Positions 1 to 44,364 of a stretch of DNA of 44,364 nucleotides are shown in pieces (the first letter of the stretch is position 1; every line of letters begins with the position of its first letter). A model generated the notes under the pieces. The model did not search any database. It was given only the letters and a program-made list of their open reading frames with translations, and was not told where the DNA came from. Location of the stretch: contig JAJZQU010000002.1 in the NCBI GenBank assembly GCA_021806685.1, forward strand, positions 1-44,364, given 5' to 3'. The DNA comes from a bacterium. Lineage in GTDB: Bacteria > Patescibacteriota > Patescibacteriia > 2-12-FULL-60-25. The translations under genes and the position numbers were made by a program.

Positions 1-786
1 GGGTCCGGCCAACAACTTAATCAATTCATACTGCGCCCAGTTAGTATCCTGGAACTCATCAATCAACAAATATTTAAACTGCTCCTGGTATTTGCTCAAA
101 ATAGCTGGCCTTTCGTGGAATAAACGCAGAGTCTCGATGATAACGTCGCCAAAGTCCAACGCTCCTTCGTCACGCAGGATTTTTTGGTAAGCAGCATAAA
201 CATCTGCCAACTCTTTGAGCCGCTTGCGCTCGCCACCGATAATATCAGCCGAGTCTCCGTCCAAGACAGCATTTTCCGCAAACTCAACATACCTGTCTGG
301 CGTCACGCCTTCGTCCTTGGCGCGTGAGACGTGACGGATAAGCGCATGCAAAAACTTAACCGGATTTCCCAGCGGCCGGTAATGGTCGAGCGGCAGCTCA
401 TCTAACCGACGTTTGAGGAGAATCCAAGCATCAGTTTCAGACAAGATACGGAAAGTATTGGGTATGCCGATTTCAAGGCCGTGACGTTCTAGGATGCGCT
501 GGCAAAAACCATGGAAAGTATGGATCCAAAATTCATAAGCGCCGTTGGGCAGTTGTTGCAGCACGCGGTCTTCCATTTCTTGCGCCGCTTTTTCAGTAAA
601 TGTCAGTGCCACCAACCCGTCAGCTGTCAGCTTCTTTTCATTCATCAGCCAAAGATAACGCCGCGTCAGCACGGTCGTCTTGCCCGTCCCAGCCCCGGCC
701 ACAATCAAAAGCGGGCCTGATTCATGGGTCACGGCTTGCTTTTGCGCGTCATTCAACTGTTCTAAAAGGTCTGCCATGGCACGCAT
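1..786 (-). CDS. UvrD/PcrA-type superfamily 1 DNA helicase, N-terminal part (cut by window edge)
   Basis: This is the first 262 codons of an ATP-dependent DNA helicase of the UvrD/Rep/PcrA group, which unwinds DNA in repair and replication restart. The translation shows the Walker A motif GAGTGKTT near residue 30, the motif Ia region LTFTEKAAQEM, and the Walker B motif DEFQDTN close to the left edge, where the gene leaves the window. Two in-frame ATGs (786 and 777) are possible; the second gives a start MADLLEQLNDAQ that fits the family. The gene lies 29 bases after tgt on the same strand, so it is probably co-transcribed with it. No Shine-Dalgarno sequence is visible. Family assignment is firm; the exact paralogue (UvrD, PcrA or an AddA-like protein) cannot be told from the N-terminus. 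Confidence 0.93.
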   Translation of the reverse strand, partial: MRAMADLLEQLNDAQKQAVTHESGPLLIVAGAGTGKTTVLTRRYLWLMNEKKLTADGLVALTFTEKAAQEMEDRVLQQLPNGAYEFWIHTFHGFCQRILERHGLEIGIPNTFRILSETDAWILLKRRLDELPLDHYRPLGNPVKFLHALIRHVSRAKDEGVTPDRYVEFAENAVLDGDSADIIGGERKRLKELADVYAAYQKILRDEGALDFGDVIIETLRLFHERPAILSKYQEQFKYLLIDEFQDTNWAQYELIKLLAGP

Positions 787-815
787 GTTATCGCGCCATA
801 CAGGGCTCGTCTACT

Positions 816-1967
816 TTACAAAACTCCCTCTTCAATCCCCTTCCTAATCCTAGCCATCAGCTCTAGATAAAACTTGATATTAATCAAAGTCGCCAGGCGG
901 TAGCCAAGCATTTCTTGCACGTCAAAAAGATGGTGAAGATAGCCATAGGTGTAACGGGAGAGCTCATTAATTTGCTCCGCAGATTCCTCGCCTTCGCTCG
1001 GAATGACGGGGGTGACGAGAGGGGTTTGATCGTTGGCAAACTTGGCGTTGGTGATGTGGATGGTTTCGTAAAAATCAGGCTTGGTCAGGTCGTCGTGGAC
1101 AAAGCGATAAAGCAAACCGTGGCGGGCATTGCGGCTGGGGAGGACGCAATCCATCATGTCTATGCCGCGTTGGACATAGGCAACGATTTCGTGAGGCTTG
1201 GCGCCGCCCATGAAATAACGAGGTTTATCGGCAGGCAAGACAGGGTGCAAGGCATCCAAAACGCGGCAAGAATCTTCAAACGGCTCGCCAACTGAAAGGC
1301 CGCCAATGGCATAACCGTCAAAACCGATTTGTTTGAGGTCATTGGCGTGCTTGATACGCAGGTCGACATTGGTGGCTCCTTGGTTGATTCCAAACAACAT
1401 CGCACCCGGATTATTCGATGAACCAAGGTTTTGTTCAAAATGTTCTTTCGAGCGCTGAGCCCAACGGACAGTACGATCAACAGAAGTGTTCAATGTCTCT
1501 TGGTCATAATGAGGCGGGGTACACTCATCCAAAACCATGACAATATCACTCCCCAAAGCCTGTTGGATTTCCATTGATTTTTCCGGTGTCAGCATGTGCT
1601 TTGAGCCGTCAATATGCGAGGCAAACTCAGCCCCCTCCTCCGTTATCTTGCGACGTTCGGCTAACGAGAAGACTTGGTAGCCGCCGGAGTCAGTCAGGAT
1701 CGGGCCATGCCAATCCATGAGCTTATGCAGGCCGCCAAAAGCCCGTATGACATCAATGCCAGGCTTGAGATAAAGATGATAGGTGTTGGAAAGCAAGATC
1801 TCGGCTCCCAGCTTTTCCATGTCCAACGATGACAGGGTTTTGACCGCGCCCTTGGTCGCAATCGGCATAAAAAACGGCGTCTGGATTTCTCCATGCGCCG
1901 TCTTTAAAACTCCCCGCCGTGCGGACGAGACTGAGGAGGTTTTTTGGATGTTTAGGCCATTCGACAT
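816..1967 (-). CDS. tgt: tRNA-guanine transglycosylase (Tgt) lacking its zinc site
   Basis: Tgt exchanges guanine-34 of GUN-anticodon tRNAs for a queuine precursor. The 383-residue protein carries the family hallmarks: LTDSGGYQVFSL with the general-base Asp at 93, FGINQG near 192, GYAIGGLSVGEP near 219, and MDCVLPSRNARHG with the nucleophile Asp at 273. Known bacterial enzymes then have a CxCxxC motif and, about 25 residues later, a His, which together bind zinc. Here all three Cys are missing and the His position is Ile-362. The Cys region is replaced by VIPSEGEES (321-329) in a loop about 10 residues longer than in E. coli Tgt. The DNA coding this loop matches the dispersed repeat found at 1973-2061 and 13854-13936. 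The gene follows a membrane-protein gene and precedes a UvrD-type helicase on the same strand. The catalytic core looks intact; activity without zinc is uncertain. Confidence 0.93.
   Translation of the reverse strand: MSNGLNIQKTSSVSSARRGVLKTAHGEIQTPFFMPIATKGAVKTLSSLDMEKLGAEILLSNTYHLYLKPGIDVIRAFGGLHKLMDWHGPILTDSGGYQVFSLAERRKITEEGAEFASHIDGSKHMLTPEKSMEIQQALGSDIVMVLDECTPPHYDQETLNTSVDRTVRWAQRSKEHFEQNLGSSNNPGAMLFGINQGATNVDLRIKHANDLKQIGFDGYAIGGLSVGEPFEDSCRVLDALHPVLPADKPRYFMGGAKPHEIVAYVQRGIDMMDCVLPSRNARHGLLYRFVHDDLTKPDFYETIHITNAKFANDQTPLVTPVIPSEGEESAEQINELSRYTYGYLHHLFDVQEMLGYRLATLINIKFYLELMARIRKGIEEGVL
981..1007 (-). repeat. fragment of the dispersed palindromic repeat inside tgt
   Basis: Read on the tgt coding strand, the sequence runs GTCATTCCGAGCGAAGGCGA then GGAATCT. 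It matches the outer end of the repeat units at 1973-2061 and 13854-13936 (GTCATTCCGAG, then a variable stretch, then CGAGGAATCT). It codes for nine residues exactly where other Tgt proteins hold the zinc-binding cysteines. The reading frame is kept. The match is seen directly; insertion as the cause is inferred. Confidence 0.75.
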
Positions 1968-1972
1968 AATTT

Positions 1973-2061
1973 GTCATTCCGAGGGAGTCCGACGAGTCGA
2001 GGAATCTTAGTTAACGAAGATTTCTCCACTCCGTCGCCTTCGCTCCTTCGGTCGAAATGAC
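1973..2061. repeat. dispersed palindromic repeat, copy 1
   Basis: This 89-base intergenic element starts GTCATTCCGAG and ends CTTCGGTCGAAATGAC. It is roughly palindromic around a central GTTAAC, with flanks reading AATCTTA and CGAAGATT. It lies between the membrane-protein gene and the tgt start codon, 5 bases from the ATG. It codes for nothing and has no transposase, so it resembles a MITE- or REP-like element. The same element lies in inverted orientation at 13854-13936. Confidence 0.85.
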
Positions 2062-2071
2062 ACCCAACTGG

Positions 2072-3640
2072 TTAGGGTTGTAACTCGTCTTTCTTTTCCT
2101 TGGCAAAAGCAAACCACTCTTCGAGCAAGGACAGGAAAAACTTATAAGGGGCTTCGAAAATAAAGTCGAAGAAAAACAGGAAGATATTGATGCGGCTGAT
2201 TGATTGCGACAAGAAGCGCCCGGCTTGCAGGATGGGAATTGAGAAGAAGTCTACCAATGAATTCCAAAGCGTAACTTTGCCGTCCATAACAACAATCTCA
2301 CGTGCGCCCATGCGCAAACGGTAAGCAAAGAAGCTCACCAAACACAGGAATAGAATGAAGATCAAAGTGGAAATCCAGGTGAAAGACATCTTACCCAATA
2401 TCAAGGCAATCAAGCCAAAGGTAACGATGAAGGTAAAGGCATAAACCAAAGTCAACACCGTGGTGGCAAAAGCGCTCCTCGGCCGCGGGGCAACAATAGT
2501 CTTAATGGTGGGCTGTTGGTCACCAACCAACTCCTCAGCTGCCAGCAAAATGCGTTCCGTATTGTCATAACTGGGCAAACGGATAAACAAGCCAACCATA
2601 AACATGATGAACGGCGGGAAAAGCAAATTGATCAGCAAGGCTTCGAAATGCAAAACCTGGTAAGAATACCATTCAATAGGCACTTCAAGCACCAAGGCCA
2701 AAATCATTTTGGTTAGCAATAAGTACAACATGGCCCTGATCGTACCGCGCCTTAACCGGGCTTTGACCGCCGCATAACGTTCCTCGATGTGGTTAGACAA
2801 AGCAGCTTTCAATACCTCTGGCTTATCAATCATGGCCGGAGCCTCAGCCGGTTTCTTGGTCAATGTCTCAGTCATCATGTTGAGCGAGACTGCCCAAGGC
2901 TTAACTGCTTTTTGGAACCTCTGTGATAGCGAATACTTAAGCTGGCGCTTAATGCGTTGTTCAACTGCCACCAAACGTTCGGCTATGGGGCGCGGGTTTT
3001 CCATCCAAGACTGCGGGCTCATCCACTCAGGCAAATAAGCCCGCAAAAGTTTATAACCGATGATTTCGTCGTCAGCCTTAATCAACGTACGGTAACAAGC
3101 CACGTATATCTGGAGACGCAATTCATAATCATCCAAGGCAGCACCACGGACTTTAACGGAATGCCTGATACGGTCGAATAAGAAAGAGACCAGGGCTTTT
3201 TCGCGCGTGGCGTCAACTAGAATATCTTCAATTTCCACGGCAGCCATTGTCCTTAACCATTCATTATGATTTTCAGAACCTGCATTAACCTTCAAAACCA
3301 ACTGCAGCTTATACATGATCCAGGCCGTGCTATCTATCAAACCGACAGGCAAAGCCCCATTTTGCAGGTAACGGGCGGCAATTAACTCGCGAATCAGCTG
3401 TTCGGCCATGACCCGAGGGTCCTGCTCCAATAAAAGCTGCCTTTTTAGGATACGCAAGATAGCTGACTTGCGGATCAGGTGCTCATCTTTGTAATCAACC
3501 AGGTTACGGATTTTCTCGTAAAAAAACGCAAAACGGCTAACTGCCGCATGGACAGTTATCCTATCCTCATCTTCTTTAATTTTTGGCTTATTTGAGCCTA
3601 AAATTTCCAGTATAAGCCGACCGTTTTTTGTTAGAGGCAT
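2072..3640 (-). CDS. multi-pass membrane protein of unknown function
   Basis: I do not recognise this 522-residue protein. The first 300 or so residues are soluble, helical and charged. Residues about 300-450 hold several hydrophobic segments (LYLLLTKMILALVLEV, LLFPPFIMFMVGLFI, VLTLVYAFTFIVTFGLIALIL, LIFILFLCLVSFFAYRL). A further hydrophobic, Phe-rich amphipathic stretch lies near the C-terminus. A weak extended -10 (TGGTAGTCT, 3663-3671) lies about 23 bases upstream of the ATG. The gene is followed by repeat copy 1 and tgt on the same strand, so it probably heads that transcription unit. Its layout suggests an envelope protein with a large cytoplasmic N-terminus; function is unknown. Confidence 0.85.
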   Translation of the reverse strand: MPLTKNGRLILEILGSNKPKIKEDEDRITVHAAVSRFAFFYEKIRNLVDYKDEHLIRKSAILRILKRQLLLEQDPRVMAEQLIRELIAARYLQNGALPVGLIDSTAWIMYKLQLVLKVNAGSENHNEWLRTMAAVEIEDILVDATREKALVSFLFDRIRHSVKVRGAALDDYELRLQIYVACYRTLIKADDEIIGYKLLRAYLPEWMSPQSWMENPRPIAERLVAVEQRIKRQLKYSLSQRFQKAVKPWAVSLNMMTETLTKKPAEAPAMIDKPEVLKAALSNHIEERYAAVKARLRRGTIRAMLYLLLTKMILALVLEVPIEWYSYQVLHFEALLINLLFPPFIMFMVGLFIRLPSYDNTERILLAAEELVGDQQPTIKTIVAPRPRSAFATTVLTLVYAFTFIVTFGLIALILGKMSFTWISTLIFILFLCLVSFFAYRLRMGAREIVVMDGKVTLWNSLVDFFSIPILQAGRFLSQSISRINIFLFFFDFIFEAPYKFFLSLLEEWFAFAKEKKDELQP

Positions 3641-3734
3641 AATATTTGCAAGAATGGTCTTTAGACTACCACATTTTAACGATTTTGGCTAGTCCCCCAC
3701 CCCCACTCATATGACCCGTCAGGGGCTTGCTCTA

Positions 3735-3743
3735 TGCTATAAT
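3735..3743 (+). promoter_or_regulatory. extended -10 promoter TGCTATAAT
   Basis: A perfect extended -10 box lies 21 bases before the ATG at 3765. No good -35 is visible. It excludes an upstream in-frame ATG at 3711, which lies before the promoter. Confidence 0.7.
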
Positions 3744-3764
3744 TTGAGGTATATAAATTTAGCT

Positions 3765-4031
3765 ATGTTCTGGGTAATTCTTGTATCCCTAGTCATCCTA
3801 GGTCTTGCGTATCTCATCCGCAAATTTGCTGACGAGATTGTTGAGGTTAGGAACACTTTTTTCATTATCATTGGAATTTTTATAGTTCTCTACGTTGGAG
3901 CGGCTATTTTTGTTTCATATAATCTAAAAGCCTGGAGTGCCCAGAGACAAGATTCACCTTTTACCAATGACCCTTCGGCTTATGCTAAACAAGATACCAT
4001 TAAAGAAGTCGATTTAAGTACAGGCCCATAA
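3765..4031 (+). CDS. small single-pass membrane protein
   Basis: This 88-residue protein is unrecognised. It begins MFWVILVSLVILGLAYLIR, a hydrophobic helix. A second hydrophobic segment (TFFIIIGIFIVLYVGAAIFV) follows around residues 34-53, and the polar tail is rich in Asp, Ser and Lys. The start at 3765 is chosen because a strong extended -10 lies just upstream and the alternative ATG at 3711 would fall ahead of that promoter. It ends 4 bases before the secreted glycoside hydrolase, so the two genes are probably one operon and the small protein may act in export or anchoring. Confidence 0.75.
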   Translation: MFWVILVSLVILGLAYLIRKFADEIVEVRNTFFIIIGIFIVLYVGAAIFVSYNLKAWSAQRQDSPFTNDPSAYAKQDTIKEVDLSTGP

Positions 4032-4035
4032 AAAA

Positions 4036-5196
4036 ATGCTCCACTCAAGGCAAGCGCCAAATAGTTACCTCAGACGAACATTCTTCGGCAGTCTTTTGGT
4101 TTTTAGCTTGCTGTCTGGCCAAAGCGCTCATGCTCTAGATAACATCGGGTTTGTCTCAGCTAGCGGCACTTCCCTTATATTTAATGGCAAGACCTTTACT
4201 CCCAAAGGCATGAACTTGATGGATCATGACACTCTTTGGTACGCAGATAGAACGACTCCGACTTTTACTTATTTAAAAGAAAAAGACTTTAAGTCGCTTA
4301 AGGCATCTGGTTTTAACTCTGTCCGTTTGTCAGTCAAGACTGATTATTTCCAAAATGTTAAGCCTCCATACAGCTTTAATGAAGCGGGCTTCCAATGGGT
4401 GGACCAAATTATCAGCCTAGCCAAACGTAATAATATCAAATTGATTTTGGACATGCATATGCCGACCGGCGGCGTGCAACAGGATTATCAGATCAATTCA
4501 GTAAACCAACAGTTTTGGAATGACCCCTGGCTAAAAGGCCGGTTTGTTGATGTTTGGCGGGAAATTGCCAAGCGCTATGCCAATGAACCAACAATCTGGG
4601 CTTATGACCTTATGAACGAACCAGCCACCACTGATTTTGTGGCTTATGAAGGTCTGATGAAAAATACCGTAAGTTCCATTCGTGCCTATGACCCAAATCA
4701 CTTAATCATGCTCCAACGCGGCATGTTTATTAAAGCTGACGGCTCATGGAGCATGAAATATCCGGAAGTCGACGACTTCCAAATCATCCGTTCTATCCAT
4801 TTCTACCAACCAACAGATTTTACCTTGCAAAGCGCACCTTGGTTCACGACCAAAAAAGTGAGCGTCACTTATCCGACTCCGAGCGCCAAAGAAACTAAGG
4901 ACATGTGGAACGCTACACGCATTAGGAACGAATTGACGTCATTAACCCAGGAAGCGCAAAGTTCGACTATTCCAGTCGTGCTGACAGAATTTGGCACGCT
5001 CTTCCCAAAACGGCTGACAGGACAATTGCAGTGGGTTACTGATGTCGCCTCGATTGCCCAAAATCTTGGCCTTGGTTGGCATTACTGGCACTATTCCGGC
5101 CCAAGTTGCACCAATGCCTTTGCACTCAAATCAAAATACGGGACTTGCCGGCCCCTGACTCTCAAGACGCTTTCTGGGTTTGCAATTGTTAATTGA
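4036..5196 (+). CDS. secreted glycoside hydrolase family 5 (cellulase-like)
   Basis: This 386-residue protein has an N-terminal signal peptide (hydrophobic FFGSLLVFSLLSG, probable cleavage after SAHA near residue 33) and a TIM-barrel GH5 domain. GH5 enzymes hydrolyse beta-1,4-glucans, mannans and related polymers with a pair of Glu residues. Both are visible: the acid/base in LMNEP (Glu-195) and the nucleophile in VVLTEFGT (Glu-318). Other conserved features are LILDMHMP and the IHFYQPTDF region. It shares a probable promoter with the membrane protein 4 bases upstream. Substrate cannot be read from sequence. A free-living polysaccharide diet, attack on a host wall, or remodelling of the cell's own surface are all possible. 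Confidence 0.9.
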   Translation: MLHSRQAPNSYLRRTFFGSLLVFSLLSGQSAHALDNIGFVSASGTSLIFNGKTFTPKGMNLMDHDTLWYADRTTPTFTYLKEKDFKSLKASGFNSVRLSVKTDYFQNVKPPYSFNEAGFQWVDQIISLAKRNNIKLILDMHMPTGGVQQDYQINSVNQQFWNDPWLKGRFVDVWREIAKRYANEPTIWAYDLMNEPATTDFVAYEGLMKNTVSSIRAYDPNHLIMLQRGMFIKADGSWSMKYPEVDDFQIIRSIHFYQPTDFTLQSAPWFTTKKVSVTYPTPSAKETKDMWNATRIRNELTSLTQEAQSSTIPVVLTEFGTLFPKRLTGQLQWVTDVASIAQNLGLGWHYWHYSGPSCTNAFALKSKYGTCRPLTLKTLSGFAIVN

Positions 5197-5219
5197 TAAT
5201 TGTTAATTATTAATTGCAA
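5180..5219. repeat. AT-rich inverted repeat across a stop/start junction
   Basis: Arms of 15 bases (TTGCAATTGTTAATT and AATTATTAATTGCAA) pair with two mismatches around a 10-base loop. They span the end of the glycoside hydrolase gene and reach the first base of the queH start codon. It could form an mRNA hairpin that occludes the queH start, or be simple AT-rich filler. Confidence 0.5.
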
Positions 5220-5785
5220 TGCTCCCCCGCCTCCTACTCCACGCCTGCTGTGGCGTTTGCAGTTCTTACGTACCAGAAAAGCTGATGCCTGAATTTGACG
5301 TCACTATTTATTTTGAGAATTCTAATCTTTATCCTGAACAAGAATTTTATAAACGCCGAGAAGCTGCCCAAATCATGGCTCAGAGCTTTGGCCTGCCCTT
5401 TATGACTGCCAACTACCAATCTCGTGAATGGTTTAAGCATGTCCGTGGTTTGGCCAAAGAACCGGAACACGGTGCGCGCTGCGAAAAATGCATTGCTTTT
5501 AGGTTGGACAAGACAATGGAGTATGCCAAAAATAATAGCTTTGATTGGGTGGCTACTACCTTAAGCGTCAGCCGTCGTAAAAACGTTGATCAAATTAACC
5601 GGCTTGGACAGCAATTAGCCGAAAGACATGGCTTACAGTTTTTGGGCAAGGATTGGAAAAAAGGAAATGGCGAAGTTATTTCGCAAGAAAGAGCCAAACA
5701 AGCCGGAATCTACCGGCAAGATTATTGCGGCTGCGTCTATTCTTATTTGATAAGGACCGGGATGTCTTCTTCAGCCCAGCGATAA
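5219..5785 (+). CDS. queH: epoxyqueuosine reductase QueH (DUF208 family)
   Basis: QueH reduces epoxyqueuosine in tRNA to queuosine, the last step of the pathway. The 188-residue protein shows the family's three cysteine signatures: LLLHACCGVCSS at the N-terminus, GARCEKCIAFRLDKT around residue 82, and YRQDYCGCVYS near the C-terminus. These hold an iron-sulfur cluster and a second metal in characterised members. It lies just downstream of the GH5 gene, and its last 43 bases overlap the 3' end of the convergent L,D-transpeptidase gene. With tgt in the same window it indicates that queuosine is made or completed in this organism. No Shine-Dalgarno is present; the start lies at the edge of an inverted repeat. 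Confidence 0.92.
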   Translation: MLPRLLLHACCGVCSSYVPEKLMPEFDVTIYFENSNLYPEQEFYKRREAAQIMAQSFGLPFMTANYQSREWFKHVRGLAKEPEHGARCEKCIAFRLDKTMEYAKNNSFDWVATTLSVSRRKNVDQINRLGQQLAERHGLQFLGKDWKKGNGEVISQERAKQAGIYRQDYCGCVYSYLIRTGMSSSAQR

Positions 5786-6672
5786 ATCCATTTGGCATTC
5801 TGCAGGCTGACATTGATGCAACCATGGCTCATTGGATGGCCGAAATTGTTATGCCAATAGGCATAATGGATATATTTGTGGCCAGTCACACGCAAGTTGT
5901 ACGGGACATAGCCCAGGTCATAGTTATCCGGATTATCAGGGCCGTAAGACCATTGGTAATTAACTATTGGCTTCTTATCCAAAACACTAAAGCTCCCGCG
6001 TGGTGTGGGAAATTTACCTTTGCCAGTCGAGACCAAGAAGCTGTAAACCAGTTTGCCGTTCTCATAAGCCCTCAGGCGCTGCTCCCTGAGTGAGATATAA
6101 ATAGACTTATTCGCATCCGGCCGAGTGATTGCGGTTGAGGTAGCAGCATTTTTCGCAGGATCTTTTATCGTGTAATCAAAATCCGCATAAGCTATCGGAT
6201 ATTCTGCCAAATTTTTAGAACTGGCTGCCATGGCATTTTGGGAATAAACCAAGACATCCTCGCGCGACCTCAAGGCTTGGCGCCTATAAGCCCGTTTTTG
6301 GACGTGCCAAAGCAAATCAGGTGCTCCATCATCATGGACTAATCCTTTTAGGCTCCCTTTTTTGGGAGCACTGGCTGTAACAATGGTTGAGTTTTCAGGC
6401 ACCGTGATAACCAGGTACCAGGGCTGGGCCTGTGACACGTCCTTAAGGCGCTGGAACAGGTATGGATCATTTTCAGATATCAGGTAACGGCGAGAGGTAC
6501 TGGCATCAATATACCAAGTCCGGCCTGTTTCTTTTTCTTTGACAAAATCACCGGCATAATCGCCATATGAAAAACCAACAGGTGATGTTCGAGCCTGGGC
6601 CATATTACTTGGCGCAACCAATACCAAACCCAAAATCACCAAGCCTAGTAACTGTGGAATTCTCTGAGGCAT
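5743..6672 (-). CDS. L,D-transpeptidase (YkuD domain) with N-terminal envelope motif
   Basis: This 309-residue exported protein has an N-terminal hydrophobic signal (LLGLVILGLVLVAPSNMAQA) and a C-terminal YkuD domain. The catalytic signature is HPMSHGCINVS with the nucleophile Cys at 285 and His at 283; the region SLREQRLRAYENGKLV opens the domain. L,D-transpeptidases cross-link peptidoglycan 3-3 or attach proteins to it. Residues around 45-75 (GRTWYIDASTSRRYLISEND) resemble the C-terminal repeats of the DUF3494 surface protein at 37784-40426, so a wall or surface targeting module may be shared. The start codon lies 19 bases from the divergent MFS start. The 3' end overlaps queH. Confidence 0.92.
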   Translation of the reverse strand: MPQRIPQLLGLVILGLVLVAPSNMAQARTSPVGFSYGDYAGDFVKEKETGRTWYIDASTSRRYLISENDPYLFQRLKDVSQAQPWYLVITVPENSTIVTASAPKKGSLKGLVHDDGAPDLLWHVQKRAYRRQALRSREDVLVYSQNAMAASSKNLAEYPIAYADFDYTIKDPAKNAATSTAITRPDANKSIYISLREQRLRAYENGKLVYSFLVSTGKGKFPTPRGSFSVLDKKPIVNYQWSYGPDNPDNYDLGYVPYNLRVTGHKYIHYAYWHNNFGHPMSHGCINVSLQNAKWIYRWAEEDIPVLIK

Positions 6673-6679
6673 AATGCGC

Positions 6680-6685
6680 TATAAT
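6680..6685 (+). promoter_or_regulatory. -10 TATAAT of the MFS gene, leaderless
   Basis: A perfect TATAAT ends 6 bases before the ATG at 6692, placing the transcript start at or next to the start codon. The opposite strand of the same 19 bases must serve the divergent L,D-transpeptidase gene. Confidence 0.65.
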
Positions 6686-6691
6686 GATACC

Positions 6692-7873
6692 ATGTCTCGA
6701 AATACTTCCAAAATCCCGCGCAACATCATAATCATTGCTTTCGTGGCTTTGGCCTCCGGCTTTGGCCAGGACTTGGTATCTTCCGTACTCCCCGGCTACT
6801 TGCTTGCCCTGGGTTTTAGCCGTGCCGGTATCGGCTTAATTGATGGTTTATTACAAGGGACAACCAGTCTTTTTCGCTTTGTTTCCGGGGTGCTCTCTGA
6901 CAAGTACCGTAACCGCAAGACTTTTGTCTTCTTGGGTTACGCCCTTTCTTCAATCTCAAGGCCAATGCTTGCCCTGGCAACCATTTTTCCTTGGATCGCT
7001 GCCCTGCGCATAATCGATGGCATGGGCAAAGGCACCAAAGACGCACCGCGCGATGCCCTGGTCGCTGACTCATCCCCCGAAAAATCAACAGGCCGATCTT
7101 TTGGTTTCCATCGCTTGGTTGATACAGCTGGTTCAGTTCTTGGCCCACTGGTTGCTGCCGGTCTTTTATTCTGGCTCACCCCTTCTCTCCAGGCGTACCG
7201 GATTATTTTTGCCTTAGCGATAGTACCGGGCGTGATTGCCCTTGCCCTGATCTGGCTCGGAGTCAAAGACCCGCAAAAAATATCCGCCAAGGCCAAAGTT
7301 GAAAAACAACCATTCCCTTGGAGGTTTTGGCTGTTTGTGGCTGCCATGACTGTTGTTTGGCTGACCAAAATCAATGATGCCTTATTCCTGGTGCGCGCCA
7401 ATGATATCGGAGTCCCGAGCCAATGGATCCCAGTGCTGTTTGCCGGCTTTACCTTTTTATACGCCCTATGCTCTTACCCGATTGGCATATGGAGCGACCG
7501 TTGGGGTAAGTGGCCTTTTATCACGGCTGGCTGGTTCGTATTGGCAGCCGTTGAATTTGGTTTTGCCCACAATCCCGGCCTTAATGCAGCTTTGGTATTG
7601 TTCGCAGGCTACGGACTCTTTTACGCGCTGACAGAAGGCTCAGGACGAGCTTACATCGCAGACCTGGTCAAGCCTGAATCACGCGGCAGCGCCTATGCCA
7701 TCTTCTATACTTTTATCGGTTTAGCTACGATTGTCGGCGGATTTTTTATCGGACACATCTGGGATACCTCGTCACCTCACAACGCTTTCCAAATCTCAGC
7801 AGTCGGCACTCTCTTTGGTGCTGCTATGCTGCTGCTGATTAGGCCTAAGAAAAAACTAGCAGCTGGAAACTAA
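6692..7873 (+). CDS. major facilitator superfamily transporter
   Basis: This 393-residue protein has about 12 hydrophobic helices in two halves. The loop after helix 2 reads GVLSDKYRNRKTFV, the conserved MFS motif A (G-x-x-x-D-R/K-x-G/N-R-R/K). A related repeat, PIGIWSDRWGKWPF, occurs in the second half near residue 265. RIIDGMGKGTKDAPRDALVADS after helix 4 matches a subfamily common in bacteria with suspected efflux roles. I chose the ATG at 6692 because the upstream in-frame ATG at 6674 lies inside the promoter. The substrate cannot be inferred. It converges with the toxin-antitoxin genes, with 17 bases between the two stops. Confidence 0.9.
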   Translation: MSRNTSKIPRNIIIIAFVALASGFGQDLVSSVLPGYLLALGFSRAGIGLIDGLLQGTTSLFRFVSGVLSDKYRNRKTFVFLGYALSSISRPMLALATIFPWIAALRIIDGMGKGTKDAPRDALVADSSPEKSTGRSFGFHRLVDTAGSVLGPLVAAGLLFWLTPSLQAYRIIFALAIVPGVIALALIWLGVKDPQKISAKAKVEKQPFPWRFWLFVAAMTVVWLTKINDALFLVRANDIGVPSQWIPVLFAGFTFLYALCSYPIGIWSDRWGKWPFITAGWFVLAAVEFGFAHNPGLNAALVLFAGYGLFYALTEGSGRAYIADLVKPESRGSAYAIFYTFIGLATIVGGFFIGHIWDTSSPHNAFQISAVGTLFGAAMLLLIRPKKKLAAGN

Positions 7874-7890
7874 AAAACGATTCCATATTT

Positions 7891-8277
7891 TCAATGCTGT
7901 ATTTTTCCTTCTCGATCAATTAATAGGACATAAGCTAGATCTTCCCGAAGACCGACAAAAAAACGCATATTAACGTCTAACCCATCGACCCTGAAGTGAC
8001 CGAATGTGTTGCATTCAGCCATTCTTGTTTGCAAAAGATAATGTGCTTGAGTCCCTTTTTTATCATCCGAAAAACCTTTCTCCCGAGGTAACCTCTTAAG
8101 CATCCCCCACGTATATTTCTCAAAATAACCGAGCTTTGTATAGAACCGCTGTAATTCATCTTTTGCTAGGGTTTTGATACAATAGTTTTGTACATCACAC
8201 TTCGAAAAACTAAACCTTACTCTGCTTTCAAGATAATGGATCGGCTCTTGAATTCCTTCTCTTACTTTCAACCCCAT
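7891..8277 (-). CDS. probable toxin partner of a Panacea antitoxin
   Basis: I do not recognise this 128-residue protein by family. It starts 2 bases after the stop of a Panacea-domain gene on the same strand, and small genes in that position are usually the toxin. The C-terminal half (FGHFRVDG... MRFFVGLREDLAYVLLIDREGKIQH) has the alternating beta pattern and a final acidic-basic turn that recall RelE-like folds, but this is a weak resemblance. The N-terminal part contains a FYTKLGYFEKYTWGMLKRLPREKG segment rich in aromatic and basic residues. The toxin role is inferred from context. Confidence 0.6.
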   Translation of the reverse strand: MGLKVREGIQEPIHYLESRVRFSFSKCDVQNYCIKTLAKDELQRFYTKLGYFEKYTWGMLKRLPREKGFSDDKKGTQAHYLLQTRMAECNTFGHFRVDGLDVNMRFFVGLREDLAYVLLIDREGKIQH

Positions 8278-8279
8278 AG

Positions 8280-8753
8280 TTATACAAGCTGAAAGTAATT
8301 TAAGTAAAATTGTTTTAGACTCTCATTGGTTATTTCATTGTTCTCATCTTCAGATTCGTAAACTCTTCTCCATGGCAAATGGTTGTGTGTGATATTCACC
8401 AGTTCATGCGCAGAAAACTTACCATACACAGACCAAATATCTTCCAAAAGTAAACCCGCTTCATGTGATACCTCTTTAGTTGGACTCGAAATTTTAACAG
8501 GCTGATTCCCGAAATTTTTCAGAACATGATAGACGCTTGGGACAACTGGCCCGAATTTCCAAGCTTCTATTTTATCTGTAAACAGTGGCTCGTCTTTCAA
8601 TGAGAGACAGGCTGCCTGCGCGAAATAAAGCAGTTTTTGCAATTTCAAATTCGTCAGACCCTCCGCAACACCACCCTCATCCACAAACTCGCTGTTTGCA
8701 CGATCAACAAACCATTTCGCGACACTCATGGCATCAGTCGTGTATTGTGGCAT
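8280..8753 (-). CDS. Panacea (DUF4065) antitoxin-like protein
   Basis: This 157-residue protein matches the Panacea/SocA-like domain: it begins with DAMSVAKWFVDRAN, followed by the hallmark LTNLKLQKLLYFAQA and IEAWKFGPVVPSVYHVLK. Panacea proteins neutralise many unrelated toxins in two-gene systems. The start at 8753 (MPQYTTDAM) is chosen because the longer frame from 8783 would begin inside the -10 box at 8782-8790. A short palindrome lies between promoter and ATG and could be an autoregulatory operator. The downstream gene, 2 bases away, is the presumed toxin. Confidence in the domain is high; in the pair as an active system, moderate. Confidence 0.88.
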   Translation of the reverse strand: MPQYTTDAMSVAKWFVDRANSEFVDEGGVAEGLTNLKLQKLLYFAQAACLSLKDEPLFTDKIEAWKFGPVVPSVYHVLKNFGNQPVKISSPTKEVSHEAGLLLEDIWSVYGKFSAHELVNITHNHLPWRRVYESEDENNEITNESLKQFYLNYFQLV

Positions 8754-8759
8754 AGCTAT

Positions 8760-8778
8760 TTTGTTAAAAAATAACAAA
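8760..8778. promoter_or_regulatory. palindrome in the antitoxin leader, possible operator
   Basis: TTTGTTA and TAACAAA form perfect 7-base arms around AAAAA. The element sits just downstream of the -10 box, where bound protein would block transcription. It could equally act as a hairpin in the leader RNA. Confidence 0.5.
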
Positions 8779-8781
8779 TAC

Positions 8782-8790
8782 ATTATAGCA
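8782..8790 (-). promoter_or_regulatory. extended -10 promoter of the toxin-antitoxin pair
   Basis: TGCTATAAT on the minus strand gives a transcript start near 8775 and a leader of about 22 bases before the ATG at 8753. Confidence 0.75.
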
Positions 8791-8818
8791 CTGTGAAAAA
8801 TTTTTAGATGAGGGGGTT

Positions 8819-8847
8819 TTGACGTCCCTGTGGATATTTGGTATGTT
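8819..8847 (+). promoter_or_regulatory. promoter TTGACG-17-TATGTT
   Basis: A -35 box TTGACG (8819-8824) and a -10 box TATGTT (8842-8847) are separated by exactly 17 bases. The predicted transcript begins about 5 bases before the ATG at 8859. Confidence 0.65.
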
Positions 8848-8858
8848 CAGTACATTAT

Positions 8859-9377
8859 ATGGACACTCCCAAAATTCCACAACCCAAGGCACCAAACAGT
8901 TCAAAATTATGGAAAGTACTCCTACTTGTAGCAGGTGGTTTGGCTTCGTTTGGTGTCGTAAGTGCAGCTTTATTCTCAAATCAAACAGACCAGCCCCAAA
9001 CACAGAACACCCGACCGGTTGTTCAAGAATCGGCCACTAGATCCAAGCCAGATGTCCAAGAAGCGACAACCACATCTACCGACTCAAACATTCATCAAAC
9101 CGAATGGCCCATACAAGAAGTTACTGCCCCGACCATAGTGGCAGATCCTGCGCCAGCCCTTCAACCAAGCCAGACCGTACAGCCGACACAACAAACTCCG
9201 GCAACCGCGCCCAATAGGACTTACACAAATACCTATGGCAACGAGGTACCCAGCCCTTATGTCGCACCCTCAAAGCCAGCCGGCGCATCTGCCCAATGCA
9301 ATGACGGCACTTACAGCTTCAGCCAAAGCCGGAGAGGGACGTGCTCACATCATGGAGGAGTCGCTGAATGGTATTAA
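8859..9377 (+). CDS. membrane-anchored DUF3761 protein
   Basis: This 172-residue protein has a short N-terminal cytoplasmic stretch and one transmembrane helix (LLLVAGGLASFGVVSAALF). A long Pro/Thr/Gln-rich linker follows (PALQPSQTVQPTQQTPATAP region). The C-terminal domain reads QCNDGTYSFSQSRRGTCSHH then GGVAEWY. That end matches the DUF3761 family, which is small, secreted and of unknown function, with two conserved Cys and a His pair. The start at 8859 is preferred to an upstream in-frame GTG or ATG because the promoter ends at 8847. It converges with the next gene, with one base between the two stops. Confidence 0.82.
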   Translation: MDTPKIPQPKAPNSSKLWKVLLLVAGGLASFGVVSAALFSNQTDQPQTQNTRPVVQESATRSKPDVQEATTTSTDSNIHQTEWPIQEVTAPTIVADPAPALQPSQTVQPTQQTPATAPNRTYTNTYGNEVPSPYVAPSKPAGASAQCNDGTYSFSQSRRGTCSHHGGVAEWY

Positions 9378-9378
9378 T

Positions 9379-10251
9379 TTAGGCCTTCTGCATCCTGACA
9401 TCCTTAGCCAATAAAAACCCGTCTTGTTTGATGTTAGGAAAGTTGATGATAACCTTGCGATAGCCGGGTTTTTCTAGCAACAAACGGAAGTCGCCATGGT
9501 TGACAATAAATGCATAACGCCCCTTGGGTGACGTAGTCTGTGTCTCAATCAACTTATTGAATTTCTTATCCATCAGCCTGACAACAACCTGAGGTAAGGG
9601 CTGACTGGTTTCGGAATCAACTATCGTACCAAAGGGAGGCTGCGGAGCTTTAAAGGTCACAAGCCTGACCAACATTACAAGTAGGTAAACTGCAAATATC
9701 ACCCAAAACCAAAAAGATATCTTTTGCATCAAGACAATATACAAAGCAGCTCCTGTGCCCAAGAAAGCTACCAGGTGCTGGGTGTTTTTGCCCAAGCTTA
9801 TTTTCCAAAAAGAAAATGGCGGCTTCTCATCCGCTTTAGCCGGATCAACAGCAATATTCTTGGTGATTGCCCCATAATCCTTAATCAGGATATGTTGGCT
9901 GGCCAAAACATTATCATAAAACCGACTGCCTTTTTTCTTGTCCAAATAAAGTGATGGGAAAAAATAACGTTGTTTCTTGACTTCGACAAAATACTCGCCC
10001 TTGGGCGCTACAATCCGATAGCGACCATCCTTATCGCTGACCGCCGTGCTGATGACCAGACCTTGGGGGCTCTTCAGACGAATGACAGCCGTGGCCACCG
10101 GCTCCCCTGTCCGGCTGTTGAAGACCACTCCATAACCGCTGCGCCGCCTGCGGAAATCAACATAAACCGACCTTGTCATGGCCCAAATGGCAAACAAGAA
10201 AAATCCGTAAAATATTTCGTAAATCAAGTCCAACAAACCTGCGGCCAGCAT
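9379..10251 (-). CDS. membrane protein with two carboxypeptidase-regulatory-like domains
   Basis: This 290-residue protein begins with a hydrophobic helix (LLDLIYEIFYGFFLFAIWAM). A beta-sandwich domain follows (GVVFNSRTGEPVATAVIRLK ... DGRYRIVAPKGEYFVEVKK). Two more transmembrane segments (HLVAFLGTGAALYIVLM and FWFWVIFAVYLLVMLVRLV) lead to a second copy of the domain (GTIVDSETSQPLPQVVVRLM ... GRYAFIVNHGDFRLLLEKPGY). Such domains resemble the carboxypeptidase regulatory/CNA-B fold and usually serve as structural or adhesive modules. I place the start at 10251, because the longer frame's ATG at 10263 overlaps the TATAAT box. Confidence 0.8.
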   Translation of the reverse strand: MLAAGLLDLIYEIFYGFFLFAIWAMTRSVYVDFRRRRSGYGVVFNSRTGEPVATAVIRLKSPQGLVISTAVSDKDGRYRIVAPKGEYFVEVKKQRYFFPSLYLDKKKGSRFYDNVLASQHILIKDYGAITKNIAVDPAKADEKPPFSFWKISLGKNTQHLVAFLGTGAALYIVLMQKISFWFWVIFAVYLLVMLVRLVTFKAPQPPFGTIVDSETSQPLPQVVVRLMDKKFNKLIETQTTSPKGRYAFIVNHGDFRLLLEKPGYRKVIINFPNIKQDGFLLAKDVRMQKA

Positions 10252-10261
10252 ATGCTGCCAC

Positions 10262-10270
10262 ATTATATCA
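10262..10270 (-). promoter_or_regulatory. extended -10 promoter TGATATAAT
   Basis: The box reads TGATATAATG on the minus strand and overlaps a spurious ATG. The predicted transcript start is near 10255, four bases from the chosen start codon. Confidence 0.7.
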
Positions 10271-10290
10271 CGCCAGGTTGTTTTTTATGC

Positions 10291-10935
10291 CTATTGCGCC
10301 GCCTGAGACACCCGCATGATGGAAACATTCACGTCCTGCGAGTTGATATTGAAACCAACGATATATTGCTCAGTATCGTTACCAGCCATGACCATGGCCT
10401 CTTGGTTGTCTATACCGCTGCTCATAACTTGCAACCCTTTGTCAGTAAAATACTTATTCAGCGCCCCGACATCAGCCGCTGTGGTCAGCCTGGCAATGGT
10501 AAAAGATGTTGCGCCCGAGTTCTTGTCTGCCGACAGGCCATATAACCCGCTCGAATAACCGATTAACTTGGCTTTGCCGAAAACTTTTTCAACAATCGCC
10601 TGGGCTTCGCTGGCCACTCCCTTTGAAGCATCATCATAAGCTTCGACTGCTTGGGCTTCGTTATCACGGTCCTCTGGCGTCTTGGCTGCTTCGCGCGCCT
10701 CTTCCTGCTTTTGGGTAGCCTCTTCTTTGGCTATTTCCTTGGCAATTTCTTCGGCAACTTTGCCCTGGATGCCCGTTTGCCCGCTGACCTTGCTTAAATC
10801 CACGCCATACAGCTCCTTAAACACTTGGCTGACCATCCTTTGTTGCTGCCAGCGGTAATAAGCATAATAAGCGCCACCGCCTACGATCAGGACGGCTGCG
10901 ACGATTACCACGATAGTCGTTGTCTTTTTATCCAT
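10291..10935 (-). CDS. membrane-anchored coiled-coil protein of unknown function
   Basis: This 214-residue protein has an N-terminal transmembrane helix (TTTIVVIVAAVLIVGGGAYYAYY). A Glu/Lys/Ala-rich segment from about 60 to 110 (AEEIAKEIAKEEATQKQEEA) is likely coiled coil. The C-terminal domain has a pattern of TTAADVGALNKYFTDKGLQV followed by beta strands. That C-terminal stretch resembles the end of the upstream protein at 10981-13275 (LLTRADVEEVQKYYQGLGYK), so the two adjacent genes probably share a module. The gap of 45 bases to the upstream gene suggests one operon. Function is unknown. Confidence 0.8.
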   Translation of the reverse strand: MDKKTTTIVVIVAAVLIVGGGAYYAYYRWQQQRMVSQVFKELYGVDLSKVSGQTGIQGKVAEEIAKEIAKEEATQKQEEAREAAKTPEDRDNEAQAVEAYDDASKGVASEAQAIVEKVFGKAKLIGYSSGLYGLSADKNSGATSFTIARLTTAADVGALNKYFTDKGLQVMSSGIDNQEAMVMAGNDTEQYIVGFNINSQDVNVSIMRVSQAAQ

Positions 10936-10980
10936 AATGAATTAGTTAAGATGAATAAATGAGTTATTTTTTCAGTCTAC

Positions 10981-13275
10981 TTAATAAAGCACCTCGAGCT
11001 TGCCTGACATTAAATTGGTAATGTGAAAATCCATATGCAAGGTCAATCCGACACGCGAAACGTAAAGCGTGCCACCGCTTGACTCGTCTATCTTATAGCC
11101 AAGCCCCTGGTAATATTTTTGCACCTCTTCAACATCAGCCCGCGTCAACAAGCGAGGGAAGATGTAGTCCAGCATCATACCGGCCATATTGTCCGTCATC
11201 TTAACCTGGTTGTTGAAAACCTTTTTTAAGATGACCATCAGTTCATCATTGATCTGCTGGCTCTTGGTGTTTTCCAGTTTGCCCTCTTTGGCATTCTCAA
11301 AATTGATCTGGGCCCATGTCTTGGCGACAGGCGTTGAGGTTGCACTACCTGGCGCCCCTGTACTGCCGACTGTGCCCGAGGCCAAATAGCTGCAAGTTGG
11401 CATAGTCAAATTTTTCCCATATGGGCAGATGCTCCTGACAGTATCCTTGATGGCAGTAACCCTGGGTTTAACTGTTTGGTTTATAACCAATTTTAAAGCC
11501 TCAGAAGCAACAGACATGTCCTGCATGATGATATATTGGCTAACATCATCAACGCTGACTTGGCGATGGTCAGACACTGCCAAACACCCGCCGGCATTGC
11601 CGTTAACGTCCAGCTTGATCAAAACCGCCTCTTCGTACGGTTCCAGGCTGCCTAAGACCATATGCTTTTTGGTAGTGATTATCCTGGCTGACATTACCAA
11701 GCCCCCATCAGCAGTCGGCTGGACATTATAGCCTGACAAATCCCTTTCAATATCCAACTTTTTAATCCATTTGGGATTAAAATCAGCGTCCGTCTTGATG
11801 ACTTCGAGGTTTGAGGCCATAGCCTCGTTCATGACCTGGGCCGCTTTGGTAGCCGCCTCGGCATAAGGCTTGATCTCAGGGATCTTATTTTCGTCGCCTG
11901 GCATCTTGCAATTGAACTGCTTGCATTTTTTTGTGACTATCTCCTGCTTGTTGGCCAAGTCCTTCGATTTAGCCGCCCAGCCTGCCGTATCACGGATGAC
12001 ATCGCGCACCAGCACGAACCCGCTATCAGCCATCCTGATGGCATTAAAATCAATTCCATAAGTGCCGAATGGAGTCTTCAGCCTTTTAGCCCATTTGTAG
12101 TTGCCCTGGCCATCCACTTTGACACCGACATATGGGATCGGGTCAAGCATACTTGTAATGCCCGTATTCCCAGGCGTGAGTTGATAAGCAGCTACTGGAT
12201 AACGGCCAAGAGCAATAAAACCGCCATCTGGTGTGGGCAAAACTGCATTAAAATCACCCGCTGTCATTCGCAATTTAGTTTTGCCCATAGTCAAGCCAGT
12301 GGTGCTTACGCTGACTACGTTGTTAATCTCCATTGGAATCGACTCAACACTTTTCGCCCACAGTGTATTGAGGCTACTGTCCAAACGGATAATAGTCGGC
12401 AAATCAGTCATGACAGCCTCTTGTCCCAAGCTGCCCTTTTGCGCTTCGGGTAACGGAATATTGATGTCAGCCAAGGCAACAAAACTGCCGTCAGCCAAAT
12501 ACTGCATGTCGACTGCTGCCCAGCTGAATTGCTTGGTCCATAATATTTTTCCGCCTTTATCAATTTTGGTCATGATACTGTATTTTGGCACGGCCTCAGT
12601 ATCAGCCTCTGATCCATAACCGGTTTTCATGAACTTCCCAAGCAACAACACTCCCCCATCGGACGTGGCCCACATTTTTTGTGGGCGATCAATGCTCCAA
12701 TCGCCAATCATGGTTGACCAAAGCCTGTTGCCTTTTGGATCGAGCTTAGAGATTAAAATGTCGCCATACATTTCTTTTGAATTTTCGTATTTGTCATCAG
12801 TAAAATCCAAAATATCTTGGGCCACTATAATATTGCCATCAGTTGTTTCAGCGGCTAAACGGCCTATATGCCTCGAGGACATCGGGCCAAGGGCTAAACT
12901 CTGGCTGCTGAATTGCTTGCTCCATAAGGCATTGCCTTTGGTATCTGTTTTTATGACAAAAGGGTTAGGGATGGACATGCCCGTGCTCCATATGGTGTCG
13001 CCGGATAAGAGGTATCCCCCATCTTTGGTAGGCACGACGCCAAAACCCTGAGTCAAATCGCGTAAATGGTAAGTCTTCGTAAAAACTTCGTTGTTGGTTT
13101 TTGGATTGGAACAGGCAGCTTCCGGCGGCTGGGCTGCCTGGCGTACCTCGGCTTTCATGCGTTGACTAAGGAGGACGATCAAAATTGGGATTGAAACCAG
13201 AACTAAGGCGCCTATCACTAAAAAGGGATTGTTTATTACTTTCCAAAACCCCAAGCGTTTCTTCGATTTACGCAT
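10981..13275 (-). CDS. large exported beta-propeller-like protein
   Basis: The 764-residue protein has an N-terminal transmembrane helix (FLVIGALVLVSIPILIVLL). About 550 residues of repeats follow with the pattern PTKDGGYLLSGDT ... IKTDTKGNALWSKQF, as in bacterial beta-propellers (delta-60/PQQ-like blades). Typical motifs are TSDGGVLLLGKF, TPDGGFIALGRY and TADGGLVMSARI. The C-terminal part carries the ADVEEVQKYYQGLGYK module shared with the next gene. The start is set at ATG 13275, since an upstream GTG at 13293 lies in the extended -10 box. It probably forms a surface sensing or binding protein; no enzyme motif is visible. Confidence 0.8.
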   Translation of the reverse strand: MRKSKKRLGFWKVINNPFLVIGALVLVSIPILIVLLSQRMKAEVRQAAQPPEAACSNPKTNNEVFTKTYHLRDLTQGFGVVPTKDGGYLLSGDTIWSTGMSIPNPFVIKTDTKGNALWSKQFSSQSLALGPMSSRHIGRLAAETTDGNIIVAQDILDFTDDKYENSKEMYGDILISKLDPKGNRLWSTMIGDWSIDRPQKMWATSDGGVLLLGKFMKTGYGSEADTEAVPKYSIMTKIDKGGKILWTKQFSWAAVDMQYLADGSFVALADINIPLPEAQKGSLGQEAVMTDLPTIIRLDSSLNTLWAKSVESIPMEINNVVSVSTTGLTMGKTKLRMTAGDFNAVLPTPDGGFIALGRYPVAAYQLTPGNTGITSMLDPIPYVGVKVDGQGNYKWAKRLKTPFGTYGIDFNAIRMADSGFVLVRDVIRDTAGWAAKSKDLANKQEIVTKKCKQFNCKMPGDENKIPEIKPYAEAATKAAQVMNEAMASNLEVIKTDADFNPKWIKKLDIERDLSGYNVQPTADGGLVMSARIITTKKHMVLGSLEPYEEAVLIKLDVNGNAGGCLAVSDHRQVSVDDVSQYIIMQDMSVASEALKLVINQTVKPRVTAIKDTVRSICPYGKNLTMPTCSYLASGTVGSTGAPGSATSTPVAKTWAQINFENAKEGKLENTKSQQINDELMVILKKVFNNQVKMTDNMAGMMLDYIFPRLLTRADVEEVQKYYQGLGYKIDESSGGTLYVSRVGLTLHMDFHITNLMSGKLEVLY

Positions 13276-13283
13276 ATAAATGT

Positions 13284-13292
13284 AGTATACCA
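13284..13292 (-). promoter_or_regulatory. extended -10 promoter TGGTATACT
   Basis: The box lies 8 bases upstream of the ATG at 13275. A TTGTCA lies further upstream but at poor spacing. The transcript is predicted to be leaderless or nearly so. Confidence 0.7.
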
Positions 13293-13320
13293 CTTTCCAC
13301 TGACAATGTTCATAATATAA

Positions 13321-13347
13321 AAAGACGCCTTGTTGGGCGTCTTTCGA
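13321..13347 (-). terminator. intrinsic terminator, GACGCC type
   Basis: The stem AAAGACGCC / GGCGTCTTT has a 6-base loop and U-rich flanks on both strands. It ends the minus-strand unit that finishes with the gene at 13372-13842. Confidence 0.85.
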
Positions 13348-13371
13348 TTTTTAAAAAATGCTTAAGTGTAA

Positions 13372-13842
13372 TTACGGCTGCGGTTTAGCCGGTGGTTGCT
13401 GCCTGACCTGGACCATTTGGGCAGTGATGCTGTTATCGGAGTTAGGCGTTCCATTGACTACGATTTCTTCTCCCACGTTCAGATCATTGATTGAACCGTC
13501 AACCATCTTAGTAGCCCGGGTAGACGAGGTGATTAAGACCAGGCGCGAACTGCCATCGCGTGTCTTGAGACTCAGGCTTCCACTATCTTTCTTTAAAAGC
13601 TCACCCGAAATCATGGCAACATTGGCAGCTGTCGTGCCATTCCTGCCTATCCTGGCAGTCTGGCCAAATTGTCCGTTTTGGCCAGGCCCGTTAAACATGA
13701 TTTGCCTGCCTGAAGGGAAGTTCGTAGAGGCCTGGCCCGGCAAAGCATACTTGGCCGTTAAGATGCCAGCACTCAAAGATGCGGCCACAATAATAACAAT
13801 GGTTATGATGGCTGTCGTGTGCTTGACTGTGATTGATGACAT
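13372..13842 (-). CDS. membrane-anchored DUF5666-like protein
   Basis: This 156-residue protein has an N-terminal transmembrane segment (AIITIVIIVAASLSAGILTA) and a Gly/Asn/Gln-rich linker. A beta-rich domain follows: SGELLKKDSGSLSLKTRDGS, then LVLITSSTRATK and INDLNVGEEIVVNGTPNSDN. This pattern of 'write, express as, versus, value' strands resembles the small OB-like DUF5666 domain. The same architecture occurs in the gene at 17870-18340 at the other end of the efflux operon, so the two are likely paralogues. It lies downstream of repeat copy 2 and ends at a terminator. It probably belongs to the sigma-factor/efflux locus. Confidence 0.75.
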   Translation of the reverse strand: MSSITVKHTTAIITIVIIVAASLSAGILTAKYALPGQASTNFPSGRQIMFNGPGQNGQFGQTARIGRNGTTAANVAMISGELLKKDSGSLSLKTRDGSSRLVLITSSTRATKMVDGSINDLNVGEEIVVNGTPNSDNSITAQMVQVRQQPPAKPQP

Positions 13843-13853
13843 AAGTCTTCTTT

Positions 13854-13936
13854 GTCATTTCGACCGAAACGTAGTGGAGTGGAGAAATCTTCGTTAACTA
13901 AGATTCCTCGACTCATTGCTACTCGCTCGGAATGAC
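13854..13936. repeat. dispersed palindromic repeat, copy 2
   Basis: This 83-base element is the reverse complement of the unit at 1973-2061. Both share GTCATTCCGAG, CGAGTCGAGGAATCTTAG, TTAACGAAGATTTCTCCACT and TTCGGTCGAAATGAC. The main difference is the stretch between the outer ends and the core. It lies between the permease gene and the DUF5666-like gene, inside what looks like one transcription unit. Confidence 0.85.
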
Positions 13937-13967
13937 AACGGATAAAGAGTTAATAGCTAATAATTAA

Positions 13968-15191
13968 TTATTCAAAGCGCAAGGCTTGGATAGGGTTAAG
14001 CTTAGAAGCGCGGCGAGCCGGATAATAACCAAAGATAATGCCGATCAAGGCTGAGACGCCAAAAGCCAATAAGACCATGTCCCATGTGACCTTAGTTGTT
14101 GTAAACCCCAAATATTGGACTCCAAAAGCCAAGATCCAACCCAAGATGATGCCAATAGCTCCCCCTAAGAATGTCAGCATGACTGATTCAATGAGGAATT
14201 GCATGCTGATATCGCTCTCTTCGGCACCGATGGCTTTACGTAAGCCGATCTCGCGCGTCCTTTCCGTGACATTGGTCAGCATCATATTCATGATGCCAAC
14301 GCCACCGACTAAGAGCGAAATGCCGGCGATGGATGCCAAGAGGATGGTCAGCGTGCCCGTGACGCTTGAAGCCATGGCTAGGATGTCTGCCTGGTTCATG
14401 ACAGTAAAATCAGCCTGTAAAGGATCACTAATCTTGTGGCGTTGCAACAGCAATTCGGTTATTTGTTGCTGGATAGTTGCCATAGATTCCGCATCATTGG
14501 CCTGCACGCTAATGTTTGAAACATATTTATCACCTGCCAAATAACGCTGGGCAGTGGAAATTGGCACATAAATCGCATCGTCCGGGTTGCTAAAACCGCT
14601 GCCGCCCTTAGCCACTGTCATACCGATAATACGGAACTCGACCTTATTGATTTTAATAGTTGAGCCTATAGGATTGGCGTCCGTGCCAAAAAGGTCATCC
14701 CGCGTCGTCGGCCCGATAACAGCCACCCGCGATTGGGATTTGACGTCAGCATCAGTGATGAACGAACCCTGATCCACTTGCATATTGTGGACATCAGGAT
14801 AAGCAAAGGTAGTACCAATGACTGATGTATTGGTATTAGTGCCCTTGGCAGTGACCTGGTAGCGCCGCGTCAATTCAGGAGATACGTTCTTGGCCAAACT
14901 AACTTCCTGCTGGATGGCATCAGCATCCTCTTGGGTCAGGGTCTGGGCAGAGCCGCGGCCAGCACTGACCTGAACGCCAACGCCGCGCTGTTGGCCGGGC
15001 GTGACATAAAGTAAATTAGAGCCGGCCGATGTAATGCTCGACTGGATGGTAGACTGCGCTCCTTGGCCGATGGCAGTCATGGCAATGACAGACGCTATAC
15101 CTATAACAATGCCCAGGATCGTCAAAGCCGAACGGGCCTTGTTGGCTGACAAGGCTATGTAAGTTTCTTCCAACAAATCTGCGACTTTCAT
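13968..15191 (-). CDS. MacB/FtsX-type ABC transporter permease
   Basis: The 407-residue protein has one N-terminal helix (SALTILGIVIGIASVIAMTAIG), a large extracytoplasmic MacB core domain, and three C-terminal helices (LTILLASIAGISLLVGGVGIMNMML, LIESVMLTFLGGAIGIILGWIL and the last near VLLAFGVSALIGIIFGYYPA). The motif TERTREIGLRKAIGA between the helices and the end PARRASKLNPIQALRFE are characteristic of this family. The start at 15191 (MKVADLLEE) is one base after the ATPase stop; a longer frame would run back through the ATPase gene. With the adaptor and ATPase it forms a tripartite-like exporter of peptides, lipids or toxic compounds. Confidence 0.93.
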   Translation of the reverse strand: MKVADLLEETYIALSANKARSALTILGIVIGIASVIAMTAIGQGAQSTIQSSITSAGSNLLYVTPGQQRGVGVQVSAGRGSAQTLTQEDADAIQQEVSLAKNVSPELTRRYQVTAKGTNTNTSVIGTTFAYPDVHNMQVDQGSFITDADVKSQSRVAVIGPTTRDDLFGTDANPIGSTIKINKVEFRIIGMTVAKGGSGFSNPDDAIYVPISTAQRYLAGDKYVSNISVQANDAESMATIQQQITELLLQRHKISDPLQADFTVMNQADILAMASSVTGTLTILLASIAGISLLVGGVGIMNMMLTNVTERTREIGLRKAIGAEESDISMQFLIESVMLTFLGGAIGIILGWILAFGVQYLGFTTTKVTWDMVLLAFGVSALIGIIFGYYPARRASKLNPIQALRFE

Positions 15192-15192
15192 A

Positions 15193-15879
15193 TTAACTGC
15201 TTTTTTTAGCCTCATCCCTGAGCACTGACCCATCCTTAATATATATGATGCGGTTGGCGTGCTCGGCCACGTCGCGCTCGTGGGTGATGAGGACAATCGT
15301 GTGGCCTTTGTCGTTCAATTGCTTGAAAGTGTCGAGCACTAACTCGCCAGTCGCAGTATCCAAGTTACCCGTCGGTTCATCAGCCAGGATTAATGACGGG
15401 TTAGTGACCAAGGCGCGCGCAATAGCCACGCGTTGCATTTGGCCACCCGAAAGTTGGTTGGACAAATGGCTAAAACGGTCTTCAGACAAACCTGTGCTGA
15501 ACAAGGCTTGGCGCGCCCTTTCTGTCCGTTCTTCCTTGGCTACCCGCGAATAAATCAAAGGCAGGGCCACATTCCTGATGACTGTCGAGCGCGGCAAAAG
15601 GTTGAATGACTGGAAGACAAACCCGATTTTATCTTTGCGGATGTGGGCCAGTTCTTTTTCCGAAAGCTTTGAAACATCTTGGTTGTCCAGCAGGTAACTG
15701 CCGTTAGTTGGCGTATCCAAAGCGCCCAAGATATGCATGAGCGTTGACTTACCAGACCCTGACGGACCCATGATGGCCACGTATTCCCCGTCGTTGATCG
15801 TAAAACTTATGCCTTTCAAAACAGGCACCTCCTCATCAGCATTGAAGTAAGTTTTTGTGATCTTGTCGAGGACAATCAT
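15193..15879 (-). CDS. MacB/LolD-type ABC transporter ATPase
   Basis: This 228-residue ATPase has all the family motifs: Walker A GPSGSGKST near residue 39, the Q-loop in GFVFQSFNLLP, the signature LSGGQMQRVAIARAL around 143, Walker B LILADEPTGNLD, and the H-loop VLITHERD. It energises the permease encoded one base downstream and follows the adaptor gene by two bases. The tight spacing shows a single operon. Members of this group (MacB, LolD, FtsE) drive mechanotransmission rather than simple transport. Confidence 0.95.
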   Translation of the reverse strand: MIVLDKITKTYFNADEEVPVLKGISFTINDGEYVAIMGPSGSGKSTLMHILGALDTPTNGSYLLDNQDVSKLSEKELAHIRKDKIGFVFQSFNLLPRSTVIRNVALPLIYSRVAKEERTERARQALFSTGLSEDRFSHLSNQLSGGQMQRVAIARALVTNPSLILADEPTGNLDTATGELVLDTFKQLNDKGHTIVLITHERDVAEHANRIIYIKDGSVLRDEAKKSS

Positions 15880-15881
15880 AA

Positions 15882-17867
15882 TTAATCCGGCCTGGCCATA
15901 CCGCCACTGGTGCGGAAAGTTGCATTGCCGCCGCCACCTGACACACCCGGTATGCGCAAGGCCGACGAGCTCTGGGTTGTGCTGGTCTTGGTTGAAGACG
16001 CTTTTATTGTCTGGACTATGACGCTATCCCCTTCTTTTAAGCCTTCAATAATTTCAGTCAGGGTTTCGTTTGACACACCAGTTTGGATGAACACCCGTTT
16101 TGGCGTGGCTCCTGACGTTATCAAACCGTCAGAACCGGCCTTGGTCGAACTCGTTGAATCCAAGACCTCAACATAAGACTGGCCATTGGCGGACTTGACC
16201 GCAGAGTTGGCAATTGTCAGGACATCAGCTTTGACTTCCGTCACGATTGAGACCGAAACGCTCATGCCGACTTTGATGCGGTCATCCTGGCTGTCAAAAG
16301 CAATCTTGACGTCATAATTCACGACGCCCTGGCTGGCTGTGCCCAATGGGCTGACTTCAGCTACTTCGCCTGAGATGTTCAAGCCGTCGACTGCATCGAA
16401 TTTAAGCGTAGCTTTTTGACCGACTATGATTTTTGCTACGTCAACTTCGTTGAGCGAGATTGTCGCGACTTGCTTCGTGGTAATCAAAGTGACTACCGCC
16501 GCACCGCTCCCAGCATCGGCATGAGGCTGGGCGCTGATTTTGCCCACCACTCCGTCAAACGGAGCAATAACCGTGTAGTCAGACATGGCTTCAGTCACAT
16601 CCCGCAACTTATTCTGAGCTGAGGCCAAAGAAGAAACGCTGCGGTCAACCGAGTTCTGCGCTATCTGCAGATCAACGTCATCCAGACCGGCCTTTAGCTT
16701 ATCCATCTGGGCTTGAGCTTCTTTGACTCTTTCTTCAGCTGTCGCGACTGCAGAAGCGTCGGGGCCGTCCTTAAGTTTGCTCAGCGCGTTAACAGCCTTA
16801 TCGTAGGCGCTCTTTGAAGATTCAAAAGAATCCTGTGCCTGGCGGACAGCCTGTTCCTGGTTAAGCAGGGCTGTGACCTTTGAATTGACGCTTGACCTGT
16901 CGCCATCGATCGTTGACCGCAAGCTGTCCAGGTCGCTTTGAGTCAGGTCAGACGAGGCAATGGTAGCCTGCAGGCCGTCAGAAACATTACGCGCCAGGGT
17001 TGAGGCCTTGTTCATGGCATCAGATACAGTGGCCGCGGCCTGTTCGATGTTTTCTATTTTTTCACCTGTCTGCTGCAAGGCATCAACTTGCTGCTTGGCA
17101 GTCGTAATCGCGGTCTTGGCCACCTGATAAGAATCAATGGCCTGGTACTTCATGTTCTCGTTAAAAATAGAAAAATTCTTCTTAAGCCCGGCCTTGATGA
17201 CCATGTCATCTATGCCCAGGACATTGTCCGCGTCATTCAAGGTTTTTTGCAGCGTCTGGTCAGCTGACTGGAGCGTGGCCACATACTCATCATAAACATC
17301 GCGCACGACCTGGGGCGTCGTGCCATCATCTGACATCCTGGCATTCCTTTCAGCTGTCTTAACATCAGCCTCTGCTTGTTGCAGGTCAAAGTCAGTCGGG
17401 TCTTTCTTCAAGTCTGCCAAATCACGTTTAGCCTTAGCTAAAGTATCTTCAGCTTGTATGAGGCTAACTGCATCCGTCGGCTGGATTGTCTTTTTGAATT
17501 GCAAACGAGCCGAGCTCAGAGATATTTCCGCATCCCTGACTGATTGCGCCGCATCTCGCACCGTTTTAGCAGCTTCTTTGCGATCCAATTCCACCAATGG
17601 TTGGCCAGCCTTTACCTTGTCACCCACTTTGACCATGACTTTGGTCACAGTGCCGCTGACCTTGGGTTTGATGTCCAATTGCTGGTCACCGGACACTTGG
17701 CCTGAACCGCTGACTGTAGTTATGATCGTACCTTTCGCGACTTGCGCCAAAGCGTAACGCGTTTCAGCTTGGCTGTTGCGTGCCGAAAGGAACCAAAACG
17801 AACCGCCAGCCACAACAATTGCAGCAGCCCCCCAGATAAAAACTTTACGGTTGACGAACTTATTCAT
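15882..17867 (-). CDS. MacA/HlyD-type periplasmic adaptor protein
   Basis: This 661-residue adaptor has an N-terminal signal anchor (VFIWGAAAIVVAGGSFWFL). A split biotinyl-lipoyl domain follows (VSGTVTKVMVKVGDKVKAGQPLVELD and later VIAPFDGVVGKI). Between the halves lies a very long alpha-helical hairpin of about 330 residues rich in Ala, Asp, Gln and Lys. The beta-barrel domain follows (VDVAKIIVGQKATLKFDAVDG) and a Ser/Thr/Gly-rich tail. MacA proteins usually have about 370 residues, so the hairpin is unusually long. In a cell without a classical outer membrane, this could span a thick wall or surface layer. It is flanked by the DUF5666-like gene and the ATPase gene, 2 bases from each. Confidence 0.92.
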   Translation of the reverse strand: MNKFVNRKVFIWGAAAIVVAGGSFWFLSARNSQAETRYALAQVAKGTIITTVSGSGQVSGDQQLDIKPKVSGTVTKVMVKVGDKVKAGQPLVELDRKEAAKTVRDAAQSVRDAEISLSSARLQFKKTIQPTDAVSLIQAEDTLAKAKRDLADLKKDPTDFDLQQAEADVKTAERNARMSDDGTTPQVVRDVYDEYVATLQSADQTLQKTLNDADNVLGIDDMVIKAGLKKNFSIFNENMKYQAIDSYQVAKTAITTAKQQVDALQQTGEKIENIEQAAATVSDAMNKASTLARNVSDGLQATIASSDLTQSDLDSLRSTIDGDRSSVNSKVTALLNQEQAVRQAQDSFESSKSAYDKAVNALSKLKDGPDASAVATAEERVKEAQAQMDKLKAGLDDVDLQIAQNSVDRSVSSLASAQNKLRDVTEAMSDYTVIAPFDGVVGKISAQPHADAGSGAAVVTLITTKQVATISLNEVDVAKIIVGQKATLKFDAVDGLNISGEVAEVSPLGTASQGVVNYDVKIAFDSQDDRIKVGMSVSVSIVTEVKADVLTIANSAVKSANGQSYVEVLDSTSSTKAGSDGLITSGATPKRVFIQTGVSNETLTEIIEGLKEGDSVIVQTIKASSTKTSTTQSSSALRIPGVSGGGGNATFRTSGGMARPD

Positions 17868-17869
17868 AA

Positions 17870-18340
17870 TTATTTTTGCCCCCGTTCGAAGATGCTAAAG
17901 ACCCTAATCAACTTGGCCTCTATTTGCCCTGTGTTGGTGGGACTGCCAAAAACCACCACCTCATCCTTATCGGTAATGTCTGCCGGCTTGACCGTAACGC
18001 GTCCTTCGCGGATCTCGGTTGATGGTGTAAGGACAATTATTTTTTCCGCGCCATCCTTGCTCTTAAGCACCATCATTTGTCCGTTATTTGATACGACAGA
18101 ACCAAAAGCGCCGTTGGGATCAAGCATGCCCAACGGTGGCGGTTGGCCAAAACGCCCTTCACCTTGGAAAGGCATGCCCAACATGGTGCCGTAGCGCTCT
18201 CCCCAATCGCAGTTAAACCTAGCCTTATGCGAACCGACCATAATGCCTAATTGGAAAACGCCCAAAAGGAAAATGATCGAAACGATTCCGATTATCAATC
18301 CGCTGATTAAAGGGGATTTTGTCTGGTTAGTTTGTTCCAT
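17870..18340 (-). CDS. membrane-anchored DUF5666-like protein, second copy
   Basis: This 156-residue protein begins with a transmembrane helix (LIIGIVSIIFLLGVFQLGIM). It then has a Gly/Pro-rich stretch with a Cys-Asp-Trp motif, and a small beta domain: GSVVSNNGQMMVLKSKDGAE, IIVLTPSTEIREG, ITDKDEVVVFGSPTNTGQIE. The strand pattern matches the protein at 13372-13842. It sits between the two-helix protein behind the sigma factor and the adaptor gene, 4 and 2 bases from them. A role as an accessory or sensor of the efflux system is inferred from position only. Confidence 0.75.
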   Translation of the reverse strand: MEQTNQTKSPLISGLIIGIVSIIFLLGVFQLGIMVGSHKARFNCDWGERYGTMLGMPFQGEGRFGQPPPLGMLDPNGAFGSVVSNNGQMMVLKSKDGAEKIIVLTPSTEIREGRVTVKPADITDKDEVVVFGSPTNTGQIEAKLIRVFSIFERGQK

Positions 18341-18344
18341 ATGA

Positions 18345-18779
18345 TTATTTGAGGGAAAGCATCAGATGATGGGGATGATTTAAATGCGTTTTCTGCGACC
18401 TAATCTGCAGGAGCTTTGAAATCAAACTCAGTCCAAAGAATACCAGCAAGGACACAGCGATAAGGTTGACCACTGGCAAAGATTCGAGCAGGCTCAAGGC
18501 CATCTCCTTCCAGTACACGAGTGCCACGTCATAATCAGACAGGATGACTTTGAGGTAAGCCATGAAAGCCGAGTTGCTCATCTCGCCCAAGAACATATTC
18601 CAATAAGCAACCATAAAACCGGCCAGGACAACAAAGCTGGTTGCAAAAGCAACTGCCCTCCGGCGCAAGCTCCTAAGCTGGGCTTCTTTTTGGATGGCAT
18701 TTTGTATCTTTGCAATCAAGCCAACCGGGACCTGTTTAGGCGGCAAATTACGCAAAATTGCCTCGATACGCTCAAACAT
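18345..18779 (-). CDS. two-helix membrane protein, possible anti-sigma factor
   Basis: This 144-residue protein has a charged N-terminus of about 45 residues with a helix (FERIEAILRNLPPKQVPVGL). Two transmembrane segments follow (VAFATSFVVLAGFMVAYW and LPVVNLIAVSLLVFFGLSLI) with an extracytoplasmic stretch of about 40 residues between them. It follows the sigma-factor gene by 12 bases. Genes in this position commonly encode anti-sigma factors that hold the sigma at the membrane. I do not see the HxxxCxxC zinc motif of classical ZAS anti-sigmas, so this assignment rests on context. Confidence 0.6.
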   Translation of the reverse strand: MFERIEAILRNLPPKQVPVGLIAKIQNAIQKEAQLRSLRRRAVAFATSFVVLAGFMVAYWNMFLGEMSNSAFMAYLKVILSDYDVALVYWKEMALSLLESLPVVNLIAVSLLVFFGLSLISKLLQIRSQKTHLNHPHHLMLSLK

Positions 18780-18791
18780 ACCCTTATTACG

Positions 18792-19364
18792 TTAAGAATG
18801 ATTATTTTGGTTCAAATAGCCCTGCAGCTTGCCTATAGCCCTACGGTAACGGGTTTTAACAGTGTCCATAGGTTGGCCCAAAATCTCGCCAATTTCGCTA
18901 AAAGTCAGGTCTTCTATGGCATGCGAGATGACCACGACCCTTTGGGCAGGATTAAGCTTCTGGAGCAATTCTTCGAAACGCTTGTCAGCATCAACGGCAT
19001 TTAATACTTCGTCCGCTAATGGCCGTGAGTCAACAATGTCCAGCTCGGGCACATTCCCCTCCTCGTCTGATTCAAGCTGGGAAAAAGCAATGGGCTGTTT
19101 CTTTTTTATCTGGTCAAACAAGACATTTTTGGCGATAGTAAAAATCCAAGTCTTAAATGATTTTGACTGATCAAATTTTTTCAAGTTAATCCAGGCTTTG
19201 ACAAAAGCCTCTTGCACAATATCTTCCACGTCAAATTCTGGCGGAGCCAAACGATAGATGAAATTAAAAACCGAAGAAAGGTACTTCTCATACAAAACTC
19301 TCAGTGACTGCTCGTCGCCTTTCAAATACTGTTTAATGAGTTGTGCGTCGTTTTCCGGCGTCAT
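18792..19364 (-). CDS. ECF RNA polymerase sigma factor (sigma-70 family)
   Basis: This 190-residue protein has sigma region 2 (LYEKYLSSVFNFIYRLAPPE, DIVQEAFVKAWINLKKFD and FKTWIFTIAKNVLFDQIKKK). After a linker of about 45 residues comes region 4 (LQKLNPAQRVVVISHAIEDL and FSEIGEILGQPMDTVKTRYRRA), which recognises the -35 box. The ATG at 19364 is chosen because a TTG-initiated longer frame would overlap the extended -10 TGCTTAAAT at 19374-19382. ECF sigmas usually control their own operon. The downstream genes (putative anti-sigma, DUF5666-like protein, MacA, MacB ATPase, permease, second DUF5666-like protein) are the likely regulon. Confidence 0.93.
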   Translation of the reverse strand: MTPENDAQLIKQYLKGDEQSLRVLYEKYLSSVFNFIYRLAPPEFDVEDIVQEAFVKAWINLKKFDQSKSFKTWIFTIAKNVLFDQIKKKQPIAFSQLESDEEGNVPELDIVDSRPLADEVLNAVDADKRFEELLQKLNPAQRVVVISHAIEDLTFSEIGEILGQPMDTVKTRYRRAIGKLQGYLNQNNHS

Positions 19365-19373
19365 CGAAACAGT

Positions 19374-19382
19374 ATTTAAGCA
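19374..19382 (-). promoter_or_regulatory. extended -10 promoter of the sigma-factor operon
   Basis: TGCTTAAAT lies 9 bases upstream of ATG 19364, so the transcript would start within a few bases of the start codon. It resembles the other housekeeping-like promoters in the window rather than a distinct ECF promoter. Confidence 0.5.
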
Positions 19383-19385
19383 CAA

Positions 19386-19403
19386 GTCGCCTGATTTGGC
19401 GAC
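19386..19403. terminator. hairpin between cfa and the sigma-factor gene
   Basis: GTCGCC and GGCGAC pair around a 6-base loop just after the cfa stop. There is no clean U-tract on the minus strand (ACTTGTGCTT), so it may be a weak terminator or an mRNA-stabilising structure. Confidence 0.45.
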
Positions 19404-19406
19404 CCT

Positions 19407-20525
19407 TTAACGGATTGATTGGTATCCGCCTGGCACCCCGTTTTTGGAATAGACGATTTGCCAAAGCTGGTTCATGCGCGAGCGGAAAGTGCCGGCACAA
19501 GCCAACAAATAAAATCGCCACATGCGATGGAAACGCTCATCGTATTTAGTTTTAAGCTGATCCCAATGCGACTCAAAATTTTGGTACCAAGCCATCAGTG
19601 TTTTGTCATAATCTGCCGAAAAGTTGTGCCAGTCCTCCATCACAAGCAAGCCTTCAGCTGCTTGCGCCAACTGTTTGGCCGAAGGCAGCATTGAGTTTGG
19701 AAAAATATATTTAGAAATCCAAGGATCAGTATCGCGTGCGGATTTATTACCGCCGATAGTATGCAACAAAAACAGTCCTCCATCCTTCAAACAGCGGCGG
19801 ACAACCTCGTAATAAGTTCGATAGTTCTTATAGCCTACGTGCTCAATCATGCCTAAAGAGACAATGTGGTCGAATTGTTCAGTAACATCCCTGTAATCCT
19901 GCAGTTTGATAACGACCGGCAGCCCGCGACATAGATCTTGAGCGAGTTTAACTTGCTCTTTTGAGACAGTAATGCCGACCACTTCAGCGCCATACTTTTC
20001 GGCCGCGAATTTGGCAAAGCTCCCCCATCCGCAACCAATGTCCAAAACTTTTTGCCCGGACTTGAGCCCAATCTTGCGGCAGACTAAATCCAACTTGGCA
20101 TCCTGAGCTTCGTCGAGAGTCTGCGCATCTTTCCAATATCCGCATGTGTAAACCATCCTCTTATCAAGCATGGCCTGGTACAAATCATTGCCCAAATCAT
20201 AATGCGCTTGTCCGATCTTAAAAGCCCGTCCCTTACTTTGGAGGTTAAGGATGCGCGCCCAAAGCGCATCCATGACCAACTTGGCGCCTGGTTTTAATTT
20301 GGCAACAACATCGTAGCGCTGGATACGCGTAATCAGTTCGTCTATCTGGTCGCAATCCCACCAGCCATCCATGTAAGCCTCGCCAAAACCCAAAGAACCT
20401 TCGGACAAGACACGTCCGTAAAGCCGCTCGTCATGGACTTTAATGTCCCAGGGAGAAAGGCCGTCTATGGCAACCGTCGTTCCGTCCAACAGACGGTCAA
20501 CACTCTGGCGAAAATTGGAGCTCAT
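19407..20525 (-). CDS. cfa: cyclopropane-fatty-acyl-phospholipid synthase
   Basis: The 372-residue protein transfers a methylene group from S-adenosylmethionine to the double bond of membrane phospholipid acyl chains. It aligns with E. coli Cfa from its start: GSLGFGEAYMDGWWDCDQID near 50, the SAM-binding VLDIGCGWGSFAKFAAEKYG near 150, and EHVGYKNYRTYYEVV and DPWISKYIFPNSMLPS further on. The start at 20525 matches the E. coli N-terminus (MSS...) and follows a TGGTACTAT extended -10 by about 10 bases; the longer frame from 20582 would cross the promoter. Many reduced genomes of this kind lack lipid synthesis, so the enzyme may modify lipids taken from a host or community. It is transcribed away from purH. 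Confidence 0.93.
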   Translation of the reverse strand: MSSNFRQSVDRLLDGTTVAIDGLSPWDIKVHDERLYGRVLSEGSLGFGEAYMDGWWDCDQIDELITRIQRYDVVAKLKPGAKLVMDALWARILNLQSKGRAFKIGQAHYDLGNDLYQAMLDKRMVYTCGYWKDAQTLDEAQDAKLDLVCRKIGLKSGQKVLDIGCGWGSFAKFAAEKYGAEVVGITVSKEQVKLAQDLCRGLPVVIKLQDYRDVTEQFDHIVSLGMIEHVGYKNYRTYYEVVRRCLKDGGLFLLHTIGGNKSARDTDPWISKYIFPNSMLPSAKQLAQAAEGLLVMEDWHNFSADYDKTLMAWYQNFESHWDQLKTKYDERFHRMWRFYLLACAGTFRSRMNQLWQIVYSKNGVPGGYQSIR

Positions 20526-20535
20526 ATTACTGAAA

Positions 20536-20544
20536 ATAGTACCA
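20536..20544 (-). promoter_or_regulatory. extended -10 promoter TGGTACTAT of cfa
   Basis: The predicted transcript start is about 4 bases from the ATG at 20525. It supports the shorter Cfa N-terminus. Confidence 0.6.
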
Positions 20545-20667
20545 AATAAGCTAAAAAAGTCCATTCTTTTGGGGCTGGACAAGACTGCCTAGTTTGGTTA
20601 ACCTGGCGACGTTACCGACCCGATGGGCGGGTGGGTGACATTGGCCTTTCCCATGGGGAGAATCGTG

Positions 20668-22269
20668 ATGAAACCCACTGCTCTGATTTCCGTTTTCGAC
20701 AAGCATGGCATCCTGGAATTTGCGAGAGAGCTCGAAGAGCTCGGTTGGGACTTGATCTCGTCCGGCGGCACTGCCAAACACCTGATGGCCGGCGGCATCA
20801 AGACGCGTGACGTCGCCGATCTCGTCGGAGGCAACGCCATCCTCGGCCATCGGGTCGTGACGCTTTCGCGTGAGATCCACGCTGGGCTGCTCGCCCGCCA
20901 CATTCCCGAAGATGAGGAGGAGATGGCGAAACTCGGCCTCCCCTACATCGAGCTCGTCTGCGTTGACATGTACCCGCTCGAAGTAGAGATCGCCAAGCCG
21001 GATGCGACACGTGAGTCGGTCATCGAGAAGACAGATATCGGCGGGCCGACCATGCTCTCATCGGGCGCAAAGGGACGCAGGATCGTGATCTGCGACCCGG
21101 CTGACCGGATGAAAGTCATTGCTTGGCTCAAGGAAGGCAAACCCAACGAAGATGCCTTCATCACCGAGCTCTGCGCCAAGGCAGACGGCATGGTCGCCGG
21201 ATATCGTTTGGCCGGCGCGCGTTTCCACAGCAAGGGTACCATCGACGGGTTGGTCGGGACCAAAGCAATCGACTGCAAGTATGGCGAGGCGCCCTATATG
21301 ACGTCCGCCCTGTTCAAGACTGGCAATGACTCACTGGCCGTCCATGCCATGACCAGCGTCACCGGTACCTCTCCCAGCCACATCAACCTCACTGACCTGG
21401 ACAGGCTGCGCATCACTGTCCATAAGATTGCCGTCACACTGGCCGTGAACCGTTTCCCGGAAGCTTTCGTCGCGGCTGTGGTGAAACACGGCAATGTCTG
21501 CGGGGTCGGCATAGCAACGACGCCCGGGGAAGCGATCACCAAGATGATCGACAGTGACATCCAGTCTATCCATGGCGGCGTGGCCATGTGCAACTTCCCG
21601 ATCGGCGAGAAGGAAGCGGAGTTCATCCGCAACTACAAGATGCCAGCGGACGCCAAGCGCATGCTCGACGGCCTGGCCGCGCCACGCGTCACGGAAGAGG
21701 CCGGACAGGTTATGGAACGCAAGCGTGGCAAGTGCCGCGTCTTCGAGAATCCGGCTCTGGCACACCTGGGCAAGAAGCGGCTCGACCGAGTATTCTACCG
21801 CGCTTTGAGCAAAGGTGACTTCCTCCGCCAGGAAGGAGAACCTTTCATCTTGGAGGTAAATGACCTTCGGATCAACCGGTTGCTCGGCGACCTGAACCTG
21901 CAGCAGAAAGTGGATATGGCATTGGCCTTTGCCATCGGCTCGACCGCCAACAGCAACACCATCACGCTCGTCGGCGACGGCATGTTGCTCGGCCAAGGCA
22001 TCTGCCAGACCTCGCGCAACAGGGCGGCCACGGTGGCCGTCATGAATGCCCAGAAGTCAGGGCATATCACGCATGGGGCAATTGCATACAGTGACAGTTT
22101 CTTCCCAGAAACGGATGGCCCTGAAGTCCTGGTCGAGGCCGGCATCAGTGCGGCGTTCGCTTCGAGCGGCTCGATCAATGACAAGACCATCTTCGCCTAC
22201 TGTGAAAAGCACAACCTGAACCTTTGGACTCTGCCAGACAAGATCTGCCGCGGGTTCTTTGGCCACTGA
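20668..22269 (+). CDS. purH: divergent PurH: AICAR formyltransferase / IMP cyclohydrolase
   Basis: PurH performs the last two steps of purine synthesis. The N-terminal MGS-like cyclohydrolase domain is clear (ALISVFDKHGILEFARELEE, ISSGGTAKHL, LSREIHAGLLAR, ELVCVDMYPLEV, TDIGGPTMLSSGAKG). The C-terminal transformylase keeps the Lys-His of KHGNVCGV and SDSFFPETDG. Several usual signatures are altered: RYGENPHQ appears as KYGEAPYM, KHxNPCG as KHGNVCG, QPGGS as ASSGS, and the C-terminal TGxRHFxH as PDKICRGFFGH. The start at 20668 has a Shine-Dalgarno GGGGAG 7 bases upstream. Codon choice is markedly GC-rich compared with the neighbours, and it has its own terminator. Acquisition from another lineage is plausible. 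IMP cyclohydrolase activity is likely; the transformylase activity is less certain. Confidence 0.9.
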   Translation: MKPTALISVFDKHGILEFARELEELGWDLISSGGTAKHLMAGGIKTRDVADLVGGNAILGHRVVTLSREIHAGLLARHIPEDEEEMAKLGLPYIELVCVDMYPLEVEIAKPDATRESVIEKTDIGGPTMLSSGAKGRRIVICDPADRMKVIAWLKEGKPNEDAFITELCAKADGMVAGYRLAGARFHSKGTIDGLVGTKAIDCKYGEAPYMTSALFKTGNDSLAVHAMTSVTGTSPSHINLTDLDRLRITVHKIAVTLAVNRFPEAFVAAVVKHGNVCGVGIATTPGEAITKMIDSDIQSIHGGVAMCNFPIGEKEAEFIRNYKMPADAKRMLDGLAAPRVTEEAGQVMERKRGKCRVFENPALAHLGKKRLDRVFYRALSKGDFLRQEGEPFILEVNDLRINRLLGDLNLQQKVDMALAFAIGSTANSNTITLVGDGMLLGQGICQTSRNRAATVAVMNAQKSGHITHGAIAYSDSFFPETDGPEVLVEAGISAAFASSGSINDKTIFAYCEKHNLNLWTLPDKICRGFFGH

Positions 22270-22300
22270 CCGGTCACCTACGTTGACCGGTATTTTTTTC
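22269..22300 (+). terminator. intrinsic terminator of purH
   Basis: ACCGGTCA and TGACCGGT form an 8-base perfect stem with a 7-base loop, followed by TATTTTTTT. The stem begins inside the purH stop codon. Confidence 0.9.
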
Positions 22301-22340
22301 AAAAAAAATAGAGACGCCCTCGGAGGACGTCTCTATTTTA
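22301..22340 (-). terminator. intrinsic terminator of the secreted helical protein
   Basis: AAATAGAGACG and CGTCTCTATTT form an 11-base stem with an 11-base loop that may itself pair further. On the minus strand it ends in a run of eight or more U. It may also work on the plus strand. Confidence 0.85.
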
Positions 22341-22350
22341 TGGTTAATGA

Positions 22351-22881
22351 TTATTTTACCCCTCGCTGGAACTCCCCATGCTTGAGTTGCCCAGGCTTCA
22401 TCATTCCCCTGCCTTTCATCATTGGGCCATCACCCAGGCCAATGGCAAACTGCTGAGGAATCTTATTGCCTGTTGCCCATTGCTTTAGCGCAGCCATCTC
22501 TGTCTTGATAGCCGCCAGACGATCAGCAGCAGGCTTATCTTTCAAACTTGCCATAAAATCCTGGATTTCCTTTTGCTTGGCAATAATCATGTCTTCCTGA
22601 GCTTGAGTCAGTTTGCCATCTTTGACTGCCTTATCAAGACGCGTCTTCATTTGTTCTTGGCGCTTGGCCTGCATCTGCGACTGTTGCAATGCCTGCTGTT
22701 CGTCAAAAACCTTTTGGACGTCCGTTGGATTAAGGTTGAACTTCGTGGCAATAGCAGCCACTAAACCGCTCATGCGGTTCTGGATGCCATTTGGCGTTTG
22801 GGCTGCATAAACACCGGCCCCCATGGCAACGGTTCCGGCCAATGCAATTGCCCCGATGGCCAATTTATGCAAAGTTTTCAT
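22351..22881 (-). CDS. small secreted helical protein (DUF2680- or Spy-like)
   Basis: This 176-residue protein has a signal peptide (KLAIGAIALAGTVAMGAGVYA, probable cleavage after AYA-like VYA). The mature part is almost all helix, rich in Gln, Lys, Met and Ala: LVAAIATKFNLNPTDVQKVF, DKAVKDGKLTQAQEDMIIAK, and a Met/Gly/Lys-rich tail. The motif 'gKLTqaQ' and length recall the DUF2680 family of extracytoplasmic helical proteins and the Spy/CpxP chaperones. The assignment is by resemblance only. A possible 7-base hairpin (22914-22936) lies upstream of the start. Confidence 0.75.
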   Translation of the reverse strand: MKTLHKLAIGAIALAGTVAMGAGVYAAQTPNGIQNRMSGLVAAIATKFNLNPTDVQKVFDEQQALQQSQMQAKRQEQMKTRLDKAVKDGKLTQAQEDMIIAKQKEIQDFMASLKDKPAADRLAAIKTEMAALKQWATGNKIPQQFAIGLGDGPMMKGRGMMKPGQLKHGEFQRGVK

Positions 22882-22913
22882 AATGCGTGTTTAAATTAAG
22901 AGTAAATTTTCAA

Positions 22914-22936
22914 CTTGCCTCCGATCGCAAGGCAAG
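22914..22936. repeat. inverted repeat upstream of the secreted helical protein
   Basis: CTTGCCT and AGGCAAG pair around a 9-base spacer. It lies about 33 bases ahead of the ATG at 22881 and could be a protein-binding site or a leader hairpin. No evidence favours either. Confidence 0.35.
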
Positions 22937-22984
22937 CATAATTTAGTTACGTTGAAGAGGATGATTTTGGTTCATTATAAAAAA

Positions 22985-23009
22985 GACGCCCCGTTTAGTG
23001 CGGGACGGC
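22985..23009 (-). terminator. intrinsic terminator of the deoxyhypusine-synthase-like gene
   Basis: On the minus strand a GC-rich stem (GTCCCG with CGGGGC) with a 7-base loop is followed by GTCTTTTTT. It lies 10 bases after the gene's stop codon. Confidence 0.8.
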
Positions 23010-23018
23010 AGTAGGCTG

Positions 23019-24536
23019 TCAGGCAGCAGCCTTGTAGAAACCCAGCTTCTCGAGCGCAAAGCGCTGCATGAAGGGCCAGACAATGGTAGCGTCAGACTTG
23101 ATTTGGGCACGAGGACCGCCTGGAGTGAATTTATGCCAGCTCACTCCCTCATCGTATGTGCAACCCGAGAGACCTCCAGGTGCCATCTCGGCAGGATCGA
23201 TCCTTACGCCATAATGGAAGATGCAAGGCTTTCCGTCGATGCCCAGGCGGTTAAGATATATCTCGTGTAGAGGTGCAACGTTCTGAGTGTTGTTGCGCGG
23301 CACTCCTCCGCCGATAGTGAAGATGCCTAGTCGCTTGGCAGTCGTTGCCAGCTTGAACAGGACCTCAGTGTCCATCTCGGAATCGAAGACCAGCTTGCGC
23401 GAGGGTTCCATTAACCGCTTGCGGTTATGCACAAACACGTCGTTCCCCAACTCTGAATCAATGAAGGCCGGGGTGACGATCGGCACGTCTCGGTGATAGG
23501 TACTCGCCAGGATGGAACGTGCATCCGGGTAATGCTCCACGATGTATCTGCCGATGTCATGGTAGAACTCATGTGAGCATCGCATACGAAAACTGCCATA
23601 TCCATCGAGCACGGCAGACACGATCTCTTCGATGTGGTCGAAGTTGGTCTCGGGCTCAAGCGAATCAGTGACGCGATTCAAGCCCAGCGAGGCCAGGACT
23701 TCATCCGACACGCTCGGGTCGTACTTGTAGTGTTTGCAGCCGGATCCTTCGATCAACCCGTGGGCCATGAGCGCGCCCGTGGCTGCTACGTACTTGATGC
23801 GCCCGGTGTCGATCAGGTCGGCGACGAGCAACTGCATCTTGCCGACCGTCATCGCGCCGCTCACGGTGAACATGTTGGTCGAATCTTCGTCGGCCAGCAT
23901 CTTGTAGAGCGTGTGAGCGCCGTGAATCATCTCCTTGGCAACCATCCCGTAAGGAATATGGTCCTTGGTGACCGTCACACCTTCCTGGATCAGCTGCAAG
24001 AGGTCGGCGACTCTGGGGCGCTTGTCGCGGAGGCGCTCCATGAGAGCGAGGTGCAGGATAGGCAGGACGATGCTTTCGTTCCCAAAGACAACATCCGGGA
24101 AATGCCCATCTCTCACCTGCCCCGGCCGGCACTGGTAACGGTCGTTGACGAAGAGCATGCGGCCGCACTTGCCGTACAACGCCTCGGAGTCGTACTCATT
24201 GTAAGGTCCGACCACCAGGACGTTCTCTGCCGTCCCAGCGCTGTCGAGAAAGTTCGTGGTAGTGTATGGCCCGTCGAAATCGAATTCTCGGACCATAGTT
24301 CGGAGAAGATCACGCAGGGGGTTGTTGCAGGAGATGTCGGAAATGACGACCGATCGACCGTTTTTTCGGCTAAGTTCGCTCCATCCGCTCAGTGTATCTG
24401 CGGCCTCGCCCAACATGCGGGCGCCGAACGAGCACTTGCTCATTCCGGTCACGATGTCGTTGACCGTAAAGCACTTGGCCAAATCCAGCGGTTCGAGCGG
24501 AACGAGCTTGTCGAGGACACTTGCTTCCTGCGTCAT
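23019..24536 (-). CDS. deoxyhypusine-synthase-like protein with a long N-terminal extension
   Basis: The last 280 of 505 residues match the deoxyhypusine synthase family. Visible motifs are FTVSGAMTVGKMQLLVADLI (223-242), YVAATGALMAHGLIEGSG (249-266), VPIVTPAFIDSELGNDVF (351-368), IGGGVPRN (408-415) and YDEGVSWHKF (461-470). The active-site Lys of the human enzyme (Lys-329) corresponds to Lys-469 here, so imine chemistry is likely kept. The human Lys-His-His after the GGG motif is replaced by Arg-Asn-Asn. About 200 N-terminal residues are not in deoxyhypusine synthase and I do not recognise them. Bacteria have no eIF5A, so a polyamine substrate (as in homospermidine synthase) is more plausible. 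The start at 24536 has a GGAG 6 bases upstream. Codon use is GC-rich like purH. Confidence 0.85.
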   Translation of the reverse strand: MTQEASVLDKLVPLEPLDLAKCFTVNDIVTGMSKCSFGARMLGEAADTLSGWSELSRKNGRSVVISDISCNNPLRDLLRTMVREFDFDGPYTTTNFLDSAGTAENVLVVGPYNEYDSEALYGKCGRMLFVNDRYQCRPGQVRDGHFPDVVFGNESIVLPILHLALMERLRDKRPRVADLLQLIQEGVTVTKDHIPYGMVAKEMIHGAHTLYKMLADEDSTNMFTVSGAMTVGKMQLLVADLIDTGRIKYVAATGALMAHGLIEGSGCKHYKYDPSVSDEVLASLGLNRVTDSLEPETNFDHIEEIVSAVLDGYGSFRMRCSHEFYHDIGRYIVEHYPDARSILASTYHRDVPIVTPAFIDSELGNDVFVHNRKRLMEPSRKLVFDSEMDTEVLFKLATTAKRLGIFTIGGGVPRNNTQNVAPLHEIYLNRLGIDGKPCIFHYGVRIDPAEMAPGGLSGCTYDEGVSWHKFTPGGPRAQIKSDATIVWPFMQRFALEKLGFYKAAA

Positions 24537-24563
24537 GGTGGACTCCGATCTGTCTGGGTTGTG

Positions 24564-24569
24564 ATTGTA
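24564..24569 (-). promoter_or_regulatory. -10 TACAAT of the deoxyhypusine-synthase-like gene
   Basis: The predicted transcript has a leader of about 20 bases containing the GGAG ribosome-binding site. A clear -35 box is not seen. Confidence 0.4.
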
Positions 24570-24616
24570 CAGCGCCCAAAAGCATGCGCATTGCACTTGA
24601 ATACTGGGCTTTTGTC

Positions 24617-24650
24617 AAGATAAAGACGCCCTTGAAGGCGTCCTTATCTT
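24617..24650 (-). terminator. intrinsic terminator, GACGCC type
   Basis: AAGATAAAGACGCC and GGCGTCCTTATCTT form a 14-base stem with one mismatch and a 6-base loop. It follows the gene at 24666-25598 by 15 bases and may act on both strands. Confidence 0.8.
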
Positions 24651-24665
24651 TCTTGCAGACTTGGT

Positions 24666-25598
24666 TTATTTCTTGACAGTAAACGGGTAAACACCGGCCA
24701 AGACATCATCCAAATAAATCTTTAACTCATATCTGCCGGGAGGTAAATCGTTTTGCCCGCCGCAACCTATCGAACCCCCGGCCTTAATTACCGAGGGGAA
24801 GACCGCTTTTTCCGAAACGTACTGCTGGGTTTCTATACTGTAGGTTGCAGCCGCAAGAACACCAGCTGGAATATCTTTTTTAAGTTCAGCTATGGTGCAA
24901 AACTGATCCTTGCTCGTAAAGACAGTCGTCTTGGTGGGCACTGTCTTAGGCGGCGCAACCGTCTTGCCAATGGCAAGCTTGGCTAAGGCAAAGCTCTTAA
25001 AGTATTCGGACAATTTTTGCGCATCTGCCTTTTCAGAAGGTGGATTCAGCAGCTTGACGCTTTTAACGGAGGTCTTTGAACTCGCTTTGCAGGCTTTGTT
25101 AAAAGCTTTTTCGTTGCTGACAAAAGTAAGCTGATAGATATAATGGTTGCTTCCCAAGACCCCGTAAGCATACTGCCTTAAATTACCGCCCGTTTCCGCC
25201 GGTACTATTACATCGAGCTCAAAGTGGTCATCGGTTATGGTTTTTGTCACAAATTTCATGTTCGCTTGCTTTGACTGTTCTTCCACCGTGGCCAGTAAGA
25301 AATCCTTTAAGGTGCTGCCGGGCGGCAATTGGGCTGTTATTAGCATGAAGGCGCAGTTGCCATCACTGACAGCTGCTAAAAGGCTATCCTTAAAAGGAGA
25401 TTGACTGATATCAACTGCTTTCCATTGCGGATACTGCAATGTGATATTGGCGTCCTTATAAGCATTCATCTTGCCGGCCGCCAAAGCTGTGTTGTCTTTG
25501 ACAAAGCCTACGGTAGCCCAGGCGAAACCCGAGACCAGGATAACTGCCAAAGGTAAAAGAAAAATGTTCTTTGACTTTGCTTTCTTGTGTTTTGACAT
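24666..25598 (-). CDS. exported protein of unknown function
   Basis: This 310-residue protein has an N-terminal basic stretch and a transmembrane or signal segment (IFLLPLAVILVSGFAWATVGF). It has two likely domains. The first (residues 40-190, beginning with NITLQYPQWKAVDIS) resembles the small fold seen in lipoproteins such as PsbP-like or DUF1795 proteins, by pattern only. The second (about 235-310), ending in DLPPGRYELKIYLDDVLAGVYPFTV, is a beta-sandwich. Four Cys in the exported part could form disulfides. A TATAAT at 25627-25632 lies about 30 bases upstream of the start. I cannot assign a function. Confidence 0.75.
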   Translation of the reverse strand: MSKHKKAKSKNIFLLPLAVILVSGFAWATVGFVKDNTALAAGKMNAYKDANITLQYPQWKAVDISQSPFKDSLLAAVSDGNCAFMLITAQLPPGSTLKDFLLATVEEQSKQANMKFVTKTITDDHFELDVIVPAETGGNLRQYAYGVLGSNHYIYQLTFVSNEKAFNKACKASSKTSVKSVKLLNPPSEKADAQKLSEYFKSFALAKLAIGKTVAPPKTVPTKTTVFTSKDQFCTIAELKKDIPAGVLAAATYSIETQQYVSEKAVFPSVIKAGGSIGCGGQNDLPPGRYELKIYLDDVLAGVYPFTVKK

Positions 25599-25626
25599 AG
25601 CTTATTAAAAAATGGTTATTGTGAGT

Positions 25627-25632
25627 ATTATA
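25627..25632 (-). promoter_or_regulatory. -10 TATAAT inside a palindrome
   Basis: The box lies in the perfect palindrome-like GAGTATAATACTC on the minus strand. The symmetric context might bind a regulator; the leader is about 20 bases. Confidence 0.55.
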
Positions 25633-25663
25633 CTCTTTATTAGTTCATCGGGGAATTTTTTGG

Positions 25664-26899
25664 CTATTTTGTCGGATAAACGCGGTAGATGACTCCCGCT
25701 TTGTCATCTGAAATAAAAAGCTCGCCATTTGGCTTGGTTAAGAGCCCGGCCGGACGGCCAAGCGCCGTATTATCGGCCTGGAGCCAACCTGAAATAAAGT
25801 CCTCAGCCCCTTGGTACTCCCCTTTTGGGCCCAACTTATAGCGCACAACTTTGTAACCAGTAGGCACGGAACGATTCCATGATCCGTGGTAGGCCACAAA
25901 CAATCCATTGGCATAATCCTTTGGCCAAGCATTGCCTGTGATAAAAGCTAAACCGAGTGGGGCAGAATGGGCCGGGATATTAATGTATGAAGGAGTTTCA
26001 AACGGCTCCATGCAAGGGTTACGGAAATAAGTATTTTTATCAAAATCAGTATCATGCACGTTTTTGCCATAACAAATAGGCCAACCGTAATTACTGCCTT
26101 GCGCAAGGATATTGATTTCATCCGGCGGCAAGTCATCCCCTAAATAGTCCCTGCCCATTTCTGTAATCCAAACCTGCTTAGTTGCTGGATTGATGGCTTG
26201 GAAGACAGAGTTGCGGAGACCCTTGGCATATTCCTTCAACTCTCCCCCGTCTGCGCCAATGACCATAATCTTGGCACGCAACGGATCCTGTTCATTACAA
26301 ACATTGCAGTCCGAACCAATAGCTACCAACAGTTGGCTATCGTTAGGAGCAGGTAAGAACAGGAGCGAACGAGTAACGTGCCTGCCGCCAGCCGGCAGGT
26401 CGGTCAGTTTATGGCGGTTGGTTGCCTTGAGGGCTATGGGGTCATAATCGTAATATGACAACGCATTTTCTTCGGCAACATACAAGCGACATTTATTGAT
26501 AACGCAACGGAAAGCCAAGCCATGCGGGTTATTAAGCCCTTGGATCAGAACCACTTGTCTTTCAGCCACTCCACTACCTGTATTGTCAGGCAAAGCAATA
26601 ACTTGCCCACGTGCCGGCACACTAACCACCATGACATCATTGGGATCAGTGACTATTACCCTGGGATCACCTAAATCCTTGGCAAAGATGCCGACCGAGA
26701 AACCTGCCGGTAGATTAAGCGGAGCTTCGCGTTTGTCAATCAGCTGTGTAATATCTCGGGACGGAGGATTTACTGCCGGCCCTATGCCGCGCAAATTATT
26801 ATGATAAAAACTCCAAAGCCACCAGGTACTTACTGCGATAGCCACTACAAAAACTATTAGGAGGATTGCTATGAGTAATTGCTTTGTTATTTTTTGCAT
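25664..26899 (-). CDS. membrane-anchored sorbosone/glucose dehydrogenase-like beta-propeller
   Basis: The 411-residue protein has an N-terminal helix (LLIAILLIVFVVAIAVSTWWLW) and a six-bladed beta-propeller like PQQ-dependent sugar dehydrogenases (GSDH, YliI). Motifs include LNLPAGFSVGIFAKDLGDPR at the start, GLNNPHGLAFR, YAKGLRNSVFQAINP, ITEMGRDYLGDDLPPDEIN and NYGWPICYG. Related proteins oxidise aldoses with PQQ, or are sugar-binding propellers that have lost catalysis. The start at 26899 lies 4 bases after the deacetylase stop; the longer frame from 26920 would overlap it. It is the last gene of a three-gene operon of exported proteins. Confidence 0.85.
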   Translation of the reverse strand: MQKITKQLLIAILLIVFVVAIAVSTWWLWSFYHNNLRGIGPAVNPPSRDITQLIDKREAPLNLPAGFSVGIFAKDLGDPRVIVTDPNDVMVVSVPARGQVIALPDNTGSGVAERQVVLIQGLNNPHGLAFRCVINKCRLYVAEENALSYYDYDPIALKATNRHKLTDLPAGGRHVTRSLLFLPAPNDSQLLVAIGSDCNVCNEQDPLRAKIMVIGADGGELKEYAKGLRNSVFQAINPATKQVWITEMGRDYLGDDLPPDEINILAQGSNYGWPICYGKNVHDTDFDKNTYFRNPCMEPFETPSYINIPAHSAPLGLAFITGNAWPKDYANGLFVAYHGSWNRSVPTGYKVVRYKLGPKGEYQGAEDFISGWLQADNTALGRPAGLLTKPNGELFISDDKAGVIYRVYPTK

Positions 26900-26903
26900 A
26901 TTA

Positions 26904-27701
26904 TTATCGTTTAGAGGCATTACGCACTAAGAGGTCGACGGAACTCCCGTTCATGACCCTGATGCGGCGCAACTCAAAGATAGTCGAGGATGATTGGCGC
27001 GAGCCATAGAGGGTCGAGAAAGCCGTGCGAAAACCTGCCGCTTGGATTTCGCGTTCAACGGTTTTATTGAAACCCCCAAAAGGATAAGCGAAATCCAAAA
27101 TCTGATGGTTGGTCAATTTTTCTAAATCAGCTTTAGAAGTTTGAATTTCAGCACGCAACTTTTTAAGCGGCAGATACCTAAGATCAAGATGGTGTTCACT
27201 GTGGGCCGCAATGGTCGCCAAGCCAGTAGCATCCAGAGCTTGGATTGTTTTGGGATACATGTAATCCCGACGTGACATGAAAGCCGGAACAATAAAAAAA
27301 GTCGCTTGCAAATTCAAACGCTGCAGCACTGGCAAAGCCTCAGTGTATTGGCAATAGTAACCGTCATCAAAAGTCAGCAGGATTGGTTTAGATGGCAAAC
27401 CCGCTCCTTTGGTCAAAGCGGCATCCAATTCGGCCGGCGTGATAGTTTGGTAGCCTTTGGCAACCAGCTCATCCATCTGCGCCGCAAAACGTTTGGGCGA
27501 AACGCTTAACCTGGTGCCAGTTACATCAAGACCGTATAAAGGCCTGACATAGTGATACATCAAAACCGGTACTACCACTGTCCGCTTAGTTGGCGTGGCC
27601 TGCAAATTCAAAGTCCACGACGCCGTGTCTGCCTTGGCACCCAACGGTAACAGGACAAGCGTCGAAACCAAAAATAATGTTCTAAAGCGGGCGGTCGTCA
27701 T
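26904..27701 (-). CDS. exported polysaccharide deacetylase (NodB family)
   Basis: This 265-residue protein has a short signal peptide (LFLVSTLVLLPLGAKA) and a NodB/CE4 domain. The metal and catalytic residues are present: LTFDDGYY with Asp-112 and Asp-113, and HSEHH (His-167 and His-171). CE4 enzymes remove N-acetyl groups from peptidoglycan, chitin or other amino-sugar polymers. The region YPFGGFNKTVEREIQAAGF is the conserved RxP-like motif 3, with a Tyr-Pro-Phe variant. Its start overlaps the stop of the upstream propeller gene by 4 bases (ATGA). It fits surface polysaccharide remodelling. Confidence 0.92.
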   Translation of the reverse strand: MTTARFRTLFLVSTLVLLPLGAKADTASWTLNLQATPTKRTVVVPVLMYHYVRPLYGLDVTGTRLSVSPKRFAAQMDELVAKGYQTITPAELDAALTKGAGLPSKPILLTFDDGYYCQYTEALPVLQRLNLQATFFIVPAFMSRRDYMYPKTIQALDATGLATIAAHSEHHLDLRYLPLKKLRAEIQTSKADLEKLTNHQILDFAYPFGGFNKTVEREIQAAGFRTAFSTLYGSRQSSSTIFELRRIRVMNGSSVDLLVRNASKR

Positions 27702-29347
27702 CTCAGGTACATGAAATAAAACGAATCCTGATCTAGGGCTTTGCCGTTGGAATCATAAAGCGTGACCGTTCCCATACCTAGGACTGGATAGACCATCTGC
27801 CCGCTAGCAGTGCTAATGGCCCGCGAGGCAGAGACGATAGCCAAGTTAGCTGCATCATTCCCGATTAGTTTGGCAATAGGCCCTCTGATCTTGCCCAGTA
27901 CCTTGCTCAACAAGGCTGACGGGCTTAGGTTGCCCATTATACCGGCCAGGTAGTCATTAAATGACGACCCGCTGGCCAAATCAGGCACTGTCCCCGAGAA
28001 GTTACGCCTGCGAGACGAGCCAGCCTTAACTGTTACTTTTTCTTCATGGATATTCCCGCTGGTCTCCAATTGGCCCAAAGTGTACTCCAATAATTTTGAG
28101 CGTATATTTTCCGGTTCCTTGTCGCTGATCTTGCCAGTCAGGTTTTTCCAAAACGCAAGTGAAGCCGGTAGGCTCAAGTCAACGCTTAAGGTCATTTGTT
28201 GATCCAAGATACCAGGGTTGGTGATAAAAGCCCCCATATCAATAGTCTGGTCCTTGATTAAGACTGGGATGCCGGGGCTCTCGGCCAAAACAGCTGGTCT
28301 GGACTCTTCAACAAAAAGTTCGTCTCCTTTGGGATAAGTGTAAACATTACCCAAAGCATTGGTGATGATTGATGTCCGATGGCCGCCGGCATTAACATCC
28401 TGCACAATCCTAAAGGGCCGCATTTCACTCGTGCTGTACGAATCATCAAAAGCATAAAGGCGACGCGAGCCGCTATTCACATATATATAGCGCCCATTGG
28501 CTGACATGGCTAAGTCTGAATTCCCAAAACTGTTGTTAAAACTACGGATCTCCTTGCCGTGGCCATCCATGATTGAGACGCCTTTGTTATAACTGACAGC
28601 GACCTTATCTCCAACAATAGTCATGGCAGCGCCGATAAGCGAGCTTTTATATTTCTTTTGCCACAACGGTTGGCTGTTGACCTTATCCCAATAATAGATC
28701 GACCAAGCTGCCACACCTAGAATATAGCGGCCATCGCTGGACATCTTTAATTCTTTGACGCGGTCATCCGGTTTAGACATCCACTTCATAGAGTTACTAC
28801 TTGCGTCGAAAACATAGACCCCCAAACTGGAAGCTGCGGCCACAGTCTTGCCGTCATCAGATATGGCAACTGAAAACGGCCAATCATCTTTGGGGTCCAG
28901 GGACCAGGTTTTGATTGGTTGGGATGAATCCTTCTTAAATAAATAAACTTTACCCGTATAACCCCCGGCTGCTATCCACATTCCGTCTGGGCTAATGGCA
29001 ATCGCTTCGCGCCCGTCCTTGGCCCAACTCCAAACTACTTTTTTCTCTGGGACGGATAATAACTTTACCCCATTGCCAACTGCTGCCAGATATTTACCGT
29101 CTCTGGACAAGGCTATGCGCCCCATGGTCTTTTCAGCAATATAGGTCCAAATCTTATTGCCGTTATTATTGTAAACTTTTATCTCATCCCCTAACTCTGA
29201 TAAGACAGCTGTGGCCGCGCCTTCACCCGAAATTTGTATCGGGCCTTTAACATCATGGTTATCTGACCAAGCCCAGGTAGCTACTCCCACGACTAAGATA
29301 AGCATCACCAACAAACAAGGCCAAATGTATAAAAAACGAAATTTCAT
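27698..29347 (-). CDS. membrane-anchored WD40/PQQ-like beta-propeller protein
   Basis: This 549-residue protein has an N-terminal helix (WPCLLVMLILVVGVATWAW). Seven or so propeller blades follow with the pattern IALSRDGKYLAAVG, IAISPDGMWIAAGG, VAISDDGKTVAAAS and LKMSSDGRYILGVA. The C-terminal 190 residues are a different domain with Ser/Gly-rich turns. Propellers of this type bind ligands or act as scaffolds; no enzymatic residues are apparent. It heads the operon that continues into the deacetylase and the sorbosone-dehydrogenase-like gene. The three products are all exported, so they may work as a group on the cell surface. Confidence 0.83.
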   Translation of the reverse strand: MKFRFLYIWPCLLVMLILVVGVATWAWSDNHDVKGPIQISGEGAATAVLSELGDEIKVYNNNGNKIWTYIAEKTMGRIALSRDGKYLAAVGNGVKLLSVPEKKVVWSWAKDGREAIAISPDGMWIAAGGYTGKVYLFKKDSSQPIKTWSLDPKDDWPFSVAISDDGKTVAAASSLGVYVFDASSNSMKWMSKPDDRVKELKMSSDGRYILGVAAWSIYYWDKVNSQPLWQKKYKSSLIGAAMTIVGDKVAVSYNKGVSIMDGHGKEIRSFNNSFGNSDLAMSANGRYIYVNSGSRRLYAFDDSYSTSEMRPFRIVQDVNAGGHRTSIITNALGNVYTYPKGDELFVEESRPAVLAESPGIPVLIKDQTIDMGAFITNPGILDQQMTLSVDLSLPASLAFWKNLTGKISDKEPENIRSKLLEYTLGQLETSGNIHEEKVTVKAGSSRRRNFSGTVPDLASGSSFNDYLAGIMGNLSPSALLSKVLGKIRGPIAKLIGNDAANLAIVSASRAISTASGQMVYPVLGMGTVTLYDSNGKALDQDSFYFMYLR

Positions 29348-29372
29348 ATAAAAAGGTAAAATTTATGGCAGT

Positions 29373-29381
29373 AGTATAGCA
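29373..29381 (-). promoter_or_regulatory. extended -10 promoter TGCTATACT
   Basis: It lies about 25 bases upstream of the ATG at 29347 and drives the three-gene propeller operon. Confidence 0.65.
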
Positions 29382-29414
29382 CTTTTGCATCATTTCATGT
29401 AATCTTATGATCAT

Positions 29415-29663
29415 ATGGACCAACCACATCTTGATACATTAAGTACCGAAGACCTCTATTCCGAGATCAGCGACTTGGCGCAAGAACGCGGCGTCAGCGC
29501 CCAGGCACAATGGGACGAATTAGTCGAGTCAGTGATCGAAGACCATTTGGAACTCGGCGAGTTAAACTCTGACCAGAATTTAACAGCCAAACAGGAGGTC
29601 TTAAAATCCCGTTGGGCCGATTACCAAACTGAAAGGGGTTTTGAGCCAGAAGAAAAAGAATGA
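29415..29663 (+). CDS. small acidic protein of unknown function
   Basis: This 82-residue protein is acidic and helical ([59 protein letters not shown]). No family is recognised. Its stop codon overlaps the start of the VF530-like gene (ATGA), so the two are translationally coupled. No Shine-Dalgarno sequence is present. The coupling suggests that the two products act together. Confidence 0.7.
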
Positions 29664-29875
29664 CCAAGACTTCCAATGACCCTCTCCATGGGAAGACATT
29701 GCAATCAATCCTGGAAGATCTGGTTGATGTTTACGGTTGGAAGGGCTTGTCAGAACGGATCAGAATCAAGTGCTTTGCGAACGATCCAAGCATTTCATCA
29801 AGCCTGGTGTTCTTGAGGAAAACGCCTTGGGCACGCCAAAAAGTTGAAAAGCTGTACCTTTGGACCAAGCGATAA
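29660..29875 (+). CDS. VF530-family (DUF2132) small DNA-binding protein
   Basis: This 71-residue protein matches the VF530 family almost across its length: [40 protein letters not shown] and [20 protein letters not shown]. The family has a compact helical fold and is thought to bind DNA; its biological role is not established. Its start overlaps the end of the upstream small acidic gene. Confidence 0.9.
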
Positions 29876-29892
29876 TAAATAATAATTTTACT

Positions 29893-30315
29893 ATGAATGA
29901 GAAGATGCCCACATTTCCGGCCCCGGAAAACAAGACCGAGACAAAAGCTGAGTACAGCGGGGAGGAACAAGCCGTCCAATGGCTGAAAGATCATCCGGAA
30001 CTAGTGGCTGTCCCGGAAGCCTTGAAAGAAAGCGGGCCGGAAATAGAGAAATTTAAAGTTGATGTTGCTTGGTTTGAAGTAGAACATCCGCTCGAACAAC
30101 TGCACCTGATAGTTGACCTCACGGCAGAACAGGCTCCACGCCACCCAATACGGGAACCAGCGAGATTGGCACTTATACCTATTGTCGCCAGGCTCACTGC
30201 CATGAAAAGGGAAACTGATATTTCTGATGAAAAGTATGAGGAAATGAAAGCGCTTTACAAGCGTCTTTCAAGAGCTGTAGGAATGATACGTAATAACAAA
30301 GTTGACCACCAATAG
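29893..30315 (+). CDS. hypothetical acidic protein
   Basis: This 140-residue protein is unrecognised. It starts with a low-complexity segment (Lys, Glu, Pro and Thr rich, MNEKMPTFPAPENKTETKAE). Helices follow (EQAVQWLKDHPELVAVPEAL, EKFKVDVAWFEVEHPLEQLH, EKYEEMKALYKRLSRAVGMI). I chose ATG 29893 because the longer frame would begin inside the VF530-like gene. There is no membrane segment or signal. It is probably cytoplasmic. Confidence 0.6.
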   Translation: MNEKMPTFPAPENKTETKAEYSGEEQAVQWLKDHPELVAVPEALKESGPEIEKFKVDVAWFEVEHPLEQLHLIVDLTAEQAPRHPIREPARLALIPIVARLTAMKRETDISDEKYEEMKALYKRLSRAVGMIRNNKVDHQ

Positions 30316-30379
30316 GCAAAACCAACTTTATTTGCTATCGTTTTGGCCAAGACAATGGATTCTGAGAAGGAGGATGACC

Positions 30380-30895
30380 ATGCCGAAGCGTTCATTCCAA
30401 ACCCGCCAACCAAGAATCAACCACAAGATCCGAACAGACCTGCTCCCTGCCTGCCTGGAGGGCTTCCTTACCCTGGTCGCGGCGCCGACAAACAAACACT
30501 TGAGGCAATGGTTTAGGCTCGAATTAAACTATCACCAATTGACTGGGAATTGGCCCCTGCGCGTTTGGGTATTTTCTAACTTACGCGAGTTCCGGGAAGA
30601 CGTGACGGTGAGATACTGGTTTGAGTTGCTGGAGTCGGTCAAAGAGGCGGACGATGAGCTCGGAGGTACTCCGAAGTTTTTCTTCCGCTACCAGGCCGCC
30701 TCCCCGTTCAAGGGCATGATCGTATTTTGGGTCAGCCCAAAACACGGGCCGCGCGGAAAAGAAAAGACAGCGGCAGAAATCGCACAGCTAAGGGCCAGGC
30801 ACGGGATCCGCAATGACGAATCACCTCGCTACTCATCGGACAATGGCCGCTTTGTCGCGTTTCCAATAACGGCTTCCGATATCCCGTCCGCTTGA
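30380..30895 (+). CDS. hypothetical basic protein, GC-rich orphan
   Basis: This 171-residue protein is unrecognised. It starts with a basic segment (MPKRSFQTRQPRINHKIR). It is rich in Trp, Arg and Phe, with EFREDVTVRYWFELLESVKE and KFFFRYQAASPFKGMIVFWV in the middle. The start is decided by a strong AAGGAGG Shine-Dalgarno 6 bases upstream. It has its own intrinsic terminator. Codon choice is more GC-rich than in the genes on either side of the cluster. It belongs to the Shine-Dalgarno class of small orphans in this window. Confidence 0.65.
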   Translation: MPKRSFQTRQPRINHKIRTDLLPACLEGFLTLVAAPTNKHLRQWFRLELNYHQLTGNWPLRVWVFSNLREFREDVTVRYWFELLESVKEADDELGGTPKFFFRYQAASPFKGMIVFWVSPKHGPRGKEKTAAEIAQLRARHGIRNDESPRYSSDNGRFVAFPITASDIPSA

Positions 30896-30912
30896 TCTTG
30901 GTACAGCACCTC

Positions 30913-30943
30913 GCGCGAGAAGCCGACTTCCCGCGCTTTTTTT
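30913..30943 (+). terminator. intrinsic terminator
   Basis: GCGCGAGAAG and CTTCCCGCGC pair over 10 bases with one mismatch and a 4-base loop, followed by seven T. It ends the orphan gene at 30380-30895. Confidence 0.9.
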
Positions 30944-30970
30944 ATGTAAACTTTAAGATGTAGAAACAAT

Positions 30971-30997
30971 AAAAAAAAACCGTTCCGAGCGGAACGG
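30971..30997 (-). terminator. intrinsic terminator
   Basis: On the minus strand CCGTTCC and GGAACGG form a 7-base stem with a GCTC loop, followed by nine U. It ends the two-helix protein gene at 31041-31376. Confidence 0.9.
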
Positions 30998-31040
30998 ACA
31001 GAGCTGCATTTCTAGTCGACCGACGGAAGGCGAGAGCTGG

Positions 31041-31376
31041 TCAGTTCAAGCTTTCCGGAGGCAGGGATCCGCGTCTTCTGCGGAAAGGAATGATATTGCT
31101 GTGCCAAAGCTTGGGCGGAATGGGGTGATTATCAGGCATATGCTTCAGATACCCCTGTAAGTAACACCAGTTGCAGAACATCGTCAGAAAAAGGATGAAG
31201 AACCCAATCGCCGCGATGAACCCGGCATGCAAGGTCAGAAAGTCGTCCCTTGCGTGAGTGCGGCCGTAGAAGACGACCAACCCGCAAACCAGGCAAAGAA
31301 CGGCTAGCAAGAGCGAGACAATGCTCATCCTGAGAGATTCTTTTTGCCGTTGGATCAACTGCTCTTTGTTTGTCAT
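31041..31376 (-). CDS. two-helix membrane protein, GC-rich orphan
   Basis: This 111-residue protein has two transmembrane segments (IVSLLLAVLCLVCGLVVFYG and LHAGFIAAIGFFILFLTMFC). The cytoplasmic C-terminus is basic and Pro-rich (HPIPPKLWHSNIIPFRRRRG). A Shine-Dalgarno GGAGAGG lies just upstream of the ATG. A promoter with TTGACA and TAACCT at 17-base spacing (31407-31435) precedes it, leaving a leader of about 24 bases. No family is recognised. Confidence 0.65.
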   Translation of the reverse strand: MTNKEQLIQRQKESLRMSIVSLLLAVLCLVCGLVVFYGRTHARDDFLTLHAGFIAAIGFFILFLTMFCNWCYLQGYLKHMPDNHPIPPKLWHSNIIPFRRRRGSLPPESLN

Positions 31377-31406
31377 GACCCTCTCCTTTTTTGGGACCTG
31401 GCCGTT

Positions 31407-31435
31407 AGGTTAGACGGCTTTTACCGGAATGTCAA
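31407..31435 (-). promoter_or_regulatory. promoter TTGACA-17-TAACCT
   Basis: A perfect -35 TTGACA (31430-31435) is followed at 17 bases by TAACCT (31407-31412). It belongs to the Shine-Dalgarno class of genes. Confidence 0.65.
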
Positions 31436-31507
31436 AAAGTTTATATAAAAAACACCCAACCCCGCTTGCCAGCCATGTCTTATCGACACGGGACAAACGG
31501 GATAGGG

Positions 31508-32362
31508 CTAAGCATTACCATTGCCTTCTGGCGGGCGAAGGAGCTTTCTCATACGAGAGACTACTTGCTCGACCGGAATGCCGAGCCGCTTGGCTTCGTC
31601 CGCGAGGAGGTCAGCAGCAGTTGCCGCCAAGCTGTCCAGAGATTGACGCTCAGCGGCGGCAAGCTGCCGGCTGAGACGCTTGGCCTCAAAGCAAGCGTCG
31701 CCGAAGGCCACATTCGCGCACTTGACGCGGCGCTTCAGGGCAAGACGGTGCGTGTGGAGGGCCTCGATCTTGGCCTGCAGCTCGCTGATGGACTGAATGA
31801 CCGTATTGATGGCCGCGACGGTTTCGCTGTACTGTTTGCGGAGTTCCAAGCTTTCGGCTTGGGCGGAAGCGCGCGCTGTTTTGGCCGCACTCAGCTTGTC
31901 CCGCAGATCGACGATGCTGACCACGGGCTCCGTCGTGAGCAGACTGGACGCTGTTCCAGAGGCGACCATCGCTTCGTCAGCGTCTTCCGACGTCGCGTCG
32001 CTTTGATCGCGGGAAACGCGCGGTGAGATGCAGCCGAACGTTGTCATGATTTCCAACGCTCGTTCGTATGCCTCGACGTTGAGCTCCCAGACCTGCTCAA
32101 GCACGCCATGTTCGGGATTCACACCCACCGCCCGCAAGAGACCGACATCCTGCGCGTTGATGTAAAACCCTTCCCGATCAACCTCGGGAATTGGAAAATG
32201 GTTGGGTATGCCAATCACCTGTCGTCCTTCCCTCTCCTTGGTGGGAAGCTCTCCGAGAAGCTCAACTGCCGCGAGACCATCTCCATCGAGCTTGCGCACA
32301 AACTCTACGAGTTTCTGATCAACCTGCGAATTACAGGCGCACTGCTGCTCTGCCGTACTCAT
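31508..32362 (-). CDS. coiled-coil protein, GC-rich orphan
   Basis: This 284-residue protein is unrecognised. The first 110 residues are globular (VGLLRAVGVNPEHGVLEQVW, ERALEIMTTFGCISPRVSRD). Residues about 150-240 are helical with heptad-like spacing (LRDKLSAAKTARASAQAESL, SISELQAKIEALHTHRLALK, KRLSRQLAAAERQSLDSLAA). The end (DEAKRLGIPVEQVVSRMRKL) is a basic helix. A strong AAGGAG Shine-Dalgarno precedes the ATG, and the promoter at 32408-32436 has a consensus -35. It could be a DNA-binding or scaffold protein; no domain is identified. Confidence 0.6.
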   Translation of the reverse strand: MSTAEQQCACNSQVDQKLVEFVRKLDGDGLAAVELLGELPTKEREGRQVIGIPNHFPIPEVDREGFYINAQDVGLLRAVGVNPEHGVLEQVWELNVEAYERALEIMTTFGCISPRVSRDQSDATSEDADEAMVASGTASSLLTTEPVVSIVDLRDKLSAAKTARASAQAESLELRKQYSETVAAINTVIQSISELQAKIEALHTHRLALKRRVKCANVAFGDACFEAKRLSRQLAAAERQSLDSLAATAADLLADEAKRLGIPVEQVVSRMRKLLRPPEGNGNA

Positions 32363-32407
32363 GTCAATTTTCTCCTTATCCAGGCTACCTTGGCACTGGA
32401 ATAGGCT

Positions 32408-32436
32408 AACCTAATACAAAATTATTCGTCTGTCAA
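32408..32436 (-). promoter_or_regulatory. promoter TTGACA-17-TAGGTT
   Basis: TTGACA (32431-32436) and TAGGTT (32408-32413) are 17 bases apart. The leader to the ATG at 32362 is about 40 bases. Confidence 0.65.
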
Positions 32437-32453
32437 GACACTTACAACAAGGG

Positions 32454-32478
32454 AACCTGGAGACCAGGTGTTGTTTTA
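32454..32478 (+). terminator. hairpin with plus-strand T-tract and no plus-strand gene
   Basis: ACCTGG and CCAGGT pair around an AGA loop and are followed by GTTGTTTTAT. Neither neighbouring gene is on the plus strand. It may end an unseen RNA, be an antisense terminator, or be incidental. Confidence 0.4.
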
Positions 32479-32520
32479 TCTGACTAAGCAGTCTGCAAAT
32501 CATCCGTCAGGCAGACAAAC

Positions 32521-33057
32521 TCACTTCGCCAAGTTGCTTTCGATCTTTCTTACAAACCGCGTAAGCTCCTCATCTGTCATTAGCGTTATCCCTAATTCAT
32601 CGGAAACCGCTCGGATATCCTGTTCGGCTTGTTCTTGCTCGCCCAGGTCTGCGATCATCTTTTCGATTTCAAGATGATAGCCCCAAGTTTTTCCATATTT
32701 CAAAGCGATCTCATAGTCTTTATAAATGTAGTTTATCCGTTGTTGTGACTCTTCCAAATATTTTACGTTTAACTGGAGATTGCCAAACAATTTTTTAGCC
32801 AACTCAAAATCCTCTTCCGCGAAATGAAATTCCATCTCATCAAAAGCCGCTCCTTCACCGATGCGGTTTAATTTTAAGGAAACCTTGGCATCGCCTTTTG
32901 AAATGTTATGTACGACCTTCAAGAGCCTGTCCGGAAAGATAAAATAAGCGCAAGCTTTATCGTCCTGTCCCAAACATTCGGCCTTCTCGTTAAGAAAAGC
33001 CTTCAGGCTGTCGTATTTCTCTTTGGAGAACATTGAGCGAAATTCGAGTTCAATCAT
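32521..33057 (-). CDS. CYTH-like domain protein
   Basis: This 178-residue protein resembles CYTH (CyaB/thiamine triphosphatase) tunnel-fold proteins. The N-terminus has the acidic strand pattern MIELEFRSMF, later strands hold alternating charged residues (AKVSLKLNR, FDEMEFHF), and YHLEIEKMI near residue 130 is the late conserved acidic strand. Family enzymes bind organic phosphates such as triphosphates or ATP. The N-terminal motif is ELEFR rather than the usual ExExK, so substrate specificity is uncertain. The start overlaps the GIY-YIG stop by 4 bases (ATGA). It is the last gene of a three-gene operon. Confidence 0.7.
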   Translation of the reverse strand: MIELEFRSMFSKEKYDSLKAFLNEKAECLGQDDKACAYFIFPDRLLKVVHNISKGDAKVSLKLNRIGEGAAFDEMEFHFAEEDFELAKKLFGNLQLNVKYLEESQQRINYIYKDYEIALKYGKTWGYHLEIEKMIADLGEQEQAEQDIRAVSDELGITLMTDEELTRFVRKIESNLAK

Positions 33058-33302
33058 ATTGACTTGATTAAATTCTCTTTTTCGATTCGTGTCAAACCCT
33101 TGATTTCCGCCTCCCTTTTTCTAGCCTGACTTTCAGTTGCATACTTCTCTTTCCTTACCAACTTCACCGGGCGACGAGAGCGGGTATATTTTGCCCCGTC
33201 CCCCGAGTTATGTTTTTTAATCCTCAGTTGGACATCAAGAGCAATACCGGTGTAGAGCGAACCGTCACGACATCGGACAATGTAAACATACCAGGGTTTC
33301 AT
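33054..33302 (-). CDS. GIY-YIG domain endonuclease (UPF0213 type)
   Basis: This 82-residue protein is a minimal GIY-YIG domain: WYVYIVRCRDGSLYTGIALD gives the YVYI and YTGI motifs, KKHNSGDGAKYT follows, and REAEIKGLTRIEKENLI carries the catalytic Glu helix. Such single-domain proteins are widespread and may cut structured DNA. The start at 33302 gives the motif at the N-terminus and lies one base after the grpB-like stop. It overlaps the CYTH-like gene. Confidence 0.88.
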   Translation of the reverse strand: MKPWYVYIVRCRDGSLYTGIALDVQLRIKKHNSGDGAKYTRSRRPVKLVRKEKYATESQARKREAEIKGLTRIEKENLIKSI

Positions 33303-33303
33303 G

Positions 33304-33849
33304 TTAGGACTCACGTGATAACCACCACTTTTCAGCCCTGTCATCCAAATCTTTCATATAGGCGTCTTTTTCTTTACGATATGTGCCATAATCGCTCGAG
33401 TACCGGCGATACAAATCCAATTTAAGTTCGGAGTAAGCCTTTGATTCTTCCGGATGCGACCGGAGGTAGTCTCGTAAGGACAAAAACCGTCTCGTTTTCT
33501 GATGATCGGACTGGAAGCAATGGATATTCACGACCCGATCTCCGTTTTCTTCCAATGTGAACAGTCGCCCTCCCGGCGCGACGTATTCACCCAAGGCCAC
33601 ATATCCCAGCTCAGCCATTTTAGAATTTAACCTATCGACAGCAGCAACGTCCTTGACGACAACAAGGATGTCTATCGTCGGTTTGCCGGCCATGCCCGGG
33701 ATAGCAGAACTGCCAACGTGCTCAATACGCTCCGCGATATTCCCGAAAACGGTCTCGACGGCTTCACGAATCTTTTCAAACGATTTTGGCCAGTTTGGAT
33801 CGTATGGGACAATAGTATAGCTTCTTTGAGAGTAATCGTGTTTCGACAT
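33304..33849 (-). CDS. GrpB/UPF0157 family protein
   Basis: The 181-residue protein matches the UPF0157/GrpB family, which has a nucleotidyltransferase-like fold. Visible motifs are YTIVPYDPNWPKSFEKIR, IEHVGSSAIPGMAGKPTIDI, and SDYGTYRKEKDAYM near the end. GSSAIPG followed by KPTIDI is the diagnostic motif, and KPTIDI gives the acidic residue seen in nucleotidyltransferases. Its function is not established. It heads an operon with the GIY-YIG and CYTH-like genes. A promoter of the form TTGTTA-17-TATACT precedes it. Confidence 0.9.
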   Translation of the reverse strand: MSKHDYSQRSYTIVPYDPNWPKSFEKIREAVETVFGNIAERIEHVGSSAIPGMAGKPTIDILVVVKDVAAVDRLNSKMAELGYVALGEYVAPGGRLFTLEENGDRVVNIHCFQSDHQKTRRFLSLRDYLRSHPEESKAYSELKLDLYRRYSSDYGTYRKEKDAYMKDLDDRAEKWWLSRES

Positions 33850-33867
33850 ATTTCATTTAACAAATCC

Positions 33868-33896
33868 AGTATAACTGTACATACAAGGCCTAACAA
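33868..33896 (-). promoter_or_regulatory. promoter TTGTTA-17-TATACT
   Basis: The -35 TTGTTA (33891-33896) and the -10 TATACT (33868-33873) are spaced by 17 bases. It is divergent from the tRNA promoter. Confidence 0.7.
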
Positions 33897-33916
33897 TAAC
33901 CCCGCCAGAGAGTGTC

Positions 33917-33945
33917 TTGAATAAAGTTTGACTTATTGCTATTAT
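33917..33945 (+). promoter_or_regulatory. tRNA promoter TTGAAT-17-TATTAT
   Basis: The -35 TTGAAT (33917-33922) and the extended -10 TGCTATTAT (33937-33945) are ideally spaced. Transcription should begin about 15 bases before the mature tRNA. Confidence 0.75.
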
Positions 33946-33966
33946 CCTTCAGCAAATCAAAGACAA

Positions 33967-34040
33967 AGGGGCGTCGTATAATGGTAGTACGGGGGTCTCC
34001 AAAACCTCTAGCGCGGGTTCGATTCCTGCCGCCCCTGCCA
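33967..34040 (+). tRNA. trnW: tRNA-Trp (anticodon CCA)
   Basis: The 74-base sequence folds as a cloverleaf. Acceptor AGGGGCG pairs with CGCCCCT. The D-arm is GTAT/GTAC, the anticodon stem GGGGT/ACCTC with loop CTCCAAA gives anticodon CCA, and the T-stem is GCGGG/CCTGC with loop TTCGATT. The discriminator is G and the CCA tail is encoded. The anticodon reads UGG, so it is tRNA-Trp. A good promoter lies upstream and a 36-base perfect palindrome follows directly after the CCA. Confidence 0.97.
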
Positions 34041-34075
34041 ACAAAACAAACGCGAATATTCGCGTTTGTTTTGTT
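34040..34075. terminator. perfect 36-base palindrome after tRNA-Trp
   Basis: AACAAAACAAACGCGAAT is followed at once by its exact complement, with no spacer. The RNA would form a hairpin ending in a U/G-rich strand (TTTGTTTTGTT), suited to termination and 3' processing of the tRNA. It begins at the last base of the tRNA. Confidence 0.8.
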
Positions 34076-34078
34076 CGG

Positions 34079-34087
34079 TGATACAGT
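34079..34087 (+). promoter_or_regulatory. extended -10 promoter TGATACAGT
   Basis: It ends 7 bases before the ATG at 34095, so the transcript would be leaderless. It lies just beyond the tRNA terminator. Confidence 0.5.
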
Positions 34088-34094
34088 ACATGTC

Positions 34095-34496
34095 ATGAAG
34101 ATCACGCGTTCAGTTGTCATCCGGAATCTTATTTTTATAGGCTTGGTATTCCTTCCTTTTATTTTTGAGCTTGCAGTGAGTTCTCAACGAACAGTCATCC
34201 ATGCCGATCCGCGAGATCCTGTAGTTGAAGACGAATTTTCACATCCTATTTTCCAAACCATTTCAAAGCCTGCAAAACAACTATCAAGGGTATTCTATGC
34301 CCCTGCGAATTTTGCTCTCAGCACTATTCCAAACACTTGGAGGCAGATCGCTCAACGTGTATTTCCAAGATTTTTGTGGACTGTAATCGCGTTACTTTTT
34401 GTTGGATTTCTGTACGTCGTTCCGCTAAACCTCTTGTACGTTCTGGGAGAACGACTCGTTAAGAAGGCACGTCTTGCCATTCAGCCTTCTGCCTAA
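34095..34496 (+). CDS. two-helix membrane protein
   Basis: This 133-residue protein has an N-terminal signal anchor (IRNLIFIGLVFLPFIFELAV), an extracytoplasmic loop of about 60 residues, and a second transmembrane segment (FLWTVIALLFVGFLYVVPLN) with a basic tail. No family is recognised. The start at 34095 is chosen because the longer frame reads back through the tRNA gene. A terminator at 34538-34567 follows. Confidence 0.65.
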   Translation: MKITRSVVIRNLIFIGLVFLPFIFELAVSSQRTVIHADPRDPVVEDEFSHPIFQTISKPAKQLSRVFYAPANFALSTIPNTWRQIAQRVFPRFLWTVIALLFVGFLYVVPLNLLYVLGERLVKKARLAIQPSA

Positions 34497-34520
34497 CAAG
34501 AGTTCTAACGTCCGATACCA

Positions 34521-34530
34521 GCCCCTGCCA
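34521..34530 (+). repeat. 10-base copy of the tRNA-Trp 3' end
   Basis: GCCCCTGCCA here repeats the last 10 bases of tRNA-Trp (34031-34040). The two copies bracket the membrane-protein gene. No integrase is present and 10 bases is short, so a remnant of a tRNA duplication or chance are as likely as an attachment site. Confidence 0.35.
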
Positions 34531-34537
34531 GCAATTT

Positions 34538-34567
34538 AACCGCTTATCCACGCGGTTATTTTGTTTG
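34538..34567 (+). terminator. intrinsic terminator
   Basis: AACCGC and GCGGTT pair around an 8-base loop, followed by ATTTTGTTT. It ends the transcript of the membrane protein at 34095-34496. Confidence 0.7.
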
Positions 34568-34622
34568 ATGTGAAGCAGGGATAGAGCTTGCCTATCAGAG
34601 TCCGGTCTGACAGGATAGACGC

Positions 34623-35096
34623 ATGAATGAAAAAGAATACGATCAACTGGCTCGTTCGGAATGTTTCATGTGTCGGATTCTTGAAGGTGACCCCATGATT
34701 CCGAACCCAGAAATCGTTTACGAAGACGAACGAGTTTTTGTTATGTTGAACCAGTTACCCACGCAGGAGGGATATTGTTTGGTTTGCCCAAAGAAGCATG
34801 CCGAGCGCTTCGAAACTGATCTAACAACTGAAGAATGGATACATCTGCAAACAATAGTTCAAAAAACCGCAAAAGCAATTCGGGAAACGACGGAGGCCAT
34901 TCGGGTATATACAGCATCCTTAGGGAGTCCGGAAAGAAACTCCCATATCCACATCCATGTCTGCCCGTGTCCAAAAGGGACGCCTTTCGATCAGCAGCAA
35001 TTTGAAGCCATGAAGACCTGGAAGACGGTAGAACCTACAAGGATGCAAGAGCTTGCGGGATGGATTCGTGAGCTTCTATCAGAATCAAGGCTCTAA
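34623..35096 (+). CDS. HIT-family protein
   Basis: This 157-residue protein carries a HIT domain: an N-terminal ECFMCRILEGDP, the VYEDERVFVMLNQLPTQEGY strand-helix, and the catalytic triad sequence NSHIHIHVCPCPKG near residue 107. HIT proteins hydrolyse or transfer nucleotidyl groups. Here the last His of the usual HxHxHxx is followed by Val-Cys-Pro-Cys, so the metal-like Cys pair (with FMC at the N-terminus) is notable. A CxxC-like pair at the N-terminus occurs in many HIT proteins and binds zinc. It has its own terminator. Confidence 0.88.
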   Translation: MNEKEYDQLARSECFMCRILEGDPMIPNPEIVYEDERVFVMLNQLPTQEGYCLVCPKKHAERFETDLTTEEWIHLQTIVQKTAKAIRETTEAIRVYTASLGSPERNSHIHIHVCPCPKGTPFDQQQFEAMKTWKTVEPTRMQELAGWIRELLSESRL

Positions 35097-35120
35097 TGTC
35101 TTCCACGACGGCCTGCCATG

Positions 35121-35155
35121 AAAAAATCCGTCCGCTTGAGCGGACGGATTTTTTT
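35121..35155. terminator. strong bidirectional terminator
   Basis: ATCCGTCCGC and GCGGACGGAT form a perfect 10-base stem with a TTGA loop, flanked by A- and T-runs on both sides. It ends the HIT gene. Confidence 0.93.
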
Positions 35156-35198
35156 ATTCAGTATTTTCGAGCTTGAAATTTACTTGCCTCTCATTCCC

Positions 35199-35207
35199 TG
35201 CTATATT
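35199..35207 (+). promoter_or_regulatory. extended -10 promoter TGCTATATT
   Basis: It ends 10 bases before the ATG at 35218, so the transcript starts about 4 bases before the coding region. An in-frame ATG at 35173 lies upstream of it and is rejected. Confidence 0.65.
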
Positions 35208-35217
35208 TAATGGCAAT

Positions 35218-36183
35218 ATGCCGTTTGAAAGGCTATCCCCTGCTGCATCTTCTAACGAATCGGAGCCGAAAAAGGATTATTTATCAGAACGAGACAAGCT
35301 CATTCTGATTTATGGTTTTCGCGAATTATGGAATATTTTTAATGAGATGCCCAAAGAAAATCTGCCTCAGCTCGTGCTCTTTGCTGAGACGTCAATGCGA
35401 CCTCTTGCTCCGGCTGTCAAAATGCTGATTGATAAGGCTTATCTGGGCAAGGATGCGGCTCCACCAGAGTATCAGTTTGTTTCTGCACCACGATTAACTC
35501 CAGATGATTCGCCGCCAGAATATCAACAACTTCTGCAAGAAACTCACACTTATACGGTTGATCGGTTAAAAAGCATCCTTTCTTCAGTGTCCGGCCACAA
35601 GCAGAACAAGACTCAGAAAGCGCTGAACGTGTTCGTGATTGATGATTTTTATAACCGGGGAGGCACTTTTACAAATATAGACCGCGCTCTTCAAGCGGCC
35701 AGTTCAGAAGAAGTAGAACCTAGTGCAACTTATTTCACCTTTTTCTTGAACAATGAAACAAAAAATCCAACCTCCGAATGGAAGGGGCGCCTCTTGCACG
35801 GATCATCCTACAATGATAATTTTCCCCATGTTGATGGTGAATCCAGTGCCGTTAGAGGTTTTTCATATAAAACGGGAGATGTACACAAAACTCCCTCGGG
35901 GGAGATATTTGCACAGCATATCGGTTCTCTATTCGCGCCTTATAATAAATGGCTGAGCGAAGAAGCCAGAGAAAAAAATGCTCTTTTGCTGAATAAAGAA
36001 AAACAAAGCGAAAAAATCAGTAAAGGTTCACTCACAGGAGTAAAGACGGCTCCTTACGGAAAAGCTAGCACGGTCATAAGGCACGAGAAAGCAGACACCG
36101 AGCAAATGAGGGCGATCCGCAAACAAATCTCAGATCTTGCAAATGAAGTTATCCAAACCAGAAATCCATTCAATGCCTATTGA
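35218..36183 (+). CDS. phosphoribosyltransferase-like protein of unknown role
   Basis: This 321-residue protein contains a phosphoribosyltransferase-type motif, NVFVIDDFYNRGGTFTNIDR (about residues 138-157), where two Asp and a Gly-Gly-Thr turn would bind PRPP. An earlier LVLFAETSMRPLAPAVK provides the family's first strand and loop. The rest is not recognised: an N-terminal acidic helix, a middle beta-rich part (RLLHGSSYNDNFPHVDGESS), and a Lys/Glu-rich C-terminal helix. The substrate is unknown. The start is fixed by the promoter at 35199-35207. Confidence 0.75.
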   Translation: MPFERLSPAASSNESEPKKDYLSERDKLILIYGFRELWNIFNEMPKENLPQLVLFAETSMRPLAPAVKMLIDKAYLGKDAAPPEYQFVSAPRLTPDDSPPEYQQLLQETHTYTVDRLKSILSSVSGHKQNKTQKALNVFVIDDFYNRGGTFTNIDRALQAASSEEVEPSATYFTFFLNNETKNPTSEWKGRLLHGSSYNDNFPHVDGESSAVRGFSYKTGDVHKTPSGEIFAQHIGSLFAPYNKWLSEEAREKNALLLNKEKQSEKISKGSLTGVKTAPYGKASTVIRHEKADTEQMRAIRKQISDLANEVIQTRNPFNAY

Positions 36184-36191
36184 ATCAAATA

Positions 36192-36220
36192 TTGCCCTTC
36201 TCCCCTTTTAAAGCTATGAT
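36192..36220 (+). promoter_or_regulatory. promoter TTGCCC-17-TATGAT, leaderless
   Basis: The -10 TATGAT (36215-36220) ends 6 bases before the ATG of engB at 36227, so transcription begins at the start codon. The -35 is TTGCCC (36192-36197) at 17-base spacing. Confidence 0.75.
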
Positions 36221-36226
36221 CCGGGC

Positions 36227-36796
36227 ATGCAAGTTAAATTCCTCAAAAGCCTGACCAGGCTCGAAGATATGCCTGCAAGCGACAAGCCCCAGGTGGCTTT
36301 TGTTGGACGTTCCAATGTGGGCAAATCATCACTTATTAACCATATCACCGGCCAAAAGAACCTGGCTCGCGTGAGCGCTGAACCGGGCAGGACGCAGACC
36401 ATAAACCTTTTTGAATTTGATGGCCGCGTTTTGTTGGTGGACTTGCCGGGTTATGGCTATGCCAAAGCTTCGCTGGCCAAGCGACAAGATTTTTTTGACA
36501 TGGTGAATGATTACCTTTGTTTATCAAAACAATTGAAGCTGGTTTTTCTTATTATCGATGCGCGCATTGGCCCAACTGACCAGGATCGCGACATGCTCAA
36601 CTATTTAAATTACAGCCACACTCCCCTGGTAATGATCCTGAATAAAGTCGACAAGCTTTCCAACTCCGAATCAGCTGACCTGGTGAGCACGCTCGAAGCA
36701 GCCTATCCCGGCATTAAGCTAATTCTGCATTCAAGCATAAGTGGCAAAGGCCGCGGTGAGATACTGGAAACGATTTCAAAAATATCTATTGACTAG
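36227..36796 (+). CDS. engB: ribosome-biogenesis GTPase EngB/YsxC
   Basis: This 189-residue GTPase assists assembly of the large ribosomal subunit. All G motifs are present: G1 GRSNVGKSS near residue 28, G2 with the switch GRTQTINLF, G3 DLPGYGYAK, G4 NKVDKL and G5 HSSISGKG. Length and architecture fit EngB (about 190-200 residues). It is transcribed leaderless from its own promoter. The next gene's TTGACT -35 overlaps its stop codon. Confidence 0.95.
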   Translation: MQVKFLKSLTRLEDMPASDKPQVAFVGRSNVGKSSLINHITGQKNLARVSAEPGRTQTINLFEFDGRVLLVDLPGYGYAKASLAKRQDFFDMVNDYLCLSKQLKLVFLIIDARIGPTDQDRDMLNYLNYSHTPLVMILNKVDKLSNSESADLVSTLEAAYPGIKLILHSSISGKGRGEILETISKISID

Positions 36797-36817
36797 CCCT
36801 AGCCTTTGTCGCATGAT
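36789..36817 (+). promoter_or_regulatory. promoter TTGACT-17-CATGAT
   Basis: A -35 TTGACT overlaps the engB stop codon, and CATGAT lies 17 bases on. It would drive the two small orphan genes that follow. Confidence 0.5.
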
Positions 36818-36845
36818 TCTGCAGTCATCAACAAGGAGGTTGGCG

Positions 36846-37202
36846 ATGATGCAGAGAATTCGCACTTTCTACCCTCAACTCAAGCTGTGGTACATCTTTG
36901 CTCGCCTTTTCTTAGCCGGGCTTAACAGATGGCCATCTTGCCAGGGCTGGGGCGTCACCCTTGACTGGCCATTTGGCAACTACGCCAAGCAACACAGGTG
37001 GATCATCCCCTTTCTCAACAAGCATTTGAAAGACACCCACCACATCTGCGGTCCGGTCTACGCCGCAGGAGGCGCGCTGGTAGTCTACATCTGGCCCAAG
37101 ACCGACCCAAAAAAAGCTGAGGGTGCTAAAAAAAGCACAGACTCAGATGGCGGCCTGGATCTCGAACCAGCACAGGCCAACGCGGAGCCAGCAATCTCAT
37201 AG
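36846..37202 (+). CDS. hypothetical small protein, GC-rich orphan
   Basis: This 118-residue protein is unrecognised. It starts with a basic, aromatic stretch (QRIRTFYPQLKLWYIFARLF), continues WGVTLDWPFGNYAKQHRWII, and has a hydrophobic segment (GPVYAAGGALVVYIWP). A charged Ala/Asp/Glu-rich tail follows. A strong AAGGAGG Shine-Dalgarno lies 7 bases upstream, and a TTGACT promoter overlaps the end of engB. It is probably co-transcribed with the next gene, 21 bases away. Confidence 0.6.
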   Translation: MMQRIRTFYPQLKLWYIFARLFLAGLNRWPSCQGWGVTLDWPFGNYAKQHRWIIPFLNKHLKDTHHICGPVYAAGGALVVYIWPKTDPKKAEGAKKSTDSDGGLDLEPAQANAEPAIS

Positions 37203-37223
37203 GGAATCCTGAGGGAGGAAAAA

Positions 37224-37727
37224 ATGGGTTCAACTGACACCTGCCAAGACAACTTGCCATCTGCTGCGCCCACTGACACGCTGATGCTGTGCGCGTATGA
37301 AATTCCGGAGAGGCTCTACATAGAGATCTGCGGGCGGCTCACAATCGGCTCGGAGAAGCTGATTGTCCTCAGTCCATCTGAAGCGTATATGGGTCGCAGG
37401 CTTGACCCGAATCGCAAAGAAACCGGATTCGAGGGATGTATTGGCTTCCGTTCGCAACACGGCCTCGCAGAACTCGTGCTCTGGTCCCGGCTCCCCGAGC
37501 CGCACGACTCAACACCGGAAGCCTTCATCAGGGTCATAGCTACGCCCAAAATGACCTCGGATAATAGCGGCGATAATGGGTGGAAAGTTGAGGCCAAGTT
37601 CGACCATGGACTGAGGGCAGACAACCCAGCAGTCATACTGAGTGCGCTCATCCTGATGCGCATGCGCGAACTGCTTCTTAACCAATGCCCCGTCCCGCCC
37701 GCAATCCGCGACGGACGACCGCACTGA
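37224..37727 (+). CDS. hypothetical protein, GC-rich orphan
   Basis: This 167-residue protein is unrecognised. It is soluble and mixed alpha/beta: LMLCAYEIPERLYIEICGRL, SEKLIVLSPSEAYMGRRLDP, GFRSQHGLAELVLWSRLPEP, then EAFIRVIATPKM and WKVEAKFDHGLR. A GGGAGG Shine-Dalgarno lies directly upstream of the ATG. A terminator follows at 37761-37785. Base composition is GC-rich like the other Shine-Dalgarno-class orphans. Confidence 0.65.
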   Translation: MGSTDTCQDNLPSAAPTDTLMLCAYEIPERLYIEICGRLTIGSEKLIVLSPSEAYMGRRLDPNRKETGFEGCIGFRSQHGLAELVLWSRLPEPHDSTPEAFIRVIATPKMTSDNSGDNGWKVEAKFDHGLRADNPAVILSALILMRMRELLLNQCPVPPAIRDGRPH

Positions 37728-37760
37728 GTCGGATCACGTGCCCGCCAGGCAAATAACTCC

Positions 37761-37785
37761 CCCGCACCTTGCGGGCTTTTCTTTT
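37761..37785 (+). terminator. intrinsic terminator
   Basis: CCCGCA and TGCGGG form a stem with a 3-base loop, followed by CTTTTCTTTT. It ends the orphan pair and runs into the end of the convergent DUF3494 gene. Confidence 0.85.
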
Positions 37786-40426
37786 ACTGGCCGATTTTTA
37801 TTTTCGCTAAATTCAAATCAGTAATTCCAAGGCCAAGAAAACGCATGAGCGTGTAAGCCGCTGCCCCATCCTTCATGTATATACGGCGGCATTTTATGGC
37901 ATCGACATACCAAGCCTCACCGTGCTGTTGCACCTGAAGCAGTATCCAGCCTTTTACCTTGTTGGCCATGCTGTTCGATGAGCAAATGCTGGTTGAACTT
38001 TTCAGTTCATCCACGGTCGCCACGCTCGGGATGGCAGCTAAATTTTGGTCAGTGATTCCCAAACCGAAATTTCGCATCATGCCATAAGCCACTGGCCCAT
38101 CCTTCATGTAATACCTCAAGCCAGTACCGGGATGGACATACCACGCCTCTCCGTGTTGTTGCACCTGTAACAAAATCCTACCTTTAAGGCCAACGGAACC
38201 TAAAAGACTTGGACTGGTCGACACTGCTGAGCTCGCAGAACAAGCCAGCTTTACATTGACTCCAACGGTTGCATTAAGAACTTTGACTGTGCCGACAACG
38301 GCTTTTGAATCGTCCACCACCAAGGTATCTGACTGCGTAACGCCATCAATTGATACTTTTATCCTTACCTGGTGCTTCCAAGAAGCATCCGAACTCACGA
38401 ACATGAACTTCACACCCTTGCAATCCTTGTAGTCAACGTCTACCACCGAATCGTTGTAGTCATACAAGGGATTATGCGGATCAATCGTCGCATCCTCAAA
38501 CGAATAGCGCCTTATTCCGTCTCCTCGATCTGTCCTGCGCACCCAATCAGTGCCCGTATGGCGTTCTGTTCCATTCGGATTAACGATATAGACATCATAT
38601 GTCAGCCGCGAACAGACATCACACCCGGCAGGAATCGGCGTCTGAGGAGTTGGCGTAGGTGTCGGCGTCGTGACTACCGGGGTTGGCTCGCCTGTTGTAC
38701 CGGTAGTTCCGGCAATATCATCATTCGTAATTGTGCAAGTCTTTTTATCACCTGAGAGAAGCGTGATATCTCCGTTTGCAGCACAATCCCCGCCCACCTT
38801 AACCGTATATCCCGGGAAAAAGTTCTCACTGACATTATAAGTTCCAGCACTTAAGGTGTAAGCGGTCCCCGGAGAACCGGCTCCTAACTTAGGGCTTCCG
38901 GCGACATCTCCCAAGCCGTTCGTTACGTGGACAATTGCATTGGAAACAGCTGCCTGGCCGCCATCGTTATTGATGACAACCTTGATAACATGAAGCGTTG
39001 CTTGGGGCGGAGTCCCTGATGGATTATCATCATTAATAACCCAACAGGTCTTATTGTCACCGGGAGCCAGAGAGATATGACCGTTAGCATCACAGTCCCC
39101 GCTAAAAGTAGTCGCATACCCGGAGTTTGCATTTTCACTCACGACATATGAACCAGCGGCAAGACTATAACCCATGCCCGGCGTATCAATCCCACTGGCC
39201 GGACTATTGGAAACGTCGGTCCAACCCATACCTCCAAAATTTTTGACATGCAGGGTAAAGGCAGAAGCTGTCGCCGTGCCACCGTCATTGTTCACGACAT
39301 GCTTAATGACATGCAGGGAGGCAAGAGAAGGGGCTGGTGGGACATATGGCGTTATATCATCGTTCGTAATCACACAAGTTTTGTTATTGCCTGAGGCTAA
39401 AGTGATATGGCCACTGGAATCACAATCACCGCTAAAGCTTTGCGTGTATCCGGAATTCACGTCTTCGCTTACCACGTAAGTGCCTGCGACAAGACTGTAA
39501 GCAGTTCCGGGTGATTCAACACCGATTGCCGGACTCCCAACTACATCATTTGATCCCATGCCACCTGAGCTTTTGACGTGCAGGGTGAAGGAAGAAGCTG
39601 CTGCTGTGCCGCCGTCATTGTTTACGACATGCTTAATGACATGCAAGGTGGCAGGAGTCGGGGTCGGTTGGTTGCAGACCGGAACGGCTATGGAATCAGA
39701 TGAGGCCATGGAAACTATCCCTGTCCCAAAAGTTAATGCCCTCCCAACCCAATGGACTCCGTCCTGGACATTAATATTGCTACGGGAAAAGACTGTCCCG
39801 ACAAACGTTGATGATCCGCCGAAGACTGAGGTGGCGCCAAAGGTTGACGGGAGCCAAAAAACATCGCAGGCTGAAGCATTATTCTTCAACGTGACAACAG
39901 AGTTGGGAGCAGTTATTAACGGAGCCCCACCGAACCGGAAGATGTAAGTGCCTTGCCCGTCAAGGGTAATCCCCGCTGATCCGATAGTCACGTTCATAAC
40001 GGCCATGCTCGTGCAATATATCCCTGGCGGAAAAACTCCCGCTCCGCTCCCGACATCCTGCGCGGATAAGTCGACAGAGGTGCCAACCGGAGGAAAGGTG
40101 ACTGCACAGGGAAAATTTGAATAATCCCTTAGAGCAACTTCCGCCGTTTGTCCATCCGTTGTTGCCTGGTTATAGATACTGTCAGCCACATGCGTTGCAC
40201 CGCTTACCATTGGCATGGCCGATGTCCCGGTTGTTGTTGTATAGCCAAAATCTCCTGTTAAAACCGGCCCTGGGTTGCCATTGCGATTATAGGTGTTCGT
40301 CAGGATGGCAAATGGTTCGGCTGCCCCAAGCGACGGTACGGCAGTCGCATTAGCGATAGGTGCTACCAAGAGGACAAACAACAAAAATGGAACGAATCTC
40401 ATCTTAAGGGACAATTTCATATTCAT
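37784..40426 (-). CDS. large secreted DUF3494 (ice-binding-like) surface protein
   Basis: The 880-residue protein is modular. After a signal peptide (VPFLLFVLLVAPIANA) comes a DUF3494 domain (about 28-245; AEPFAILTNTYNRNGNPGP, QDVGSGAGVFPPGIYCTSMA, GQGTYIFRFGGAPLITAPNS, VFGGSSTFVGTVFSRSNIN), the fold of ice-binding proteins, also used as an adhesin. Three repeats of about 105-110 residues follow, each starting LHVIKHVVNNDGG-like and ending CVITNDD-like, of the prealbumin-like type. A Pro/Thr linker and a Cys-bearing beta domain come next. The end has two copies of an envelope motif (ILLQVQQHGEAWYV ... RYYMKDG). The motif also appears in the L,D-transpeptidase. It is probably a cell-surface or adhesive protein; ice binding is not implied. 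Confidence 0.9.
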   Translation of the reverse strand: MNMKLSLKMRFVPFLLFVLLVAPIANATAVPSLGAAEPFAILTNTYNRNGNPGPVLTGDFGYTTTTGTSAMPMVSGATHVADSIYNQATTDGQTAEVALRDYSNFPCAVTFPPVGTSVDLSAQDVGSGAGVFPPGIYCTSMAVMNVTIGSAGITLDGQGTYIFRFGGAPLITAPNSVVTLKNNASACDVFWLPSTFGATSVFGGSSTFVGTVFSRSNINVQDGVHWVGRALTFGTGIVSMASSDSIAVPVCNQPTPTPATLHVIKHVVNNDGGTAAASSFTLHVKSSGGMGSNDVVGSPAIGVESPGTAYSLVAGTYVVSEDVNSGYTQSFSGDCDSSGHITLASGNNKTCVITNDDITPYVPPAPSLASLHVIKHVVNNDGGTATASAFTLHVKNFGGMGWTDVSNSPASGIDTPGMGYSLAAGSYVVSENANSGYATTFSGDCDANGHISLAPGDNKTCWVINDDNPSGTPPQATLHVIKVVINNDGGQAAVSNAIVHVTNGLGDVAGSPKLGAGSPGTAYTLSAGTYNVSENFFPGYTVKVGGDCAANGDITLLSGDKKTCTITNDDIAGTTGTTGEPTPVVTTPTPTPTPQTPIPAGCDVCSRLTYDVYIVNPNGTERHTGTDWVRRTDRGDGIRRYSFEDATIDPHNPLYDYNDSVVDVDYKDCKGVKFMFVSSDASWKHQVRIKVSIDGVTQSDTLVVDDSKAVVGTVKVLNATVGVNVKLACSASSAVSTSPSLLGSVGLKGRILLQVQQHGEAWYVHPGTGLRYYMKDGPVAYGMMRNFGLGITDQNLAAIPSVATVDELKSSTSICSSNSMANKVKGWILLQVQQHGEAWYVDAIKCRRIYMKDGAAAYTLMRFLGLGITDLNLAKIKIGQ
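38700..39651 (-). repeat. three tandem prealbumin-like coding repeats
   Basis: The gene holds three near-identical segments of roughly 325 bases. The near-repeat around position 38960, 39283 and 39610 (GCCATCGTTATTGATGAC, GCCACCGTCATTGTTCAC, GCCGCCGTCATTGTTTAC) shows the period. Repeats 1 and 2 are more alike than either is to the third, which suggests a recent duplication. Boundaries are approximate. Confidence 0.8.
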
Positions 40427-40447
40427 TAAAAGATAGTTAATACGAGC

Positions 40448-40456
40448 ATATTAGCA
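40448..40456 (-). promoter_or_regulatory. extended -10 promoter TGCTAATAT of the surface protein
   Basis: It lies about 22 bases upstream of the ATG at 40426. It is divergent from the promoter of the next gene, within 60 bases of intergenic DNA. Confidence 0.6.
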
Positions 40457-40468
40457 CAAACCTCTAAT

Positions 40469-40477
40469 TGGTATAAA
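40469..40477 (+). promoter_or_regulatory. extended -10 promoter TGGTATAAA
   Basis: It ends 8 bases before the ATG at 40486, giving a leaderless transcript. A second TATAAT at 40479-40484 is too close to the ATG to be the main box. Confidence 0.6.
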
Positions 40478-40485
40478 CTATAATC

Positions 40486-41097
40486 ATGTTTGACCTCACA
40501 AAAGAGGAACTGCATTTGTTGCGCAGCTTAAACTCCCCTTCCAAAATCCAAGACTATTTGGACCAGATCCCCATTAACCACGAACCAGAAGGTGACACGT
40601 GCTTGTCGCCGCGCTGCGTGATCCAAGAACGCCGCGCACATTGCATCGAGGGCGCCATGTTGGCAGCTTTGGCTTTTCGTCTCCATGGCCAGCAGCCATT
40701 GGTCCTGGATCTGATGAGCTGTAAGCGCGACTTTGATCATGTTGTCGCTTTATTCAAACGAAATGGATGCTGGGGCGCGGTCTCAAAGACAAACCACGCT
40801 GTCCTACGTTACCGCGAACCTGTTTATCGGACATTGCGCGAACTGGTGCTCTCTTATTTTCACGAGTATTTCGACGACTTTGGATACAAGACTTTACGCA
40901 GTTATTCTTTGCCCATCAACCTCTCGCGCTTTGATGAGTACAACTGGGCGACAAACGAAGAAGATAACTGGTTCATTGCCGAACATCTGGCCGATGTCAG
41001 ACATATCCCTCTCCTCACGCGATCACAAATTTCTACACTGCGTAAAGCCCATCCGACTGAAATAAAGGCAGGTGAAATCATCGAATGGGAAGTCTAG
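40486..41097 (+). CDS. conserved protein, transglutaminase-like by pattern
   Basis: This 203-residue protein is not confidently assigned. The pattern RRAHCIEGAMLAALAFRLHG has a Cys at a helix start as in papain-like transglutaminase folds. It is followed by KRDFDHVVALFKRNGCWGAV, where His would be the second catalytic residue, and then SKTNHAVLRYREPVYRTLRE. The motif 'DHVVALF...GCWGAVSKTNH' recurs in a family of bacterial proteins of unknown function. A cysteine-peptidase-like activity is a possibility, not a conclusion. It is soluble, with no signal sequence, and leaderless. Confidence 0.7.
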   Translation: MFDLTKEELHLLRSLNSPSKIQDYLDQIPINHEPEGDTCLSPRCVIQERRAHCIEGAMLAALAFRLHGQQPLVLDLMSCKRDFDHVVALFKRNGCWGAVSKTNHAVLRYREPVYRTLRELVLSYFHEYFDDFGYKTLRSYSLPINLSRFDEYNWATNEEDNWFIAEHLADVRHIPLLTRSQISTLRKAHPTEIKAGEIIEWEV

Positions 41098-41155
41098 AGC
41101 TTGTCAACGTCCAATCCTATCTTAAATAGTCAATTTAGAGTACACTGTCAGGCGT

Positions 41156-42388
41156 ATGACAAACGTTACGCAACTCGAACCAGGATTCTACGGATTGGGT
41201 ATTGCACCCAAACTATTGGAAGTCTTATGGAAGCTCAAATTCAAAACTCCGACACCCATCCAGTTTAAATCGATTCCCATTGCCATTGAGGGCAAAGATA
41301 TCATTGGCGTAGCTCAAACCGGCACTGGCAAGACACTGGCTTTTGGCATCCCGCTTATCCAACGCTTAGCCCAAACCAAAGGCCGCGGCTTGGTGATCCT
41401 GCCGACACGCGAGCTTGCCTTGCAGGCTGAAGAGGTCTTTCGATCGATCGGCATAGGCATTGGCCTGCGCACAGCTGTCCTGATTGGCGGAGCTTCGATG
41501 CATATGCAACACGAAGCCTTAAAGAGAAAACCGCATGTTATTATCGCTACGCCCGGTCGGCTGTTGGACCACATGGAACAAAGGACCGTAAACTTGGGAG
41601 ATGTCCGTGTGTTAGTTTTGGACGAAGCCGATCGCATGTTAGACATGGGCTTTGCCCCGCAAATTAAAAAGATATTGCAAGCTCTCCCCCGCGACAAGCA
41701 GACCATGCTGTTTTCCGCCACTATGCCGCCAAACATAGTCAAGCTAGCCAGTACTTACATGAAGCTGCCGGTCCAGATAGAAATCGCCAGGCCAGGCACC
41801 ATGGCCGAAAAAGTGACCCAAGAGCTTTATGTGGTTAATAAGGAGGATAAGATTCGCCTGCTCGACAGAATCTTGGATGATCACCGCGGGTCTGTGCTGG
41901 TTTTTACGCGCACTAAACACGGCGCTAAAAAAGTTGCTAAGTCAGTACGCGACATGGGGCATCCTTCGGCCGAAATCCATTCCAATCGCTCACTGGCCCA
42001 ACGGCGCGAGGCACTGGATGGTTTTAAGAACGGCAAATACAGAGTGCTGGTAGCTACTGACATCGCGGCGCGTGGTTTGGACGTCAAAAACATTGAGCTT
42101 GTGATTAACTATGATTTACCTGACCAGGCAGAAGATTATGTGCACCGCATAGGGCGCACTGGCAGGGCCGGGCAAGCAGGCCATGCCATATCCATGGCTA
42201 CACGCGACCAAAGGAAAGAAGTTGAAATGATAGAAAGGCTGACCCGATCCCATTTACCAGTTTCCAAATCACCCGAACTGCCAGCTGCCCGCCCTGCCTC
42301 CCACGCCCCATCCTTAAGGCAAGGTGGATACGGACGGCCTTCCTCACATCGGACACCACCCAAACATTTCCACCGAAGGCGAAGATAA
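41156..42388 (+). CDS. DEAD-box RNA helicase (RhlE-like)
   Basis: The 410-residue helicase unwinds short RNA duplexes during ribosome assembly and mRNA decay. Motifs are complete: Q motif FKTPTPIQ near 36, Walker A AQTGTGKT near 57, PTRELALQ, TPGRLLDHM, DEAD box VLDEADRMLDMGF near 160, LFSATMP near 190, then ARGLDVKN and HRIGRTGRAG in the second RecA domain. A short basic tail (SHRTPPKHFHRRRR) ends the protein and probably binds RNA. It is slightly shorter than RhlE of proteobacteria. No Shine-Dalgarno sequence is visible. Confidence 0.95.
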   Translation: MTNVTQLEPGFYGLGIAPKLLEVLWKLKFKTPTPIQFKSIPIAIEGKDIIGVAQTGTGKTLAFGIPLIQRLAQTKGRGLVILPTRELALQAEEVFRSIGIGIGLRTAVLIGGASMHMQHEALKRKPHVIIATPGRLLDHMEQRTVNLGDVRVLVLDEADRMLDMGFAPQIKKILQALPRDKQTMLFSATMPPNIVKLASTYMKLPVQIEIARPGTMAEKVTQELYVVNKEDKIRLLDRILDDHRGSVLVFTRTKHGAKKVAKSVRDMGHPSAEIHSNRSLAQRREALDGFKNGKYRVLVATDIAARGLDVKNIELVINYDLPDQAEDYVHRIGRTGRAGQAGHAISMATRDQRKEVEMIERLTRSHLPVSKSPELPAARPASHAPSLRQGGYGRPSSHRTPPKHFHRRRR

Positions 42389-42417
42389 CAAGCACACAAG
42401 ACTACACTCCAAAAATG

Positions 42418-42426
42418 TGGTAAAAT
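42418..42426 (+). promoter_or_regulatory. extended -10 promoter TGGTAAAAT
   Basis: The box lies 15 bases upstream of the ATG at 42442 and gives a leader of about 9 bases. Confidence 0.6.
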
Positions 42427-42441
42427 ATTTTTGGTAGTTGT

Positions 42442-43794
42442 ATGCCCACGTCCCATCAACACAATCATTTATCAAAATGCGCCTACGTCGTTTCAGTGAA
42501 CATGGGTTATGGCCATGAACGCGCGGCTTATGGCTTAAAAGAAATTGCCCACGGTGGAATAATTACGGCTAATGATTACCCAGGGATCCCAAAGAAGGAT
42601 AAAAAACTTTGGGTACAAAGCCGTAAAGGTTATGAAGCGATCTCACGGTTAAAACCCATCCCCATCATAGGCGACGTGGCGTTTGCAATAATGGACAAAA
42701 TCCAGAAGATACCTGATTTTTACCCGCGCCGAGACCTTTCCAAAGAAACTTACCAGGTCATGCAAACTTATTACATGATCGAGCACCTCCACTTGTGCAA
42801 AGACCTGATAGATAAGTTGGCTAAAAAACCCCTACCTCTTGTTTGTACTTTCTTTATCCCGGCGTTTGCAGCCGAAGTCTTTGAATATCCAGGGGATATT
42901 TACTGTGTCCTGTGTGATGCCGATGTCTCCAGAGCCTGGGTGGCTAAGGACCCCAAAAAGAGCCGCATTAAATACTTTGCGCCTAATGGCAGGATTGTTG
43001 AGAGGCTTAAGTTATACGGTGTACGCGAGGAGAACATATATCTGACCGGCTTTCCCCTGCCTAAAGAAGCCATTGGTGACTTAACTGGCAACATTATCCG
43101 CAAAGACATGATGTCACGTTTTTGCAACTTGGATCCAAATGGCATTTTCTTGAAGAAGTATCAACGCGTTATCCAAAGCGAACTTGGTTCAAATACCTGT
43201 GAGATTAAACGCGACCATCCTTTGACAGTCATGTTTACGGTCGGTGGAGCTGGCGCCCAAAAACAATTAGGAATTGACATCCTATCCAGCTTAAAGCGGA
43301 TTTTGGTGCGCGACGGCCTGCGGTTAAGGTTGGTGGCCGGTACAAAAAAGGAAATTGCTGAAAACTTTTATTCAGCTGTCAAAAAATTAAAGATAACAAG
43401 CCTTTTGGGCAAGAAGCTTTTCATTGACTACCATGCTGATAGGCCAACTTATTTCCGTGAGTTCACCAAACAACTGCGCAAGACGGATATTCTTTGGACA
43501 AAGCCCAGTGAAATGTCTTTTTATTGCGGCATGGGTTTGCCCATTATCATGGCGCCGACCATCGGGTCGCAGGAGGACTTTAACCGCACCTGGCTGATGT
43601 ACATCGGCGCAGGCATTGACCAGGGTGATCCCAAGTATACCAACGAATGGCTTTTTGACTGGATAGCCAGCGGCGGTATTGCCCGCGCTGCCTGGAACGG
43701 CTACATGGAAGCTCCCCAACACGGCGCTTACCGCATTGAAGGCATCATCACAGGTACCAGGATGGACGTGGAAACGCTGCCCATGATCGTATAG
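42442..43794 (+). CDS. GT-B fold glycosyltransferase, MGDG-synthase-like
   Basis: This 450-residue protein has a GT-B architecture. The N-terminal domain starts CAYVVSVNMGYGHERAAYGL, the GxGHxxAA motif of diacylglycerol glucosyl- and galactosyltransferases and MurG-like enzymes. The C-terminal domain has MFTVGGAGAQ, RLRLVAGTKKEIAENF, and KPSEMSFYCGMGLPIIMAPT followed by GSQEDFNRTWL. This is the nucleotide-sugar binding region of the family. It may make glycolipids or another glycan. The insertion between the halves is longer than usual. It has its own promoter and terminator. Confidence 0.75.
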   Translation: MPTSHQHNHLSKCAYVVSVNMGYGHERAAYGLKEIAHGGIITANDYPGIPKKDKKLWVQSRKGYEAISRLKPIPIIGDVAFAIMDKIQKIPDFYPRRDLSKETYQVMQTYYMIEHLHLCKDLIDKLAKKPLPLVCTFFIPAFAAEVFEYPGDIYCVLCDADVSRAWVAKDPKKSRIKYFAPNGRIVERLKLYGVREENIYLTGFPLPKEAIGDLTGNIIRKDMMSRFCNLDPNGIFLKKYQRVIQSELGSNTCEIKRDHPLTVMFTVGGAGAQKQLGIDILSSLKRILVRDGLRLRLVAGTKKEIAENFYSAVKKLKITSLLGKKLFIDYHADRPTYFREFTKQLRKTDILWTKPSEMSFYCGMGLPIIMAPTIGSQEDFNRTWLMYIGAGIDQGDPKYTNEWLFDWIASGGIARAAWNGYMEAPQHGAYRIEGIITGTRMDVETLPMIV

Positions 43795-43810
43795 AAGTAT
43801 TGTTTTAAAT

Positions 43811-43843
43811 AAAAAGACGTCCCGTAAAAGACGTCTTTTTTTA
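43811..43843. terminator. intrinsic terminator, GACGTC type
   Basis: AAAAAGACGT and ACGTCTTTTT form a 10-base stem with a 10-base loop, flanked by T-runs. It ends the glycosyltransferase gene. Confidence 0.88.
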
Positions 43844-43851
43844 TTCTATCC

Positions 43852-43880
43852 TTGACTCTCAGGTTATCCTATGATAAATC
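43852..43880 (+). promoter_or_regulatory. promoter TTGACT-17-TAAATC
   Basis: A -35 TTGACT (43852-43857) is followed at 17 bases by TAAATC (43875-43880). It lies right after the terminator and drives the ribbon-helix-helix-like gene, with a leader of about 30 bases. Confidence 0.55.
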
Positions 43881-43917
43881 GTGCAAGCGAAGTCCAACCA
43901 AAGTCAGGAGGAATACC

Positions 43918-44139
43918 ATGAACAAGCAAGGTGGAAACGCTCCTTCAGTCGACCCCAACCATCCGGGCTATAAGGTCATCTGCATCTCCATCTACGACGG
44001 TGACCTGGCCAACCTCGACGAGGTTGTCGCCCAACTCAAGGCACGGGGTGCGACACGAGCCTCACGCAGCGGGCTGATCCGTTATGCGCTGAGCAGGGTC
44101 AATATCAACTCCGCCTTCCAGGCGCTCTCGAATACCTAG
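43918..44139 (+). CDS. small ribbon-helix-helix-like protein
   Basis: This 73-residue protein has a short strand (KVICISIYDG) followed by two helices (LANLDEVVAQLKARGA, RASRSGLIRYALSRVNI). That is the arrangement of CopG/Arc-type ribbon-helix-helix DNA-binding domains, including the 'SRSGLIRYAL' helix typical of the second helix. It would bind DNA as a dimer and repress. It has a very strong AGGAGG Shine-Dalgarno 7 bases before the ATG and GC-rich codons. No target is evident. Confidence 0.65.
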   Translation: MNKQGGNAPSVDPNHPGYKVICISIYDGDLANLDEVVAQLKARGATRASRSGLIRYALSRVNINSAFQALSNT

Positions 44140-44146
44140 ACCTCTT

Positions 44147-44177
44147 CCCGCCTCTGAACGACGGGTTATTTTTTATA
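44147..44177 (+). terminator. weak hairpin with T-tract
   Basis: CCCG and CGGG pair around an 11-base loop, followed by TTATTTTTT. It could terminate the small gene upstream; the stem is short. Confidence 0.5.
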
Positions 44178-44192
44178 AAGCGAAGACGCACA

Positions 44193-44201
44193 TGTTATAC
44201 T
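44193..44201 (+). promoter_or_regulatory. extended -10 promoter TGTTATACT, leaderless
   Basis: It ends 6 bases before the ATG at 44208, placing the transcript start at the start codon. Confidence 0.7.
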
Positions 44202-44207
44202 ATATAC

Positions 44208-44364
44208 ATGGACGAAACGCATAACCATACCAATCATCATGCGGGGCATGACATGCATAAAATGCCTACCCGCCAGAGCCATGGCGACGGAGGGAGCCAC
44301 ATGAGCCATGAGGCTGCCATGACCAATCCGCAGATGGCTAAAGAGATGGAAGCTGACATGCGAC
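44208..44364 (+). CDS. start of a copper/heavy-metal P-type ATPase (cut by window edge)
   Basis: The visible 52 residues form the His/Met-rich N-terminus seen in CopB-like and related P-type ATPases: MDETHNHTNHHAGHDMHKMP, then SHMSHEAAMTNPQMAKEMEA. The end (KEMEADMR) is where such proteins enter the first transmembrane helices. Those proteins export copper or another soft metal using ATP. The catalytic core is outside the window, so the assignment rests on this N-terminus. It is transcribed leaderless. Confidence 0.72.
   Translation, partial: MDETHNHTNHHAGHDMHKMPTRQSHGDGGSHMSHEAAMTNPQMAKEMEADMR

Follow-up and report, generated by a model that had tools for sequence, protein, structure and literature searches.

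Bacterial tRNA-guanine transglycosylases (Tgt) hold a structural zinc through three cysteines and one histidine. The zinc subdomain has been named as one of two hallmarks of TGT enzymes (PMC6165067), and in the Tgt of Zymomonas mobilis, Cys158 and Val233 set the specificity for preQ1 (PMC3660597). A tRNA enzyme can do without such a metal, as in GluRS the zinc-binding domain persists in natural metal-free homologues and zinc is dispensable there (PMC4381286). For dispersed repeats that enter genes, the nearest described elements are the Rickettsia palindromic elements (RPEs) found inside genes for proteins (Ogata 2000 and 2002), which a review gives as about 150 bp long, with nearly half of their copies inside ORFs (PMC10969869). 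In the open-access literature, we found no description of a zinc-free Tgt, though an earlier one is possible, and nothing relevant on in-frame repeats in Patescibacteria or on the sequence of the repeat reported here.

The window (the whole stretch of 44,364 nucleotides that we analyzed) carries tgt on the minus strand at 816-1967, encoding a protein of 383 residues. This protein scored 420.8 bits against TIGR00430, a curated equivalog whose cut-off of 306.75 is thereby exceeded, and 435.6 bits against PF01702. Alignment with solved Tgts revealed that D93, Y97, D147, C149, V226, and D273 are all in place, with both the GGLSVGE and DCVLPSRNARHG blocks kept. Asp93 (codon at 1689-1691, minus strand; the active-site Asp102 of Z. 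mobilis), Asp147, and Asp273 (codon at 1149-1151, minus strand; the catalytic nucleophile, Asp280 of Z. mobilis) were invariant across a 67-sequence alignment, while Cys149 and Val226 are the counterparts of Cys158 and Val233 in Z. mobilis Tgt. None of the four zinc ligands is present. The CxCxxC motif is missing, its cysteines are limited to C149, C234, and C274, with none in the C-terminal subdomain, and two ligand positions are occupied by Leu336 (codon at 960-962, minus strand), which aligns with the third zinc cysteine, and Ile362 (codon at 882-884, minus strand), which aligns with the histidine that is the fourth ligand. The former cysteine loop has 21 residues, compared to 11 in zinc-type Tgts. 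An earlier note had read from the DNA a complete catalytic core, the absence of CxCxxC with Ile-362 at the histidine position, and a loop about 10 residues longer than in E. coli Tgt. Thus, profile scores and alignment confirm an intact bacterial Tgt without a zinc site. Since the hallmark zinc feature (PMC6165067) is absent, we file the protein as a zinc-free variant and not as a typical member. A plasmid search with the tgt locus gave no match.

We determined how widely the site is missing, using genomes that are apparently metagenome assemblies and mostly fragmented (the window's own genome is 85% complete). In the family-level lineage to which the window belongs (f1), CxCxxC and the zinc histidine were found in 0 of 36 Tgts, with or without inserts; one of them (L037) has one single cysteine in the loop. 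Across the class, with f1 oversampled, the full C-C-C-H set was present in 70 of 157 Tgts and incomplete in 87, and in a wider sample of other classes of the phylum it was missing from 10 of 63 Tgts. A Tgt tree built without the loop columns and the histidine column placed the 36 f1 Tgts in a single clade (99*), while the nearest neighbors (f45, f15, and f37) keep C-C-C-H. By parsimony, the zinc-site state changed at least 9-13 times on the class tree, with 9 changes forced by well-supported branches; shuffled labels gave 54.6 changes, compared to 13 for the real labels. In five Tgts of the class survey (L137, L276, L283, L284, and L291) the cysteines are gone and the zinc histidine is kept. 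These may be intermediates, and the existence of such histidine-only proteins as L137, L276, and L283 suggests that cysteines are usually lost before the histidine.

So many separate losses within one class, together with the 10 Tgts of other classes, could mean that selection favored loss as a way for reduced, host-dependent cells to spare zinc, instead of loss arising by drift. We regard this as an unlikely account, since f1 genomes retain the zinc ribbon of uS14 (intact in 18 of 18 genomes with a match) and roughly half of the class members surveyed keep the Tgt zinc site. As the ribbon is kept, the change in Tgt is not part of a general abandonment of zinc by the lineage, an idea that we rejected for uS14.

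The losses converge on particular residues at the old ligand positions. At the position of the third cysteine, leucine is found in 34 of 36 f1 Tgts and in 43 of the 51 other zinc-free Tgts. The histidine position holds valine, alanine, isoleucine, or methionine in 32 of 36 f1 Tgts and asparagine in 39 of the other 51. This convergence on leucine plus an aliphatic residue or asparagine suggests that a contact without metal has formed where the zinc was bound, and in f1 a hydrophobic contact between Leu336 and Ile362 probably stands in for zinc. A metal might instead still be bound through other residues, such as H291, D292, H304, H345, and H346, as histidines abound in the C-terminal part and a large share of the lineage keeps the HDD and [HR]H motifs. 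We consider this improbable. The subdomain is without any cysteine, and in many separate losses the ligand positions changed to leucine and to aliphatic residues or asparagine, not to alternative ligands. Moreover, the [HR]H pair also occurs in zinc-type Tgts, and is therefore not a new metal site. The window protein is thus likely to be free of zinc.

Despite this loss, the gene appears to be maintained. For the body of Tgt, dN/dS between the window and its relatives was 0.042 (G004), 0.062 (G001), and 0.071 (G002), values that indicate strong purifying selection on tgt. Nearly all relatives have one Tgt per genome. QueA, the next enzyme of the pathway, was found in the window's own genome in two pieces, with matches on C45 and C15 of G000, and in 30 of the 33 other lineage genomes searched. 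Modeling of the fold, proposed as a check in the earlier note, predicted the TIM barrel of Tgt: the AlphaFold monomer model reached a pLDDT of 94.2 and superposed on Z. mobilis Tgt with a TM score of 0.86-0.91. The only 10-residue block with pLDDT below 80 (residues 321-330) is the loop coded by a repeat, where confidence is low partly because no other sequence aligns there; the equivalent loop of a zinc-keeping relative (L221) was modeled at a pLDDT of at least 94.

A missing hallmark feature (PMC6165067) and an untidy insert could also be signs that activity has been lost or changed, either in a decaying gene or in a non-catalytic partner of the QTRT2 type. This is very improbable given the purifying selection, the invariance of the catalytic and preQ1-type residues, the single Tgt in nearly every relative, and the presence of QueA in the window's genome and in most relatives. 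A pseudogene was rejected on dN/dS and the presence of QueA. The window Tgt is probably catalytically active.

To the extra length of the loop, a repeat contributes about a dozen residues. A 36-bp dispersed repeat unit lies in frame in tgt at 974-1009 (minus strand), coding for about residues 320-331. The unit is matched at 36/36 positions in the sister genome G004 (L193) and at 35/36 at two places in the window's own genome (L195 and L198), whereas chance would yield about 4e-14 matches of at least 35/36. No ORF of at least 100 codons crosses the own-genome copies that we checked. Its 27-bp core at 981-1007, picked out in the earlier note, reads GTCATTCCGAGCGAAGGCGAGGAATCT on the minus strand, codes for VIPSEGEES, and has 27/27 copies at G000:C57:10935 in the own genome and at G004:C2:21362 and G004:C9:20420 in the sister genome; a reversed control pattern gave 0 matches. 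These exact copies uphold the claim that a fragment of a dispersed repeat went into tgt in frame. The core had also been matched to a longer, 89-bp palindromic repeat at 1973-2061 and 13854-13936, and here the claim fails: the match to the copy at 1973-2061 is loose (77% over 26 nt), and we rejected an origin as a piece of that palindrome in favor of the separate 36-bp unit. From the match between copies, the insert is a short dispersed element whose left arm is common to the 89-bp repeat.

The insert is younger than the loss of the site. The closest relatives (L025-L053) are without the window's 36-bp repeat and already without zinc ligands, and among them L027, whose Tgt is 84% identical to the window's, is zinc-free with a short loop. 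The insert is also missing in a relative with 93% Tgt identity, and most f1 Tgts are zinc-free with no repeat detected in the loop. Since all 36 f1 Tgts are zinc-free, most of them have no detected repeat, and their neighbors keep zinc ligands, loss was ancestral to f1 and the insert came late. It is thus scarcely credible that the in-frame insertion itself destroyed the site in the window species, with the enzyme adapting later: the repeat and the former site do share one loop, but zinc-free loops without the repeat in close relatives, such as that of L027, and a tree that puts the loss at the base of the lineage led us to reject it. This was one of two causal orders offered in the earlier note, which had itself named repeat-free relatives of this kind as an observation that would speak against it; the other, that the site decayed and the insert was tolerated later, fits the relatives and the tree, and lineage-wide loss with purifying selection agrees with the accompanying view of a settled zinc-free enzyme and not a fresh mutation.

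We asked if other members of the lineage have inserts at the same place. All 77 zinc-type Tgts have loops of 11-12 residues, and the range is 6-41 in f1 and 7-14 in the other zinc-free Tgts. Inserts of at least 6 residues occur at the loop in 11 of 36 f1 Tgts, compared to 0 of 77 zinc-type and 0 of 51 other zinc-free Tgts (Fisher test, 1e-6 and 2e-5, respectively, with related sequences treated as independent). By the same count, almost no f1 inserts of this size occur elsewhere in Tgt. As the other zinc-free Tgts have none, zinc loss alone is insufficient for inserts to build up.

Six of the 36 f1 Tgts, and probably a seventh, carry repeats of their own genome in the loop, and the repeats differ from genome to genome. 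Besides the 36-bp unit in G000, the window genome, TTCAGCGnAGCGGAnATTC units are present in the loops of G001 (66 sites in the genome) and G004 (10 sites). The G005 loop contains CGAATCT-type repeats of its own genome, the G032 loop contains a palindrome repeated in its own genome, and the loop of L047 (G031) contains the CTCCCCCTTTCGAAGGGGGAG palindrome, with a second copy in its own genome and three in a congener. The weaker, seventh case is G019, where a GGGAGTA-type repeat (9 other sites) lies in a neighboring insert of the same Tgt and degenerate versions of the loop insert (6 mismatches in 30) turned up at three further sites within the 400 kb scanned, against none for a reversed control. 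L025, L026, and L029 carry QRSG-type inserts, which may go back to one insertion or to several. Judged by these counts and copies, the zinc-free loop of f1 is a landing site for repeats belonging to each genome. We infer that the inserts are tolerated rather than functional.

Several related observations concern the repeats themselves and other proteins or loops. TTCAGCGnAGCGGAnATTC is a 16-bp tandem and dispersed family, expanded in G001 and nearly absent from most congeners. Long Tgt inserts are present in another loop, after about residue 292 (window numbering), in L143 (f11), L145 (f13), and L138 (f6), and that of L143 resembles a translated dispersed repeat, KLVPEFVEGQSKFHPLTGSG. The QueA match at C4:35902-37077 of G001 lies in a single 424-aa frame and is split around profile positions 294-297, which suggests an in-frame insert in this enzyme as well.

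A second insertion lies next to tgt. The earlier note had placed a whole repeat copy just before the tgt start, and we find the 89-bp palindromic dispersed repeat there, at 1973-2061 (plus strand), between tgt and the upstream gene. The repeat occurs at about 18 places in the window's own genome; the other copy in the window (13854-13936, minus strand; 83% identity) has a 39-nt perfectly complementary arm. In three relatives (genomes G004, G001, and G002; loci L025, L026, and L027), the upstream gene ends just short of the tgt start codon, by a few nucleotides (CCCTAA-GAC-ATG in G004, for example), and the two genes nearly abut, constituting an empty site without the repeat. At the window junction, the 89-bp repeat and a few flanking bases sit exactly where the genes of relatives nearly meet. 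Since the genes nearly abut in three relatives, the copy at 1973-2061 is a recent insertion, and comparison of filled and empty sites gives two repeat insertions, one in tgt and one at the junction, since the split from the relative with the 93%-identical Tgt. The insertion at the junction possibly affects translation coupling of tgt. The upstream gene (2072-3640, minus strand) encodes a 522-aa protein with no Pfam match, and its neighborhood with tgt is kept in three relatives.

A model that fits the lineage-wide ligand loss, the order of events, the identity of the insert, the purifying selection, and the predicted fold, all established by sequence analysis, is that the window encodes a working Tgt in a settled zinc-free state, with a released loop in which repeat insertions are tolerated; we consider this highly probable. 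The ancestor of f1 would have lost the structural zinc site of three cysteines and one histidine, and a hydrophobic contact would have replaced the metal as the third cysteine became leucine (Leu336) and the histidine an aliphatic residue (Ile362), leaving the TIM barrel, active site, and C-terminal helices intact. Freed from the metal, the CxCxxC loop could then have turned into a surface loop of variable length, where short dispersed repeats of each genome would have landed in frame several times; in the window genome, the 36-bp unit would have landed and added its dozen or so residues. We also favor, with less assurance, a broader reading in which the Tgts of Patescibacteria lost zinc repeatedly and convergently through a Leu-aliphatic or Leu-Asn contact, and the loop of one lineage became a recurrent in-frame landing site through which repeats turn into protein.

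If so, a whole lineage of tiny Patescibacteria would carry out a key tRNA modification with an enzyme that is without the zinc site considered a hallmark of its class, and the disappearance of a metal site would have let repetitive DNA feed the evolution of a loop. Natural losses that arose independently many times, with convergent residues, may show how much the metal contributes and how to engineer it away, and they supply structural studies with zinc-free homologues that already exist. As relatives provide both empty and filled sites, the loop is a rare controlled case of dispersed repeats joining a conserved enzyme.

Compared to described systems, the window protein resembles bacterial Tgt (TIGR00430; Z. 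mobilis, PDB 1PUD) in its predicted TIM barrel, catalytic aspartate pair, preQ1-type Cys/Val, and C-terminal helices. It differs from the Z. mobilis type in having no zinc ligands, in the replacement of the CxCxxC loop by a variable loop with a repeat-coded insert, and in carrying leucine in place of the third ligand and an aliphatic residue in place of the fourth. Like zinc-free bacterial GluRS (PMC4381286), it is a tRNA enzyme from which a structural zinc is absent; however, GluRS is a different enzyme with a different domain, and its zinc was shown to be dispensable, whereas the window Tgt is predicted from sequence and modeling to do without. As with the RPEs (reviewed in PMC10969869), a dispersed repeat (974-1009 in tgt) has gone in frame into a conserved enzyme, and the genome is a reduced one. 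Unlike those elements of about 150 bp, the window insert is a 36-bp unit whose other own-genome copies, where checked, fall outside long ORFs, and the repeat families that have struck this single loop of a single protein, Tgt, differ between species.
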